The notes under the pieces were generated by a model that searched no databases, had not been told where the DNA came from, and saw only the letters and a program-made list of their open reading frames with translations. This document shows positions 1 through 64,000 of a DNA stretch of 64,000 bases, one piece after another; positions within the stretch are counted from its first letter, which is position 1; every line of letters begins with the position of its first letter. The stretch lies in contig JAMKCH010014158.1 of assembly GCA_023653785.1 (NCBI GenBank), positions 1 through 64,000 on the forward strand, in the 5' to 3' direction. Source of the DNA: Ophioderma brevispina (Eukaryota > Echinodermata > Ophiuroidea > Amphilepidida > Ophiodermatidae). The position numbers and the translations under genes were made by a program.

Positions 1-1215
1 TTTGTACAGTTTTTCTCAAAGTCAGTGACTGGTTGGGTCTGGCAGAGAAGATGAGAAAGAGGCGGAGGCTAGGATTTTGCAACCGATTACCAGGATACTC
101 TCATTCATAAGCTCATTGTTACGAAACTTCAAGGGCCACTCGATTGGACTTTGAAGTAGTAATGTGTTCAAACGCCTCAAGCTTGGCCGTTCTGGGAAGG
201 TTTCAACAACACCAGGAAGTAATTGACACACTCCCACTTAAAATAGCTTCGTATTAATTTACAGCTAAAAAGTTCTCTGCTGGCAATGAACTCCGCGGTT
301 GTTCTGACTATTTGTTATTATTTTTATCGTTGGCCGAAATAATTGAGGAAATCAGTGACTTTTAACGAAAGAAAACAAAACGAAACAGCAAAATCGCCCT
401 TTTTCGGGAGCTAACATTGATTCAAGGTTTTTTGGAGGGTCAATAAAAGATGTTATTATTTAGCCTAATTTACAAATATCCGGTTATTCCTGAGAAATCA
501 TGATATGTGACAATGATTAGGAAAATGCATTTTCAAGACATCTCAACCATACTTTTTGTGTCAGAAAAGTGTCCAAAGTGCCCAAAATACTTTGAAATTT
601 GGGGTCAAGTTGTTTATAACTGATTCAGGCGAGTAAGTTTCGCTGTATGGTCAAAACCATGTCATGATAGTGTATTTGACCCTGTGCACAATACCAATTG
701 AAAACTGGGTAATTGGAATGTGTCTGTGATTTAATGACAGGGTATGAATGTTCTCCAGCAGTAGCGCAGGTCTTTGAGCCAATCGATTGGATTTAAGCCG
801 ATTGAGATGAATAGGCGGTTTGACCAGTTTATCTTTTGAAGTAGTTGAGCAGTCAAACCACCTCCTTCTTTCTCATCTTCTCTGGGTCTGGGCCATTGTG
901 TATCGCAAGGCTAAAAAATAAGATTTTTTTGTCTGTAATGTAGGCAACAGGCACATATTACAAATCCTGCTAGACTGTATTTTTTTACCCCTTCATTGTG
1001 TGGTTTTGAGGGTTCAAATTTCTCATGTTCCCAATTCAATTACACAGTTAAAAAGTTGACTTCGATCACAGTTTTTAGTTACATGGAGCCTCTGTTCAAC
1101 CTACTTTGATATTTAAACTGTAATGCAGGTACATTGTTATTTCAAATTAAGGTGGCATCTACCCTCGAATGTTTTGTTGGATGAGCAAGGAATTCTGAGT
1201 TTACTCATTTCTGGA
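1..1215. other. Intergenic, no gene seen
   Basis: No open reading frame with recognisable protein features was found on either strand. The stretch is AT-rich unique-looking DNA. I see no clear tandem repeat or terminal inverted repeat here. Confidence 0.6.
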
Positions 1216-1217
1216 CG

Positions 1218-1700
1218 GGTCCAGATAGCCAACTGACGTCGGGCCGACCGTCGTCACGGTCGGCGGTCGGCAAACCAACGTCCAGCCGACGTTGGGAAAA
1301 CGGTGGGGAGGAATTGGTCGTTAGATGGTCGGCAAACCAACGTCAAGCCGAAGTTGGGAAAACAGTGGGGGAAATGGTCGTTTGATGGTCGGCAAACCAA
1401 ACATCAAAGCCCGACGTTGGGAAAAAAACGGTGGGGAATGGTCGTGGATGGTCGACAAGCCAAAGTGTGATCGGGGAGAAAGGAAGTTGGGAAAAAAGGG
1501 GGGGGAACTGGTGTTTTTTTGTCGGCAGGCAAACGTTGGGCCGATGTTGGCGGGAAAATGGTGGAGTGTGGTGTTTTCTTTTTATGGTTGGTTAAGCCAA
1601 CGTCGGGGTGAAGTTGGGAAATGGTGGGGGGAGGGGAGGGAAACTAGGTCGTTTTGTGTCGGCAGGCCAACGTGTGGCAATAAGTTGTCCAGCAGACTAG
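1218..1700. repeat. Degenerate CCAACGT/ACGTTGG tandem array
   Basis: A run of imperfect copies of a roughly 50-60 bp unit built around GTCGGCAAACCAACGTC and GACGTTGGGAAAACGGTGG. Each unit holds inverted half-sites (CCAACGT and ACGTTGG), so the array is rich in short palindromes. A long ORF crosses it (1325-1723), but its product is a low-complexity W/G/K-rich translation of the repeat and is not a credible protein. Related motif clusters occur at 2285-2475, 45455-45715 and 46190-46375. Confidence 0.8.
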
Positions 1701-2057
1701 AATTAGCTAAAATATCTAATTAGGCCTAATTAATAAAGGAAATTCGTAGGCCTCTAGCCAAAACGGACAGAGCTTTCAGCAAAAAAAATAGGGCCTATGC
1801 TTAGCAAAATTGTGCGTATAAATAAAACATATGGCATTTGTCAGTGACATACTTTTTGATTTTGTGCACGTTGTTTTCATTTCACCGTGATACAGGTATT
1901 CCTTGAGCTTTTCGGGGGTTTTTTTCACCTCGGCGAGCTCTGTGACGTATTTCGCCATTTTTATGAGTCTTTAATAGTCGTCACTTAGTGTGTCTTTTCT
2001 TTACTGTTGAAGCTTTTTACAATTGATATATTATAATATTGCCCTTTGATATCAAGC

Positions 2058-2132
2058 AGGACAAGTTAGCTCTTAATTGGATGTCTTCAGTCTTCTAATA
2101 CAAAGGTCCCTGGTTCGAATCCCCGTCAATGG
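2058..2132 (+). repeat. tRNA-like SINE head or tRNA pseudogene
   Basis: The stretch contains an A-box-like GTTAGCTCTTAATTGG (about 2064-2079) and a perfect Pol III B box, GGTTCGAATCC (2112-2122), about 35 bases apart. Between them CTTCTAA resembles the anticodon loop of tRNA-Arg(UCU). The acceptor arms do not pair well and there is an extra base in the D region, so I call it a SINE head or tRNA-derived pseudogene, not a functional tRNA. No tail or target duplication was found. Confidence 0.55.
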
Positions 2133-2284
2133 CTGTAAGTCGATTTTCAGTTACTATATTAATATACCTAAACATAGATAGGAACTATACTGGTGTATTA
2201 AGTGTGAAAACCCATATGGAATGTTCTTTTTTTATTCATGGAGCCCACTTAGTGATTTGTTAACATGGCAAAACATCGTTTTAT

Positions 2285-2475
2285 TATGGTTGGGATAACG
2301 TTGGCCCAATGCTGGCCAAACCCATTGGTTCCAACGTCAAAATACGACACATGTCCAAGTTGGGCCGACGGGGACAAAAGGCCGTTGGACCGACGTCACT
2401 TGTCGAGTTGGCCCACCATCGCGTGTGAATGTGGGCCAACATTGTCCCAACGTTGTAATGCTATCTGGGGTAGTA
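2285..2475. repeat. CCAACGTTGG-type motif cluster
   Basis: Dense repeats of TTGGCCCAA, CCAACGTC, GGGCCGACG and CCAACGTTG in both orientations. They match the style of the 1.2-1.7 kb array but are more degenerate and are separated from it by about 580 bases. The two clusters may be two parts of one element. Confidence 0.7.
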
Positions 2476-3497
2476 CAGGCCACTAACAGAACAGCGAATT
2501 CAAACGGCATCAACTTCCGGTGCTAGTCTTTGTCAAAGACTTAAGTAGGAGGGCGCTCTTACGCATATCGAACGGGTAACACAGACTTGACTAAAGATAG
2601 GACTGGTCACGAATATTATATAGTAAATTGAGCGTTATTTGAAATTACACTGTTTTGCACAAGGTTAATCCACTAGCTTCGACGGATTTTGACATTAATC
2701 ATGTTTCCTAAATTTTATCATGATATTACTAAGATATTTTGAAGAAAGGTTTAAGAGATAATTTATTAATGTTAGGGAGACTGAGGGGACTGCCATAGTA
2801 ACTGTAGTTAACAGTTCCCAAAATACCGTTTTGACATCCCCAATGCCCAATCGAGCAGACCGTGTCATACCCCCCCCCTTGTAATCTAATTCTCGCTACT
2901 TTCAGCTCTATTTTACGTTTTATTTGGTGAAAATCGGACATTTTATTTCCGATGCTCAGTTTTGATCAAAGTGCATTGACCACGCAAGTAAATAATATTT
3001 CTTCTGTTTCTGATTTTTTTTCGAAGCAGCTGGATTTACTTGTTATCTTTATTTTTGTCAAAGGCAGTTGATATTTAGAAAATGCCAAAAATAAATTAAT
3101 TTTGACTAATTATGTGGTTTAGATAAATTGACATTTCAAATCAAAACTGCAAAACATTTAAAATAAAATAAGTGTTTCTAGAATAATTAATGCCTATACT
3201 TTTTTTGCAATTTTTTCGGCAACTTTATAAATTTGCCCCCCCCCCAAAAAAAATTGGCACTTCTGAATGGTGTATTGTATATGACCACCAAAATTGACAC
3301 CCACAAATGTAGGTTTTATAATGCTCTGCAACTTAATGGGAGGGATTTTTGTTATCTGTCTTACTTTTTGCTTTATAAGCCTTCAAAAGTCAACTCCAGC
3401 AAGAAAAAATGATTTTGTGTGTGGCATGAATGTATACTGAATGTATATGCACACACCATCTCTACCTTTTATGAGCTAGCGTTAATGGTTTGCTTAA

Positions 3498-3845
3498 AGG
3501 TGCAACGAGAGATTTCAAATAAAAGGTGGCCCGAGAAAATGTGAAAATCTGATTTTGGCTCTGGTTGTGAAAGCTTTATATCAAAATATCCCCATCGTAA
3601 TAATAAGCTGAGAACTGTTTTGTGGTACAAAAATTTTGAAATTTGAAGTTCGTATAGGGCAAAGTACCGGAAATTCAGCCTATGTTTTTTATTGAATTAT
3701 AAAGTCATAAATACCAAATCAACCTTTTGTTCTTTTCAAGTATTTCTGTAAAATAAAAGGTAGGGTATCTATTGTGCATCTATATATATGAATCACTACC
3801 ATATCACAGAAACTATGGGATGACTTAAAATCTCTCGTTGCACCT
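3498..3845. mobile_element. TTAA-flanked MITE, family A, copy 1
   Basis: A 348-bp element with near-perfect terminal inverted repeats: AGGTGCAACGAGAGATTTCA at the left end and its complement at the right (ATCTCTCGTTGCACCT). TTAA flanks both ends (3494-3497 and 3846-3849), the target duplication expected of piggyBac- or Kolobok-type cut-and-paste transposases. There is no coding capacity, so it is non-autonomous. Three more copies lie at 12240, 16022 and 19140. Confidence 0.88.
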
Positions 3846-4124
3846 TTAAAATGAGCTGTCTCATGATAACATTTGAATTATTATTAAAGAAGGATCCCAA
3901 AAGAGGAAAATGTCTTTTTCCGGCTAGCATGAAGAAATGAATACAAAGTGTATGTCGATTTTCAACCAGTGATTAAGATGTTGCAAAGGGTATTTTTTTG
4001 AGAAAAAGAAATTCTAGTTAATAGACTGTATGAAGAAGGAGGGGCCAATGGTGCATTATTGCAAGTTGAACTCAAATACATTTGCGATCACGTAATTATA
4101 CATTAGTAAAATTCAAAGTATTAA

Positions 4125-4450
4125 AGGTCGTGTTCCAGCGTCTTTGAGACCCCCTGATACCCGGAAAGTAGTATCGATTTTTGTATCAGATGAAAGGCGG
4201 TATTTTTCTCATTGTCGTCCTGAAATTTGAGCCTCAAATCCATTTCATTCAGATTAAAGAAAGAACAGCGTTGAGTGGTTAACCATCAATATTAGCACAG
4301 TATGAATAGGGCTGTGCAAACATGCATTATTGCGTTACCATCAAACCGCAAGTTGGTTTCCAGGGGTACTTGATGGGGGTGTATGCAGGCAAGTGCCAGG
4401 CTATCCTATCAAGTAGAGAACCCAATACACATAAATCGGAACAAGCACCT
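4125..4450. mobile_element. TTAA-flanked MITE, family B, copy 1
   Basis: A 326-bp element between TTAA sites (4121-4124, 4451-4454). Its right terminus is ATCGGAACAAGCACCT; the left end, AGGTCGTGTTCC, is its mutated complement. The interior carries GTTAACCATCAATATTAGC and CCTCAAATCCATTTCATT, shared with the copies at 9198 and 33308. The first bases (AGGTGC) are shared with family A, which suggests related transposases. Confidence 0.87.
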
Positions 4451-4756
4451 TTAAGGGATAAGCAGCGATAATGCAAGAGATTAAAAAAATTGGAAATGGC
4501 CATTTTTCTGCTTAAAATCAAAGATTAGTATGTTTTCCATAAACTATATGATGTTGGACAAACACAACAAAAGTTGGAAAAAAAAAAGTATTTGAGGACT
4601 TTGTTCACACACTGGTTTTCAACAGTACAGAACAAATAAAGATCAATAATGTGTTTGTTTTGAGGTAAAACTGTATTATAGCGTCATGGTGCACAATATT
4701 ACACTGTATTAAATCTGGGGATTCACAGTGAAGGCTTTTTAGTAGGTGTTTCATAT

Positions 4757-4875
4757 AACAGTTCCCTGGATGAAAATGAGGTATACAATTGATTCCGTCA
4801 TGCTTTGCATGACGTTATGCAGATTGCTTGACGGAAGAATAGCAAACCTCATTTAATTTGCATCCATGGGACTTC
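4757..4875. repeat. Short foldback around TGACG core
   Basis: Imperfect inverted arms: CCCTGGATGAAAATGAGGT on the left and ACCTCATTTAATTTGCATCC on the right. Inner arms TTCCGTCA and TGACGGAA flank a roughly 25-base loop. It looks like a small MITE relic. No target duplication was found. Confidence 0.5.
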
Positions 4876-5247
4876 TATGGGAAACGTCTACTTATCTACC
4901 AGCATTTTGATCTCAAGTCAGGATTTTTATGTGCCAAGTATAGATGAAATTACAGAATCAGTCAGATAAAAAGTACTGCCTGTTTTTAAGACACAGTTTA
5001 AAGCCAACCACCTTGCAGGTTCATGCTAGCCCACCCATGCTAGTAACAAAAAATACCAACAAAGGAGTTTTATGATTTTTTCAATGTTTCAGATCACCAG
5101 CAAACGCTCTTATCCTTTAAGATAAAATGGGCTGCGTAAAAACGATAATAATTCAAGACTTTCTACAATGACTGCTTGGTTCACTGATATCCACACAAGT
5201 ACGGTCCTTGTGGCGTAATGCAATAAATCTATGCTGCGCAAGTGAGA

Positions 5248-5392
5248 TGGACTGGATTCAAGTCTGTGCAGTTTGAGTGACTGGTTTCAAGTCTGTGTAG
5301 TCTGAGGACTGGGTTCAAGTCTGCAGTTTGAAGGACTGGGTTCAAGTCTGTGCAGTTTTAGGAACTGCATGTGGGTTCAAGTCTGTGGAGTT
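5248..5392 (+). repeat. 28-bp minisatellite (GGGTTCAAGTCTGTGCAG)
   Basis: About five imperfect head-to-tail copies of a 27-32 base unit with core GGACTGGGTTCAAGTCTGTG. No ORF runs through all copies. Unit lengths differ by small indels. Confidence 0.8.
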
Positions 5393-6559
5393 TGTCTCTA
5401 ATCTAACTAATTTAATGCATGCTAGCTAGTTCAAGTCTTTATAATTATAATTATACTTTAATACATTTATAACAGAATCATATATAGTGTCTCACCAAGA
5501 AACTCCCTCTGGTGTTTTGTGGAATTCTGCTTTGCCAGAGTACCAGTCCAGATCCAGAGATCCAGAACTTATTTTTCAGTTTAAAGATTCCATATTGAGA
5601 AGCAGCTTTCTGTTTTGAAGACTAGCAGTATATATATCTGCACTTGGTGTAGTTTCCCACTAGCTGGTTGTGTGGGTCCCCACTGGCTCGGAAGAAGTTA
5701 CGGATTTTAATTCTGCACAAAGTTGTTAGGTCAAAGCTTGCCCAGCAACATTCTGGCACGATGTTTGTTTGTCTTTCTTCCTTTTCGAATAAATGATGAA
5801 AAACATGGACAAAGTTAATTGAACACGCACTATAGAAGCTCAAGATTTATTTATTTGCGAATGAGGATAAGTATTTTGCGCTTACGTCATTAAAAAAAGA
5901 CTTTGTCTAAATCGGAGAGGTGGTAACACCCGAGTCTTTTCAACCGGGAGACAATATAACAATGGTCCTCCACTCCCATATAAAAAGGAATCTGAAGTTT
6001 TTTTCTACACCGCATACCGGGCGGGTAATTGAATATCTTTAGCTCCAATGTTTGCTGAAGTCTAGCGTATCTATTGGTCACTGATATTGGGGGAAATAAA
6101 TTGAAGTGACATTTTATTCATTTTCAAGAAAATGTGCAAGTTTTATTTGGGGCAACAGACGGTTATATGATTTTGATAATTTATTATGAATTTACACTTG
6201 GTTTGCCCTCCTCCCCTGATGGGGATTACGAAAACAACAGCAAAGAAGAACATGCCCCACCGTCTAATAATTAGATTCTATTTTTAACTTCTTCCCTCAG
6301 ATGTGTGACTATATGTAGATGTGCGTGCTAAGTTGTGCTACAAGTCTGTCAACATTGCAGCTGATATGGCGATCTGGTGAGAGTTACATGTAATTACAAC
6401 CTAGCCTTCCTAGCTTGGGGCATAACCTTAGATTTGCTTCCTAGCTCTTTCATAAAAGACAGACAAACAGAAAGAAAAAACAAAACCATTGAACAAACAA
6501 GTAGCAAAAGAGAAAAAGACTATACATGTATTAAAGAAACGTTTTATTATGGTTATATC

Positions 6560-6630
6560 CATGGTCCGATCGCTAATAGCCTTGCCTCCGGGGATTCAGA
6601 TTTTACTGGAAGTGGTCAAAATTTTGGTAT
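6560..6630 (-). repeat. Partial inverted copy of the 44.7-kb MITE (family C)
   Basis: The reverse complement of CATGG...CTAATAGCC...GGGATTCAGATTTTAC...AGTGGTCAA matches the interior of the short TTAA element at 44657-44773. A downstream CCCTTTAATG at about 6896 may be its original end. The true limits are unclear because the left terminus is not recognisable. Confidence 0.45.
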
Positions 6631-7631
6631 CAGAAGAAAGCTACTATTTTTCTCATTTACCCTGTGAAATCTTAGGGCTAAAGGATGTTTGGTTTGGATG
6701 TTATGAGCGAAAATATGCCCCCATTTGATTCGACCAATGTTATTTTACAACAGAAAACTCTATGGGATTACAAAATCACGCTCAATTCAAAATGGGTTGA
6801 AATATCAAAAAAAAAAATTACAGATAGGGTTTTTGGTGAAGGCCATTCTATCAAGATTATCAAGATGAAAAACTTAAAGACTTAAATCTGGCCATCCCTT
6901 TAATGCGAAAGAAAACTCCAACAACAGAGGCACGCAGTAGTAGTGCCTGGAGAAAAAAAACCTACCTTCCTCACCATAACAGATGTACTTCTTCTTAATG
7001 CCCCAACATTTTGTCTACAACCCCCCCCTTTTCACTTTTTGTGAAAATAGATACATGTAGGAATTGCCATTTACAGTGTAAGGTCTGGTTTAATTGTCCA
7101 GTGTCTGGTGTAAACGAAATGGTTATTAACAATTTGCAATAACTTTTGTGTGGCACACTTCAATGAAACCAAACTTGGTCCCAATGTAATTAATAAGAAC
7201 TCATGCCAATCTTGGTACCCGGAGCATGCATGTTTTGGATTAAGGGTTAAATTTGAAACACGATTGAATGATAAAAATATCTATATATATATGCCACTGT
7301 GTTTGTCTTTTTTATATATTCGATGACAATCCCTCTTTTACCAATGGTCAAAGGTCAAAATATGGTTAAACTTGAAACACATTTTAAAATGAGAGAATCA
7401 GATATACCTTTACCATCATGTTTATATCTTAAACATTGAAGTGTATCTAATGCATAATGCACCATACCCTTGTGTCCGTAAATGTGATAGTATGGTGTTT
7501 TATAAGATTGACTCAGATACCAGAAAGAAATACATTTCAAACAATAAAAAGGTGAAAATAAAAAAAATAACCTTTTTAAAAACAATGGTTCTTGCCTGTT
7601 TGATCTACAGTTATTAGGGATGGCAATATTT

Positions 7632-7826
7632 AGAGAATGAAGGTATGATTTTGGGAACCGGTACTCTCTTTACGACGAATTGAAACCAAGGCGATACCAT
7701 TATTTTAAGTGGAAGAACGAGGCCGGAGGCCGAGTTCTTCCACGCAAAAATAATGGTGTCGCCAGTTTCAATTCGTCGTAAAGAGAGTACCGGTTCCCAA
7801 AATCATACCTTTATTCTCATTCTTAA
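7632..7826. repeat. Near-perfect ~190-bp foldback palindrome
   Basis: Two arms of about 90 bases, containing GGTATGATTTTGGGAACCGG, GTACTCTCTTTACGACGAAT and GGAAGAAC, are inverted around a centre near 7725 (GAGGCCGGAGGCCGAG). Mismatches are few. The structure would form a long hairpin and has no coding content, so a foldback-type MITE is the simplest reading. No clear target duplication was seen. Confidence 0.85.
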
Positions 7827-8021
7827 ACAGCTTTATCATTCATGATGCTTTACAGCTTAAATACAACAAGAAAGGACTGCCACCACCCAATGGCAACAAT
7901 CGAACAACCCGTTGAACGCAACGATAATACGCAATGTTGGCAGGCGGGCGCGCACGTAGCAAAACACGGTATGATGCGAGCGCTTCAACCTAAAAATAAC
8001 GTCAATACGCGTCGCATACAA

Positions 8022-8051
8022 CCTGGGTTCAATTGTCGAATTGAACCCGGG
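8022..8051. repeat. 13-bp-arm hairpin
   Basis: CCTGGGTTCAATT and AATTGAACCCGGG are inverted around a GTCG loop with one mismatch. Its role is unknown. The sequence from 7821 to 8100 also has inverted ends (ATTCTTAAACAGCT and AGCTGTTTTTAAAAGAAT), so this may be the core of a larger decayed palindrome. Confidence 0.6.
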
Positions 8052-8124
8052 CATCAGCTAATGAATTTGCTTATATTTTCACAGCTGTTTTTAAAAGAAT
8101 AAATGGTTGAGAGGTGTATTGAAG

Positions 8125-8289
8125 CAGGCCTGGAAAAAATGTGGAAATCAGGAATCTCCTTCCAGGGAAATTTGGTCATTAGGAGAAAAATTGGATAAAG
8201 AAATACATAAGAAATGGTTGGAAATCCTTAATAATTGGTGGGAAATTTTGTCCTGCTTCCTGGGAAATTAACATTTTTTCCAGGCCAGG
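8125..8289. mobile_element. hAT-like MITE with intact target duplication
   Basis: A 165-bp element starting CAGGCCTGGAAAAAATGT and ending ACATTTTTTCCAGGCCAGG. It is flanked by an identical direct repeat TATTGAAG (8117-8124 and 8290-8297). An 8-bp duplication and CAGG...CCAGG ends are typical of hAT elements. It is non-coding and was probably moved in trans. The intact duplication indicates a fairly recent insertion. Confidence 0.9.
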
Positions 8290-8373
8290 TATTGAAGCAT
8301 GTAGAAAATCAACTAAATGTTTAAACAGATATATTTTTAACGGTAAAAACCTTCATCTCACGCCTGAACTTAA

Positions 8374-9193
8374 CACTTAAGTGGACCAAGGGGTTTTACT
8401 CCCGTTGGTGCCCCAAGGGGGGGGTTCCATGGGGACCCCCCCAAGGAAACCACTTTCCCGAGGGAATTTGCACGAAATTTATAACACATGTGAAGGGTCA
8501 TACGAACCAACCCCAATCAGCAACAAAAAATGAATTTGTTATTTGGCTGCAAATTAGGGGCCAAAACATGGTTTTAAAAATCACGCGAAAATTGGGAAAG
8601 AAAAAAAGACGGTTAAATTTTACAAATGAGCCTTGCGGCTTACACCAAACAATTTTGAAAACTTATTTTATGTTGATATCTATTTAGAAGACCCAATACA
8701 TTATTTAACACAAAAACTAGGCAGTTTTAGGGAATCCTTGTATTTTTTACGGGTGTTGCAAAATACACGTATTTCCCTAGAGTTTGTACAGACAACGGTT
8801 GGCAACATCCATGATGAAAAGGGTTTGTTTTCAGCACATTAAAGGTTAATTTTTTTGATGTTAATAATAATTGTTTACTACATGTAGGGGTGAACTTATA
8901 TCAGCAAAAAAAAAATTGCTTTGGGTCTTGGTTTCTTATTCTATTTTTAAAAATATTCTGAAATGACTCCGGTAGTGCCCAAGGGGGGGGTCATGGGGGG
9001 GGGGAAAAACCCCCACAATAACTCATAACGGGCTTGGCCGATTTTAATATTTGCTATGAAAGGAAGCGCATTTAAAAGTCAGGACAATTTACAAAAAAAA
9101 TATTCGGCGCAAAAATCCCACGCGATAAGCGGCCAGCGCGGAAAACAAAATTTTGGGGGTCCCTAGGAGGAACCCCCCCTTGGTCCTTAAGTG
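8374..9193. mobile_element. 820-bp TTAA-flanked TIR element
   Basis: Left terminus CACTTAAGTGGACCAAGGGG and right terminus CCCCTTGGTCCTTAAGTG are inverted repeats (one extra base on the left). Both ends touch TTAA (8370-8373, 9194-9197), as in piggyBac-like insertions. The G-run interior (around 8405 and 8980-9015) and short ORFs show no transposase. The right TTAA is also the left TTAA of the adjoining family B MITE. Confidence 0.85.
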
Positions 9194-9197
9194 TTAA

Positions 9198-9534
9198 GGT
9201 GCGTGTTCCGATCGGCTTTGAGACCCTTGCTTGATTTACCCGGAATAGCATTCAATTTTGATATCAGATGAAAGGCCATATTTTTGTCATTATCGTCCTG
9301 AAATTTGAGCCTCAAATCCATTTCATTCCCAAGATATAAACAAAAAACCGCCATTTTAATGGTTAACCATCAATATTAGCACAGTGTTTGCATAGGGCTT
9401 TGCAATATGCATTATTGCTTCTCCCATCAAAACTGCAAGTTTGTTTCCCCTGGTTCTTGATGGGGCATATGTGCAAGTGCCAGACTCTCATATCAAGTAG
9501 AGAACACAACAGACATAAATCGGAACAAGCACCT
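9198..9534. mobile_element. TTAA-flanked MITE, family B, copy 2
   Basis: It ends in ATCGGAACAAGCACCT followed by TTAA (9535-9538) and begins GGTGCGTGTTCCGATC after the TTAA at 9194. The interior matches copy 1 over its whole length, including GTTAACCATCAATATTAGC. It abuts the 820-bp element with a single shared TTAA. Confidence 0.87.
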
Positions 9535-9954
9535 TTAAGGAAAAAATTATCTTTGAATCAATGGTCAGGTGAGTTTACCTTCAGATGTTTACATTTCACC
9601 TACATGCATCTTTTCAGGATCATCTGAACTGTTATAAAATTGAATCATCTCTCCAAGGAATGTGTACATTTTCATATTTTTGTTCATAAATGGACATAAA
9701 TTACAGAAAATTGGCCTGCGGAATGCTGTGATGCAAGCATTTGTTCATAACACCAAAATACAACATCTGAATCAACTGATTTTTTTCTAAAGAAGTTTTT
9801 AAGGTTGCGAACCATAGATAGCTCTCAGCCAAATATTTATTTAAAATATGGGCTTTCATTTTCTTTCTTTCTCTTTACTTGCTCCTGTAGTTGTGCTCAA
9901 TGCATCTACCACTCACCCTATGAATTCCTTGCATGTGTTGTACCCTCTCTACAG

Positions 9955-10058
9955 ATACTCCGTGTGATTCCAAATGAAGACTCCAACTGCCATCCTTCTT
10001 TTAGATGTAATGATACCAGAAGACAAAGGTATTTCAGTGCAACAAGAAGAGTACATTG
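9955..10058 (+). other. Candidate upstream exon or uORF of the zinc-finger gene
   Basis: A pyrimidine-rich acceptor (CCTCTCTACAG, ending 9954) precedes the stretch, and a good donor (TTG/GTAAATGG, GT at 10059) follows. Within it an ATG at 9974 opens a short frame (MKTPTAILLLDV...). A second strong acceptor, TTTTTCTTTGTCAG, ends at 10403, just before the zinc-finger ORF. Joining this exon to 10404 meets a stop before the main ATG in every tested phase, so it would be 5' UTR or a uORF. The splice signals are seen; the exon itself is inference. Confidence 0.35.
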
Positions 10059-10445
10059 GTAAATGGTGTGAACACAAGTCAAAAATCAGGCAAATGAAAT
10101 TATAAATGTATAATTATGTAAAAAGTGTTTATCATTATGTGTTAATGAACTTCAATATCTAATCAATTATAGTGGGCAACTGAAAGCTTTAAATGCAGTA
10201 CTCATCTTTAATGTGGATAAATGTTCAGTGTGGAATTTTTTATGTACATTTTGCTCAGTTTGAGATTTAAGTGGTGAAAGTATTTTTTTATCGGGGAGTG
10301 CAATTATCAATTTCTTTTGGTCATACATTATATATGCAACTATTTTCTGACAGGTAGATTTGAACAATTCCTGTTGTCGTTTGAAGTACTTTTTCTTTGT
10401 CAGATCACATTTCTTATCCTAGATATGAAAAACTAACTTTGTGTA

Positions 10446-11662
10446 ATGGCTAAACAATCACGCCCAATTAAGTGGGGTCATATAACATTTAAAAATTGTT
10501 CAGTGGTGTTGAAGGATATCAACAGCATTTTCTCATTTTCGCAACATGAGTTACAAGCTTCTTCTCCCAAGAAGTCTATGCAAAAAACAAAAAAGCAAAA
10601 GGGGAATTCTGACATAGAGAATAGGGGAAATCAAAAGGAAGCCTCACAGGGAGGGAAAGCTCAAACACCAAATACAAAAGCCCCAGCCCGGAAAAAGGTT
10701 AAAACATCAAGTTTAAACTTCCTCTACACGTGCCACTTTTGCAAGAAAGATTTCAAGCGCAAAAGAAATCTCAAATCTCATTTAATGATCCACACCGGCA
10801 TCAAGGCCTTTAAGTGCAAGACGTGTGGCAAAAGCTTTGTCTACCGCCACCAGCTTACATCTCACATGAAGACACACTCTGGAGCCAGGCCTTTTACCTG
10901 CGAATACAAAGGCTGCAAGAAGCGCTTTGCCTGGATTGCCAACCGGGCTGTCCACATGCGAATGCATTTGAAAGAGTTTCCTTACAAGTGTCAGCAGTGT
11001 GGAAAAGGATTTTACACTGGGGGTAACTTGAAGAACCATGTCAGAACACACACTGGTGAAAAACCTTATTCTTGTGGCATTTGCGGTAATACATTTGCCA
11101 CAACAAGTAATATGAGGATGCACGAGCGCCACAAGCACTCCACGTTTCGACCACATGTTTGTGGAACATGCGACCATGCCTTCGCTTCAAGCAAAGACCT
11201 GCGACAACACCAGAGAATCCACACTGGGGCTAAACCCTACCAGTGCCGTTACTGTAAGGAGTGGTACCGAACAATTGGCAATGTGCGGCGACATGAGCGT
11301 TGGCACACTGGTGAGAATAGATACGAGTGCAAGGTTTGCAAGAAAGTGTACACCCGTAAATATGGCTTGAACCAGCACATGCTAATTCATGAAGGGAAGT
11401 CTGAAATCAAGTGTCAATACTGTGACATGGTGTTTCACGCAAACACATATTGGAAGGCCACGAAAATCGCCATCGTGGGGAACGGCCCTACCAGTGTACG
11501 TTCTGTAAGAAACGATTCCATCACAAATCTACACTGGCAGTGCACTTGAGATCAAAACATACTGGAGGAGATAGTACCAATACAAAGAAAGCCAAAGATG
11601 CTAGAAGTGCTGGTAAAGTCAAAACAAAGAATAAGGAAAATGAAAGCATTAAATGTGATTAG
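10446..11662 (+). CDS. C2H2 zinc-finger protein, ~10 fingers, frameshifted
   Basis: A single-exon ORF encodes a nuclear, probably DNA-binding protein. The first ~90 residues are polar and Lys/Gln-rich with no KRAB, SCAN or BTB domain visible. Then follow tandem C2H2 fingers (C-x2-C-x12-H-x3-H): YTCHFC...H, FKCKTC...H, FTCEYKGC (C-x4-C), YKCQQC, YSCGIC, HVCGTC, YQCRYC, YECKVC, IKCQYC and YQCTFC. Several linkers follow the TGEKPY pattern (HTGEKPYSC, HTGAKPYQC). The frame breaks at about 11450: reading moves by -1 within finger 9, so the uninterrupted ORF stops at 11549, while finger 10 and a Lys-rich tail continue in the shifted frame to TAG at 11660-11662. A T lost from a short T run explains it: an assembly error, an allelic indel or an early pseudogene. 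The start at 10446 follows an in-frame stop at 10434. The target sites and orthologue are not recognised. Confidence 0.88.
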
Positions 11663-12239
11663 AACTTAAGTTAACACAGGATATCATCAAAAAACTTATA
11701 TCTATGACAAATTATACACAACAGATTTTTCCTTGAACACCCACATATGTGCACAAGCGCACAGGTGTGCATTATTTAGCACTTCCTTTGCAGCTGGTAT
11801 TTGAGCAAGCTTATAGGCATGGTTCCATTGGTTCGGAACGTATACGTGTATGGCACCTTCATTTTATTTTTATGCGTTTTATTTACAGATTGCTTATTTC
11901 ACATTGCAAATACTGTGCTATAGCTAATCCAAAAAGTGTATATAAGCACTATTTTGATTGGTAACATCATGTAATAACATGTAATGAGCATTCACAGTAA
12001 ATCAGAGATACTGCAAGAATGGTGGTATCTTTTTATACACAGAGATAGAAGTACTATTTTGATTGGTTACGCATAGGGCTATCTCATGTTGTGTCCTCTA
12101 ATGAGCCAATCAGACAGATTGTATCATAGGTGGTAATGCCCAGATAGTTAAGGAACATAAGGAGATATTCTGAGGATATAAACATTTCCCCTAGTTTCAC
12201 TTATCTGTAGAACACCTAATTTTGGCTATTTCTCCTTAA

Positions 12240-12838
12240 AGTGCCAACAAGAGATTTCAAGGCATCCATATTTTCTCTCATACATATACATAGTGGGGGT
12301 CAGGTTAGCAAAGTGGGTCTTCCCTGGCTTCGCTCCACTGTGGTCCCGGGTTTGACTCTTGGTCACGCCTGCGATTTCATGTGTTGGTTTCCAGTCCTGC
12401 TTCTAAAACTTGGCTTTCTTCTATATGATAATAAAATGAATTGAAATAAAGTGTCTTCGTGACACTAAAATGACATAATTGTGTTGATGTGTCGTTAAAT
12501 CCTAATACTTCCTCCTCCTCCTCATACATAGTGCTTTCATATAGAATTGAGACAACAGAATGGATTTCTTACCTTTTATTTGGTTAATTCTTAAAAGTGA
12601 AAACAAAAGGTGATTTTTATATGCTTATTTCAGTATAAAACATAGGCTGGATTTCCCATTTGCTCCAATAAAAAATTGAAAATTTCATAATTTTTCGTAA
12701 TTTGTTCCAAAGAAAGAACTCTGAGCTTAATCATTTCAGATGGGGATATTTTTGATTGAAAACTTTACATCAGTGCAAAAATCAGAATTTTCACATTTTT
12801 TGGTACACCTGTTATGTGAAATCTCTCTCGTTGCACCT
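12240..12838. mobile_element. TTAA-flanked MITE, family A, copy 2 (host of a SINE)
   Basis: TTAA flanks both ends (12236-12239, 12839-12842). The left terminus AGTGCCAACAAGAGATTTC is a mutated form and the right end CTCTCGTTGCACCT is near consensus. It is longer than its sisters because a tRNA-type SINE has inserted at 12296-12523. Without the insert it is about 360 bp. Confidence 0.85.
12296..12523 (+). mobile_element. tRNA-derived SINE with target duplication
   Basis: A Pol III A box (GTTAGCAAAGTGGG, about 12304-12317) and a B-box-like GGTTTGACTCT (about 12350-12360) lie at normal tRNA spacing. An unrelated body follows and ends in a (CTC)n tail at 12511-12523. The direct repeat ATACATAGTG flanks it (12286-12295 and 12524-12533). 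It sits within a family A MITE, so it is younger than that copy. The tail suggests mobilisation by a LINE that recognises a short simple-repeat 3' end (inference). Confidence 0.82.
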
Positions 12839-12842
12839 TTAA

Positions 12843-13810
12843 AAGTGGGCCTAGGTGTTATAAATTTAAAATGATGGATAACAAAAAAATTTGACATATG
12901 AACTGTATTTGTCATGTGATATTATAGAGATTTAGTACCCCAGCATTTCACATTGGACATAAATGAAACTTCACCAAGTAATAGAGGTCTTCCACCTTTT
13001 GGATTAGCGGCCATCTTGCCGGGAATGGCAAAGTCCATACCAAATTTCTGGAGACTTTCTAAATCTAAATTTGATTAGCACAAGCACTTTGAGGTCGGCT
13101 ATTAAATTGATCTGAATGACTACTACTATGGGAACTAACACCTGAGTGAGGTGAAAGACCTCTTATAAAAGTAGAAAAACATTGCCAATTCAGTAACAAA
13201 TTGTAATTTCCTATTTAACATAAGAAGATCTCAATTAAATAGTATCAATAAAAGCTTACATAACCTTTCTGTATAACATTCACATCCCCCCATAAACACA
13301 AATTGTAAAGTTTTTCATAATCATATGCAGTACTTCACCTAAGCATACAGCTTGAACCTTTCCAAGGATAGATTCAACAGTGTGTTGATAGTTTATTATA
13401 AAACATCAAAGTTTCCTTGCTGGAATTCCGTCCACCATGACATGGCGAATGCTCATGTGGCCTTAGCTGGACAATTGTTGCTTTCGACATAAAATTTTGT
13501 GATCACTTGGACAATAAACAGTAAGTTCAATTAAAAAGATAAAATTTAATTTAATGTGTACAATGTTGCAAATAAAAATAATATAATAATAAAAGTAACT
13601 TGATGAAGATTTAATATTTGGAGGGTATTAATATCTACCAAAACCAAACCCAATCAGCAAAGAAATCAACATGTTTGGTGATGATGGTGCCCAAATTTTT
13701 AATTCTACATGACTTGTATAATAGCTGAGCACACACTCATATATAAAATACAAGCTACAAATGTGACCACTTTTTCCAATGTTTTAAAGCACTTTTTAAA
13801 TACCTAACAA
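12843..13810. other. Intergenic, no gene seen
   Basis: AT-rich sequence with no recognisable ORF, RNA gene or inverted repeat. One short GCGGCCATCTTG motif occurs near 13010 and recurs elsewhere in the window (for example near 52133 and 58708). Confidence 0.5.
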
Positions 13811-13817
13811 TCAAGAG

Positions 13818-14506
13818 TTTGAAAATTAAGAAATCGCATACATTATACATACATAAATTAGTGCTTTAAAGAACATCCTTTTATAATAATTATAGTGTGT
13901 ATACTTACATACTCCAGCAATAGGAATGTTGTGCAAAAGAAACAAAGGATGCATCATTTATGATTTAATTCAAAATCATGTGGAACACAATATGATTTTC
14001 TCATGAGATTGAAACAGGCTGTTTGTTTGCAATCATGATTTTGAAAATTGAGAAATCGCATGCATTATACATCATAAATTAGTACTTTAAAGAACACCCG
14101 CGGCATCCTTTGCAGGGCTAGAATTTCAGCGAGAATCCGAGAATCGATTCTCGCAAAGATTCTCATAAATTGATTTGCATGAATCAATGTTGATTCTCGC
14201 AAACTTAAGAACTTAACACTGTAGGGAATTAGATGATTCTCGCAAAATTCAATTTGGAGATCTGATTCTCGCACTCTGCTACGAAATTCTACCCCTGCTT
14301 TGAAGCCTTTGAAAACAACGTACATGTATAAGCCGCGGCTAATATTCCAAAAATTACGGTATAGTGTGCATACTTACATACTATAACAATAGGAATGTTG
14401 TGCAAAATAAACAAAGGATGCATCTTTTATAACTAAATTCAACATTATGTGGAACAGATTAATATGCTTTTCTCATAAGATTGAAACAGGCTGTTTGCTT
14501 GCAATC
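13818..14506. repeat. ~220-bp tandem duplication, second copy interrupted
   Basis: Copy 1 (13818-14036) and copy 2 (14040-14506) both begin TTTGAAAATT(A/G)AGAAATCGCAT. Both contain CAATAGGAATGTTGTGCAAAA and end GAAACAGGCTGTTTG(T/C)TTGCAATC. Copy 2 is longer because about 240 bases (from about 14098) have been added, including the element at 14113-14297. The copies have diverged moderately, so the duplication is not recent. Confidence 0.85.
14113..14297. mobile_element. Small insertion with GATTCTCGCAAA internal repeats
   Basis: It begins CAGGGCTAGAATTTC and ends GAAATTCTACCCCTG, which are inverted repeats with one or two mismatches. It is flanked by the direct repeat CTTTG (14108-14112, 14298-14302). 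The interior repeats (G)ATTCTCGCA about five times, partly inverted (GAGAATCGATTCTC). It resembles a hAT-type MITE, but the 5-bp duplication is shorter than the usual 8 bp. Confidence 0.65.
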
Positions 14507-15465
14507 CCAGCCTGAACTAAGCATTGTTGAATCACAAGTTATTATTATGTGTATTTTTGTACTTTTATACACAGTACTTAGTGTTTTTGTCACATGCAAG
14601 TTATGTCACACTTGGAGTTGTCAGAGTAGATAGTGAACTTGAGTAGGTAGAGTGTGATAATTATAATTAACATGGTGTTGTTACCTCAATCACGAGTTAA
14701 CTTTGGCATCCTTAAGATATTCTCATATTTACAGCAGGGTTCACATTAGTGTGCATTTTTGCATCATAAATGTACTATTTCAGTGGTGGACGCACTTTGG
14801 TCTAGATAGAGTAAAATTTTGCGTCAATGTGGATGCTAAAAATAGACACTTAAACTACACAATAAAATCACAGAGTTTGCTAGCACTATTGTATAATTTT
14901 CACACAAATAATTATTCTGTTACTATTAAATACATGTAACAAATCTGTGAAAATAAATGTATATAAATTTGTATCTACAATCTTTTTTTTAGTTCACTAA
15001 CCCTCTCTCACCATCCCAAAGGGCAATGAAGATACCCTTTAACTCCAAGAGTTCTTTTGGAGTTAAAGGGTCATTAGGGTAATTACTTTTCAATATGCCC
15101 AGACTTGGTTTTGACATTGGATGTTTATGGTTTGTTTACAATAGTGTAAAACAGTGCTCAAACCTGTGTTAAAACTTGACATGTACAGTATGAGTAATAA
15201 TGCTAACATGTGATGCTATTCTCTATTGTGATAGTATCAATATTGGGATGGTTTAAATGGCGCCACTGTAATCGTCTGAATTTAATCTTTATGAGCTATA
15301 TTGGTTAAAATCAGAATTCCATTTATACAACACCTATTAAGTAAAATCAGAACTGTAGTCTCCCATCATTCATTTGGAATTGGGCAAATGAACCTTGGAA
15401 GGCTGTCAGGGTTGTCCATTGGTGCTGCAACTTATGCAACAAAGGTTATAAAACTAAACTACATT
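14507..15465. other. Intergenic with one strong hairpin
   Basis: No gene was recognised. The only structure seen is a perfect hairpin: ACCCTTTAACTCCAA (15034-15048) and TTGGAGTTAAAGGGT (15057-15071), with an 8-base loop. Confidence 0.5.
15034..15071. repeat. Perfect 15-bp-arm hairpin
   Basis: ACCCTTTAACTCCAA is followed after GAGTTCTT by its exact complement. It could be the remnant of a small palindromic MITE. No transcription context supports a functional RNA. Confidence 0.6.
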
Positions 15466-15468
15466 ATT

Positions 15469-15768
15469 TGGCCAAAAAAAGAAAAGTTTGTCTCACATGC
15501 ACTTGGCAAAAAAGTTTTGCGCTATACTTTTTTTAATTGAAAATGACCTATGTGAAATACAGATTTTTAGATTTTTTTTTACTTTTGGCTCATTTTTTTT
15601 TTTTTTGAGGGGCCGCTTTGCAGCCAATATTTAAATTTTTTTTCATGCAACTAAAAAAGCCAAAAAATGTTGCTCATCACATACAGTTATACCGTACGGC
15701 AAATATAACTCCACATATTTATACTTGTTTGCATGTCTGCGAGACAAACCTTTTATTTTTCTCGGCCT
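15469..15768. mobile_element. TIR MITE, family D, copy 2
   Basis: The left end TGGCCAAAAAAAGAAAAG then TTTGTCTCACATGCA pairs with the right end TGCATGTCTGCGAGACAAAC then CTTTTATTTTTCTCGGCC. The element is about 300 bp and non-coding. The end motif GGCC...TTTGTCTC is shared with the element at 21102-21380. Confidence 0.75.
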
Positions 15769-16021
15769 TACCGATTGTTATAATCAATTGCTCTGAGGGA
15801 AAACAGGTTATATCGGGTTATTTTAAGTTTTTCCCCAAAGTCAACCTCATTAAATATTGTCCTGCATGAACAATACAATTTTATGTTGTATTGATATATT
15901 GGTATATTTTGCTGTGATCGGTTTCATCACAAGCTACCATTCTGCTTGAATGATATATCATTTGTTGCAAAATTTGAAATTTGATCTCTTAATGCATTTT
16001 TGAGGAATTGAATGATGTTAA

Positions 16022-16387
16022 AGGTGAAATGAGAGATTTCAAAACAATTCTGCATTATGTAGTGATTTCATATAGATTAGGCACTCAATAAACTTTTTAC
16101 CCTGCATTTGGCTAAAGAAATGTCTTATTTGTGAAAATAAATGGTGATTTTGATTTGCTTATATTTCAATATTAAACATGGGTTGAATTTTGTGTTTGCT
16201 CCAATAAAAAATTTTACCTTTTTTGTACCAAAGAAAATGAACTTTTACATTTTTTGTACCAATTAAGGAAATCATAATCAGCTTATTCGATCAGATGTGA
16301 ATATTTTGATTAAAAGCAGTGCTCTGTGAAAAAAATCAGGGCTTTCAATTTTATAGGGACATGTGATGTGAATCTCTCATTGCACCT
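16022..16387. mobile_element. TTAA-flanked MITE, family A, copy 3 (degenerate)
   Basis: After TTAA (16018-16021) it starts AGGTGAAATGAGAGATTTC. It ends AATCTCTCATTGCACCT, where the right-hand TTAA has decayed to GCATGTAA. The interior matches copies 2 and 4 (GCTCCAATAAAAAATT, AATGAACTTT...). It is the most diverged of the four. Confidence 0.8.
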
Positions 16388-17120
16388 GCATGTAACAATT
16401 TGAAGAAACTGTGTTTGCCTTTAATATTTTTAAAAAATATGTACTTTGGATGTAGTTTTAAGAGAATAGAGAACATGGATTTTGTATTTTTAAATTATTT
16501 GGTTCCAAAGAAACTTTCTGATACAGATTTGTATTGTACTTGATAAATACAGCACTAAACTATAACATTCACCAAATGATTTTGTTTTAAATGTACTATT
16601 GTGTTACTTTAATAAGAGCTTTAAGAAAATATTTTTTTGTATGTGAGCTTTAAGAAAATACTCTTTTGTATGTAGTGTGTCATGTTGTTTTGTGGACTTT
16701 GTGTTTTATTCTCACAAAACTAGTTTTAGAAATAGCATAAGATTGTCAGTACGGTTAGTACTGTTTTGAGAAAGGAGAAGGAAGCTTTCAGAATATGATT
16801 ATTTCAAACAACTAATTTGGTTGTTTTTAAGGTTCCAGCCAACACAATATGGCACTATAAGATATGTCATGGGCTACTTTTAAATTGATAAATTTTCAGA
16901 CCAACGGCTGTGCAAAAAGTCAAGCATAGGTGAATTTTTTTTTCAGTGATAAGATACATTTCACTTTGTGAAAAATAACATCCATTATATGAAAGTCTTT
17001 ATTAAGCTTGTGTACAGATAAAAAAGAATTCTTGTTCTCAGTTTTTCTTTAAATGTTATAAACTGATTACATAGTGTCTGGTTATCTGAAAACATTGTCA
17101 ATGGCCCATGAGGTATTTAG
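16388..17120. other. Intergenic, no gene seen
   Basis: AT-rich sequence. A short direct duplication, GAGCTTTAAGAAAATA, occurs twice near 16615-16665. I see nothing else. Confidence 0.5.
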
Positions 17121-17123
17121 TGC

Positions 17124-17507
17124 TGCACACAGCTGTTTGAAAGTCTCATTTATTATGACAAAACCAGAATAAAACAAAAAAAAATCAATGGAAACACACT
17201 TTTGACAACTGGTATAGATAACTTATTCCACTAACTTCATCCTGTGTAAATCTTACGAAATTTCATTGCGGGCAAATATTATCTTTCTTAAAAATCGAAT
17301 TTAACACGTCTCTCTGTGGAGAATGGGCATATTAGAGGGCGCTAATAATGACCGTTGTAGACCTATATCACAAGATTCTCGCAATGGATATTTCTGATTT
17401 TTGCAGAGGTAATCATGTCCCTACTTATATCAGTTGTCAAAATTGTGTTGCCAGTTCTTAAAATTGCTCAAAAAATAAGAGACATTGGGGTCAAACAGCT
17501 GTGTGCA
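17124..17507. mobile_element. TIR element, family E, copy 1
   Basis: A perfect 17-bp terminal inverted repeat: TGCACACAGCTGTTTGA at 17124-17140 and TCAAACAGCTGTGTGCA at 17491-17507. The second half (about 17290-17500) resembles 23090-23275 in order and wording, which points to a second, truncated copy there. There is no coding content and the target duplication is unclear. Confidence 0.75.
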
Positions 17508-18965
17508 TTGTGTTAGTGGTTACCTTTGATCAAACAACCTGATTGACCAACTGCAAGGGGTTTGATCTATCAATTCCTCTTAAACAAAATTTGAACTGCT
17601 GCCTCCTTATTCCTTAAAATAGTACCAATTTGACTGTTAAGATATTATTAGGACAAACTATACACAGATCTATTTGAGACAATATTGTGTTTGTCAACCC
17701 TCAAGTAACAGGTTGCTTAACACAATTTTATCGTATTTTGGTGCACGGGGTTGACTTGGTGTATACTCAAATCCTTGTTTTGTACAGTACTTGGTGCTTT
17801 CTGTACAAAGTCTTTGTTTAATGTTATTAAATATAAAGCACTAGTTAGTAGTGTGAATAGTACTTTGTTTAATTTTGGTTATGTTTTGTATTCACACATC
17901 ATTTGGTGTTTATGGGTCCCTTGTGGGCAGTGCCATCTCATAGGTTCTTTTGGCAACAGTTGTCTGCACAGGGTTATTTTTTTGCAAATGAATTTTTAGT
18001 GTGTTGGTGGCCATATTTTGAAGCTGTAACTACATGTACATGTACATGGATGGTAATTGAAGTGAATATATTACATAATTACCCAATGAAATGCAGGTAC
18101 ATGTAGTGCTTGGGGTTGAAATAGGATTATCAGCTATGGTGACCTGGATATAAATTTGGTTGAAAATTGAATCAGATCTCGAGATGTGGGTTGTGCTAAT
18201 AGAAACATGTATGCCAGTTTTCTAGAGGGAAATGAATTCCAGACCCATTTTAGGTTATTTACATATCAGCATTGTAATTAGTTAATGAAACATTTTTTTT
18301 AATGTTTAAATATAATTAAAATTATATTTGTATCCCGGGGGCTCACTTGTATTCAAGGTGTATATGATGTGTGAAAAAATAGAGCATAAAAAGGGTTTTT
18401 TCCCCAAGGTTTTTTTTTTCAACAGGTGTTGCATGTGTGTACATTGATTAGAGTGTCAAAAACAGCAAAATATGTAAAAAGGGTTTGTTTTTTTTTAACT
18501 TGAAATTGTGATGTACCTATTTACTCACACACACGTACATAACTTCACATCAAGCTTGTTCACATAGTGTTGATCGTCGTCCATACCTCTATCATAGCAG
18601 AAAATATGCCTGAGCAACCTTGGACTACTTCACAATAAGCAGAGATCAAAATCATCAAAAATACTGTAAAGTGAAAGTAAAACAAAGCAAGGTAATGGTA
18701 TATTAACCATACAATGCATTTCTTTCATGCTTAGGGTAGCAAAAGATACAAAAATACTTTTGGGTTATGTTTTTATTCAGTGGAAATACTTGTTTAGAGT
18801 GCATTTTTTTAAGTTCATGATCATGCATCGCATCCACCTTGAATACAAGCGCCACCCGATTTGTATTTGATACTATATGCAGCTTAAGTCTATATGCATG
18901 GGGACCTACCAAAGGGTAGCGGTCATCACATAAATGCGGAAAATAATTTTTGTCACCGACTTTGC
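17508..18965. other. Intergenic, no gene seen
   Basis: Short ORFs only, none with recognisable features. One (ACATGT)-like run, ACATGTACATGTACATGG, lies near 18032. No inverted-repeat element could be delimited. Confidence 0.5.
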
Positions 18966-18970
18966 CGGTG

Positions 18971-19128
18971 GTGCATAAGGTGGGTCCAAGTGGACCCAGG
19001 ATAATTTTCATCAAAGGTTGTGCAACTGTAAATTCGGGAATTACCTAAAAAATGACAAAAATATTATTGTGTTAAAACAAGACGTGCAAAAACTAAATCT
19101 TGGGTCCGCATGGACCTCCCTTATGCAC
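18971..19128. mobile_element. Short TIR element with GGGTCC...GGACCC subpalindromes
   Basis: GTGCATAAGG-TGGGTCC on the left and GGACC-TCCCTTATGCAC on the right are inverted. Each end carries its own inner palindrome (GGGTCCAAGTGGACCC; GGGTCCGCATGGACC). It is about 158 bp and lies immediately before a family A MITE. No target duplication was identified. Confidence 0.65.
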
Positions 19129-19139
19129 TAACGTGTTAA

Positions 19140-19482
19140 ACTTACACCAAAAGATTTTGAGGCATTGGTATTTTCTGTCAAATGTAGTGCTTTCATATAG
19201 GTAAGACACTCAATAGATTTCTTAACTTTTATTGACTACAGAAATGTCTTCAAAGTGAAAACAAAAGTGATTTTTGTATCCTTATATTTCAATCTAAAAC
19301 TTTGGCTGAATTTCTTATTTGCTCCTAAATTAGAAATTTAACAATTTCTGTACCAAAGAAATAAATCTCAGCTTAATCCTTTCAGATAGGGATATTTATG
19401 ATAGAAAGCTTTACATCTGTGCAAAAATCAGAATTGTAACATTTTTAGGAACACCTGTTATGTGAAATCTCTCGTTGCACCT
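19140..19482. mobile_element. TTAA-flanked MITE, family A, copy 4
   Basis: The right end GAAATCTCTCGTTGCACCT is consensus and is followed by TTAA (19483-19486). The left TTAA is at 19136-19139, with a strongly mutated left terminus (ACTTACACCAAAAGATTTTG). The interior aligns with copy 2 (GTAGTGCTTTCATATAG, CTCAGCTTAATC). Confidence 0.8.
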
Positions 19483-20079
19483 TTAAGTGAAATTATTCCT
19501 TTGGTAACCAGGAGTAAACAAGTCAATGGTGTCATCCACATGGCCACACGGTGCGTTTTCTCCAAGGCATTTGCTCTTTGCACTTTTGCAGTGGCATCAC
19601 CAGGGGCAGCTTCCCTCCTTGTTGGGATTTTTTCCCCCACTGAAGAATTAGTGAATTCTGCACATGTCCCAATTTACAGTGAAAACAGCATAGGCCTACA
19701 CTGTACTAACAAATTTTAATATATGCTTGATCCCCCTGGAAATATTATGTGCCCTCCCCCCCCCCTTTCCCCCTTAAAAAAAGCTGGTTACACCACTGCA
19801 CTTTTGGAATCTGCTTGTGGTTGTTATGTGACCATCCACCAGAGATGGTCGGTCGCTGTCAGGCTTTCTACAGATTTAATCACTAAAATATTTTGTTCTC
19901 GAGGGGTGTCACAAATGTCTGCTAGCTTCCAGGCTTTTATTGTACCATACTGTGAAAGGCATTGTGGTACAGTCGATCTAATTCTTTTCAAAGCAGATAG
20001 AATCACTGTATTAGCATCACACGATTAAACCGTCACCCCCCATCAGGTTTCTAACGAATCCTATAAGGAGGGTAGCTGG

Positions 20080-20292
20080 TTACCCTGGTAGAACTTAAAA
20101 GATGATCTACCTACAAGGGTGTCGGCTCTGGAGAGCTAATGGTGGCCATCCAGCACATTGAAATCAGGAAGGGCATCCTGTCAATTATCTTTTGCTCCAA
20201 TAAATCCTCACACAGTATTGCTGTGAATGTGAGGTGAATTATTGTGGACAAAACCTGATTTAAAACTTTGGTTTTACTACTACTACTACTAC
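20080..20292 (+). repeat. SINE-like segment ending in (CTA)n
   Basis: A stretch with GGTGTCGGCTCTGGAGAGCT and GGAAGGGCATCCTGTC, followed by AAAACTTTGGTTTTA and a (CTA)n tract that resumes after the nested hAT MITE (20607-20626). The simple-repeat tail after a compact body resembles a SINE or LINE 3' end. No clear A or B boxes were seen, so the class is uncertain. Confidence 0.45.
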
Positions 20293-20606
20293 CAGGGGCG
20301 GATCCAGGATTTCTAAATGGGGGGGGTGCCAAATTTTCCGGCTTGCTAGACCCATTTTTTTTCAGTCTTCAAAATTCTAAAGGGGGGCTGGGTGCCCGCA
20401 AACAAGTCATTATTCGCATTCTACATCTACACGGTGACCGACGCCCTGAATCATTATTCTTCAAGATCTACACGACACCCTGTGCGTAAATAAATGCATT
20501 TTTTATAGATCTACAGTGCATCCGGCGCCATGTGTGGCACGGGCGCCCTTTGCTCTGCAAAAAATAGGGGGCGCGCACCGAGGGCGCCCCCCTCTAAATC
20601 CGCCCG
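20293..20606. mobile_element. hAT-like MITE inserted in a (CTA)n tract
   Basis: It starts CAGGGGCGGATCCAGGATTT and ends CTCTAAATCCGCCC, imperfect inverted repeats of the widespread CAGGGGCGGATCC hAT type. It splits a (CTA)n microsatellite, so the target duplication cannot be told from the repeat itself. The interior has G runs and GGGCGCC motifs. Confidence 0.78.
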
Positions 20607-21101
20607 ACTACTACTACTACTACTACTTTATGGCACAGTTGTTGGACCCCATGCAAATCATTATCTTTTATTTTTGAGAGTAATTTTAAGAAGTGGCGAC
20701 ACAATTTTGACAACTGATATGACTTGCGGTTTTATTCCTGGTAACCAAAGGAATAATATGAGCTGTATTGTGACATAGAGTATTGTAAACATTTCTAGTG
20801 TAGAAACTTCAATCACCACACAAAACAGAGTGGGTGCCTGGCATCCAATTGCATTTTAGTTTACACTAAGCTGTTGTGTTTTGTGTTCAGATATTGATAT
20901 CTCGTTTTCATTTCATGAAAATGCTCTTGGCTGCCAGTCATATTACTCCAATATAGTGTATTCTGTTTAAGAAGTGAAATTCTATGTACTGCATGTGATG
21001 ATCACGATAGGTCAGTTACTGATTGGTATTGATCAAGAATTAACACATCAACGTGACCAAATTATGCTATTTTATATGTTAAAATTAATATACAAAATGT
21101 A

Positions 21102-21380
21102 AGGCCAAGAAAAAAAAAGTTTGTCTCAGAAGACTGTGCGCATTTTGTTTAAAATTGGTCTTTTCATGCATTATTCATTTTTTAGGTTTTTGCTCACTGA
21201 AAGATTTTTTGAAAAAGTTGAAATTTTAAGTTTTTGGTAAAAAATGAAAAAAGTGGGTCAAAAATGCAATGATTATTTTTTTTAAATCCTGCATTTCGCA
21301 TTAGTATTATCCTATAAAAAAAGGTGCATTTCGCATTTGTATTTTTAACATTTCTTCTGAGACAAATTTTTTTTTGGCCT
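21102..21380. mobile_element. TIR MITE, family D, copy 1
   Basis: Its terminal inverted repeats are about 30 bp: AGGCCAAGAAAAAAAAAG then TTTGTCTCAGAAGA on the left, and TTCTTCTGAGACAAA then TTTTTTTTTGGCCT on the right. At 279 bp it is AT-rich and non-coding. Copy 2 is at 15469. Confidence 0.85.
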
Positions 21381-21566
21381 AACATCAAATGTTCATATTT
21401 TTAGATTTCAATACGTAAGTCATTCACAAAATATGAAATCATATTGTGGTGTTCAACAATTAAAACATTGCAAATAATTATGTTGTCTATCTCAGAGTGT
21501 TAACAAAGATGTTTGTTTTATAGTGTGCAAGTGTTCAATATCTCATACTACTGCATAAAAGGAGGT

Positions 21567-21753
21567 AGTATTCTTCCCACAATGCATTTGTTCCAATACA
21601 ATTTTTGCACTGGTTGCACTGAATTTATAGTGATAAAAGTACTTAAATTGCAAGATTGGGATGAGTTCTGTTCATTTAGGTACTTCACTATAAATTCATG
21701 TGACAAACTGTGCAAAAATTGTATTGGAAGAATTGCATTGTGGGAAGAACACT
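21567..21753. repeat. Foldback element, ~80-bp arms
   Basis: TTCTTCCCACAATGCA, CCAATACAATTTTTGCAC and GAATTTATAGTGA recur inverted (TCACTATAAATTC, GTGCAAAAATTGTATTGG, TGCATTGTGGGAAGAA) around a short loop near 21660. Identity looks around 85% by eye. It has no ORF of its own and resembles other long-TIR MITEs in the window. Confidence 0.82.
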
Positions 21754-22063
21754 ATACCCTCTCTTCTACTGCATATTTTAAATATAAACATGTGAAACTT
21801 AAAGAGGCACTACTTGATCCTCAGCCTCGACCCCCACCTTTCACACCATCAAACCTGAGATTTTGGTAGGGTACCATTGGAAACTGTGTATTTTTTCTCA
21901 TCTCATCTGCAAAATATTTTGAGTGACCTCTTTCCCATTAAGATGCTACAGGCTAATATATGCTTTGTTTAATGGTACCTGGACTATTGTAATGCACACA
22001 ATTACTGCTCACATAAAAATGGTATGAAACAGAAAAAAATATGTTGTCAATGGGTGGAGTACC

Positions 22064-22392
22064 TTTAGGCGACGAAAAAAGAAAACCCTGTTTTACGGGC
22101 GAGCGGACCTTTCGAGTAGGGTCGGTCGTCGGGCGAATTTTTATTTTTAATTTTTTTTTCATTTCTGGAGCTCAAAATTGGCCTAAAATAGCCCAAAATC
22201 TGTCAATTCAGAGAAAAAAGGAAAAATTGTTACAAACAAATTTTCTTTAAATTAAAAATTCCAAAATTTATAAATTTGCGCTAAAAACAGGCAGATTTAC
22301 ATGATTTTTGGAAAACTAAAAAAACAATTCTGACCAAATGAAAAATCAGGGTCGGCGGGCCCGTAAAACAGGGTTTTTATTTTAGTCCCTTA
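22064..22392. mobile_element. TIR MITE, family G
   Basis: AACCCTGTTTTACGGGC on the left (about 22083-22099) and GCCCGTAAAACAGGGTT on the right are perfect inverted repeats. The outer bases (TTTAGGCGAC and GTCCCTTAA) are less conserved. It is about 330 bp and non-coding. Confidence 0.8.
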
Positions 22393-23411
22393 ACATTAAT
22401 TTTCAATAACACAATGTTTATATTTAAAACACAAAAAGTTCTAGCAAGCTATGCAGCTTTAAGGACGGCTGAGACCCAAGACCAAGGTTTCAAGACATAC
22501 CAAGTACTGGTACACGAGTCTATTAAATGACCCTAAATTTTTGGTGAATACCCTACAATAACAAAATATCAAAACTGACAAATTGTTTCATTAAGAGAAT
22601 CTTTGATTACGTCTGTTGAAGTGTAGATGTTTCACAAGCGGTCCAAAAGTAATGATTTTCATACCAGAAAATAGGCAACTTGATGGAGGGACTCAATTCA
22701 CACACAGTATATAGTTCTGCTCATTTAAGACATGAATTTCAACCATATTTAGTAATCGTCCAAACATTGTGATTCCAGTCATACAAACTATATCTCAAAT
22801 ATCGCTACAAGTTAAAATTACCGTTGGATCAAAGCGGATACTTTATTCTGAGGAATGAAAAAATCATGAACCACTTTAGTAAATAGTTTAACAGATAATG
22901 CAAATAAGAAACTTTACGTACTATATGAGCAGGATAATTTGTATTAATTTCTCAAATCTCACCATCTATCATAATTAAATGGGTGATACATTTTGACCAA
23001 CTGATTGGATTATCTATTCCTACAGTACATCCTATGCATATTTAAAATTTTATTGGGGCAAACATGATTTATTCCAGATATTTTTACAGAACTTTGTGGA
23101 GATTGCACAATAGAGGGCAATGTACATGCAAATCATGACCTATATGTAGGTTATGGCATGGTTCTTTCTGTCGATTTGTTTTACAGGAATGAGAGTTCTT
23201 GCATGCTCCCATTTTGTTGCTAGTGCTTAAAATTCTTCTAAAATAAGAGGCGATTTGCGCGTAGGTCAAACAGCTTGGAACAGTTTTGCAATTAATTTAA
23301 AATTTGCACAGTCAGGTTAACATATTGATCTGAAATGTGGTTTTTGACTGAAAAAAACAAATCCACTTAATATCTAGAAAACAATAATCTCAAAGTTGAT
23401 ATTCTTACATG
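22393..23411. other. Intergenic with partial family E copy
   Basis: No gene was seen. From about 23090 to 23275 the order AGAGGGC, ATCATG, CAGG, CCATTTTGTTGC, GCTTAAAATT, AATAAGAGGC, GGTCAAACAGCT parallels the right half of the TIR element at 17124-17507. This suggests a left-truncated second copy. Confidence 0.5.
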
Positions 23412-24595
23412 TGTAGCGGGCCAACTATTTGCCTCAGGATGGCCGGTCTAGAGGGAGTGGGGCAAGTAGGGCCAGTGGAAGGCACCCCCCCCCCACATTC
23501 CTATGTTTGTTTGCCACCCTGGGTAGGCGAGCTGGCAGAATGATTGGAAATTGGGATACTTACTAGGGATAGGTTTAATGATTAAAAGGACTGGTAGCGC
23601 TACAGTGACTAATTAATGAAATTAAGCAATTAACAGAAAATTCTTCGTCATATAACACTATCTAACATTTATTAACTAATGACAGGAATGAGGCGCCGAC
23701 GAAAAGAACATAATAATAAAGGAATAAAAAATATGCCACACCTCTATCTGTACAATTGTGGTTAATATGAAAGTCAAAGTTGAGGTGTGGTGTGTGGGTG
23801 TGTTGCCTGTGGTGTGTGTGTGAACTTTGAAGGTGAGTGAGGGTGGTGTGTGCGTTCTAACAAGACATTTGGGGCACCCTGACACAAACATACCTGTACA
23901 GTATATCCAGAATAAGTTTACCCAGGTCCATTCCATAAAGTAAACACAAGTCCATTGTTGGTTAAATTCGTCCAGCGCTCCAGCTTAAACCATGATTGCT
24001 CACAGTTTTATTTCAACACACAGCATGATGGGTACACAAAGTTATGTCAGTTCGAATCCCTTGTTACACTTGATATACGGCTTTTCTCCAACCCAGTTCT
24101 GGTTCAACGCTACCACTATCGAACTTTTCCATATTTAATAATATACTGAAGATGGTGTGAGTCTCTCTAAAGGAACCTGAATCGCCAACAACGTGTGTCC
24201 CAGCTAGGAAGGCTATGACTAGTTCTTCTCCTTGCCCGTCGCAAGGAGGTCTAAGAACACCCTCCACCTATAATATTTGTGTATATAATTTTCAATATGT
24301 TAATATGGGACTATGAATAAATAACACCGTCAAAGATCTTCCCAACCCCAATTTAAGGGCATTATAGTGTCATCCTGGACTGATATCATGCATAACCTAA
24401 AGCTCAATTGATCAAACATGTTTTTATACAAATAATTGGGAAAAGGTAAGTCGTTTCTTTTTATGGGGACATACTATATTACACTCTTATCCTACCAGTA
24501 CTCTGTCAAAAAGATCTCAGGTTAGGCAGCTCCCACCCAATGACCATCTGTTTTAAGTGATTTAGCAAGTGATGCTCTCAAGAAGTAAAACCATG
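23412..24595 (-). repeat. Left LTR (3' LTR of the minus-strand element)
   Basis: It aligns end to end with 26822-28055 through shared blocks such as GGACTGGTAGCGCT, CATATAACACTATCTAACAT, GGTTCAACGCTACCACTATC and GGCAGCTCCCACCCAATGA. A G/T-rich tract (about 23780-23850) is present in both copies. No purine tract was recognised on the minus strand inside it. Confidence 0.85.
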
Positions 24596-26686
24596 AAAAA
24601 AAAATTGGGGCTAATGACTTCGACTAGGGGAAGGGTCAAGACAATTTGGTTAACAAGGGAACCTCTTTTTCTTCCTATATGTGAAAATGTAATTATGGTA
24701 CCAGCTCACCAGTGCTTATAGCTCCCAATAATAATGCCAATTTGTTACACTGCCCCGCCCTCTCTAAAGCGCTGTCCCAGCGCGTCCAGCTTTCGGATAC
24801 CAAATGGCAGCGTGGTACAGTATATTAATAAAAGGAGTTCAACACCACGTTAATTCTTCTGTGCGTTAGAGTCTACCCAACACCATTGTATGAGTCCAAT
24901 CTCATCAAATTTTGGGCAGTAAAGTTAAACCCTGGTATTAGTTAATTGTCCCGCACAAATCGTTATTGCCATGATTGGTACACTCCCTCAACAGCTACTG
25001 TCTCTGTGTAGTCTCAATCTAACTTGGTAGCTGCCCTCAAATAAGGCTTGGGCTATACCGGTAGTTCAGCACTGAGGCGATGACTCCTTATGTTGGTGTT
25101 GAATAAGTGTGAAGAGTATTTATAATTGAATTTAATGTGTAATAACTGCACTACAGGTGTGCTGGTTGAAGTAATATCAAAGTGAGAATAATAAGTTCAC
25201 TGAAATATAAAACAAAACAAATCAACAGGGCAAATTAGCAAATGGATCACTCAAACACTCTGCGTTATATCGCCCACCTAATTAGCATCTTAGTAGGACT
25301 CAAAATCAGTAGTCAACTTCAGTCAACGTTAACAGCAAAGTCAATATCACCATCATCATCTATGCTCTCTCATCTTCATGATCATCATATAACAATAAAA
25401 ATGATTCGACTCGCAGCTACCATGACTTGTCGTAGCACTGGCCTGGCAGAGTCCCTTGACTGACTAATAGAATACTACTTTGTAGTCCATCTATCCCAAC
25501 AGGATGACCACTCATAAGCACAAGTCATCATTTATCTCTAAGTTTGGTACTTCGGGCTGCGACTACTCAGAAGAATTAAACTTCCATCGCGTAGTTTTAC
25601 AATAATTAACCTCATTGACCTCTTTGACTGCTGAATCAAAAGGTATTGACAAAAATAATGTTTAATTGACACATAGTACAATAACTCTTAGGATAAAGGG
25701 GAGTTACAAATTCTGTCCTGCTGGCACTATTATCCCGTCCTCTGAGTCCACCGGTGCTATGGATAGTCGCGGATCATCACTCCTCAAAGAGTTGAGTTCA
25801 CCTGTGTACCTGGAGAATCAAATTATCCCTCTGAGGTGTCCGATAACACAGCACTGCTATACCACCACTGGTCTCGTCGGATAGTGCTCAGGTTGAAACT
25901 CTTATCCCGTAATCTAATATCATACTAAGTTAGCCTAAATATTTTGCAAATTCAGCTTATTCACGTAATACAACTACATCATACATGTAGAAATGAAGAG
26001 TCATCTGGCCCAGCATAAGTAGTGGTTTGTCAATCAAAGTTGGTAAATTAATATAGAATCCATGTTCACAGAACCATCAAATAGCAAGACAGGCAAACTA
26101 TTTGTGCGACATGGTTAACCGTCTATTAATGTGTTAAAGTTTCTTGGCTCCATTACCATGGATACCATTTACGAGGTGGTAGTAGTTCCTCTCCTCCTCT
26201 ATTTCATTACCATGCTTTAGCATCCGTTGGACTACCGCTTTTGTCCTGAGCCTCATTGAACTAAGAGTGTCCCTTTCCGTGTTGGCAACTGGTGGTAAGT
26301 GCATCGGAAGCTAATTGGCATCCCAATACTCCAATGTAATCCTTCCGCTACGTATCTACTTCCACCATGGTCCACATATTCTATCCATCTTCTTAGGTAA
26401 GGGAGGTTTTAGCTGTGATGTTTCTAATTTCGTATAGCTGGGAGATGCCTCCTTTCCCTATCATTACTCCTATTTCCCTCTGATTACCATAAGTGAGTAC
26501 ATCTTGATTAACATATATCTAACAGGGCGTTTTTCCTGCTTCGCATTGGATATCGGCGACCCGTCTGCTCTGGCTGGACTTCTCTTTTTGGTCACCACTA
26601 AAAGATTTTTCTTAGCTGCTGTTCCTTATTTCTTGCAGCCTGGTTTTCTTCACGTGGTTATGAGCACCTTCTGTTTCCCCTTATTA

Positions 26687-26770
26687 TTAGAACGGCTGAT
26701 CTACTACCTTCACTTCAGCGGCAGTATCCCGGACTCCATCCTCCTCATCACTGTCATCTGCCTCAGCCAT
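26687..26770 (-). pseudogene. Acidic start of a possible gag relic
   Basis: The first ATG after the primer binding site on the minus strand opens a frame whose product begins MAEADDSDEEDGVRD and stops after 27 codons at tandem TAA codons. The position fits a gag start and the composition is strongly acidic. No family match is recognised, so this is a low-confidence relic. Confidence 0.3.
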
Positions 26771-26803
26771 GGTTTTACATAACGACAATAAAACACCATA
26801 GAA

Positions 26804-26821
26804 ATCCCACTCCTGACACAG
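26804..26821 (-). promoter_or_regulatory. Primer binding site for tRNA-Leu
   Basis: Minus-strand TGTCAGGAGTGGGAT is the exact complement of the 15 bases before CCA at the 3' end of common metazoan tRNA-Leu. It lies three bases inside the LTR edge. The expected TGG that pairs with CCA reads CTG, one or two substitutions. Confidence 0.8.
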
Positions 26822-28055
26822 TGTAGCGGGCCACATTTTTGGCCCTCATGATGGCCGTGCCTAGCGGGCGTGGCAAGTAGGGCCCTTGGAAGACCCATTC
26901 CTATGTTTTGTTTGACGGGTAGGCGACTTGCAGATGCTTGGAAATATAGGGCTAATTCCTAGGATAGTTTAGGATTAAAAGGACTGGTAGCGCTCAAGTT
27001 GACTATAAGGAAATTAAGCAATTAACCGAACATTCTTCAGGTCATATAACACTATCTAACATTTATTAACTAATGACATGATGAGCGCCCGAAAGAACAT
27101 ACTAATAAGGAAAAAAAACTAATGCCACCCTCTATCTGTAACCATGTGGTTAATTGAAAGTCAAGTTGTAGGTGTGTGTGGTGAGGTGTGTGTGGGGTTT
27201 GTGTGTGAACTTTGAAGTGAGTGAGGGTGTGTGCGTTCATAACAGACATTTTGGTGCACCCTGACAGGACTACCTGTTACAAGTATAAGTCCAGAATAAT
27301 TTTACACAGGTCCATTCCAAAGTAAACACAAGTTCCATTGTTGGGCCAATTCTTCCAGTCGCTCCAGGTTAAACAAGCTGATTGATCCACAACGTTATTT
27401 CCCCACAGCATGATGGGTACACAAAGTTATGTTCAGTCGAATCCATTGTTAACACTTGATATGACGGCTTTACTCAACACTGATAGTTCTGGTTCAACGC
27501 TACCACTATCAACTTTTCCATATTATAATATACTGAAGATGGTGTTAGTCTCTCTAAAGGAATATCGCCAGAACATATCTAAAAACTAAAATACACAAAC
27601 ACAAGCAAAAAAAAAAAATACTAGACTTGTGTCCCAGCTAGGATTGCTTGATCAAGTTCTTCTCCTTGCCACGTCGGCAAGCGAGTCTAAGAAACCCACT
27701 ACCAAACCTATATTTGTGTGTATATATTTAAACAATTTGTACTGATTTATCTGCGATAGAAAAAAAAATAAAACCTGTCAAAAGATCCCACCCAGATTAA
27801 GCAGGCATATAGTGTATTGCTTGACTGATCTTATCATGAATAAACTAAGGCTCATTGATCAAAAACATGTTTATTACAAATAATTGGGAAAAGGTAAAGT
27901 CTTATTCATGTTTTTAATGGGGAATACTATTATTACACCCTTAACCTATCAGTACTCTGTCAAAAAGATCTCGTTAGGCAGCTCCCACCCAATGATTCGT
28001 GAACCATCTGTTTTAAGTGTTTAGCAGTGATTCTCTCTCTCAGAAGTAACCATGC
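26822..28055 (-). repeat. Right LTR (5' LTR of the minus-strand element)
   Basis: The partner of 23412-24595. It carries an extra A-rich block (about 27566-27622) missing from the left copy, and lacks several short segments present there. It lies next to the primer binding site and so acts as the 5' LTR. Confidence 0.85.
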
Positions 28056-28287
28056 ACATGCAAAGTCGATCTAACTCTCGAAGACTGCCATTTTGTATTT
28101 TCTCTCGTAACCGACAAATTCACCCAGTAGCCTACACGCATTTGCTTCAACCATCAAAACCTTCACAGAATGCAACTGAAATTTTTTCAAATAACCTTTT
28201 CTCAAGTATTCCCGTAAACAAATAGTGAAGGTCCTGGATTATTTTTAAATGAACGATAAAATTGGACAACCTCGCTAGGATTTCACA

Positions 28288-28460
28288 TCATCTCCCAAAA
28301 TCAATTTTACGGACAATTACATACTCCGGTGGTAGCCCATATGACCTTGCTATAGATTCTGCAGTCTGCGCAAAAATGTTGATGGATTCTATGGCAATAT
28401 TGACCTGTGATTCCAAAATCTCAATGATGCCAACTTTTGCATCCTTGAGAACTTTAAGAT
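28288..28460 (-). other. Unrecognised minus-strand candidate exon
   Basis: The minus frame 28500 to 28288 reads into a natural-looking helical segment (LKDAKVGIIEILESQVNIA..., ending VIVRKIDFGR then stop). A pyrimidine-rich tract and an AG (minus strand near 28455) could be a splice acceptor, making this a terminal exon. The plus-strand ORF over the same bases looks like a shadow. No family is recognised and no partner exon is visible. Confidence 0.25.
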
Positions 28461-28860
28461 GGGGAAGGGGGTGGATAAATGAACAGGGGGAAATTTGCAA
28501 AATTTCATTTGTGGTTGAAAGCTATATAAGCATTTTATCTTGTCCTAAGTATTTAATAAAATTCGACATTTTCACTGAAAGCATGTGTCGTCTGCCGTTC
28601 ACAGTTTGTGAATGGTCAAAGTGTTTCAAATGAGGCCGCCAAGTTCACATGAGGCCATCAACAAACGGGACACTAATACCCAAGCCAATGTAAAAGGTCA
28701 TGAAAATCGATCTACAGATGTAAAAAAAAAGCCATTTGATCATTTTACCATTGGGGCCCATTTGATCATTCTACATTTTGGGCCTAGGCCCTACTCTAAT
28801 GACCTCTAGTGACTTCCCCCATTCATGAGAGGGTTATTGGGGTGCTAACCAGAGGACTGA

Positions 28861-28895
28861 GAGGGGGGGTAACTGTGAGGCAGTTACCCCCTCTC
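28861..28895. repeat. G-rich hairpin
   Basis: GAGGGGGGGTAACTG and CAGTTACCCCCTCTC are inverted around TGAGG with one mismatch. No termination or RNA context supports a function. Confidence 0.55.
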
Positions 28896-28945
28896 ATAAC
28901 TGTATGCGAGTGAGTCTGGTAAGTGTCGTTAGTGTTTGGACGATC

Positions 28946-30590
28946 CCGGGGGGCCACTTCTCAAAATGACAAGGGGTGGTATTCATCCGTTGTTCCAAGC
29001 AATAACAAAAAAGAACCATAAATACGTAAATTTTTCAAGCATTGAATTATTCACCCCTAACAGTACAGCCGCGTAATTAGCTACCTGAAACAAGTACTGC
29101 TGGAAGAATTTGCGCCCCTAAGCAAGTATCAATAGCGCAATTTTGCATACCTAAACAGTATTGTCTTTCTCACCTACCCTAAGCAAGTAATTGATAGTCT
29201 ATTGATGCAAATTTACCCCTTTGTACGTAAAAAAAAACCCCAACACCAATTCTTCCAGTGTATTTGAAACACAGAGACGGCTTTGTCTGAGCGTGGTAAT
29301 TCAGAAAATATCTGGGGAAAGTTTTTTTTTTGCCAGTCATGATTATATCCCCGAGGAAAGGTATATTTAAAAGGGAAATGCATTTTGAGCAGGGGGCGTT
29401 TAGTCCAACAATTTCAGGACGTGAGGCCCGGAGGCACGGACTAGTCGAAAAAGTCGACGATATGGCTCCTGAGCGGTCATTGCGCTACATGCAAGCGGCG
29501 GTGAGGGAGGGGGGGCTTGCAATATTCACTTTCCATACGCACATCATGCGAATTTGAGAAAAATTATTTGAAATTTGTTGTAAGTGATCAATATTATAGC
29601 AAAATATAGGTATGATAAATGTTCAAATAGCTTTTTTTTTAAAAAGTATAAAACAGATTTGCGGGTTTAAAGTGTCACAGAGAATTCATATAGTTAAGTG
29701 GCGCGGGAGGGGATGCCGCTCTCTCTGAAGCGCGGACACGCATACCAAGCCTGTTTGCTTCCGAAAACACATTTTCTGATGCAAATTTGGTAAAAAACAA
29801 TTTAGATTTGTAAGTGGTGTAGCTTTAAAAGGCATATAGGCCAAGGCGTCGACGGTACAAGCAGTAAAATATAGTTCATGCATGTAAGGTTTATTTGAAT
29901 GAACTAATAAAATAAAAGGTGTTATGGGAGATTCGTAAACGGCACAGGGTGGGTGAGGAAACCTTGCATGGGGTATTTAATTTTAAGACATTTTCTCGGG
30001 ATCTATAGGATCCGGAGAATTCGCATTAGAAAACGTTATTTTCACCACTTATTTCACGCATTTGCAAGCGCAGCGATAACAATCGCCTTTACCTGAATCC
30101 GCGCAATTATGGACCCAAATTATGTTCCCAAATAGTTATTTTAAGAAAAGAACAATTTAAAAACCCTAGAATTGGACTGATCATTTAAATGTGTATATGA
30201 TGGGTTTTAATGCTAAAATTTATTGTCGTTTCATGAGTAAGTGATATAGAACAATTTTGGTAAGCGACATAATCACGAGTATGGTTTCTTTACCGCGATT
30301 AGCGCGGAAAATTTTGGGAAAAATTAGGGTTTGAGAAGCACAGGTTTGAAGGCCAGTACAGACTTCCGGGAACACTTTTTTTGTTATTTTTTTTTATTGC
30401 TGAAATGAAATATGGACCCTAAATGCGTAGTCCTCATTTGGAAAATATAACCCTTTCTTTATTTTATGATTTAGACCCTTTTCACGTACGTAACGTGCCT
30501 GATCCTTAAAAAACTAACCTTTTTTACGGGGAATATTTGGTCACGGATGATACCCCCTTGGCTATGAAGATTTCTGATCCCCCCGTGGGA
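28946..30590. mobile_element. Possible 1.65-kb TIR element (weak)
   Basis: The left end CGGGGGGCCACTTCTCAAAA then ACAAGGGGTGGTATTCATCC resembles the complement of the right end (GGATGATACCCCCTTGGCTA, ATCCCCCCG), with many mismatches and gaps. Inside the left end, CCCCTAA(G)CA(G/A)GTA occurs three or four times. No transposase was recognised. The similarity is clear only over about 60 bases. Confidence 0.45.
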
Positions 30591-30639
30591 CGTATGCAAC
30601 GAGACTCCTGGACCAGCTGTCCCCGAGCCTACTAGAATA

Positions 30640-32868
30640 TCTGAAGCGATCTAAAAACATTACTAGACCTGGTTCTTATAAACTATCCCATTACATTGAA
30701 AAATTTGCAAAAGCGCATTCTGGCCTCAGTGATCATGAATGGCAATGTCACTCCAGCTCCAAACCCAAGATCAACAAAATTTAAAAAAAACACCTTGAAG
30801 TCTGTTCCTGTATGGAAGAGCAGATATGGTGAGCTTAGAGACTGATATGATCAGCTTCCAAAACAGCTTCCTCAGTAATGACCCTGACTCCCGTCGTGTG
30901 CAGTTAAACTGGGATATGTTCAAAAACAAGACCAGTGAACTTATGGAAAAACACATACCCTCCAAAACATCATGTGCCAGGCATAGAAATCCTTGGGTAG
31001 GAAAATGAGCACAAAGAAACAACGGTTGTACAAAAAGGCACGGGTCACCAACAATTATAAAGACTGGCTGAACTATAAAGAATTCCAGAAGGCAACTCAA
31101 AGGAAACAATGTCTAAATTACTGGTCTTATCAAAAAAAAGATGTTTGACAAGAACGACAAGTGAAATAAAGCTTTTTGGAGGTTTATAAAGTCAAAAAAA
31201 GCAGAACTCTGCAATCATTTCATCACTGAAAGCCGGTTCCAAAGTTGTTTTCGACAGTCAAGCTAAAGCCACTTCCTTCAATTCTGCTCCGTATTTCTGA
31301 AGATACTACAACCATACCAGATCTTGTACAATCTCAATACCCATCAGCTGGCCATATTATTGTCACAGCAGATGGCGTACAGAAGTTGTTGACTTCGCTC
31401 CAAACAAACAAGGCGACAGGCCCAGACCAAATTTCTGCTCGCATCCTCAAGGACCTCGCTGTTGAAATCTCGCCTATCCTGACGTACATCTTTCAGCAGT
31501 CATTGAAGAATGGTGATGTGCCATATGAATGGAGGGTCGCCAACATATCTCCTATTTATAAAAAGGTCGACAGGAGTACTCCAGCAAACTATCGCCCTGT
31601 TTCTATAAAATCTATATGCAGCAAGATCATAGAACACATCATCTTCAGTCTTCAGTCAACATGGTTTTAGACCAGGCAGATCCTGTGAGACGCAGTTGAT
31701 AATAACAACTCAAGATTTGGTCAAATCGTTGGGCAATAAAGAGCAGATTGATGCTGTGGTATTAGATTTTTCCAAAGCATTCGACCGGGTACCACACCAG
31801 CGATTGCTGCGTAAACTTCATCACTATGGTATCCGTAACTCACTTCTGCTTTGGATTGAGAATTTCTTAACAAAACGCTCGCAGCGTGTGGTAGTAGATG
31901 GTGCGTCATCAGAGTGGTCTCCGGTAATATCAGGGGTCCCACAAGGGACTGTACTTGGTCCCTTATTGTTTCTCTCTTTCATCAATGACCTACCAACTGG
32001 CATAACATAAAAACTCCGATTATTCGCTGACGATTGTCTCATTTACCACCCGATATCTTCCATCAATGATACCTTAGCTCTCCAGAAGGGTCTTGACACC
32101 CCCTACATCAGTGGTCTAACACATGGAACATGAAAGTCAACACGGATATAAATGCCACACCCATGCGATATTACACTGCTTCGAAATACCATCAAGGCTG
32201 ATTACCATCTTGGCTTTGGAAGCTCCCTCACCATGGTCGCAGACCACCCCTATCTTGGTCTGACCCTCACAAGTGATATGTCTTGGCAAACTCACATCGA
32301 CATCATCTCTGCCAAGGCTAACAGGATGCATGGCCTCATTAGTCGCAACCTTAGATGCTGCTCCCGGAAGCTACGGCAACAAGCATACCTCACCCTTGTT
32401 CGTCCACATCTTGAGTACTGCAGCCCGGTCTGGAACCCGTACACCAAGAAAAGCATTTCAAAAATTGAAACACGCAGGCAGACTGCAAGTCTCGTCTTGA
32501 TGTACAAGATCACCACCGGCTAGTTGCTTCATTCCAGCTCATTACCTCATTCTATGGGCCAAAGCAGTACTAGGTCATAGGCATGATACAGATACCAAAT
32601 TATCCCGGCAAGGATCCAGATATACAAATACTCCTTCTTCCCACGAACAGTCTTGTGGTGGAACGCCCTCCCTGGCCAGGTCCTCGAGCTACCATCTACG
32701 AGGCATTTAGGGGAGCGGTTGGAGCACACATTATGCTCCATGAATTTTTACTCGCACTTGTATATATATGCACTTGGACTTCTGGCACCGCACATGAGCA
32801 ACAAGTCATTTCCTTGGTGACACATCCTGACTGAAGGACTCTGCCAAGTACAGAAGTAGAAGTAGAAG
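30640..32868 (+). pseudogene. 5'-truncated, decayed CR1-like LINE
   Basis: A dead non-LTR retrotransposon. Fragments in several frames run in the correct order. The end of an apurinic endonuclease domain comes first (LDLVLIN..., GLSDHE near 30735), then a basic linker (30880-31130). Reverse transcriptase follows: ATGPDQISARILKDL, then YRPVSI (to about 31665), [19 protein letters not shown] (about 31750), [13 protein letters not shown] (about 31930), and the catalytic FADD at 32023-32034 just after a stop. Thumb-region motifs are LGLTLTSDMSW, LVRPHLEYCSPVWNPY and SFFPRTVLWWNALP (about 32635-32690). An (AGAAGT)n tract at 32852-32868 is probably its 3' tail. It carries at least four frame changes or stops. 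The 5' end, including most of the endonuclease, is missing. The SKAFD and GVPQG patterns fit the CR1/Jockey group. Confidence 0.85.
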
Positions 32869-33307
32869 GCACTTCCCAAGGACTATTACATGCAAGTGCC
32901 ATGAAAATGTGTGCATGTATATTGAAAGAGTGGGCAATTTATGTTAGGGTTAACACTTGGGTTAACATATTTACCACAAACAGACACACATCCACACACC
33001 CCACACACACGACCAAAGCAATCCCTGTGTGCCCTCTTGCAGACGACATAAAGACTACAGTTTGCTAAATCCACAACCCTTTGTTTTGGCACAACAGCCC
33101 AAAACTGTTCAAGGTCATATGGGTAAATATTTCAATGATGATCTGATTGGTGATGAAACCACACTTAGCTTCGACGACTTGTAATCTGAAATTTGACCCC
33201 CCCCCCCCCCCATTTCACAGACCTGGCTTCCAAATAAACTATTATTAATTCAACAGTTAATAAAACTTTAATATCTTAATATTTATAGCATTTGATTTTA
33301 TAATTAA

Positions 33308-34545
33308 AGGTGCTTTTTTCCGATTTTTGTGTATCGTGTTCTCTGCTTGAATGGAGTCTGACAATTGCATATGCTTGACCACCAATTACCGTTGGAAACA
33401 AACTGGCGATTTTTATGCTAGACGCGATTAATACATAGTTGACAACGCCCTATTAACTAATGTGTTATACTCGATCGCGTTTGATATACGTTCGTCCCCC
33501 TTGAAGTTTTGGACCGATTCCAATAAGCCGGAGAGGGGGGACTCATACCGGGAAAAATGAAAAAGAATTCAAATGCACTGGCCACACCAGATTATTTGGA
33601 GGACACTCCGCGTCATTTAACTCACTCAACTGCCACTAAATACAATTTCATTCATGTATGGAAACGCACTATAGTGTATTTCAGGCCTTACATTGCTCAC
33701 AATAACATGATTATAGTAGATTCCAATTGATGATAGCGTTATGGGCGGAGTTTGGACTTCGTCCATTACTCAAAATAGGGGACGGAAATACCCAGAGATT
33801 CTTCGATTCTTCCTCGCCATACAAAAGAGATCGGATTGAAAGAAACTGGCCAACTACACATAAAGTTACGTTGTTCGTCCAGTCAATACTTTGTATTTTA
33901 TACTATGTGATGCATAGTGTGTCTACCCCAGAATTGGTTTTAAACATTGCCTACCAACAACATCATAAATTTTAGAAGGCTTCAGTCACCTGTGTGCGTT
34001 ACAATGCAGAACGTTTATCGTCACTATTTATAAAATCAGCTTTCACCTGCTTTCACTTAAATTATTGCTGGATTTAGTTTGCGCTTTCTTTGAACATTCT
34101 AGGGTTTATGCTTTGACTATTGATTGGGACTGTGAATGGGCCAACCGCTCAGGGTTGGCTATCAAGGCTATAGCGCACATCATACCACAGATACACGTAC
34201 TAAACTTTTTATATACTAATCCCCTCAATTCATACCCCCACCTACCAAAAAGTAGAGGCTATTCCACTATCAACTGGAATCTAGTATTATAACACAAGTC
34301 CCTGCGCCTCATTGAATATTTCACCTCCGCAAAGATGGTACGGGGTCAAAATCGAGTATAATATTGATGGTTAACCATAAAACGACAGGGTTTTTTGTCA
34401 GTATCTTGGAAAAAAAATGATTTTGAAAGCTGAAATTTCAAGAAGACAATGAGAAAAATACAGGCTTTCATCAAAATTAGTATCTAAATTGATACTACTT
34501 CTGGTTAAATCAGGGTGGTCCCAAAGATGATCAGAACAAGCACCT
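33308..34545 (-). mobile_element. Family B MITE, copy 3, split by another element
   Basis: TTAA flanks the ends (33304-33307, 34546-34549). In reverse orientation it keeps AGGTGCTTTTTTCCGAT at one end and GAACAAGCACCT at the other, plus ATATTGATGGTTAACCAT and TTTCAAGAAGACAATGAG. It is interrupted by 891 bp (33468-34358) inserted at a TA in the middle. Removing that gives a normal-length copy. Confidence 0.83.
33468..34358. mobile_element. Nested element at a TA site
   Basis: The inserted segment begins TACTCGAT and ends ATCGAGTA, an 8-bp perfect inverted repeat, with TA on both sides (33466-33467, 34359-34360). Joining the flanks restores the family B sequence seen at 4125 and 9198. The TA duplication fits a Tc1/mariner-type mover. 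The inverted repeat is short and no transposase was recognised in its small ORFs. Confidence 0.72.
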
Positions 34546-34832
34546 TTAATATTATTTTATAACTTTTGTAATAATAATAATTTAATATATTTAATGTTTT
34601 ATCATATAATAAATATGTAAATTAATATCTACATAAATTACATAATATTATATGTAAATTATTATTTTACATCAAATTTAAAATCGCAGTAGCGCTTGCT
34701 CCACAGCAAGAGTAACTGCCCAGTAAGAAACAATAGGATGTCGGATAAGTTCTTTAAATAGGAGATCAAAGATGCAGTTCAGATGAGGTGACATGTAACG
34801 TCAGCGCCGGGCAACAATAGAGGTTATTCCTG

Positions 34833-35190
34833 TGACGTCATTTCGTATCGATCGACCAATCTTCGCCATGCTTACGGTACTGTTTACGACACATACATGA
34901 CACAGAGCGTGCAAAGCATTGTCAGAACCACGTTGTTTTGACTCAGTTCGTATTTCCATCTTCTCGGAATCATTTCATAAAGCTTCATAACATCGTATAT
35001 GAATTAATATTTTTCTGTGAAAATTAAAAATGCCGAACAACCGCAGTCAGTCATGCATCCACAATTTATCACTAACTTTTATAAACAGACGATCTGCGAG
35101 ACCGGGAAATAAGCCAGAGTCTAGCGAGAGTGCCATGATCGGGGCTGGGATGAATATCGGTTACTAGTTTCTTCTTTTTCGTCTTGTTTA
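34833..35190 (+). promoter_or_regulatory. CRE/CCAAT promoter-like block with candidate first exon
   Basis: A perfect CRE palindrome TGACGTCA (34833-34840) is followed by CCAAT (about 34856) and, about 190 bases further, an ATG with AAAA before it (about 35030) opening a 45-codon frame. A strong donor-like GTAAGTAAC lies at about 35196. Together these resemble a promoter plus a first exon, but no downstream coding exon was recognised. This is inference from motifs only. Confidence 0.3.
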
Positions 35191-35199
35191 TAAAAAGTA

Positions 35200-36100
35200 A
35201 GTAACATCACTGGATGGAATTCTTAGGATTAATTCAAGTAATGCTAACACAAATCCTATTCAATTTTCCCTCTCTTCTCACTTCAGTTATGCAAGTGAAT
35301 GGGATTTGTATTGAAACTTGGTCCCAAGCTGACTTTGTCCCATTGTCATGATTGTGCAAAAACAATGATTAATCGGTTATCCATGACCGCACATAAATAA
35401 ATTACCAATCATTGGAAAGAGGGGATTTGTGGCTTTAAGATGGCACTATTTAATTTTGGTATAATTTTACACAGTTACCACAAAAATTGGGAAGAAGTTT
35501 TGTTGCGTTTTATTGATACGCACTGTAGTGCAACACCTTATTGACAAATTCAATTAAAACACTGTGGCTCGTATTCCAAAACTATGTTTTACAATCGTTT
35601 GCCTTTGAAGTAGCGAGGTGAATAAGTAACAATTCATTAAAATCATGAAAAAAGTTATTTGTGTATAGAGTGCTAACGCTGACCGTTATTTTCTTTTTGA
35701 TAATGAGCCATTTGATGTTTTAGCGTAGTTCAAAATATTATGCCATATCTACTGTCTATAGATAAACGTTTGATTAACTATAGTAGGTTTCAAATTTAGT
35801 GAGACTTCTTGCATATTTCCATGCGGGATATTGATATAGGGTTCAATCCCCGGCCATGCGGAGACTAGGCCTTAGATGCCATTACAAACATATTGTATCA
35901 ATGGTACACATTTACTCTACAGAATCGGCTTACTGGAAAGTAACTCATGCATTCAGTTCTACAATGATCTGTTAATGATAGGACTTATGCCATGGTTGGT
36001 TGGGATGTCAAATCCACTTTTTAGTCTTGACAGGCCGATTAATTTGTCAACTCGTAGACTTGGAGAAAACCTGGAAGTATAACTGCAGCTTAAATGTCCA
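35200..36100. other. Intergenic, no gene seen
   Basis: Short ORFs without recognisable features. A B-box-like GGGTTCAATCCCC lies at about 35839 with no matching A box upstream. Confidence 0.5.
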
Positions 36101-36102
36101 TA

Positions 36103-37077
36103 CAGGGTGTATCAGAAAGAACGTTACCCTCCGGACACGGCAAATTTTGCTTACTTAATCAATTCTTATCCTTGTTTTAGCATTATATTATGAAAATATG
36201 TACCGTTATGAACATATGGTGAAAACAAGAAATAAATTGGTGAAAAAATAACCAAACAATGACTATTTCCCTAAAAATGATGCAAACCTACTTTGTCCAC
36301 GGATATCATTAGCAGAAGAAACCATAGATACAAATATCCTCAACATAAAAATGTTTAAGACACTCCTGGCCAATAATACTTTCAAATTCCAAGGTCCATT
36401 GCTGTTTCTAGAGTTTATTGTTCAGTTCTCTACGCACTGCAGCATTATTTGCGGATGATTGCCCTGTTCTTTGACAACCACATCTCTCTTCTCGCACCTT
36501 TTTAAAATCTTGCCACGCTCCAGAATTTTTTTCTCTGTTCCCCTTGATCGCCATCTTACTGGGCACCCTACTTTGAGGAAAAACGTTTACCCATTCACGA
36601 TAAACGATGGTCCTTTAACCCAAGAGCAGTTCAGTAGAATGTCATTGTAGGAGTCACGCCCCAATGTCATTATTTGAAAAGTGCTCTTTAACCAAATTCA
36701 TATTTGCATTATGATGGGAGACGGGTGATAGGATTTAGGTCACTTCATGCTGAAGAACAAATTAAGTGCATGTTTCAGGTGCTTTTTAGACATTACATGT
36801 GAATAAATTAAATCTGAGGACTTACGTGTGCTCAAATCCATAAGAATTACAATGTACATGTTTCTCTGCTATTGCTAGCCGTCGACAAAGTAGGTTTGCA
36901 TTGTTTTTAGGGAAATAGTCATTGTTTGGTTATTTTTCACCGTTTTCTTTCTTGTTTTCATCATATGTTCATAAAGGTATATATTTTCATAAAATAAAGC
37001 TAAAACAAGGATATGAATTGATTAAGTAAGTAAAATTTGCCGTTTTTGGAGCGTAACGTTCTTTCTGAGACACCCTG
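36103..37077. mobile_element. Mariner-type element with ~195-bp inverted repeats
   Basis: A 975-bp element flanked by TA (36101-36102, 37078-37079). Its ends CAGGGTGTATCAGAAAGAAC and GTTCTTTCTGAGACACCCTG are inverted. Pairing continues for about 195 bases (AATAACCAAACAATGACTAT, CAAACCTACTTTGTC), so much of the element is palindromic. CAGGGTGTCTC ends and TA targets are typical of mariner-like elements. The 580-bp centre holds no intact transposase; the minus strand has faint, stop-riddled similarity to a helix-turn-helix region, which I do not count as evidence. Confidence 0.85.
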
Positions 37078-37079
37078 TA

Positions 37080-38270
37080 CAGGTACTCAGTGCGTTAAAG
37101 GTGAACTCATTGTAGAGGCAGCACTGGTAAGAGACACAATCTTGTTGGTATTCTAATGTTAACCTTTGTTTTTCCAAAGGCACCAAATTTGTACAGCTCT
37201 GACGATTCTGACGACTTTCCAGAATTATATAAAACATAATAACATTTTATAATCAAATGTTATTCAAAGTTCTCCACCTTCTGTTTGAAAGGTCTACACT
37301 CGATGAAAACTCTTGTCAACTGGCAAAGAGAAATGACTTGCAACAGAATTTGTCCTTAGAAAATTTCCCATGATGCAACAAAACATGCGAAGACAAGTCG
37401 AAATTTCACAATCCTTTTCGTTCGCTGGAACACCTGATATGTTTTTGACATTACAATTACTCAAAGTTTATTGTTCATCAGCAGGTGTGAAATCTTGCTT
37501 CCTATAGGTAAACAAAGAACCTCTATGCAGTTCTTAGAATGGAGAAGATAAGACACTGTGCTCCCATTGTCCTCTGACTGCGAATATCTTCTGACATGTT
37601 CTTACTCAGGAAGTTCTCACAATCTAGTCCATTTAGAACTAGGTCAATCAGACAAGTCATGCTTATTGCACAACACATTGCAAGTTTCATATTAATATTT
37701 TCCAGTTCTCCTCACTCATAATTTATATGATTATATTTAACATGATTTAATTAATATACAAAAATAATATAATATTCAGGAGTCTGTCACAGTGCGCCTC
37801 GTTTTTTTTTTAAATTTTTTCGAAACGGATGTGTTTTTTTTTTGTTGCATATTTATAATGTTTGCCAATGTATTGCATCATACCTGGATTGAATAAGACC
37901 AAACGCCTTCTTTATGTAATAAAAGGATGATTTAGAATTTTGTTGTCGTGCACGACATAAAATTGAAGCGTGCCTTTCAATGCAGCTCCTGGGAACATCA
38001 AACCACGTTCAAAACTATGTTTATTTCTTTTCTGGTTGTTTGTTCAATAAATCTTCCAAAATATTTTCGGTAGGTGTTCTATAACTAATCAAGTTCAAAT
38101 TTAGAGAAATTTGCATACTCAAAAAATCTCCTAAGCCCTCAGTGGCTCATGTAATCATTGTTTTCATCTTCGATTATATTACAAAAAAACTTTGTTGTAG
38201 CATAATATACTTTGTCCCACGACACATTTTCTATATATTGATTATATTCTTAAATTTGGATTTCATCTTT
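37080..38270. other. Intergenic, weak internal duplication
   Basis: No gene was seen. A diverged direct repeat is suggested by GATTGAATAAGACCAAACGCC (about 37888) and GATTGATTAAGACCAAATCAGC (about 38376), with similar surroundings. The second lies inside the TTAA element at 38275. Confidence 0.45.
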
Positions 38271-38274
38271 TTAA

Positions 38275-38682
38275 AGAGACACTGGCACATTGAAATATAG
38301 TGCGCTCTCAGGTTTTTTCAAAATCGATATTTTTGCATGGTTGTAAATTTTTTATTTACATTAGCCCCACCTGAATTGATTAAGACCAAATCAGCGTCCT
38401 TATGGGTAAACGGTACGATTTTATAATTAATGTGCGACATTAATTCAGCAGACGACGGAAATTGCGTTTAACACAAGAAAATGCTCGCCGTATGGTTATG
38501 AAAAACTTAAAAGTTAGCCTACAAATTACCTGGATGTCTTTAACCTCTTGTTAACGTCCCTATCTGTTTTGACTATGTTATTTTTATGTGTAAAATGTAT
38601 CTTTATTTTTCCAATGGCCTAGACTATCATTTGATAGCAAATTCAACATATTCATATTTTGTGAAAATGTGCTAGTACCGCT
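38275..38682. mobile_element. TTAA-flanked MITE, family H, copy 1
   Basis: AGAGACACTGGCACATT follows TTAA (38271-38274). AATGTGCTAGTACCGCT precedes TTAA (38683-38686). At 408 bp it is AT-rich and non-coding. Its right half recurs at about 56085-56238. Confidence 0.8.
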
Positions 38683-38927
38683 TTAATCACCTCAGTTGGA
38701 TAGATAGAACTTGGAGAGAAGCGTGAAGGTGTGTAATAATGCAATTTATTTTTGAAAATTATAGGCCAAAGTGTCTAGTGAAAGAATTCAACGGGTGCCA
38801 CCTTGGCACGGTTGGGCAATTTGAGGTCAGAGGTCACATACGCGGATTAAATTTATAAAATGCTTAATAAAGTTATAAAATGTCTCAAATTCTTTCTTAA
38901 GTCCAAAGGAGATATGCAGCATGATTC

Positions 38928-38990
38928 GCGCGCGTGTGTGTGTGTGGGGGGGGGGGGGGTGTCTGTCTGTCTGTGTGTTTGTGTGTGTGT
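38928..38990. repeat. Compound microsatellite (CG)n(TG)n, G run, (TGTC)n
   Basis: CGCGCGTGTGTG, then a run of about 14 G, then GTCTGTCTGTCTG and further GT repeats. The low-complexity tract lies just before the 165-bp satellite array. Confidence 0.85.
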
Positions 38991-39621
38991 CAAACTTTTG
39001 GTAGCCACTTTTGGTTAAAATGTTGTTTAGCATTTTAGTGCAGTGATGGATCAAGTTCATACTTGGTGTACTTATACATTGAGGCAAGGGGTCTTATGTG
39101 GGGTCACAGGTGAGAGGTCAAAGTTCATTCAGGGGTCACTTAGGGTCATTATATCTTGTGCATGTGGTATACACTTTTGGTTAAATTTGGTAGACACTTT
39201 AGGTTAACCCTAAAAGGCCCGGCGGAATCCGCCCCCCCCCCCCCGACATTTTTCTCGTATCTCACCTATTTGTTATTTTTTCACGCCGAAACTACATGAC
39301 TTCTTTCTTTGAAGCTTGCGCTCGATTTAAGACCATTTTGACAAATCGGACCTACGGTTATGACGCGGCGTTACGTAATCGCGCACTGCGTCGAATAAAA
39401 AGCTATTTCCCATTGAAATTACACGGAACAGTCAGAAATCCATTTTTGTGCTAAGAATACAGTTACACTATGTTTCATCTTATTTATTTGACTTATTTGT
39501 AGTAAGGGCATGTGTGCGCATACTTTGACACACATCATGGCCAAAAAATCCAACTTTTGCTTGAAAAAATGTCGAAAAACCATGATTTTTGCGATTTTTT
39601 TAGATATTTCGCATTTTTGCA

Positions 39622-39652
39622 TGACGTCATGTTTGACGTCACTGTGACGTCA
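39622..39652. promoter_or_regulatory. Three perfect CRE palindromes in 31 bases
   Basis: TGACGTCA occurs at 39622-39629, 39634-39641 and 39645-39652, and again at 39919-39926, all inside the piggyBac-like element. The octamer is the CREB/ATF consensus site. Whether it is bound is unknown. Chance or element-internal repetition are alternatives. Confidence 0.6.
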
Positions 39653-39758
39653 TACAAGGTATGTTTGTACTTTTTTGGTATCAATGGCTCCGGGAGTCCT
39701 GCTTCCATTGGTACCACACATATGATAGTTCATCAATCCGTTTCCGAGTTCCGAGATA

Positions 39759-39955
39759 CTATAGTTTGTGTCATCTTAAGTTGAAGGTGACGTCCACTGC
39801 GACTTTTATGTTGCGCACCCATGAATCGCGCGCGCGCTATGCTTGGAATCAGAGCATGATACGCACGCGAATAAAGGCGGCACGATCGAGACGCTAGGGG
39901 GAATGCACATACGCATAATGACGTCACCTTCAACTTTAGATGAGACAAAGTATAG
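39759..39955. repeat. Foldback family J, copy 1 (nested)
   Basis: CTATAGTTTGTGTCATCTTA, AGTTGAAGGTGACGTC on the left pair with GACGTCACCTTCAACTTTAG, ATGAGACAAAGTATAG on the right. The centre is GC-rich with CGCGCGCGC. The same ends occur at 46646-46808. It lies inside the piggyBac-like element. Confidence 0.8.
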
Positions 39956-40510
39956 GTGGGGTGGAATGCGCCCCCCCCCCCCCCCCGGCGGTGAGATGGT
40001 CCAAAAAGCCCGGGGCTTTTAGGGTTAAAGTGTGTGCTTTTAGGGCAGTGATGTGATGGATCAAGGTGTTCATACTGGTGGACCGTATTTATACATTGAA
40101 GCAAGGGGTCTTAAGTGGGGTCACAGGTGACGAGGTCAAAGGTCATTCAGGGATCACTTAGGGTCATTATATCTTGTGCATGTGGTATACACGTTGGTTT
40201 TTAAAATGTTAAGCATTAAAAGTACAATGATGGATCAAGTTCATACTTGGTATGCTTATACATTGATGCAAGGGGTCTTATGTGGGGTCACAGATGCATA
40301 GATGAGGAGGTCAAAGATCATCATGACACTTAGGGTCATATATCTTGTGCATGTTGTATACCTGTTTGGATATAAAATGTCTAGCATTAGTGCAGTGATG
40401 GATGGATCAAGTTCCATTACTTGGTATGCTATAATTGAGGAAGGGGTCTTAAGTGGGGTCATAGGTTACAAGTCGAATGTCATTCAGGGGTTCACTTAGG
40501 CGTCATTATA

Positions 40511-43016
40511 GGGCCATTCTCAAAAAAGTGAAGCCAATGATCATCATCTTTGATCCACAATTGGTTTGCATTTTGCTTAAAACAAGTAACCGTGTTAATG
40601 TTCTTTTAGTACTTTGCGAGATCATCTACACGGACATATATAGTTTTCTATATTTTTAAATATCATGATCTCGGTCATTTTACTCCATAAACACCTAAAA
40701 ACATGCCAAAAATGGTTGTTTCCGTAGCTCTTGTGCACGTATATTTTCAAGCTACGGTACCTCAAGAACAAAATTTATTCCATACCAGTGCGTTTTTGTT
40801 CTTACAATGATCAATGATATTGATAGGTATCAATCTTCCCGATAACATTCTTGGTAAGCTACAAGAAGCCAAAATATGGATTCCGCGAAATCAATGTATA
40901 TGCGTTATCAGTGTATTAACTCTCAATATATGAAAAATGTTAACTGCAATGATAATACCTTTTGCATAGCTCAAAGCACAAATATGTACATTGGTTATTC
41001 CATAACATCAAAAATGCTTGAGTTGCAATTTGGCCCGATAAAAAATTATATTCCAAAATAAGATGCGTCCGTTTTAAGCATGTATTATTACGTTATAGGC
41101 AAATCTAAATTAAGTGAGAGTTCTAGACTACTAAACGATATACTTGGCTATAGACACACAAACCTGACCTGATTAGTTCGGAATAACCAGGATTACATGC
41201 ACTCGCCCAAGTATTAGACACTTGATGAAAAGCATCAAATGATATTACGTTACGTATATACGTGATCCAAAACGAAGACGAAAAAATACAGGAATCCTCT
41301 ATTAAAAGTCGCAGGTAAATTTTTCGCTTCTGCCAATTGCTCTCGAAGTTATGGTTGAGAATTGTTGCACCAAATAATGTAAGTTAGTCACTTTCTTTAA
41401 CCGTTTTACCAAAATAGTTTTTTGCGTAATAATTATTTACACATGCAGGGTACACATTGTGCGGGTTTGTGCACTTTGTGGTAATATATAGGGAAGTATA
41501 ATGTCTTATAAGTACTGCCACAGCCGCATACCGTACACTGTGCACGGGGGCTATGTACACATGCCATTAGGTGTGCTTATAGGGGTTTTAGTTGCCACAT
41601 GTATGACTGCCTCGTGCGTGAGATAACTAATATACGCAAAGTTTTAGGGCCTATTTTTAATATCTTTTTGTACAATTTTTGTTCACAAGTCTTTAAAAGG
41701 TCATAGTTATTATAGAATGTGTGAATGATAGAAACAGAGAAGTTTTTAAGTCTGACTTTCCCACAAGTAGATTAGGCCAAGGGAAAAGAATATAGGCCTA
41801 TAGACCTCAGTGTCGGCGGTTAAAAAACCACTGTGCAAACTTCATATATGTTAAATCTGAACATATATACATCAGTAAAAATTATATTTAATTCTTTTTT
41901 TTAGCGGGATCGTAAAAATTGAAACAGAACTTCGGATGGAGACTCAACCCCTGACTCAACGAAGCTAAACGCGTCCAGAAATATTATATACTAAGAGCTG
42001 AATTACCAACCCGAGGCACAGAAAAGAAGGGAATATGGCTGTGATTCTCCAAAGAAGCCACAAGCCCAGAAAATAGGAAAGAAAATGGCAGCCGCTGCTC
42101 TGTGGGAATTAAGGCGATTTCAAATGAAAATAAAGTGATAACCAAATATGACACGGATGGTATAAAGGGCCAAAATTGGAGACACTATACAGGACTTACT
42201 GCGGTGTGAAAGCAGTAGCTTTGAAAGTTATTAATTTAGGAGATATAGGCCTACGATGTGGTTTTATAAAAGACCAAAAATAACCTAATTCGAAAAAAGT
42301 GGAAGCTTACATTTTGTCATTGTGTAGTAAAAAACAACCTATTTACGTATTTCACTGTCATTATTTAAGCGATGTGAATTTGAAAGTGGATTTACAAAAT
42401 TTACGTTATTTACTGCATTATGATGTAGATTACGTTATCCATACCAACAACGGAAAACGAGGATATGAAATAGATTACATCGTACTTCATTGCAAGTGAT
42501 AATGAATTTTAAAAGAGGGTTAAAATATGCTATCCCCAAAGGCAAATAAATTTAAGCACTAAGAATATCAGGATACCATCCGTATTGAAAAAAAGATCTT
42601 GTATGGTTTTGAAAACTTTCTATATCGATAAAAAACAAATAGACGTTAGAGAGAATGCCGGTTTTAAAGTACACATTTGATCATACCAGTAATTGCTTTC
42701 ACTACAAGCATTCCTGATATGTCTCGTACCATTAAGTGAGAATTCATGAATTCAAGTGTTAACACTTCTTTTAAAATCAAAATTTATCCGAGATGCATAT
42801 CGGATAACGTAATATACAAGGCCCAAAAAACAGGAAAAAACAACTTAATTTGAAGGTTCAAATGTAAAAATATGGGAACAGTGGTGTTCATAACTTTTGT
42901 TGTTCCATGATGTATGATATGTTAGCTAATAAAAATGTATGATAAATACATTTTTGCGCGACTTTGTTTTTCCGATTTTTCAAATTGAAGTGGCGTCACT
43001 TTTTTGAGAATAGCCC
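40511..43016. mobile_element. 2.5-kb TIR transposon, ATA target duplication
   Basis: It starts GGGCCATTCTCAAAAAAGTG then AAGCCA and ends TGGCGTCACTTTTTTGAGAA then TAGCCC, a 26-bp inverted repeat with two mismatches. The satellite sequence CATTATATCTTG is split so that ATA appears on both sides (40508-40510, 43017-43019), a 3-bp duplication. At 2,506 bp it could once have coded for a transposase, but only short ORFs remain (for example 42299-42499) and none is recognised. GGG-starting ends with 3-bp duplications recall Zator-like elements, an assignment I cannot test here. Confidence 0.85.
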
Positions 43017-43432
43017 ATATCTTGTGCACGTGGTATACACTTTTGGTTAAAATGTTGTTTAGCATTTAAGTACAGTGATGGATCAAGTTGATACTTGGTA
43101 TGCTTATACATTGATGCAAGGAGTCTTATGTGGGGTCACAGATGAGGAGGTCAAAGATCATTCATGGGTCACTTAGGGTCATTATATCTTGTGCATGTTG
43201 TATACATGTTTGGTTAAAATGTCCAGCATTTAAGTGCAGTGATGGATCAATGCTTAAACATTGATGCAAGGGGTCTTATGTGGGGTCACAGATGAGGCCA
43301 AAGGTCATTCAGGGGTCACTTAGGGTCAGATCTTGTGCATGTGGTATACTCTTGTGCATGTGGTATACACTTTTGGATCAAATGTTGTCTAGTCTTTTAG
43401 TGCAGTGATATGGATCAAGTTCATACTTGGTA

Positions 43433-43867
43433 CCCAGGTCAAAATTCCAGTTGATCCTAGATTAAAGTTGTTCCATTTTCCGTGACGTTGTGAAAGCAGA
43501 TATAGTCCGGCGGGAGCCACAGTCCGGGGCTCCGATAGACGATAACGGAATAAAGCGTGAAACTAATGTTGCGTGAAGAGTCAACTGAATCGATTGCCCT
43601 ATTGTTCACCATTGTTCCCGGACTATGAGTACGCCGGACGATAATTACTTCTACAACGGAACTAACTGGTTTCAACTGTTTGTAACTGGTCTTAACTGGC
43701 AACTGGTCAATAAAAAACCTAGTTGAAAATTGTTCCATTTGCCGTCACGGAATCAACTGATTCAACTGGATTCAACTGGATATTCAACTGGGATCAACTG
43801 GATTTCAACTGGTTCCAGTTGAAACCAGTTGGAATTCAACTGGGATCAATTGGAATATTGATCTGGG
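43433..43867. mobile_element. TA-flanked MITE with TTCAACTGG internal repeats
   Basis: The left end CCCAGGTCAAAATTCCAGTT and right end AATTGGAATATTGATCTGGG are inverted repeats of about 24 bp with a few changes. TA is duplicated (43431-43432, 43868-43869) within the satellite word CTTGGTATGCTTA. The right third is a run of TTCAACTGG/CCAGTTGAA half-sites (43750-43850). TA targets indicate a Tc1/mariner-type mover. Confidence 0.85.
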
Positions 43868-43999
43868 TATGCTTATACATTGATGCAAGGGGTCTTATTC
43901 GGGTCACAGATGAGGAGGTCAAAGGTCATTCAGGGTCATTGGTATATATTTTTGGTAAAAATGTTGTCTAGCATTTTAGTGCAGTGATGTGGCATATCT

Positions 44000-44650
44000 T
44001 TTTTTCCAAAACACAGGTTACGTTAGCAGACTGTATTCAGGCAAGAGTGACTAACTTGTTGTTTGTTTATGAAGTCCCACCAGTTCTGTTTTTCGCTGTA
44101 CACTGTTGAAACATTAAAAGTCATTCAAAATATATAATTTTATACATTCCTATATACTTATTCTTCAACCACATAATCGGACGACCTATTTGGAACGGCT
44201 GTCCCTATTTTTATCCTTAGGATGCCTAATTAACAAGGTATAGGTCAAAATAGGTCAACGGTTAACAAATATTTTGCACAGGGGGTCAATTTAAAAGTTT
44301 CAATGTAAATAAGAATAGCCTTAATATATTCATCATAAAAAAATCAAAAAAAACATGTATAGTTTGCTATATTCTCAAAGCTCATATTTAATGCCATGAC
44401 AAAAATATGGCCACGTGGACAATAGGGTTGTTTACATTTCAGCTATATTGTTACCTCAAGGAGATATCTTATAGCAAACCATACATTTTCAGATTCCTTG
44501 TGTCAAAACATAATATGCCATTACTTTCAACTACGTACAGGCATCTTCAAAATATGCCGTGTACAATGATTTTATTCTCTTTGACCTATTTTGACCTATA
44601 CGTCGATAATTAGCCATTTTGCAGCCACTTCAGCATTTACTTGTTCATGG
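44000..44650. other. Intergenic, no gene seen
   Basis: Small ORFs only. Short words such as GACCTATTTTGACCTAT (about 44582) and ATAGGTCAAAATAGGTCAAC (about 44240) are inverted copies of each other about 340 bases apart, hinting at a decayed inverted-repeat element. Confidence 0.45.
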
Positions 44651-44656
44651 ACTTAA

Positions 44657-44773
44657 AGGTGCATGATTCCAGTACCTTCTGTTTTGTTGATGTTTCGCAA
44701 GGCACAGGGTTGACCACTTTTGGTAAATCTGGGATTCTGGGGACGAGGCTATTAGCGAGAGGGCCATGGACCT
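44657..44773. mobile_element. TTAA-flanked MITE, family C, copy 1
   Basis: AGGTGCATGATTCCAGTACC follows TTAA (44653-44656) and GGGCCATGGACCT precedes TTAA (44774-44777). The 117-bp length suggests an internally deleted copy. CATGATTCCAGTACCTTC parallels CATGATCCTAGCACCTTC in copy 2. Confidence 0.7.
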
Positions 44774-45454
44774 TTAATTGCAGGTGCACTTCCCGTTATG
44801 TTTGAAAAAATGGCCGCTATCCATCTAGATTTTATTTGAGTCATTGCTTTTAACAATTATATACATCATGGAGAAGTATTCATATCTGTTTAAGCACACT
44901 ATGTCACCCAAGGTCATGAAATTATAAAATACAGCTCCTCCTGTATGTAAACAAATCTGAATTTTCTCTTTTAGTTTTTTTTTTAAATCCCAGTTGCAAT
45001 TCCAAAAGCGTTTATAAACATTCAGGATCTATTGCCCCAAAACATTTTTATAAAAAACAAAATTATTACACAAAGCTCTGTATATAGATTCGAGTGCTTA
45101 CGCAGATCGGATCATCATCTTTGAAAAGTTGAATAAAAATTATGTTACAGCATCGTACACAGAGTGCGAGATGGTCGATCTTTGTTGTTGGATTCAGCAT
45201 TTGGCAATTTCAGTATAGCTACACTAATGTCATCTACATAAAGCAGTAGTGTAACAGGCCGGGAGGGCAGGTTGCCACCCCAAAGCGCTTTGACCGGGAA
45301 GAAAAAAAGCTTGAAAATCATGCTAAATCAGCCTTGTTTTGCCTGCTTACCTGGAAAATTTTCACTTCCAACGAGAAAAATCTGCCTTAAAAGGACCTTC
45401 AAGCGGGAAAATCTAACTCAAAACTCGGAAATTCCCCCTCTGACATGTGACCCC

Positions 45455-45715
45455 TGTTACGCCAACATTGGTGCAACGTAGTCATAAACTTTGGGCCAAC
45501 GGTAAGAAACGACGTTGAATCAACGTCATTTTGGCCGGTGGGCTATCGTCGGTTCAACGCATCAGTTTGACGTTGGCGTAATGATGGTCCAACGATGGCT
45601 CAACGTTTAACCAACAAATCAAGTTAACGAGCTCTAAACGTTGGTCCAACGTGTGTAAGAATATGTTGGGTCAACGTCGGTAAAGCTTTGGGTCTGCCGT
45701 TGGTTTTTACAAATA
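45455..45715. repeat. CCAACGTTGG motif cluster
   Basis: At least a dozen half-sites CAACGTC, CCAACG and ACGTTGG in both orientations, spaced about 15-30 bases (for example TTGGTCCAACGTGTG and TTGGGTCAACGTCGG). It is paired with a second cluster about 500 bases further on. Confidence 0.75.
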
Positions 45716-45749
45716 TGGCAATATTGGAGCTTATATAAATTAAATTTAA

Positions 45750-45906
45750 AAGTACATTTCATGATCCTAGCACCTTCAATTTTGTTTATGGTTAACTAAA
45801 TATACTCGAAAAAAGGAATTTTCTCAATTTCACTTGATTTGACCGTGCGTCTGGATGTTATGAGCAAATGTTTTTAATTTCTGGCTGCGGATCACGAAAT
45901 GCCCCT
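45750..45906. mobile_element. TTAA-flanked MITE, family C, copy 2
   Basis: AAGTACATTTCATGATCC follows TTAA (45746-45749) and GGATCACGAAATGCCCCT precedes TTAA (45907-45910). They are inverted repeats with a few mismatches. It is 157 bp and lies between the two CCAACG clusters. Confidence 0.8.
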
Positions 45907-46189
45907 TTAAATTGAACGAACACAGCCGAAACTTGAATAAGCGAAACTAGTTGGAATTTGCTCTAACTTAATCTCGCCTACATTAAAAGGAAGAAGTTTA
46001 TTATTGTGGTATGTGTATTCTATGGTGTTTAAGGATAGTTACACAATTTCATTGCAAACATTGTAACTTGCTTAATTTGTTATTTATAAATATTACTTAT
46101 TAATGATTAAAAGACCAATTGAAACCTAAGAGTAAAATTAAAAGTAATAATATAGTATAATCTGACTGTGCAACAAGCATGCACGCAAT

Positions 46190-46375
46190 ACGCAACATTG
46201 AACCAACATCGGGGCAACATGGAAAATGTGTTGGGCCAACGTAATTTGTTTACTTGTGTCGACGTCAACCTGCGAACGTTGTACCAACGTTGATATTCCG
46301 AATTCCGACCACGACCATACTGACCTTTGTCAACGTTGGCTCAGCGTTGAATTATGAGCCAACATGAACCTATAT
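46190..46375. repeat. CCAACGTTGG motif cluster, second part
   Basis: AACCAACATCGGGGCAACAT, GTTGGGCCAACGTAA, GTTGTACCAACGTTG and CAACGTTGGCTCAGCGTTG. It has the same motif logic as 45455-45715. Isolated half-sites continue to about 47090. Confidence 0.7.
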
Positions 46376-46645
46376 AATTATTTTATTTTCTGTAATTATT
46401 AGGCCTATAATTACTATTTTAACATTTATTATTTGTTAAAATATATAATATGCAATATTTACAATCCTTTGTATGCGTGGCCTGTATGCGTGACTCTGCA
46501 TTATGGTCACGGAATGGCTATTTTAATTTTATTGTCATAATATTTCGTGATATACGTGAATGAGCAGAATAGCGGCGTGTTGTATTTAAAATTAACACGT
46601 TCAACGAACTACAAATAGCTTATATCATGGATGTCAAAAGCTATC

Positions 46646-46808
46646 CTATACTTTGTCTCGTCTGAAGTATGAAGTGGCGACGCGCGCGTACATCCAGTGC
46701 CGCCTTTCAGTTGCAGTGCGCTTGTGCTTTACCTACGCGAGCGCTGAAAGTCGGTTCAATGTATACGCCCGCGTCGCTACTTCATACTTCGAGGTGGACA
46801 GAGTATAG
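46646..46808. repeat. Foldback family J, copy 2
   Basis: CTATACTTTGTCTCGTCTGA, AGTATGAAGTGGCGACGCG pairs with CGCGTCGCTACTTCATACTT, GTGGACAGAGTATAG. It is 163 bp with arms of about 50. The outer 14 bases equal those of the copy at 39759-39955, while the inner sequences differ, so only the ends are conserved, as expected of a transposase-recognised terminus. Confidence 0.82.
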
Positions 46809-47234
46809 CCATTGTTGGTTTTGAAAGGAAACACAATTTTCAAAATAAAAATTAGGGTCAGAAAAATTTCCTATAGTCGAAATTACTGTACTATGTGTAG
46901 AGTGAACTCTTTGACGTTGCACGACGTCAAACTGACATTTGGACTGACAATATGACGGACAACTTCTTGCATTTCTGCACAACATTGACACATTGTTGTT
47001 CCGACGTTTTATGGCAACCATCAATTTGTAGTGGGATGATAACGGTTTTGGGTTGGTAGTGCAGTGCCGACCATTGGCGACGTTCACCCGACGTCATCTT
47101 GCTATCTGAGCAATAGTAATGTATATAGGTATAGGATCAAGCAAAGGGACGTGAATGTAATGGAGAGAACAAATATGCGAACGTTAAAGAGTAAACTCAA
47201 TCATTTCTTGGTTCTGAGTAATATAAGATTCTTT

Positions 47235-47345
47235 CACATTAATTTTAAAGGCATATGTTTGGTAGGGATGTTCCTGATGTTTGGTGGCAGTGCATTCCAA
47301 TCCAAGATAGCATTGTAAACAAATATGCATGAGCAAAACGATGAG
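47235..47345 (-). pseudogene. LINE reverse transcriptase C-terminal scrap
   Basis: The minus-strand frame contains FVYNAILDWNALPPNIRNI, matching the common W-N-x-L-P-x-x-I-R motif at the C-terminal end of CR1-type reverse transcriptase ORFs. A frame change and stops follow. Upstream RT motifs were not found, so only about 100 bases remain. Confidence 0.5.
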
Positions 47346-47879
47346 GCGCAAACCAGCACACATGACCTCATAAAAATAATGGATGTATTAAGCGTCCTGT
47401 GAAGCAACCGATCTAAAAGCAGTTCTGTGACAAGATAAAGCTGAAGTAGATGAGAAGCCAAACATCGTCACCCTTTGGAGCACTGGAGGACAAACTATCC
47501 TTAACGAGTTCTAGTACGCAGACCAGAAACATCCAGAGAGCTGGGAGGAAAAGAAATCAAAATAACACAAGCTTCTGCAAAGTTATCAAGAATGACGTAA
47601 CATCTGTCAACCACGAGAAAGAAATCTATCCTACTTACAGAGTAATGCCTTCAGTTGAAGAGGCCAACTCGTTCCTGTCAGAATCTTTAAGAGTTTTCCT
47701 CGATGGTATTTTTGTAGGTGCAGATACAATGCCGAAGGTGGCTTCAATAGGCCATGCTATTATGCAGTCAATGCGTCCCTGTTTAATGTTGGCACCACCT
47801 CAAGTAGGCTTAGGAGTCCCTCCATGCTGTGTTGTCTCACATGCATTTGGCATTCCATCCATATCTTAACAGCAGAACA

Positions 47880-50200
47880 GAAAGATGTTGGAAGCACAGA
47901 TATAACTGCACCAGAAACACCAGGAAAACGATCTGAGCCCGTGCAAGCTACTACTGAAGTGACCAACTACTGAAATATCCGATGTTCTTATTCATCTGGA
48001 GAGCGGTCAAGAAGATGGTACAGTTGACAGTTGATGAAGATCTGCCCAAGGTTCTAGTGAAGAACATAATGTACGCAAATGCCGGTAGGTGATTCTGCAC
48101 AACTTGATGGATAAGAAGGAAGAACTACCTGTGAGTCTTTATATGAAACTAAACAAGCGGCTGGTACAAAACAAAACACATCACCAAAGCCAGACATCAA
48201 GGAAGTTGCTGGTAGACTCTTATGATTTGCTTGCTAGACGCATAACCCCCGCAGCCGCGCGCAAGTGGCTGTAGCCTGCTAAAACTAAAACGGGGATCCG
48301 TCTGCTCATACAGTCCACGGTAAGGGTATTTAGCCGGCTGACTATGTTTTCAGTTTGTAGACTTATGGACCCATCTTTTTCACATTCATGGGGGCAATTG
48401 AATATTAATTATTAAAGAACAATATACAGATGTTGAATCTTAAAAAAGGAATTTTATTATGGGATAACAGCCAATTTTTGGAAAAAAATAAAAGATTTGA
48501 TGACGTCACGGCATTGATTGGTTTATTATTTTGCTTCGGGGGACCCATTCACGCGTAAAAATGACGTACGTATCCCTACATTGGAAAAAAACAACCGATT
48601 ATCGTCATCGTACGTCGGTTTTTTTAATCAGTAGGGAAAATGGTAAATGTTGGTACTGTTGAGACTACTAACGGTGTCTTTTGGAAAAAATAATAGCACT
48701 TTGGGCAGAGGGTCATGTACAGACCTTGATTTAACATAGTCGGATTTATATATATCGGTCGCCCCCGAGAGCAAACTGATACCTGATACCTGACACTGAC
48801 CTGGGACCTGACACGGGACACCAAACTCTTCATCTCGTTTATCGTTTATAAACTACAATACGTCAAAGCAACAAGCATTCTGTATCTCCCTTGTCACAGC
48901 GTAATCGATCAGATGTGAGACTATACATGTGATTCTTTAGTCACGACTTATTTCAATGCATTGAAGGCTTAGTAAACACTATTTTCAATGCAGTTCAAGT
49001 TCATAGTGTGGTACTTTTCAATGGTAACAGGACACTTCACACCCTGTCAATTTCACACCCCGTAAATTTCACACCCCGTAAATTTCACACCCCGTAAATT
49101 TCACACCCCGTAAATTTCACACCCCGTCAATTTCACACCCCGTAAATTTCACACCCGAAATGTCAAGCAGTAAACAAATAAAAGCTGGGGGCTGGTCTAT
49201 ATGGGTTGGGTGTGTGTGTCTCGTAATGTACTTATGACATACCACAGGCTTATCATTAAGTCATAACACCATAGTCGTACCACTATCAATTGAAATTCTG
49301 CTACAGGCCAGCATAATAGGCCTAGCAAGTGTAATATCATCACATTTGTAAGTTGGCTTAAATTACTCAACAGTTAGGCCCCAGGCCCACGTCCGTTGCC
49401 ACTGTTTCATCGTCACTGCTATTAAAAGTTCACATCAATCATGCTTCTGTTAAATTACCTGTGCATAACTCAAAAACTCCAGAAACTTCCCCTGCAAAAG
49501 TAATCTCTATCAAACATAATACCCTTGAACATACGCGCCATGGCCTACCGAGCTATGGGCTCTGTAGCCATGCGCACAAATACACTCTAATATCAAAACA
49601 GCCCTATTATAATTATTATACCACCCCAAAACCATTGCACTCCTGGGTATTTTAATTAAGATTGAGAGTTTACAAAATTCACACGTTGCTGCCACAGATA
49701 TTAGCAAGAACTGAAAGGTGCAAAAGGCGTCATGCCTCTGAATAGGCATTTGTTGATAAGAACCACACTGGACGTTGCGTTTCTGTCATACCACGGCCTC
49801 TTGTTGGGCCACCAGTAGTTTTCGGACTTCTCATCAATAATTTGATCACATATTAAAACAAATCTTTGGAAAGGCCAGCCCTGTATCTGCCTGACCTTCT
49901 ACATATATAGTGCTGATAAACTTTTCTATGTTGTTTCTCAAGGTTTTCATCTCACTCAAGTAGATGTCAACAGATTTAGCGTAGTTTGTGTGACCTGCTG
50001 CCAGATACGGTAACATTGACTCCAAATGTAGGTTCCACTTACCCCCGGCACTTACCAGTTCGTTCAGCTTTGATGAACCTTTGGATCAACTTAGCAACAC
50101 AGGATTTAACATCGACCTTGACCAATAGCAGTACTGCATAAACCCCAAAAGGGATAATTCACATAGATCGTCGCTACTTTTTCAAAGACTTAACTTGGAA
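47880..50200. other. Non-coding interval splitting the decayed gene
   Basis: Small ORFs only (for example 48089-48274), none matching the family on either side with confidence. It contains TGACGTCA at 48501-48508 and the 16-bp array at 49035. It may be inserted DNA or an intron relic. No clean inverted repeat or target duplication was found at its edges. Confidence 0.45.
49035..49157. repeat. 16-bp tandem repeat (AAATTTCACACCCCGT)n
   Basis: About seven and a half head-to-tail copies of (A/C)AATTTCACACCCCGT with hardly any variation (GTAA or GTCA at the junction). The near-identity of the units indicates recent expansion. The unit is not a multiple of three, so an ORF would not be kept. Confidence 0.93.
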
Positions 50201-50962
50201 CAATGTCGAAACAGCCTGCCAGATGCATGCAGCTATACCTCTGGCCCTCCGGCACTCCACGCCTGGCAAATAAGGTTCAACTGATGGTGGACGCAATATG
50301 GCGCCTGATGCCTCCAGATATGGCCATACCACCCGGGGATGTCCAGTATATCCTAGATGATGGAGCTTTGCTTCACAGGATCGTGCTTCACAGGATCGTA
50401 TGGCACAGCGAGCCAACATACGGTATGATGATATTTGTAGGCAGTATGTCACGTATGTGAATAGATCACTACGGTAGATAGACTAGACATCTCAGTGGTC
50501 CAATCATCATACAATGCAACAACCAAGAGTAGGATCACGTGTTGGAGCACCTGAAAATGTCTCAGGGTAAATGGTGCTTATTGGAAAGAAGGAGGAATTT
50601 ATTTGCAACAAGGATAATAGCAGAAGACGTTCATCATCTGCACCATGCTCGATACCTATGTCATCATGGACGTCGCCCATAGATGCTGATCTACTGCTGA
50701 CTGTTATAGAAGCCCAATTTATTCTGCTCTTTTTCCACACGAAGCACAACGCATCAAATTTGTACCTTCGACCCGAACCTCGCTATGGCATGACGAATCA
50801 ACCGAGATGCTGGAAATATAGCTCTTCTCATTGGGCCCACAAGTGTGCAGCAATATGTTCTTTGTGCATGCTTCACTTGGTTGTGACACAACATCACACA
50901 TTCACAGTTTTGGAAAGGCTATTGCACTGTACTGAAGCTGATTCGCACAAACAAGTTTTTTC

Positions 50963-51062
50963 AGAACATTTAGAAATTCTAGCAGCAACAATGCAGTAGC
51001 AGCAACAAGATAGAAGAGAACATTTAGAAATTCTAGCAGCAACAATGCAGTAGCAGCAACAA
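50963..51062. repeat. 54-bp tandem duplication within the decayed gene
   Basis: AGAACATTTAGAAATTCTAG followed by CAGCAACAATGCAGTAGCAG occurs twice with a period of 54 (50963 and 51017), virtually identical. The CAG/CAA-rich end would encode Gln/Ala runs. The duplication is younger than most of the decay. Confidence 0.9.
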
Positions 51063-51539
51063 CAGCAGGAGAGAAAGAACAAGTTACTTTGTACAAAGAC
51101 AAGTCTGATGATAAGTTTGACTTTCTGATGACTTTCTCCGCCAGCAGAGATTCGATCAACGTAAGGTCAGCAGTAGCACAAATTAATGTGAAAAAAGAAG
51201 CAGCATAATTAGCAACTAAGTTCCGCAGTATGCGGGTCTACTATACTTGCAAGAACAGCGGTGGATGTGGAATGGACTGAGACCAGACGCAACCTACCGA
51301 GTGGGGTTGGTGTGAGAAAGGCGGGTAGTGCATTCCAGTACGTACAAACAAAGAAGCAGCCTCTAAAGACCATCTTAATATAATAAGATGCAAGCGCAAA
51401 ACGCCTTGCAGCAACAGGCAGTCTACTTGCGGAGCAAATGCTCTTGAGTGTACCAAGTGAATGTGGAGTGTGTCTTGCGGTATGTAAAATGCCAGCGCGT
51501 CCTTAAAGAATTGAAGACGACATTGGTGTCCCATAGTAT

Positions 51540-52400
51540 AATTCTACAAAATCGGAACTTGATTTAATATGAGGTTTGTTCAGAATAAATGTTATGAACA
51601 TTTGCAACATGATCATATGCAAATTCTTGAGATATTGGTCCTTCTAATTTATGCTAAGTACCGATAATTGTGAAAAAATTGAGCCTCATTGTTATTAAAT
51701 AAGAAGTTGCTTCAATTGTAAAATGGCATTGATGTATTTACATCACAATGAGCCCATATTTGAGATATTGACATTGAAAGTTTTAAAAAGTGCATGGCTG
51801 CCATTTTTAAATTTATGCAAATTATAAGAGAATTGACCCCCAATGGTATTAATACTGTTATACGTGATCCTTGACCCAATAATATGGGTATAGACACCAA
51901 AAATGAGCCTTTTCAGTTTTGCATCCAGAGATAAAATGATTTCAAAAAATGGTTCGCGATTTTTAATTCATTTGAAGTAGGCAGCAAATAGGCAGGAAAA
52001 AAATATCTCAATGATGAAAAAATTTATGTTATTTTTTAATTCCCTGACCCCAAACATAGCTATAGACAACCAACCTGAGGTTTCTACCCATCTGAGATCC
52101 CAAGATTACTAGGAAACAATTAGTTTTTAAAATGGCGGCCATTTTGAATTTATGCAAAAATTATAAGACCACTGTTCCATACTCCAATTGTGTCAAACTT
52201 TGACATGTGTTTTGTTAGCTATTCCATGTGAAAAGAAGGTAAAGCCCAGTTTCTTGTGCAATATGACTAAATCGTTGATTTGTGATCCCTGTTGAAAAAT
52301 TTAATATTGGTCGACCAAAAAGACGGAAAATAGTAGCTTTTCTTTTGATACCAAACCTTTTGACCCCACTTCCGGTAAAATCGTAGATTTACCGTTTAAT
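51540..52400. repeat. Diverged dispersed repeat with GGCCATTTTGAATTTATG
   Basis: Two diverged units about 335 bases apart: GGCTGCCATTTTTAAATTTA then TGCAAATTATAAG (about 51788), and GGCGGCCATTTTGAATTTAT then GCAAAAATTATAAG (about 52133). Each sits near a GACCC...TATAGACA word. Single motifs of the same kind recur near 54930 and 58708. No ORF was seen. Confidence 0.55.
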
Positions 52401-52409
52401 GCAGCAACT

Positions 52410-52466
52410 CACACGCGCGCGCACAAAATGCACACCCACCACACACACAAACACACACACACACAC
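52410..52466. repeat. (CA)n microsatellite
   Basis: ACACGCGCGCGCACAAAATG then imperfect CACACACAC runs to about 52466. A 143-codon ORF (52428-52859) starts in it; its His/Thr-rich N-terminus is the microsatellite and the rest has no recognisable features, so I do not call it a gene. Confidence 0.88.
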
Positions 52467-53340
52467 CTAAACAGCACCCAGAGCTTCCTAGTGGAATCCA
52501 TTAAATGCATATTTTGTAATTGCACTATTTGCACCAATTTAGAAACGAGAAACGAAACCGCGGTTTGGAAGTCCCCGGTTGGAGGCGATTACAAATACAC
52601 CCTGAAACACAGACAGGACACACGACAGACACCACACAACGCAACACAGTACGACTTTAGAAAAGCGGGCTTATGCAGATGTAGATGCGGTGATGCAGTG
52701 AGGCGCGGCCCAGCCGCTGTTCATGAATGTGACGATATCGATCGATACGAGGGAACTTTGAATTCATGCGGTCACATTTCCGAACAAGCTGGGCATGGGC
52801 GCGCTCAGGCAACACCGCATCTGATAAGCATAAGTACGGTTTCTAAAGGTCGTAAGTGAGGGAGAGAAAGAAGAATTTATTGATACTGCTATGCTGATAA
52901 AAGAAGCTTTCGCTAGATTTTTTGTTAACAGCCATTTTCAATTGCTTTTGTTTCTTGTCGGGTAGATTGTAAACAAATATTTGCCATTTTTTTCAAGACC
53001 ATTTTGCCCCCTGAAATCCAGATGGCCGTCATGAGGTGAAAAAACCACAAATTTATGACAATTTTTCTCAATGAATGCAGTTAAAAACATATGAACAGTC
53101 AATATTTATGGTTTCTACAACTAGTCATTGCCATCATTCACACCCCCCAATACAATAAGATATATTTTCTGTTTTGCCGTATTTTGTAAGTCAAAATGGC
53201 TGCCACCTAACATTTAAGCGATTGCAAGATCAGGTAGAACATTAACTCGCGCAAAACAAATTCCTAAAATTTATCAGTCATCAAAGTTAAATTTTTTCAG
53301 GGCTAGTTCGCTCAGACCACAGAGCAGGGCACAACCATTA

Positions 53341-54264
53341 GTTGGGGACTGTAATGAAAAAGATCTTATGTGAGTGTGAAAATCCGGATAAAATTGGATT
53401 TTTGGCAACAAGTACTTTTACATGATAATCAAACAATGATGGAAGCATGGCCACAACCTTTCCTGGCCCCAGCTTGGATTTCAAGGTTAACACAGGGGTA
53501 AAATTTTTTAAACGTTCCGTTTGTGTGTAAGAACCATGATGTCTGTTCTGGTTACATGGACTCAAAAAGGTATAGTTATACTACCTGTGACTTATCGTTT
53601 AGGAATTATGGGGTAAAAGTGTAAAATGGTTTTAAAAAAAGTCAATTTGGTTTGTACAGGGTCAAAAATTAAAAGTTGCTCCAATTTTTGTTACAATGTG
53701 GTTCCAAGTTGGTTTAGCCTAATAGAATGAACCTAGGAAGATAGTTTGACTATCTTACATGTCTGGTTATTAACCAAAAGGGGGAATAAAGTCAAAAGCT
53801 ATTGGCAGCTATTGGATTCTATTGTCCTGTGACCCTATTTTGTTGGATAAGTTGAAAACTAGCATAAACAGATAAGCAAACATTCGTATTTCAATGCTTT
53901 TAAAGCTAGGCGAAAAAACAATTTGACACACAGATTAACTGAATTAAAGCAACTTTTAAAACTTGTGACCCATGTACAAACCAAATTGACTTTTTTTCCA
54001 CCATTTTACAGTTTTACCCCATACTCCGGAAACTATAAGCCATAGATAGTTGTCAAATATACCTTTTTGGAATCCTTGTGACCAGACAAACACCATGGTG
54101 TGCTGTTAACACATTCAGGAACATTTCTGAATTTTGACCCCTGTATAACCTTGAAAACCAGGCTGGGCCAGTAAGGGGGATTGGCAAGTGCTTCCATCAA
54201 TTTATGGATGATCAATGCCTAAAAAGTACTTGATGGAAAAAACCACTACACTACAGTCCCCTGC
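53341..54264. mobile_element. 924-bp near-complete foldback element, TA-flanked
   Basis: It begins GTTGGGGACTGTAATG and ends CACTACAGTCCCCTGC, flanked by TA (53339-53340, 54265-54266). Most of the left half is matched inverted in the right half: ATTATGGGGTAAAAGTGTAA with TTACAGTTTTACCCCATA, and AGTCAATTTGGTTTGTACA with TGTACAAACCAAATTGACT. Arms are about 400-450 bp around a centre near 53800. No ORF is shared between the arms. A related copy lies at 60633. Confidence 0.85.
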
Positions 54265-55250
54265 TAATTACTACAGCTCCGCTCCATTTGATTGGGTAAA
54301 CGAGAAAAAGAGAAGATCTCGTCTTCAGAAGAGGCCTAAAGGCTGTCGGTCCCATGTATAGAGAGTCATACCTCTACCTGATATTTATCAGTCAGTTCAA
54401 AAAAGTAGGGTGGTAACTCCTGACTTTCCCAAGTAATCCTGAGTCCAGTTTTGCCGACCAGGGTTCAAAGGGCTATTATCAAAATCCCTTTATTTACTTG
54501 CCTAGGAGAGCATGACTAGAAACTGACGATCACCGCAAAAAAGAGAGGTAGCGGTATTGTATTGTTAGATCTAGGAGCACTTTTCCGTAAACACAAGGCA
54601 AGTGTCCGCTCCGTGGTTTATGAAAAGTAGCCAAAAATGGCATTGGGGATTTTAGGGATATGGGACACATACACTTAAGACTTGCCATACCAAGGCGCCA
54701 AGTTGATGCGACACTCTAGTATGGACATGCAGAGGGTAAGGTAATAGTAGCAATGTCTATCATCACGATTATGTGATCTTGTGTTACTGAAAAGTGTCAG
54801 ATCTCAGTGAGAGACCATACTTGGTTTCACCATATTCACATTGTGCTTTAGCAGCATCCTTTAATTTAGCAATGGCATTGGAAGTTGCATTACTACAAGG
54901 TGAGTCAAAAAATTGACATGATTGTGCCGCCATTTTAAAATTTATAAGTAAAATATATCTAACGTATGTGGTACCCTCTGAAAGCTTAGATGATTATCTT
55001 TAATGTCTGCAAAAGCCATGACACGTTGGCGTATACCGATCTATAGTCGTTTGAATAAAGTAGTCGGTTTTGCGCTTGTTCCATTCACGGATCCACATTG
55101 AAATGATCGAAGAAAATCGAGCTTATGACTGCAGAAGAAATTTGAGCTATTTACCCCCACAAACTGTAGTCACATTTACCATCGGAGTCTCTTAACGTTT
55201 CTTAACGTCCTCATCACTCATAAAAACATTCAAAACTAATTTAACTTCTA
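54265..55250. other. Intergenic, no gene seen
   Basis: No ORF of note. GTGCCGCCATTTTAAAATTT (about 54926) belongs to the dispersed motif family of 51.5-52.4 kb. Confidence 0.5.
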
Positions 55251-55254
55251 TCTA

Positions 55255-55935
55255 TACTAACGGCCGCAAGCCGAGATGCTGTTCAGCCATGTAGCGCCAA
55301 ATGTCCTGTTTGTCATTAGTGGGATGTCAGATGGATCCTGCGGGATGTCTCGAGCAATCAACATCAATGTAGTTAAAGGGGCGACGACCCCTGTTTTGGC
55401 ATGGTAACTCCAACATGTGACGTCTGAGGACTATTGATCCATCGTACGATGACAGTGACCGCAAATCGTTTGCACGGCGTTGGGCAACAGAAGATGAAAA
55501 TTGGAGGGATATCTCCATTATATCTGTGTGAGTTGGTCTTGTTCTCACGCAAGGAATATTTTGTACCGCATTAGGAAGCTTGGTGTTAGGTGCCATCCAG
55601 TCTATCCTGTAGTAATCGGTCGAGGTCCAGGATCCATATAAAGGGATACTCTCTACAAAGGCTCTAAAGAATGCCAGCTTGGCTTGATTGGGAGGATACC
55701 AGATTCCCAAGTGTGGTGTTAGTTTATTGCAGGCATTCACAAAAGATTGTCCATTGCGTGACGGAGAGTTTCTTGATTGTCGGCAACATAGGACCCTAGA
55801 TTCTTGAAGTCCTTGACCTCCTTTGAGATGGCTACCATCTGTGTGAAGATAGGTTGCTGATAATTTCCTAGTTGACAGTCATATTAAGTCTCTTGGCATT
55901 TAGAGCATTCTCAGTGATGTTATTTGTGCATGCTT
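55255..55935 (-). pseudogene. C-terminal fragment of a second LINE family
   Basis: On the minus strand the reading order is NAKRLNMTVN, KDFKNLGSYVADNQ (after a stop and frame change), ACNKLTPHLGIWYPPNQ, LAFFRAFVESIPLYGSWT, NAVQNIPCVRTRPTHTDI, VAQRRANDLR, LELPCQNRGRRPFNYIDVD, and a tail ending NSISACGR. These match the segment after the catalytic domain of non-LTR reverse transcriptases (F-R-A-x-V-E-S-x-L-x-Y-G and R-G-R-R/K-P). The longest open part is 55327-55740. The catalytic YADD region is absent: the fragment stops at a poly(C) tract (55950). It differs from the CR1-like copy at 30.6 kb. Confidence 0.8.
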
Positions 55936-55949
55936 TCCTTGGTGGCTTA

Positions 55950-55975
55950 CCCCCCCCCCCCCCCCCCCCCCCCCC
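55950..55975. repeat. poly(C) tract, 26 bases
   Basis: An uninterrupted run of C directly after the LINE fragment, followed by an ACACAAAACAAACACAAACC tract. Its length may be an assembly estimate. Confidence 0.85.
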
Positions 55976-56084
55976 ACACAAAACAAACACAAACCCCAAT
56001 ATCTAATACCTGTCCCAAATACCACCAATCACAGACAATACAAAACTATACTAAAAAAACTTAAACTAAAAACACTTACACAAT

Positions 56085-56238
56085 ATTACCTGGATGTCTT
56101 ATCCTCATATCAATGTCCCTATCAGTTTGGGGTATGTTATTTTTATGTGTAACATATATCTCTGTTCTTCCAATGGGCCTAGACTATCATTGAGAGAATA
56201 AGAAATTTCATATTTGTGAACATGTGCCAGTGGCCGCT
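56085..56238. mobile_element. TTAA MITE, family H, truncated copy 2
   Basis: ATTACCTGGATGTCTTATCC, CTATCAGTTTGGGGTATG, TTATTTTTATGTGTAA, GGGCCTAGACTATCATT and GTGCCAGTGGCCGCT before TTAA (56239-56242) follow the right half of the element at 38275-38682. The left half is missing. Confidence 0.78.
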
Positions 56239-56242
56239 TTAA

Positions 56243-59200
56243 ATCAGGGGTTTAACCTGGTGCCACGTTGTGAACTATTCATCTAGTCAATTAGCTAAAT
56301 AGTCGCTGGGATTCGCCAGGTCTCCAGCATTATTTTGATACCAGGGTTTGTATTAGGGGACACCCTTATTTTACGTGTTGGTGGCCACAAAACAAAGTGT
56401 ATTTATGGATGATTTCAAGGAGGGTCGTCGGTTAGTCATTTATATATATATATAGGTTGGGACTCGTTAATGAAGATCTGACCCTCAGTTAAAAGATGTG
56501 CAACTCCTGCTTGAGACATGTATCAGTTCTGGAAGTAGGTTGAATGAATCATACCATTATGATGGAACAGGAATCGGTGAAAACGTTTGAGGTTAAGTAT
56601 TGTCTTTATTTGCAGACCAATATATGTTACATGGAAAAAGTATTTCAATAAAACTTGCCATTATCACTTACTTGTCCTCCTTTAAGATCCCACTTTATTT
56701 GACATAAACATAGACATACACTTATCATCATTTTTGGGGATAGGGGAAAAAAGCTGAACTTACTGATTCAAAAAGGACGTAGCTCGGGCCTATACTAACC
56801 TTTTGGGATTATCTTTGCAGCAAAATAACGCTACTAAAATATGCTTTCAGATTGTACCACTATTCAGAAAATATAGTGTTTAAAAATTCAAAATGGCAGA
56901 CACATATCAGGGGTCATGTTTTATAGCCCTGTATAACTTATTACGCGTCATTTGTATCTTCTGTATCTGGGGAGATTACACATTATGTAAAATCTGCGGT
57001 TTTTCGCTTTCTTTTCAATGGATGCACTACGGCAATTGTTTAACTGAGGGCTATTAAATATAAGTCATTAAAACAACTACAAGGAAAGATATTAAAAACA
57101 GCATCTAACAATTTGACTTTCTGATTGGCTAATGATAAGATAATTAATAAACATAAAAAGTTTAGCAAACATTAAATAGAAAGGAATATGCATTGCATGG
57201 GGGGAAAGGTTTGTTTGTACAGGGGAAATAATTGGCCGTAACGTAATTTACTCCAAATCACTACCCAACATTTATGGGATTAAAAGGCATAGTTTGCCCA
57301 ACCTGTGGGCTACACTTTAAGGGTGAACTAGCCTGGAATGCCCTTAACGTAATTTTTAGAAACAAATTTTAGACAAGCAGCAGGAATTTTAATTTTCAAT
57401 TGTTTTTATGTGACATAAATCAGAGTTCTTACTTGAAGTAGCATGGTTTTACAGGGTCCCCCTTAAAAACGCATTAATTCGGATACAATCTTCTTCTCTC
57501 AAGCAAGGGCTCTTTCTATTTTTAAATGTACCATCTTTTTTTCAAAATACATGCAAAAAAACTGAATTAAAATTAAAATTTCACAATTTTCCCAAAAAAT
57601 AATTCCCAATTTGAGAATTTTATTAAAATTCCACCATTGATATCATGACTAGATGACCGAGTTTGCAAATCCACTAGTTGTTTATACCTATCTCTGCACC
57701 GTACATTGTATTGCCGATACATAAATATTATACCACAAATGATATCAACTCATGCCAAATCCACATTAAAAAATTAATGTAATTTTATTCGGACCGCGAT
57801 GGAGTTTTCTTGGGTATGACTGAAATTCTTTAAACATGTTAGAATTTTGACTTTGTATTTCAAAACCTGCCCTCCCCTAATTTTATTAGTGTTTCCTCAT
57901 TTTTGTATTTTTTTCTACACTTTTGATAATTATTCTGTGACAATTTGGGAATTGGATAGCACAAAAATTGTTTTTGTGCAATTTTTAGATTGAAAAAACA
58001 ACTTTCTTGCACTAAATGTAACACAAATTATTTCAACAACTTAATGAAAAAAAAGAATTAATGATGTGCAGGAGTCTCCGAAATGATTATTTAATTAAAT
58101 TAATTATTTAATCATATTTACGAAACCCCAAAGGTTTTTTTAAACAAACAGGATCATTAAACACTCTTAATTTCCTATATAAAACAAACCACATGGGACA
58201 AAGTTCAAATTTCATCCAAACTGGACAGAAACTACAGCAATTCTATTAGGCTAAGTATTCTTGTTTGCTGTAGACCACCTCGTAGCAGCAATAGCATATG
58301 ACTTGAAATATTTAAATTGTCATGTTATGCCAATGCCAAAGACAAATAAAGTCATATGGGGTAACAACTTATGTAGGCAAGTAGCAGCACTCCCTAACGC
58401 CTTATACTGCGTTTTTTATTGCACTTTTGAATAAATTACGGAGCGGGACCCTGCCCTTTGGGGGGGAAATTGCCACAAGAAAGATAACGCTAGCTGAGCT
58501 CCCTTTTTTGCGGTGCTCATCAGATTTTCCTCTAGGGGCGTTCGGGATATAGGATGTGGCATCCACTTGGGGTGTCAATATTGCCTCCTTCCTTATTGCT
58601 TTTAAAGTTTTAAGACATCTTGTTAAATGTTTTGTTGCATCCAATTGTATTTATTTCAATCTTGATCTTCTTTGCCGTTTTGAGCAAAGTGCTAATCTGA
58701 TTGGTTGGCGGCCATCTTGATTGACAGGAAATCAATTAACAAAATTAAAATAGATAATAGATTAGGTGTTAATACAGGTCATATTTTAGTGGCTTTAAAA
58801 TACTCAAGATTTGTTTTTGCACAGGACACCATGTATTGAATTTTGCGCAAATCAATGGTTTTTTTACTGCCTTGTGAACAGTAAATGGGCAGCCATATTG
58901 GCCCGCCCATATTGAATTTGAACACTGTTGTACAAAAACAGGTTTATTGAGTTTTCTCATTAACCAATATGTATTTACATTATATGTGTTTTTTTTGTTT
59001 AAATCACACTCTGGTAATTTTTAAGGGTGATCATATTGTGGATTTTAGTAACTTGGAATGCTTTTTTGCCTATTTGGCGACCATCTTGGGTTACCAACTA
59101 CGTCTGGTGAAAAAATGGCAACATTGTTTGTTGAGGTCTTACCTCAAAAAGAGACAAACTCAAGTGTAAAAATGCTTTTAACAAACAATCTAGCGAAATT

Positions 59201-59715
59201 ACATAGCAGTATACATAAAATAGACATAGAAATATACCGCGTCCATTATGCATTATTTGTAAAATCTAGTCCGCTTGATTTCAAAGAACATTCTTTTCAT
59301 TACTGATTACTTTACCCACCAGATGGGACTCTTTGTCATAAAATACAACCTGGCCTGATTTTGCCCTTTAAATGCCCAAGAATAAAATCAACCGATACTG
59401 TCGCGCCTGTCAGTGTGTAGTTTGATTTTATGACGGAGTGCGTATAGGTGTGTTAATGTTTGGACCTTTAACGGCGAGGCCACTACGGAAATTTTGCAGC
59501 CCTGGTACAAAATTCTAAAGGTTTGGTTGTTCTTGTTAACAAGATACGTATACATACGAGCTATCTGTTGCGTGTTTTTTTTGGAAGTTGATTTTGTTGC
59601 ATAGATGTGCACGGACAATAATACTTACGGGCCTGTTAACTTTAAACTGATGACATAAGGTCTCTTAAGAGGAGGAGCAGAATATTATACATGTAGGGGC
59701 CTTATTTAAGGAAAG
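56243..59715. other. Intergenic, no gene seen
   Basis: About 3.5 kb of AT-rich sequence with only small ORFs and short simple repeats (a TATATATA run near 56440). GCGGCCATCTTGATTGACAG (about 58708) and GCGACCATCTTGGGTTACC (about 59079) are dispersed motif copies. No inverted-repeat element could be delimited. Confidence 0.45.
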
Positions 59716-59721
59716 TTTTTC

Positions 59722-60572
59722 GTTTATCCCTCCCTACAGAAAAGGTTTAGCACATTTGGTAGTTAGTATGGATCCTCGACAATCAATGCTAGGTAAGTAA
59801 TACTCTCAAATTGTGGTATCATGTTTTCAATAGGGGCCAAATTTCAGTTTTAACACAGGTGTCAAATGTTTTTAAAATGCCCCAATCAATTTATGTGAAA
59901 ACGTAGCCATTGTGTCCATCTAATCATAAGGCTTCCAAAATGTATAGTTTGTACACCTACTACCATTGTTTTTTTGGAGTTATAAGGGTAAAAATGGCCA
60001 AAAATTGGTAAAAAAGGTCAATCTCAATTTTGTACACGTCAACATTAAAAGTTTCAAATCTGATTCTATTTAAAATACTTGCAAATTACTTGGCCTGAGC
60101 TCAGAGGACTCCTAAAAATTATAGTTTTTGATGTTAAATATTTTTACTTACGTAGATCAAAGGGTCAAGAAGGTCAACACCAATTGCATTAGTTGCCCTA
60201 TGTCCTATTTTGGTCGCCATCACCATGGTAACTATGCATGTGGCAGATTGGTAGCAAACTATTCTTTATTTTGACACTTTAAGCTAGATGAACAATTCTT
60301 ATCATTTTTTTATACCAAAATTGGGGAGCAACTTCTGATTTTGACCCTGAACAAATAGAAATTGTGACCTTTTTTGACCATTTTAGAGGCCATTTTTTAC
60401 AACATGATTGGAGCAGTTTCAAAAATTTTGACCCCTGTGGAAACTTAAATTGGCCCCGATTGAACAAAGTGATACCACCATTTGAGAGTACTACCTACCT
60501 TAAGCATGATGTTGATGGTTCCATTACTAAACTACCAAAGGTGTTCAAACCTTTCTGTAGTGAGGGATAAAC
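59722..60572. mobile_element. ~850-bp foldback element
   Basis: GTTTATCCCTCCCTACAGAA, ACTCTCAAATTGTGGTATCA and AATAGGGGCCAAATTTCAG on the left recur inverted on the right (CTGTAGTGAGGGATAAAC, GATACCACCATTTGAGAGT, TTGGCCCCGATTGA). Arms extend at least 250 bases from each end. Each short ORF in one arm is a shadow of the other. No target duplication was found. Confidence 0.78.
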
Positions 60573-60632
60573 AATGATGTTTGACCTGGGTCCTCTACTT
60601 GCCAGTTACCGAGGCAACTCTTGTCAAAAATA

Positions 60633-61540
60633 GCAGGGGACTGTAGTGAAAGTGTTTGGCGCTTCCGGATAAAATGGTGAATTTTTGCACAACAGTACTT
60701 TAGGCATTGGTAATCCATAAAATTGATGGGAAAGCACTTGCTACCCCCCCCCCCCCCTTAATGACCCCCAAGCATGGGTTTACGGTTATAACAGGATAAA
60801 CCTTTTAAAAATGTTCTGACGTGTTGAAAAAGTACACCCATGAGGTTTGTCTGGTTACAAGGATTTCCAAAAGGTATAGTTTAACTACATATAACTATGG
60901 CTTAAAGTATTTTGGAATTATGGGGTAAAAAACTGTAAAAATGGTGAAAAAGTCCCCAATTTCGTTTGTACAAGGGTCAAAAATTAAAAAGTCTGACTCC
61001 CAAATTTTGTTTAAAACGTGGTTCAAATTGTCGGTTCAGATCTGGAATGAAATATAGGAATAGTTTGAATCTCAGTGTTTGGGTATAAACCAAAAGGCGA
61101 AATCAAGTTAACAAGCTATATTGCAGTTATGGACTTCTTTGACCTGTGACATTTTGGTGGATTAAGTGAAAAACTAAGCATAATAGATAAGGCAAACGAT
61201 CTTTATTTCAACCGTTTAAGCTAGGGAAACAATTTGACACAACATATATTACCTGAATCAAGCAACTTTTAACTTTATCCATGTACTCCGAAACTGTAAG
61301 TCATAGATAGTGTAACCTACACCGTTTTTAGACTCCTTATAATATGAAAGAGTGGCATGTGCTTTTCAACATGGATGGGAGCATTTAAAATGTTGGCCCA
61401 GGTATAATCTGAAATCCAAGCTGGGGTCCCATTAAAGGGGATTGGCAAGTCGTTCCCTCAATTTTATGGATTATCATTGCCTTAAGTTATTGTGTGTAAA
61501 AATCACAATTTTATCCGGGAAGCGCACACTATTTCACTAT
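60633..61540. mobile_element. ~910-bp foldback element, relative of 53341
   Basis: After TA (60631-60632) it begins GCAGGGGACTGTAGTGAAAG, TTTGGCGCTTCCGGATAAAA. The right end shows TTTTATCCGGGAAGCGCACA then CTATTTCACTATG, with the outermost bases lost. The interior words (ATTATGGGGTAAAAAACTGT, AACAAGCTATATTGCAGTTA) match 53341-54264. A C run lies at 60745-60758. Confidence 0.78.
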
Positions 61541-62916
61541 GTTATATGCTATCTAGTCATGCCGAGGAACTTTTCAGTACAACTCCAACGCTGCAGCGGT
61601 TGAATGTACTTCGCTCTGTTTGCGAACTATGTCTTGTAAATGTTGGTAGTTCCGGAAAAAATTTTTGAACATAATCGGTGTGATATTTTTACAGACCACT
61701 TTACCATTTATATGTGAAACTTATGTGAAATTTGGGTCAAAAACCTCTGGGAAAAGGAAAGGATGGGGGGGGAACATTGTAATAAAATAAGGGGGTTTAA
61801 AATTAGTACAGGTAAAATTGGGAAAATTCATGCCAAATCGTCTTAAAATGTACATCAATTGATTTTTTTCATATCAGATTTACAAAAAAGTATACATTAG
61901 GATCATGTAGGTTAAACTCTTCGTTAAACGGGCTACAGGCCTGTAAGAACGATATGGTTTCAAGGTCATCCGGGGGCAACAATTATCAGGGCCCAGAGTT
62001 TTGTTGAAAACTTGGTGTTCAAAATTATTGCTCTGGTAAAACACAGTAATTTCTTTGAGGGACAGCTATGGAAAAAAAAAACTTGAGTTCAAATTTGGTG
62101 ACCCCTATATACCATCTAGACACATTGTTGCATGTTGCCCACTAATTACGCGACTAAATGCCCCAATCCATTGTAAAATAAGGCAAGGCGAACAATTTGA
62201 CAACCCAGTTTCATCAAGTCGGAGAGCTGGGTAAATTTTACCCCGAATGATCTTGAACCTTAATAGGGTTGTACTTGTTTAAGAACAAAGACAAACTATA
62301 CCTTTTTTAATCCTTACAACGAGACCAATGTATTTAAAACACAATGGTACTGTTAATATTCTTGAATCAAGTTAGAATATGATGTTACCAGCTGGTACCA
62401 GCAATACCAGCAATGAGCGTGGGTTTTGCATATGCTTAATATATAAATTTATTACAAAGGAACAGATGTAATAATATTTTCTATATCTTAAAAAGGACAC
62501 ACTTTCAGGTCCATGGCCAGTTATTAGCCTGAGACTGTGTTTCACAATCCTTTTTTCAGTTTGCTCACGTCTCTGCCCCACTGCGGGCTTGGGGTAAAGA
62601 TTAGAGTATGCGCCCTCAGAAATAAAAAAAATGTATGGTATGGGCCAAATTTGATGCTTTTGGGAGAAACTGAATCAAAAATCCCTATTAGTCCTAACTA
62701 CGTGGTACCATACCAGAGCAAATTGTATCAAGTTATGAACTACAGTTCCATACACAATGAGCCACCCAACCACAATCTCCCTTACATTTTGCTTGGTATC
62801 AATGAGCGTTTCCATGAGGGTTTGTTTGTGCTCGACGCGTCCTGCAATACCCTGGAGAAATCCCTTCTGAATGGCCTGATAGGCAAGCACCAAGGAAACA
62901 TCCTTCCATTGATATT
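61541..62916. other. Intergenic with degraded foldback-arm copies
   Basis: From about 61770 to 62370 short words match arms of the neighbouring foldbacks (for example AAACTATACCTTTTTTAATC near 62292, ATGCCCCAATCCATTGTAAA near 62159). The two ORFs at 62537-62920 (+) and 62675-62929 (-) overlap and neither is recognised. The minus frame at 62372-62581 was considered as a LINE remnant but is too weak. Confidence 0.45.
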
Positions 62917-63541
62917 TTAGTTGGGTCATTTGGAGTAATTCCGTGACCGTGTAGACCCTCTCAGGGTCTGTGGTATAAACGACTGGTAATGAAGACTACA
63001 ATCTCTCTGAGTCAACGGCGTGCGAGTGGTATTTTGAATTTTTACAGCGCATTATTAAAAGGACCGATGTCCAAGGGTCCAGGGAGGGCCCAGTGATCTT
63101 ATTTATTTTTAGGATTTTAGTTGTTGATTTTTGTATATACATTAGATGCATCGTGTTGGTGAGTGCGACTGTTGTAAATAAGTTTGATTTTATGTCAGTT
63201 GAACCTACTGTGCCCTGAATCCGAAGACAGAGCCGAGACTGTGGGACAGTCTATGACCGTGAGGAGCAGAGCATCATTTCTATACGTTGTAAGTAGTACA
63301 AATTATACCTTTTTTAATCCTTGTAACAAGACGAACACTTTGGTTACCTTTTTACAGCAATCCAAGCATTTGTCATTTTTGACCCCTGTATTATGAATTT
63401 CCCCCATCCTGGATTCCGTCCCACTCTTTCATAAGGGGCACCCCGCTAAATTTGTTCATTAACCTTCATAGAAGACAAATCCACTGAGAAATGATGGTCT
63501 GCTCTCCACGGTCACGGAATTGCTCCAAATGACCCAACTAA
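62917..63541. mobile_element. 625-bp TIR element, GTTGGGTCATTTGGAG ends
   Basis: GTTGGGTCATTTGGAGTAAT then TCCGTGACCGTG on the left and CACGGTCACGGAATTGCTCC then AAATGACCCAAC on the right are inverted repeats of about 32 bp with one mismatch. TA lies outside each end (62918-62919, 63539-63540), if GTTGGG is taken as the terminus. The interior near 63290-63400 shares words with the foldback arms (TATACCTTTTTTAATCCTTG). Confidence 0.8.
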
Positions 63542-64000
63542 TAAGTCAAAGCAATGTTTCATCTTGCAGTTATTGTCCATTTTCTCTATTCACTGTGCAC
63601 ATTGCATTCAATAGGCCCATGACCTGTCATGCTCACTCTGTGCTTAACGCATAGGAAATGAGCTAACTCACGTCGTTGCGAGAAAAGTGCTCAGGGGATT
63701 TTCTTGGTAGAAGCTTTAATTGTAGACTATATTATCATTAATAACATATGTGAATTTTATTATGATAGAACATTCAGAAAAATCCCAAAATGGTTAATTT
63801 ATAAAGAGTGGTATTTTGGTAGGGTATAATGCTAATTCTATGGTAAAAGGCTCCAGTGACTGCTGTGTAGATTCAAGAGGGCGACATGGACAAACGGTTA
63901 GACCTATGTTCTTCGTAGAAGCTGTCAACCAAGATAATCTTATTTTCTACAAGGTGATGTAATTTGATTGACATACGATGCTCGGAAAGATCTGCAACGC
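63542..64000. other. Intergenic, window edge
   Basis: No ORF, RNA gene or repeat was recognised in the last 460 bases. Confidence 0.5.

Follow-up and report, generated by a model that had tools for sequence, protein, structure and literature searches.

The window analysed here is a stretch of 64,000 nucleotides from the echinoderm Ophioderma brevispina (assembly GCA_023653785.1, contig JAMKCH010014158.1, positions 1 to 64,000 of the forward strand), and it contains an array of a ~165-bp tandem repeat broken by three inserts of 817, 2,506 and 435 bp (Table 1). A preliminary description of this locus had given these lengths, with their coordinates and the TTAA, ATA and TA that flank the inserts, and all of them proved exact. 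It had also stated that the three elements are unrelated and that each duplication can be read against intact units of the array, and we came to the same view. The inserts were removed and the units aligned; the tandem order of the units is preserved on either side of every insert, and the joined flanks fit intact neighbouring units. For the TTAA insert the joined flanks read GGTTAA, which is present in units u0, u4 and u5 and absent from u2, u3, u6 and u7. For the ATA insert they read CATTATATCTTG, which recurs at three of the other junctions between units, two more having a different sequence, and for the TA insert they read CTTGGTATGCTTATACATTGATG, as in u2 and u4. The genome (2.51 Gb in 65,844 contigs) was searched for further copies of each insert, and all three pairs of ends agree with copies elsewhere.

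Table 1. Position of the host element, its modules and the elements inserted in it (window coordinates).
Feature	Position	Length	Strand	Boundaries and remarks
Host element, old HINE-like (non-autonomous Helentron) copy	38893-44212		+	Homology to other copies; 5' boundary uncertain by ~10 bp
Left module with GTCT microsatellite	about 38893 (or 38901)-38991		+	Alignment to locus L042; 5' subterminal repeat decayed in the window copy
Repeat array	about 38992-43989		+	~7 units of ~165 bp, 144-197 bp once inserts are removed
Element 1, TIR element, CCCTAAAAGGCCCGG ends	39208-40024	817 bp		TTAA at 39204-39207 and 40025-40028; ends confirmed by genome copies
Element 4, nested in element 1	39762-39952	191 bp		33- to 36-bp terminal inverted repeats; TA at 39760-39761 and 39953-39954
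Element 2, non-coding-looking TIR element, GGGCCATTCTC ends	40511-43016	2,506 bp		ATA on both sides; ends confirmed by genome copies
Element 3, MITE, CCCAGGTCAAAATTCC ends	43433-43867	435 bp		TA on both sides; about 264 bp without nested element 5
Element 5, Ginger1-type MITE TGTGA...CTACA, nested in element 3	43489-43655	167 bp		Flanks ACGT (43485-43488) and ACGG (43656-43659)
Right module	43990-44212		+	Homology to other copies stops at 44212

Repeated DNA is found along the rest of the window as well. A scan for terminal inverted repeats with a flanking duplication returned 21 loci, some of them mispairings of related copies; 20 dinucleotide shuffles gave 0.45 on average and 2 at most. Of the 21, 17 lie outside the array. 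An inverted-repeat structure at 44222-44617 begins ~10 bp past the right end of the HINE copy, and a foldback element of 975 bp (36101-37079) has TA on both sides, very long inverted repeats and CAGGGTGTATCAGAAAG ends. A TTAA-flanked dispersed family with the end TTAAAGGTGCAACGAGAGATTT has related window copies at 3494-3849, 12529-12842, 16057-16387 and 19182-19486. The window also holds a direct repeat of 1.2 kb (23411-24595 and 26821-28054, 78% identity) and, at 10446-11549, an open frame of 367 codons that encodes numerous C2H2 zinc fingers, in keeping with animal DNA. Of three protein searches, one pointed to a zinc finger, one to a reverse transcriptase and one had no hit. Exact scans for four motifs in viral contigs and for one motif in genome contigs gave no match, which an animal genome would lead one to expect.

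The array had been described as a satellite, and this part of the description did not stand, because the tandem units form the central part of a dispersed HINE-like element with modules on either side. A search with a 431-bp array query gave 93 genome matches (the best 40 of 2,908 first-look candidates were scored); among the scored candidates, units of different loci are mostly 71-91% identical. A free-standing satellite array that chances to contain three elements would agree with the ~165-bp tandem units and with the retention of their order across each insert, but we consider it very improbable. Against it, homology to other loci continues rightward beyond the array and stops sharply at 44212, most arrays are bordered by conserved modules that contain subterminal inverted repeats and a microsatellite, and the arrays seen among the scored candidates are short and spread across dozens of contigs. 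For the loci examined, a free-standing satellite is rejected, since HINE modules flank most of the arrays.

Similarity to the modules was found beside the arrays on the left at 22 of 27 loci, on the right at 22 of 27 and on both sides at 17 of 27; the 27 are the window plus 26 loci fetched from the genome, in stretches some of which are possibly too short, and the module queries were taken from the window, L039, L041 and L042, four loci that match by construction. With a stricter pattern search, the left module was found at 17 and the right module at 18 of the 27 loci (20 right hits). The stricter left pattern had no match in the window copy, where the left module is decayed yet can be aligned to that of L042 (the 5' part scores 29, and the best of 200 shuffles reached 22). 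According to the alignments, the left module reads TTTTTAGGTCGTCCGATAGGAAGACCTTATGGCAGC followed by GTGT/GTCT/GTCA runs and the right module ends in CGGACGACCTATTTGGGACCGCTGTCCCTATTTTT. The subterminal inverted repeats are AGGTCGTCCGAT on the left and ATCGGACGACCT on the right, an exact inverse over 12 nt in, for example, the left module of L042 and the right module of L043. By eye, a complementary repeat, AGGAAGACCTT, adjoins the subterminal repeat, and GTCT/GTCA runs are seen in left modules. Several copies carry a 3' palindrome, GGGACCGCTGTCCC; that of L043 folds with z -2.09 (9 of 200 shuffles fold equally), and no fold was obtained for the palindrome of the window copy. HINEs go into TT at T-rich sites and do not duplicate the target; of the 17 copies with a left module by the stricter pattern, 13 have TT directly 5' of it.

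HINEs are described, in the available portions of two reports, as having on the left a 5' subterminal repeat, a complementary repeat and a microsatellite that is often GTCY, in the middle satellite-like repeats mostly of 160-180 bp, and on the right a 3' subterminal repeat and a palindrome, and as being placed at T-rich sites (PMC7492417, PMC4067079). The host element follows the same module plan, with ~160-180-bp core repeats and an apparently T-rich site, as the Pacific oyster Cg_HINE (PMC7492417) and the mite and fly DINE-1/HINE (PMC4067079) do in the parts of those texts that we could use. The likeness to published HINEs in these partial sources is one of anatomy alone, and the sequences of the repeats and modules are, as far as seen, own to this genome. 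Helitron Rep matches number 60 in the genome, several of them open; eight fetched Rep loci on six contigs held no autonomous Helentron with these HINE ends. The host element presumably moved by the rolling-circle mechanism. Among the other copies, the arrays at L066 and L070 have two right ends each, with the same flank after both, and are tandem partial copies, while L041 and L044 have a common flank of more than 1 kb at 76-97% identity and so are copies of a larger duplication.

The preliminary description had counted three insertions. The three primary ones are confirmed, but the total is five, with elements 4 and 5 nested inside inserts 1 and 3. In the genome search with element 1 (best 40 of 3,453 candidates scored), the scored copies elsewhere match positions 1-541 and ~751-817 at 85-94% identity, and the stretch between remains unmatched. 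Element 4 is missing from all 21 other element 1 copies displayed, and in most of them the site reads GAGATACTAGGG. Because these copies do without it, and because it has long inverted repeats between TA, the 817-bp insert is composite, with element 4 nested in it. Without element 4 and its TA, element 1 measures about 624 bp; the 22 other copies with both ends are 584-676 bp long. Both ends were located in 23 of 30 loci, the window included, and TTAA stands on both sides in 19 of these 23. As for element 4, no second copy was found in 270 kb of fetched loci; when the fetched loci were checked for elements 3 and 4, loci with short stretches being left out of the listing, the window copies were the only ones among the loci listed. 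Members of the piggyBac superfamily have CCY ends. Element 1, which is non-coding, resembles piggyBac-like MITEs in its TTAA duplication and its CCC... ends, and we infer that it is a TTAA (piggyBac-like) MITE.

The three duplications of the preliminary description are present at the locus, but the window copies of elements 2 and 3 are poor guides to the duplications of their families, which are a 4-bp ATAT-like sequence for the ATA element and varied 2-bp sequences for the TA element. Of the 39 places besides the window that were scored for element 2 (best 40 of 675 candidates), 15 align in one piece from position 1 to 2505/2506, at 76-87% identity. The ends were fetched for 20 copies, and both were located in 19. 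An exact 4-bp duplication flanks 6 of the 19 copies (ATAT three times, GTAT, ATAC and CTAT), an exact 3-bp ATA flanks one, three have a 2-bp match and nine have no exact match of at least 2 bp; two further copies, which overlap with these last two groups, have 4-bp flanks with one mismatch. The comparison of flanks suggests that this family duplicates 4 bp, in most cases of the form NTAN, ATAT being an example. The window ATA is probably ATAT minus one base at the left junction, because exact 4-bp duplications are found in 6 of the 19 other copies and an exact 3-bp one in a single copy. PIF/Harbinger elements make a 3-bp duplication of the TTA/TAA type, and this class was rejected for element 2 on the same counts (6 of 19 exact 4-bp against 1 of 19 exact 3-bp). 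Sola2 elements, in the portion of the source available, duplicate 4 bp of AT-rich sequence, for example ATAT (PMC3627910). Element 2 has the 4-bp AT-rich duplication in common with them and is likened to them by this duplication alone, not by its ends; it looks non-coding, with no evident transposase, and Sola2 is a candidate class for it.

A search with the 435-bp window insert (best 40 of 2,716 candidates scored) placed nearly all scored matches at positions 54-227, a segment shared with a separate and abundant family. At C15303 and C6801, positions 1-55 of element 3 are joined directly to position 224 onward. With the copy at L105 as query (self excluded; best 40 of 1,227 candidates scored), copies of about 260-275 bp were recovered at 90-95% identity to L105, and 21 of the 22 other copies measure 257-271 bp. 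An exact 2-bp duplication flanks 20 of these 22 (AA in 6, TT in 5, TG in 3, CT in 2, TA in 2, AT in 1 and CA in 1). Since many different 2-bp sequences are duplicated across copies, the element 3 family is not TA-specific. TA accounts for 2 of the 20 exact duplications, and the TA-specific Tc1/mariner class was rejected for this family.

The copies of element 3 at L105 and L106 are without element 5 at the site where the window has it. The empty site at L106 reads GTGACGGAACT, and L106 carries an element 5 of its own at a different site. The core of element 5, TGTGAAAG...CTACA, is 166 bp long and common to all 18 fetched copies; in 15 of them the two 4-bp flanks are the same (14 CCGG and 1 CCGT), and in 3 they differ at one base. 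The 18 copies agree with the window copy at 99.4-100% of the aligned positions, with gaps uncounted, the window core taken one base short and the copies being the best-scoring ones, so that the figure overstates the likeness of the family. The ends are TGTGA and TGTAG, and the inverted repeats are imperfect and can be aligned over about 41 bp, the range for Ginger1, whose transposase is Gypsy-integrase-like, being 40-270 bp. Ginger1 has, as reported in the accessible part of the source, TGTNR ends and duplications of CCGG (75%) or CCGT/ACGG (24%) (PMC2836005). Element 5 agrees with what that part gives in its TGTNR ends and in duplications that belong to the published set (CCGG, CCGT, ACGG), and it differs in its size of 166-167 bp, in being without coding capacity and in its imperfect ~41-bp inverted repeats (PMC2836005). 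A literature search found no paper that joins Ginger1, MITE and CCGG, a result that does not show such MITEs to be unpublished. Given this near-identity of the fetched copies (99.4-100%), the Ginger1-type MITE may belong to a family that was active recently; that it is now bursting would be a bolder and unlikely reading.

What the data show directly is how the elements are nested, with their ends, duplications and empty sites. That unrelated repeats were pasted together by the assembly deserves mention, as the draft is fragmented into 65,844 contigs and the locus was judged from the assembly and not from reads. We hold such an artefact to be exceedingly improbable, given that the element ends match copies elsewhere to the base, that the duplications match the empty sites and that misjoins would not create target duplications.

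We explain the locus, at a probability of roughly 0.88, as an old HINE-like copy with five nested insertions, three primary and two secondary, all by ordinary independent transposition. An element with HINE anatomy and internal ~165-bp repeats would have landed long ago and then decayed. Three cut-and-paste insertions into the HINE repeats would have followed, those of a TTAA (piggyBac-like) MITE, of a TIR element of 2.5 kb that duplicates 4 bp and of a MITE that duplicates 2 bp. Then the 191-bp TIR element would have entered element 1, and the Ginger1-type MITE element 3. The divergence of the copies agrees with this order, array units being mostly 71-91% identical, element 1 89-92% and element 5 99.4-100%. 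Points that weigh against the explanation are the palindrome of the window copy, which does not fold, its decayed 5' subterminal repeat, the failure to find an autonomous Helentron with these ends at the eight Rep loci, the single copy of element 4 among the loci listed and the three primary insertions where 0.47 are expected. The transposase of each element is presumed. Every step could have been an independent transposition into tolerant DNA, and a common targeting would be unnecessary.

The preliminary description had seen in the array a transposon trap, which did not hold up as far as it can be tested, since the 26 other HINE copies (23.6 kb) also carry interruptions, seven interior ones in six copies, and inverted-repeat elements are dense across the whole window. 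Among the interruptions, a 353-bp insert (L042 3636-3988) and a 99-bp insert (L043 3457-3555) have exact 8-bp duplications, CTTCAACC and GATGAAAG respectively, and CAG-type ends, and we take both to be hAT-like; another, of 1,130 bp, terminates in a run of A.

A trap would mean that the array attracts or preferentially retains inserts of different transposases. Three primary insertions in ~1.55 kb, against 0.47 expected, have for this copy alone a probability of three or more of 0.012, in a rate calculation where the window copy was entered at 1,571 bp (end 44234), ~22 bp too long for a true end at about 44212. A negative binomial that allows for uncertainty in the rate gives 0.018, and rates taken from 8, 12 or 17 elements elsewhere in the window give 0.0014, 0.0044 and 0.011. 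However, this locus was singled out for its striking look, and the chance that some copy among 27 has at least three inserts is ~0.28. The query used to fetch the comparison copies was itself uninterrupted, and this depresses the number of inserts counted in them. In addition, the duplicated targets (TTAA, ATAT-like and any 2 bp) are frequent in AT-rich DNA, and the rest of the window is also dense in inverted-repeat elements, with the 17 loci noted above. A trap at this array appears decidedly unlikely. The broader proposal that HINE repeat arrays are an insertion sink, hit or retained well above the rate of similar DNA and in which unrelated transposases stack, is unlikely too, if a little less so. 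Shared targeting as an established fact was rejected, given that other HINE copies are interrupted too and that a copy with three is expected at ~0.28 among 27; the insertions probably occurred without targeting.

Nested insertions in Helitron and satellite loci have been called 'transposon graveyards' in the part of a report available to us (PMC12628747). The present locus is like them, as far as that part describes them, in having elements within earlier elements and a Helentron with internal satellite-like repeats, and unlike them in that each of the five steps is readable at single-base resolution (PMC12628747). All of its components are of known kinds and a new mechanism is unnecessary. 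Five nested insertions in an old HINE-like copy are a clean but ordinary case of transposon-in-transposon nesting. The tandem units help in reading the duplications, and the TA one points to the wrong transposase until more copies are examined. These 5.3 kb are a readable fossil record of a Helentron-type element, three later inserts and two more into those, with the pre-insertion sequences known, and the finding indicates that short 'satellites' of draft genomes can be the cores of transposons.
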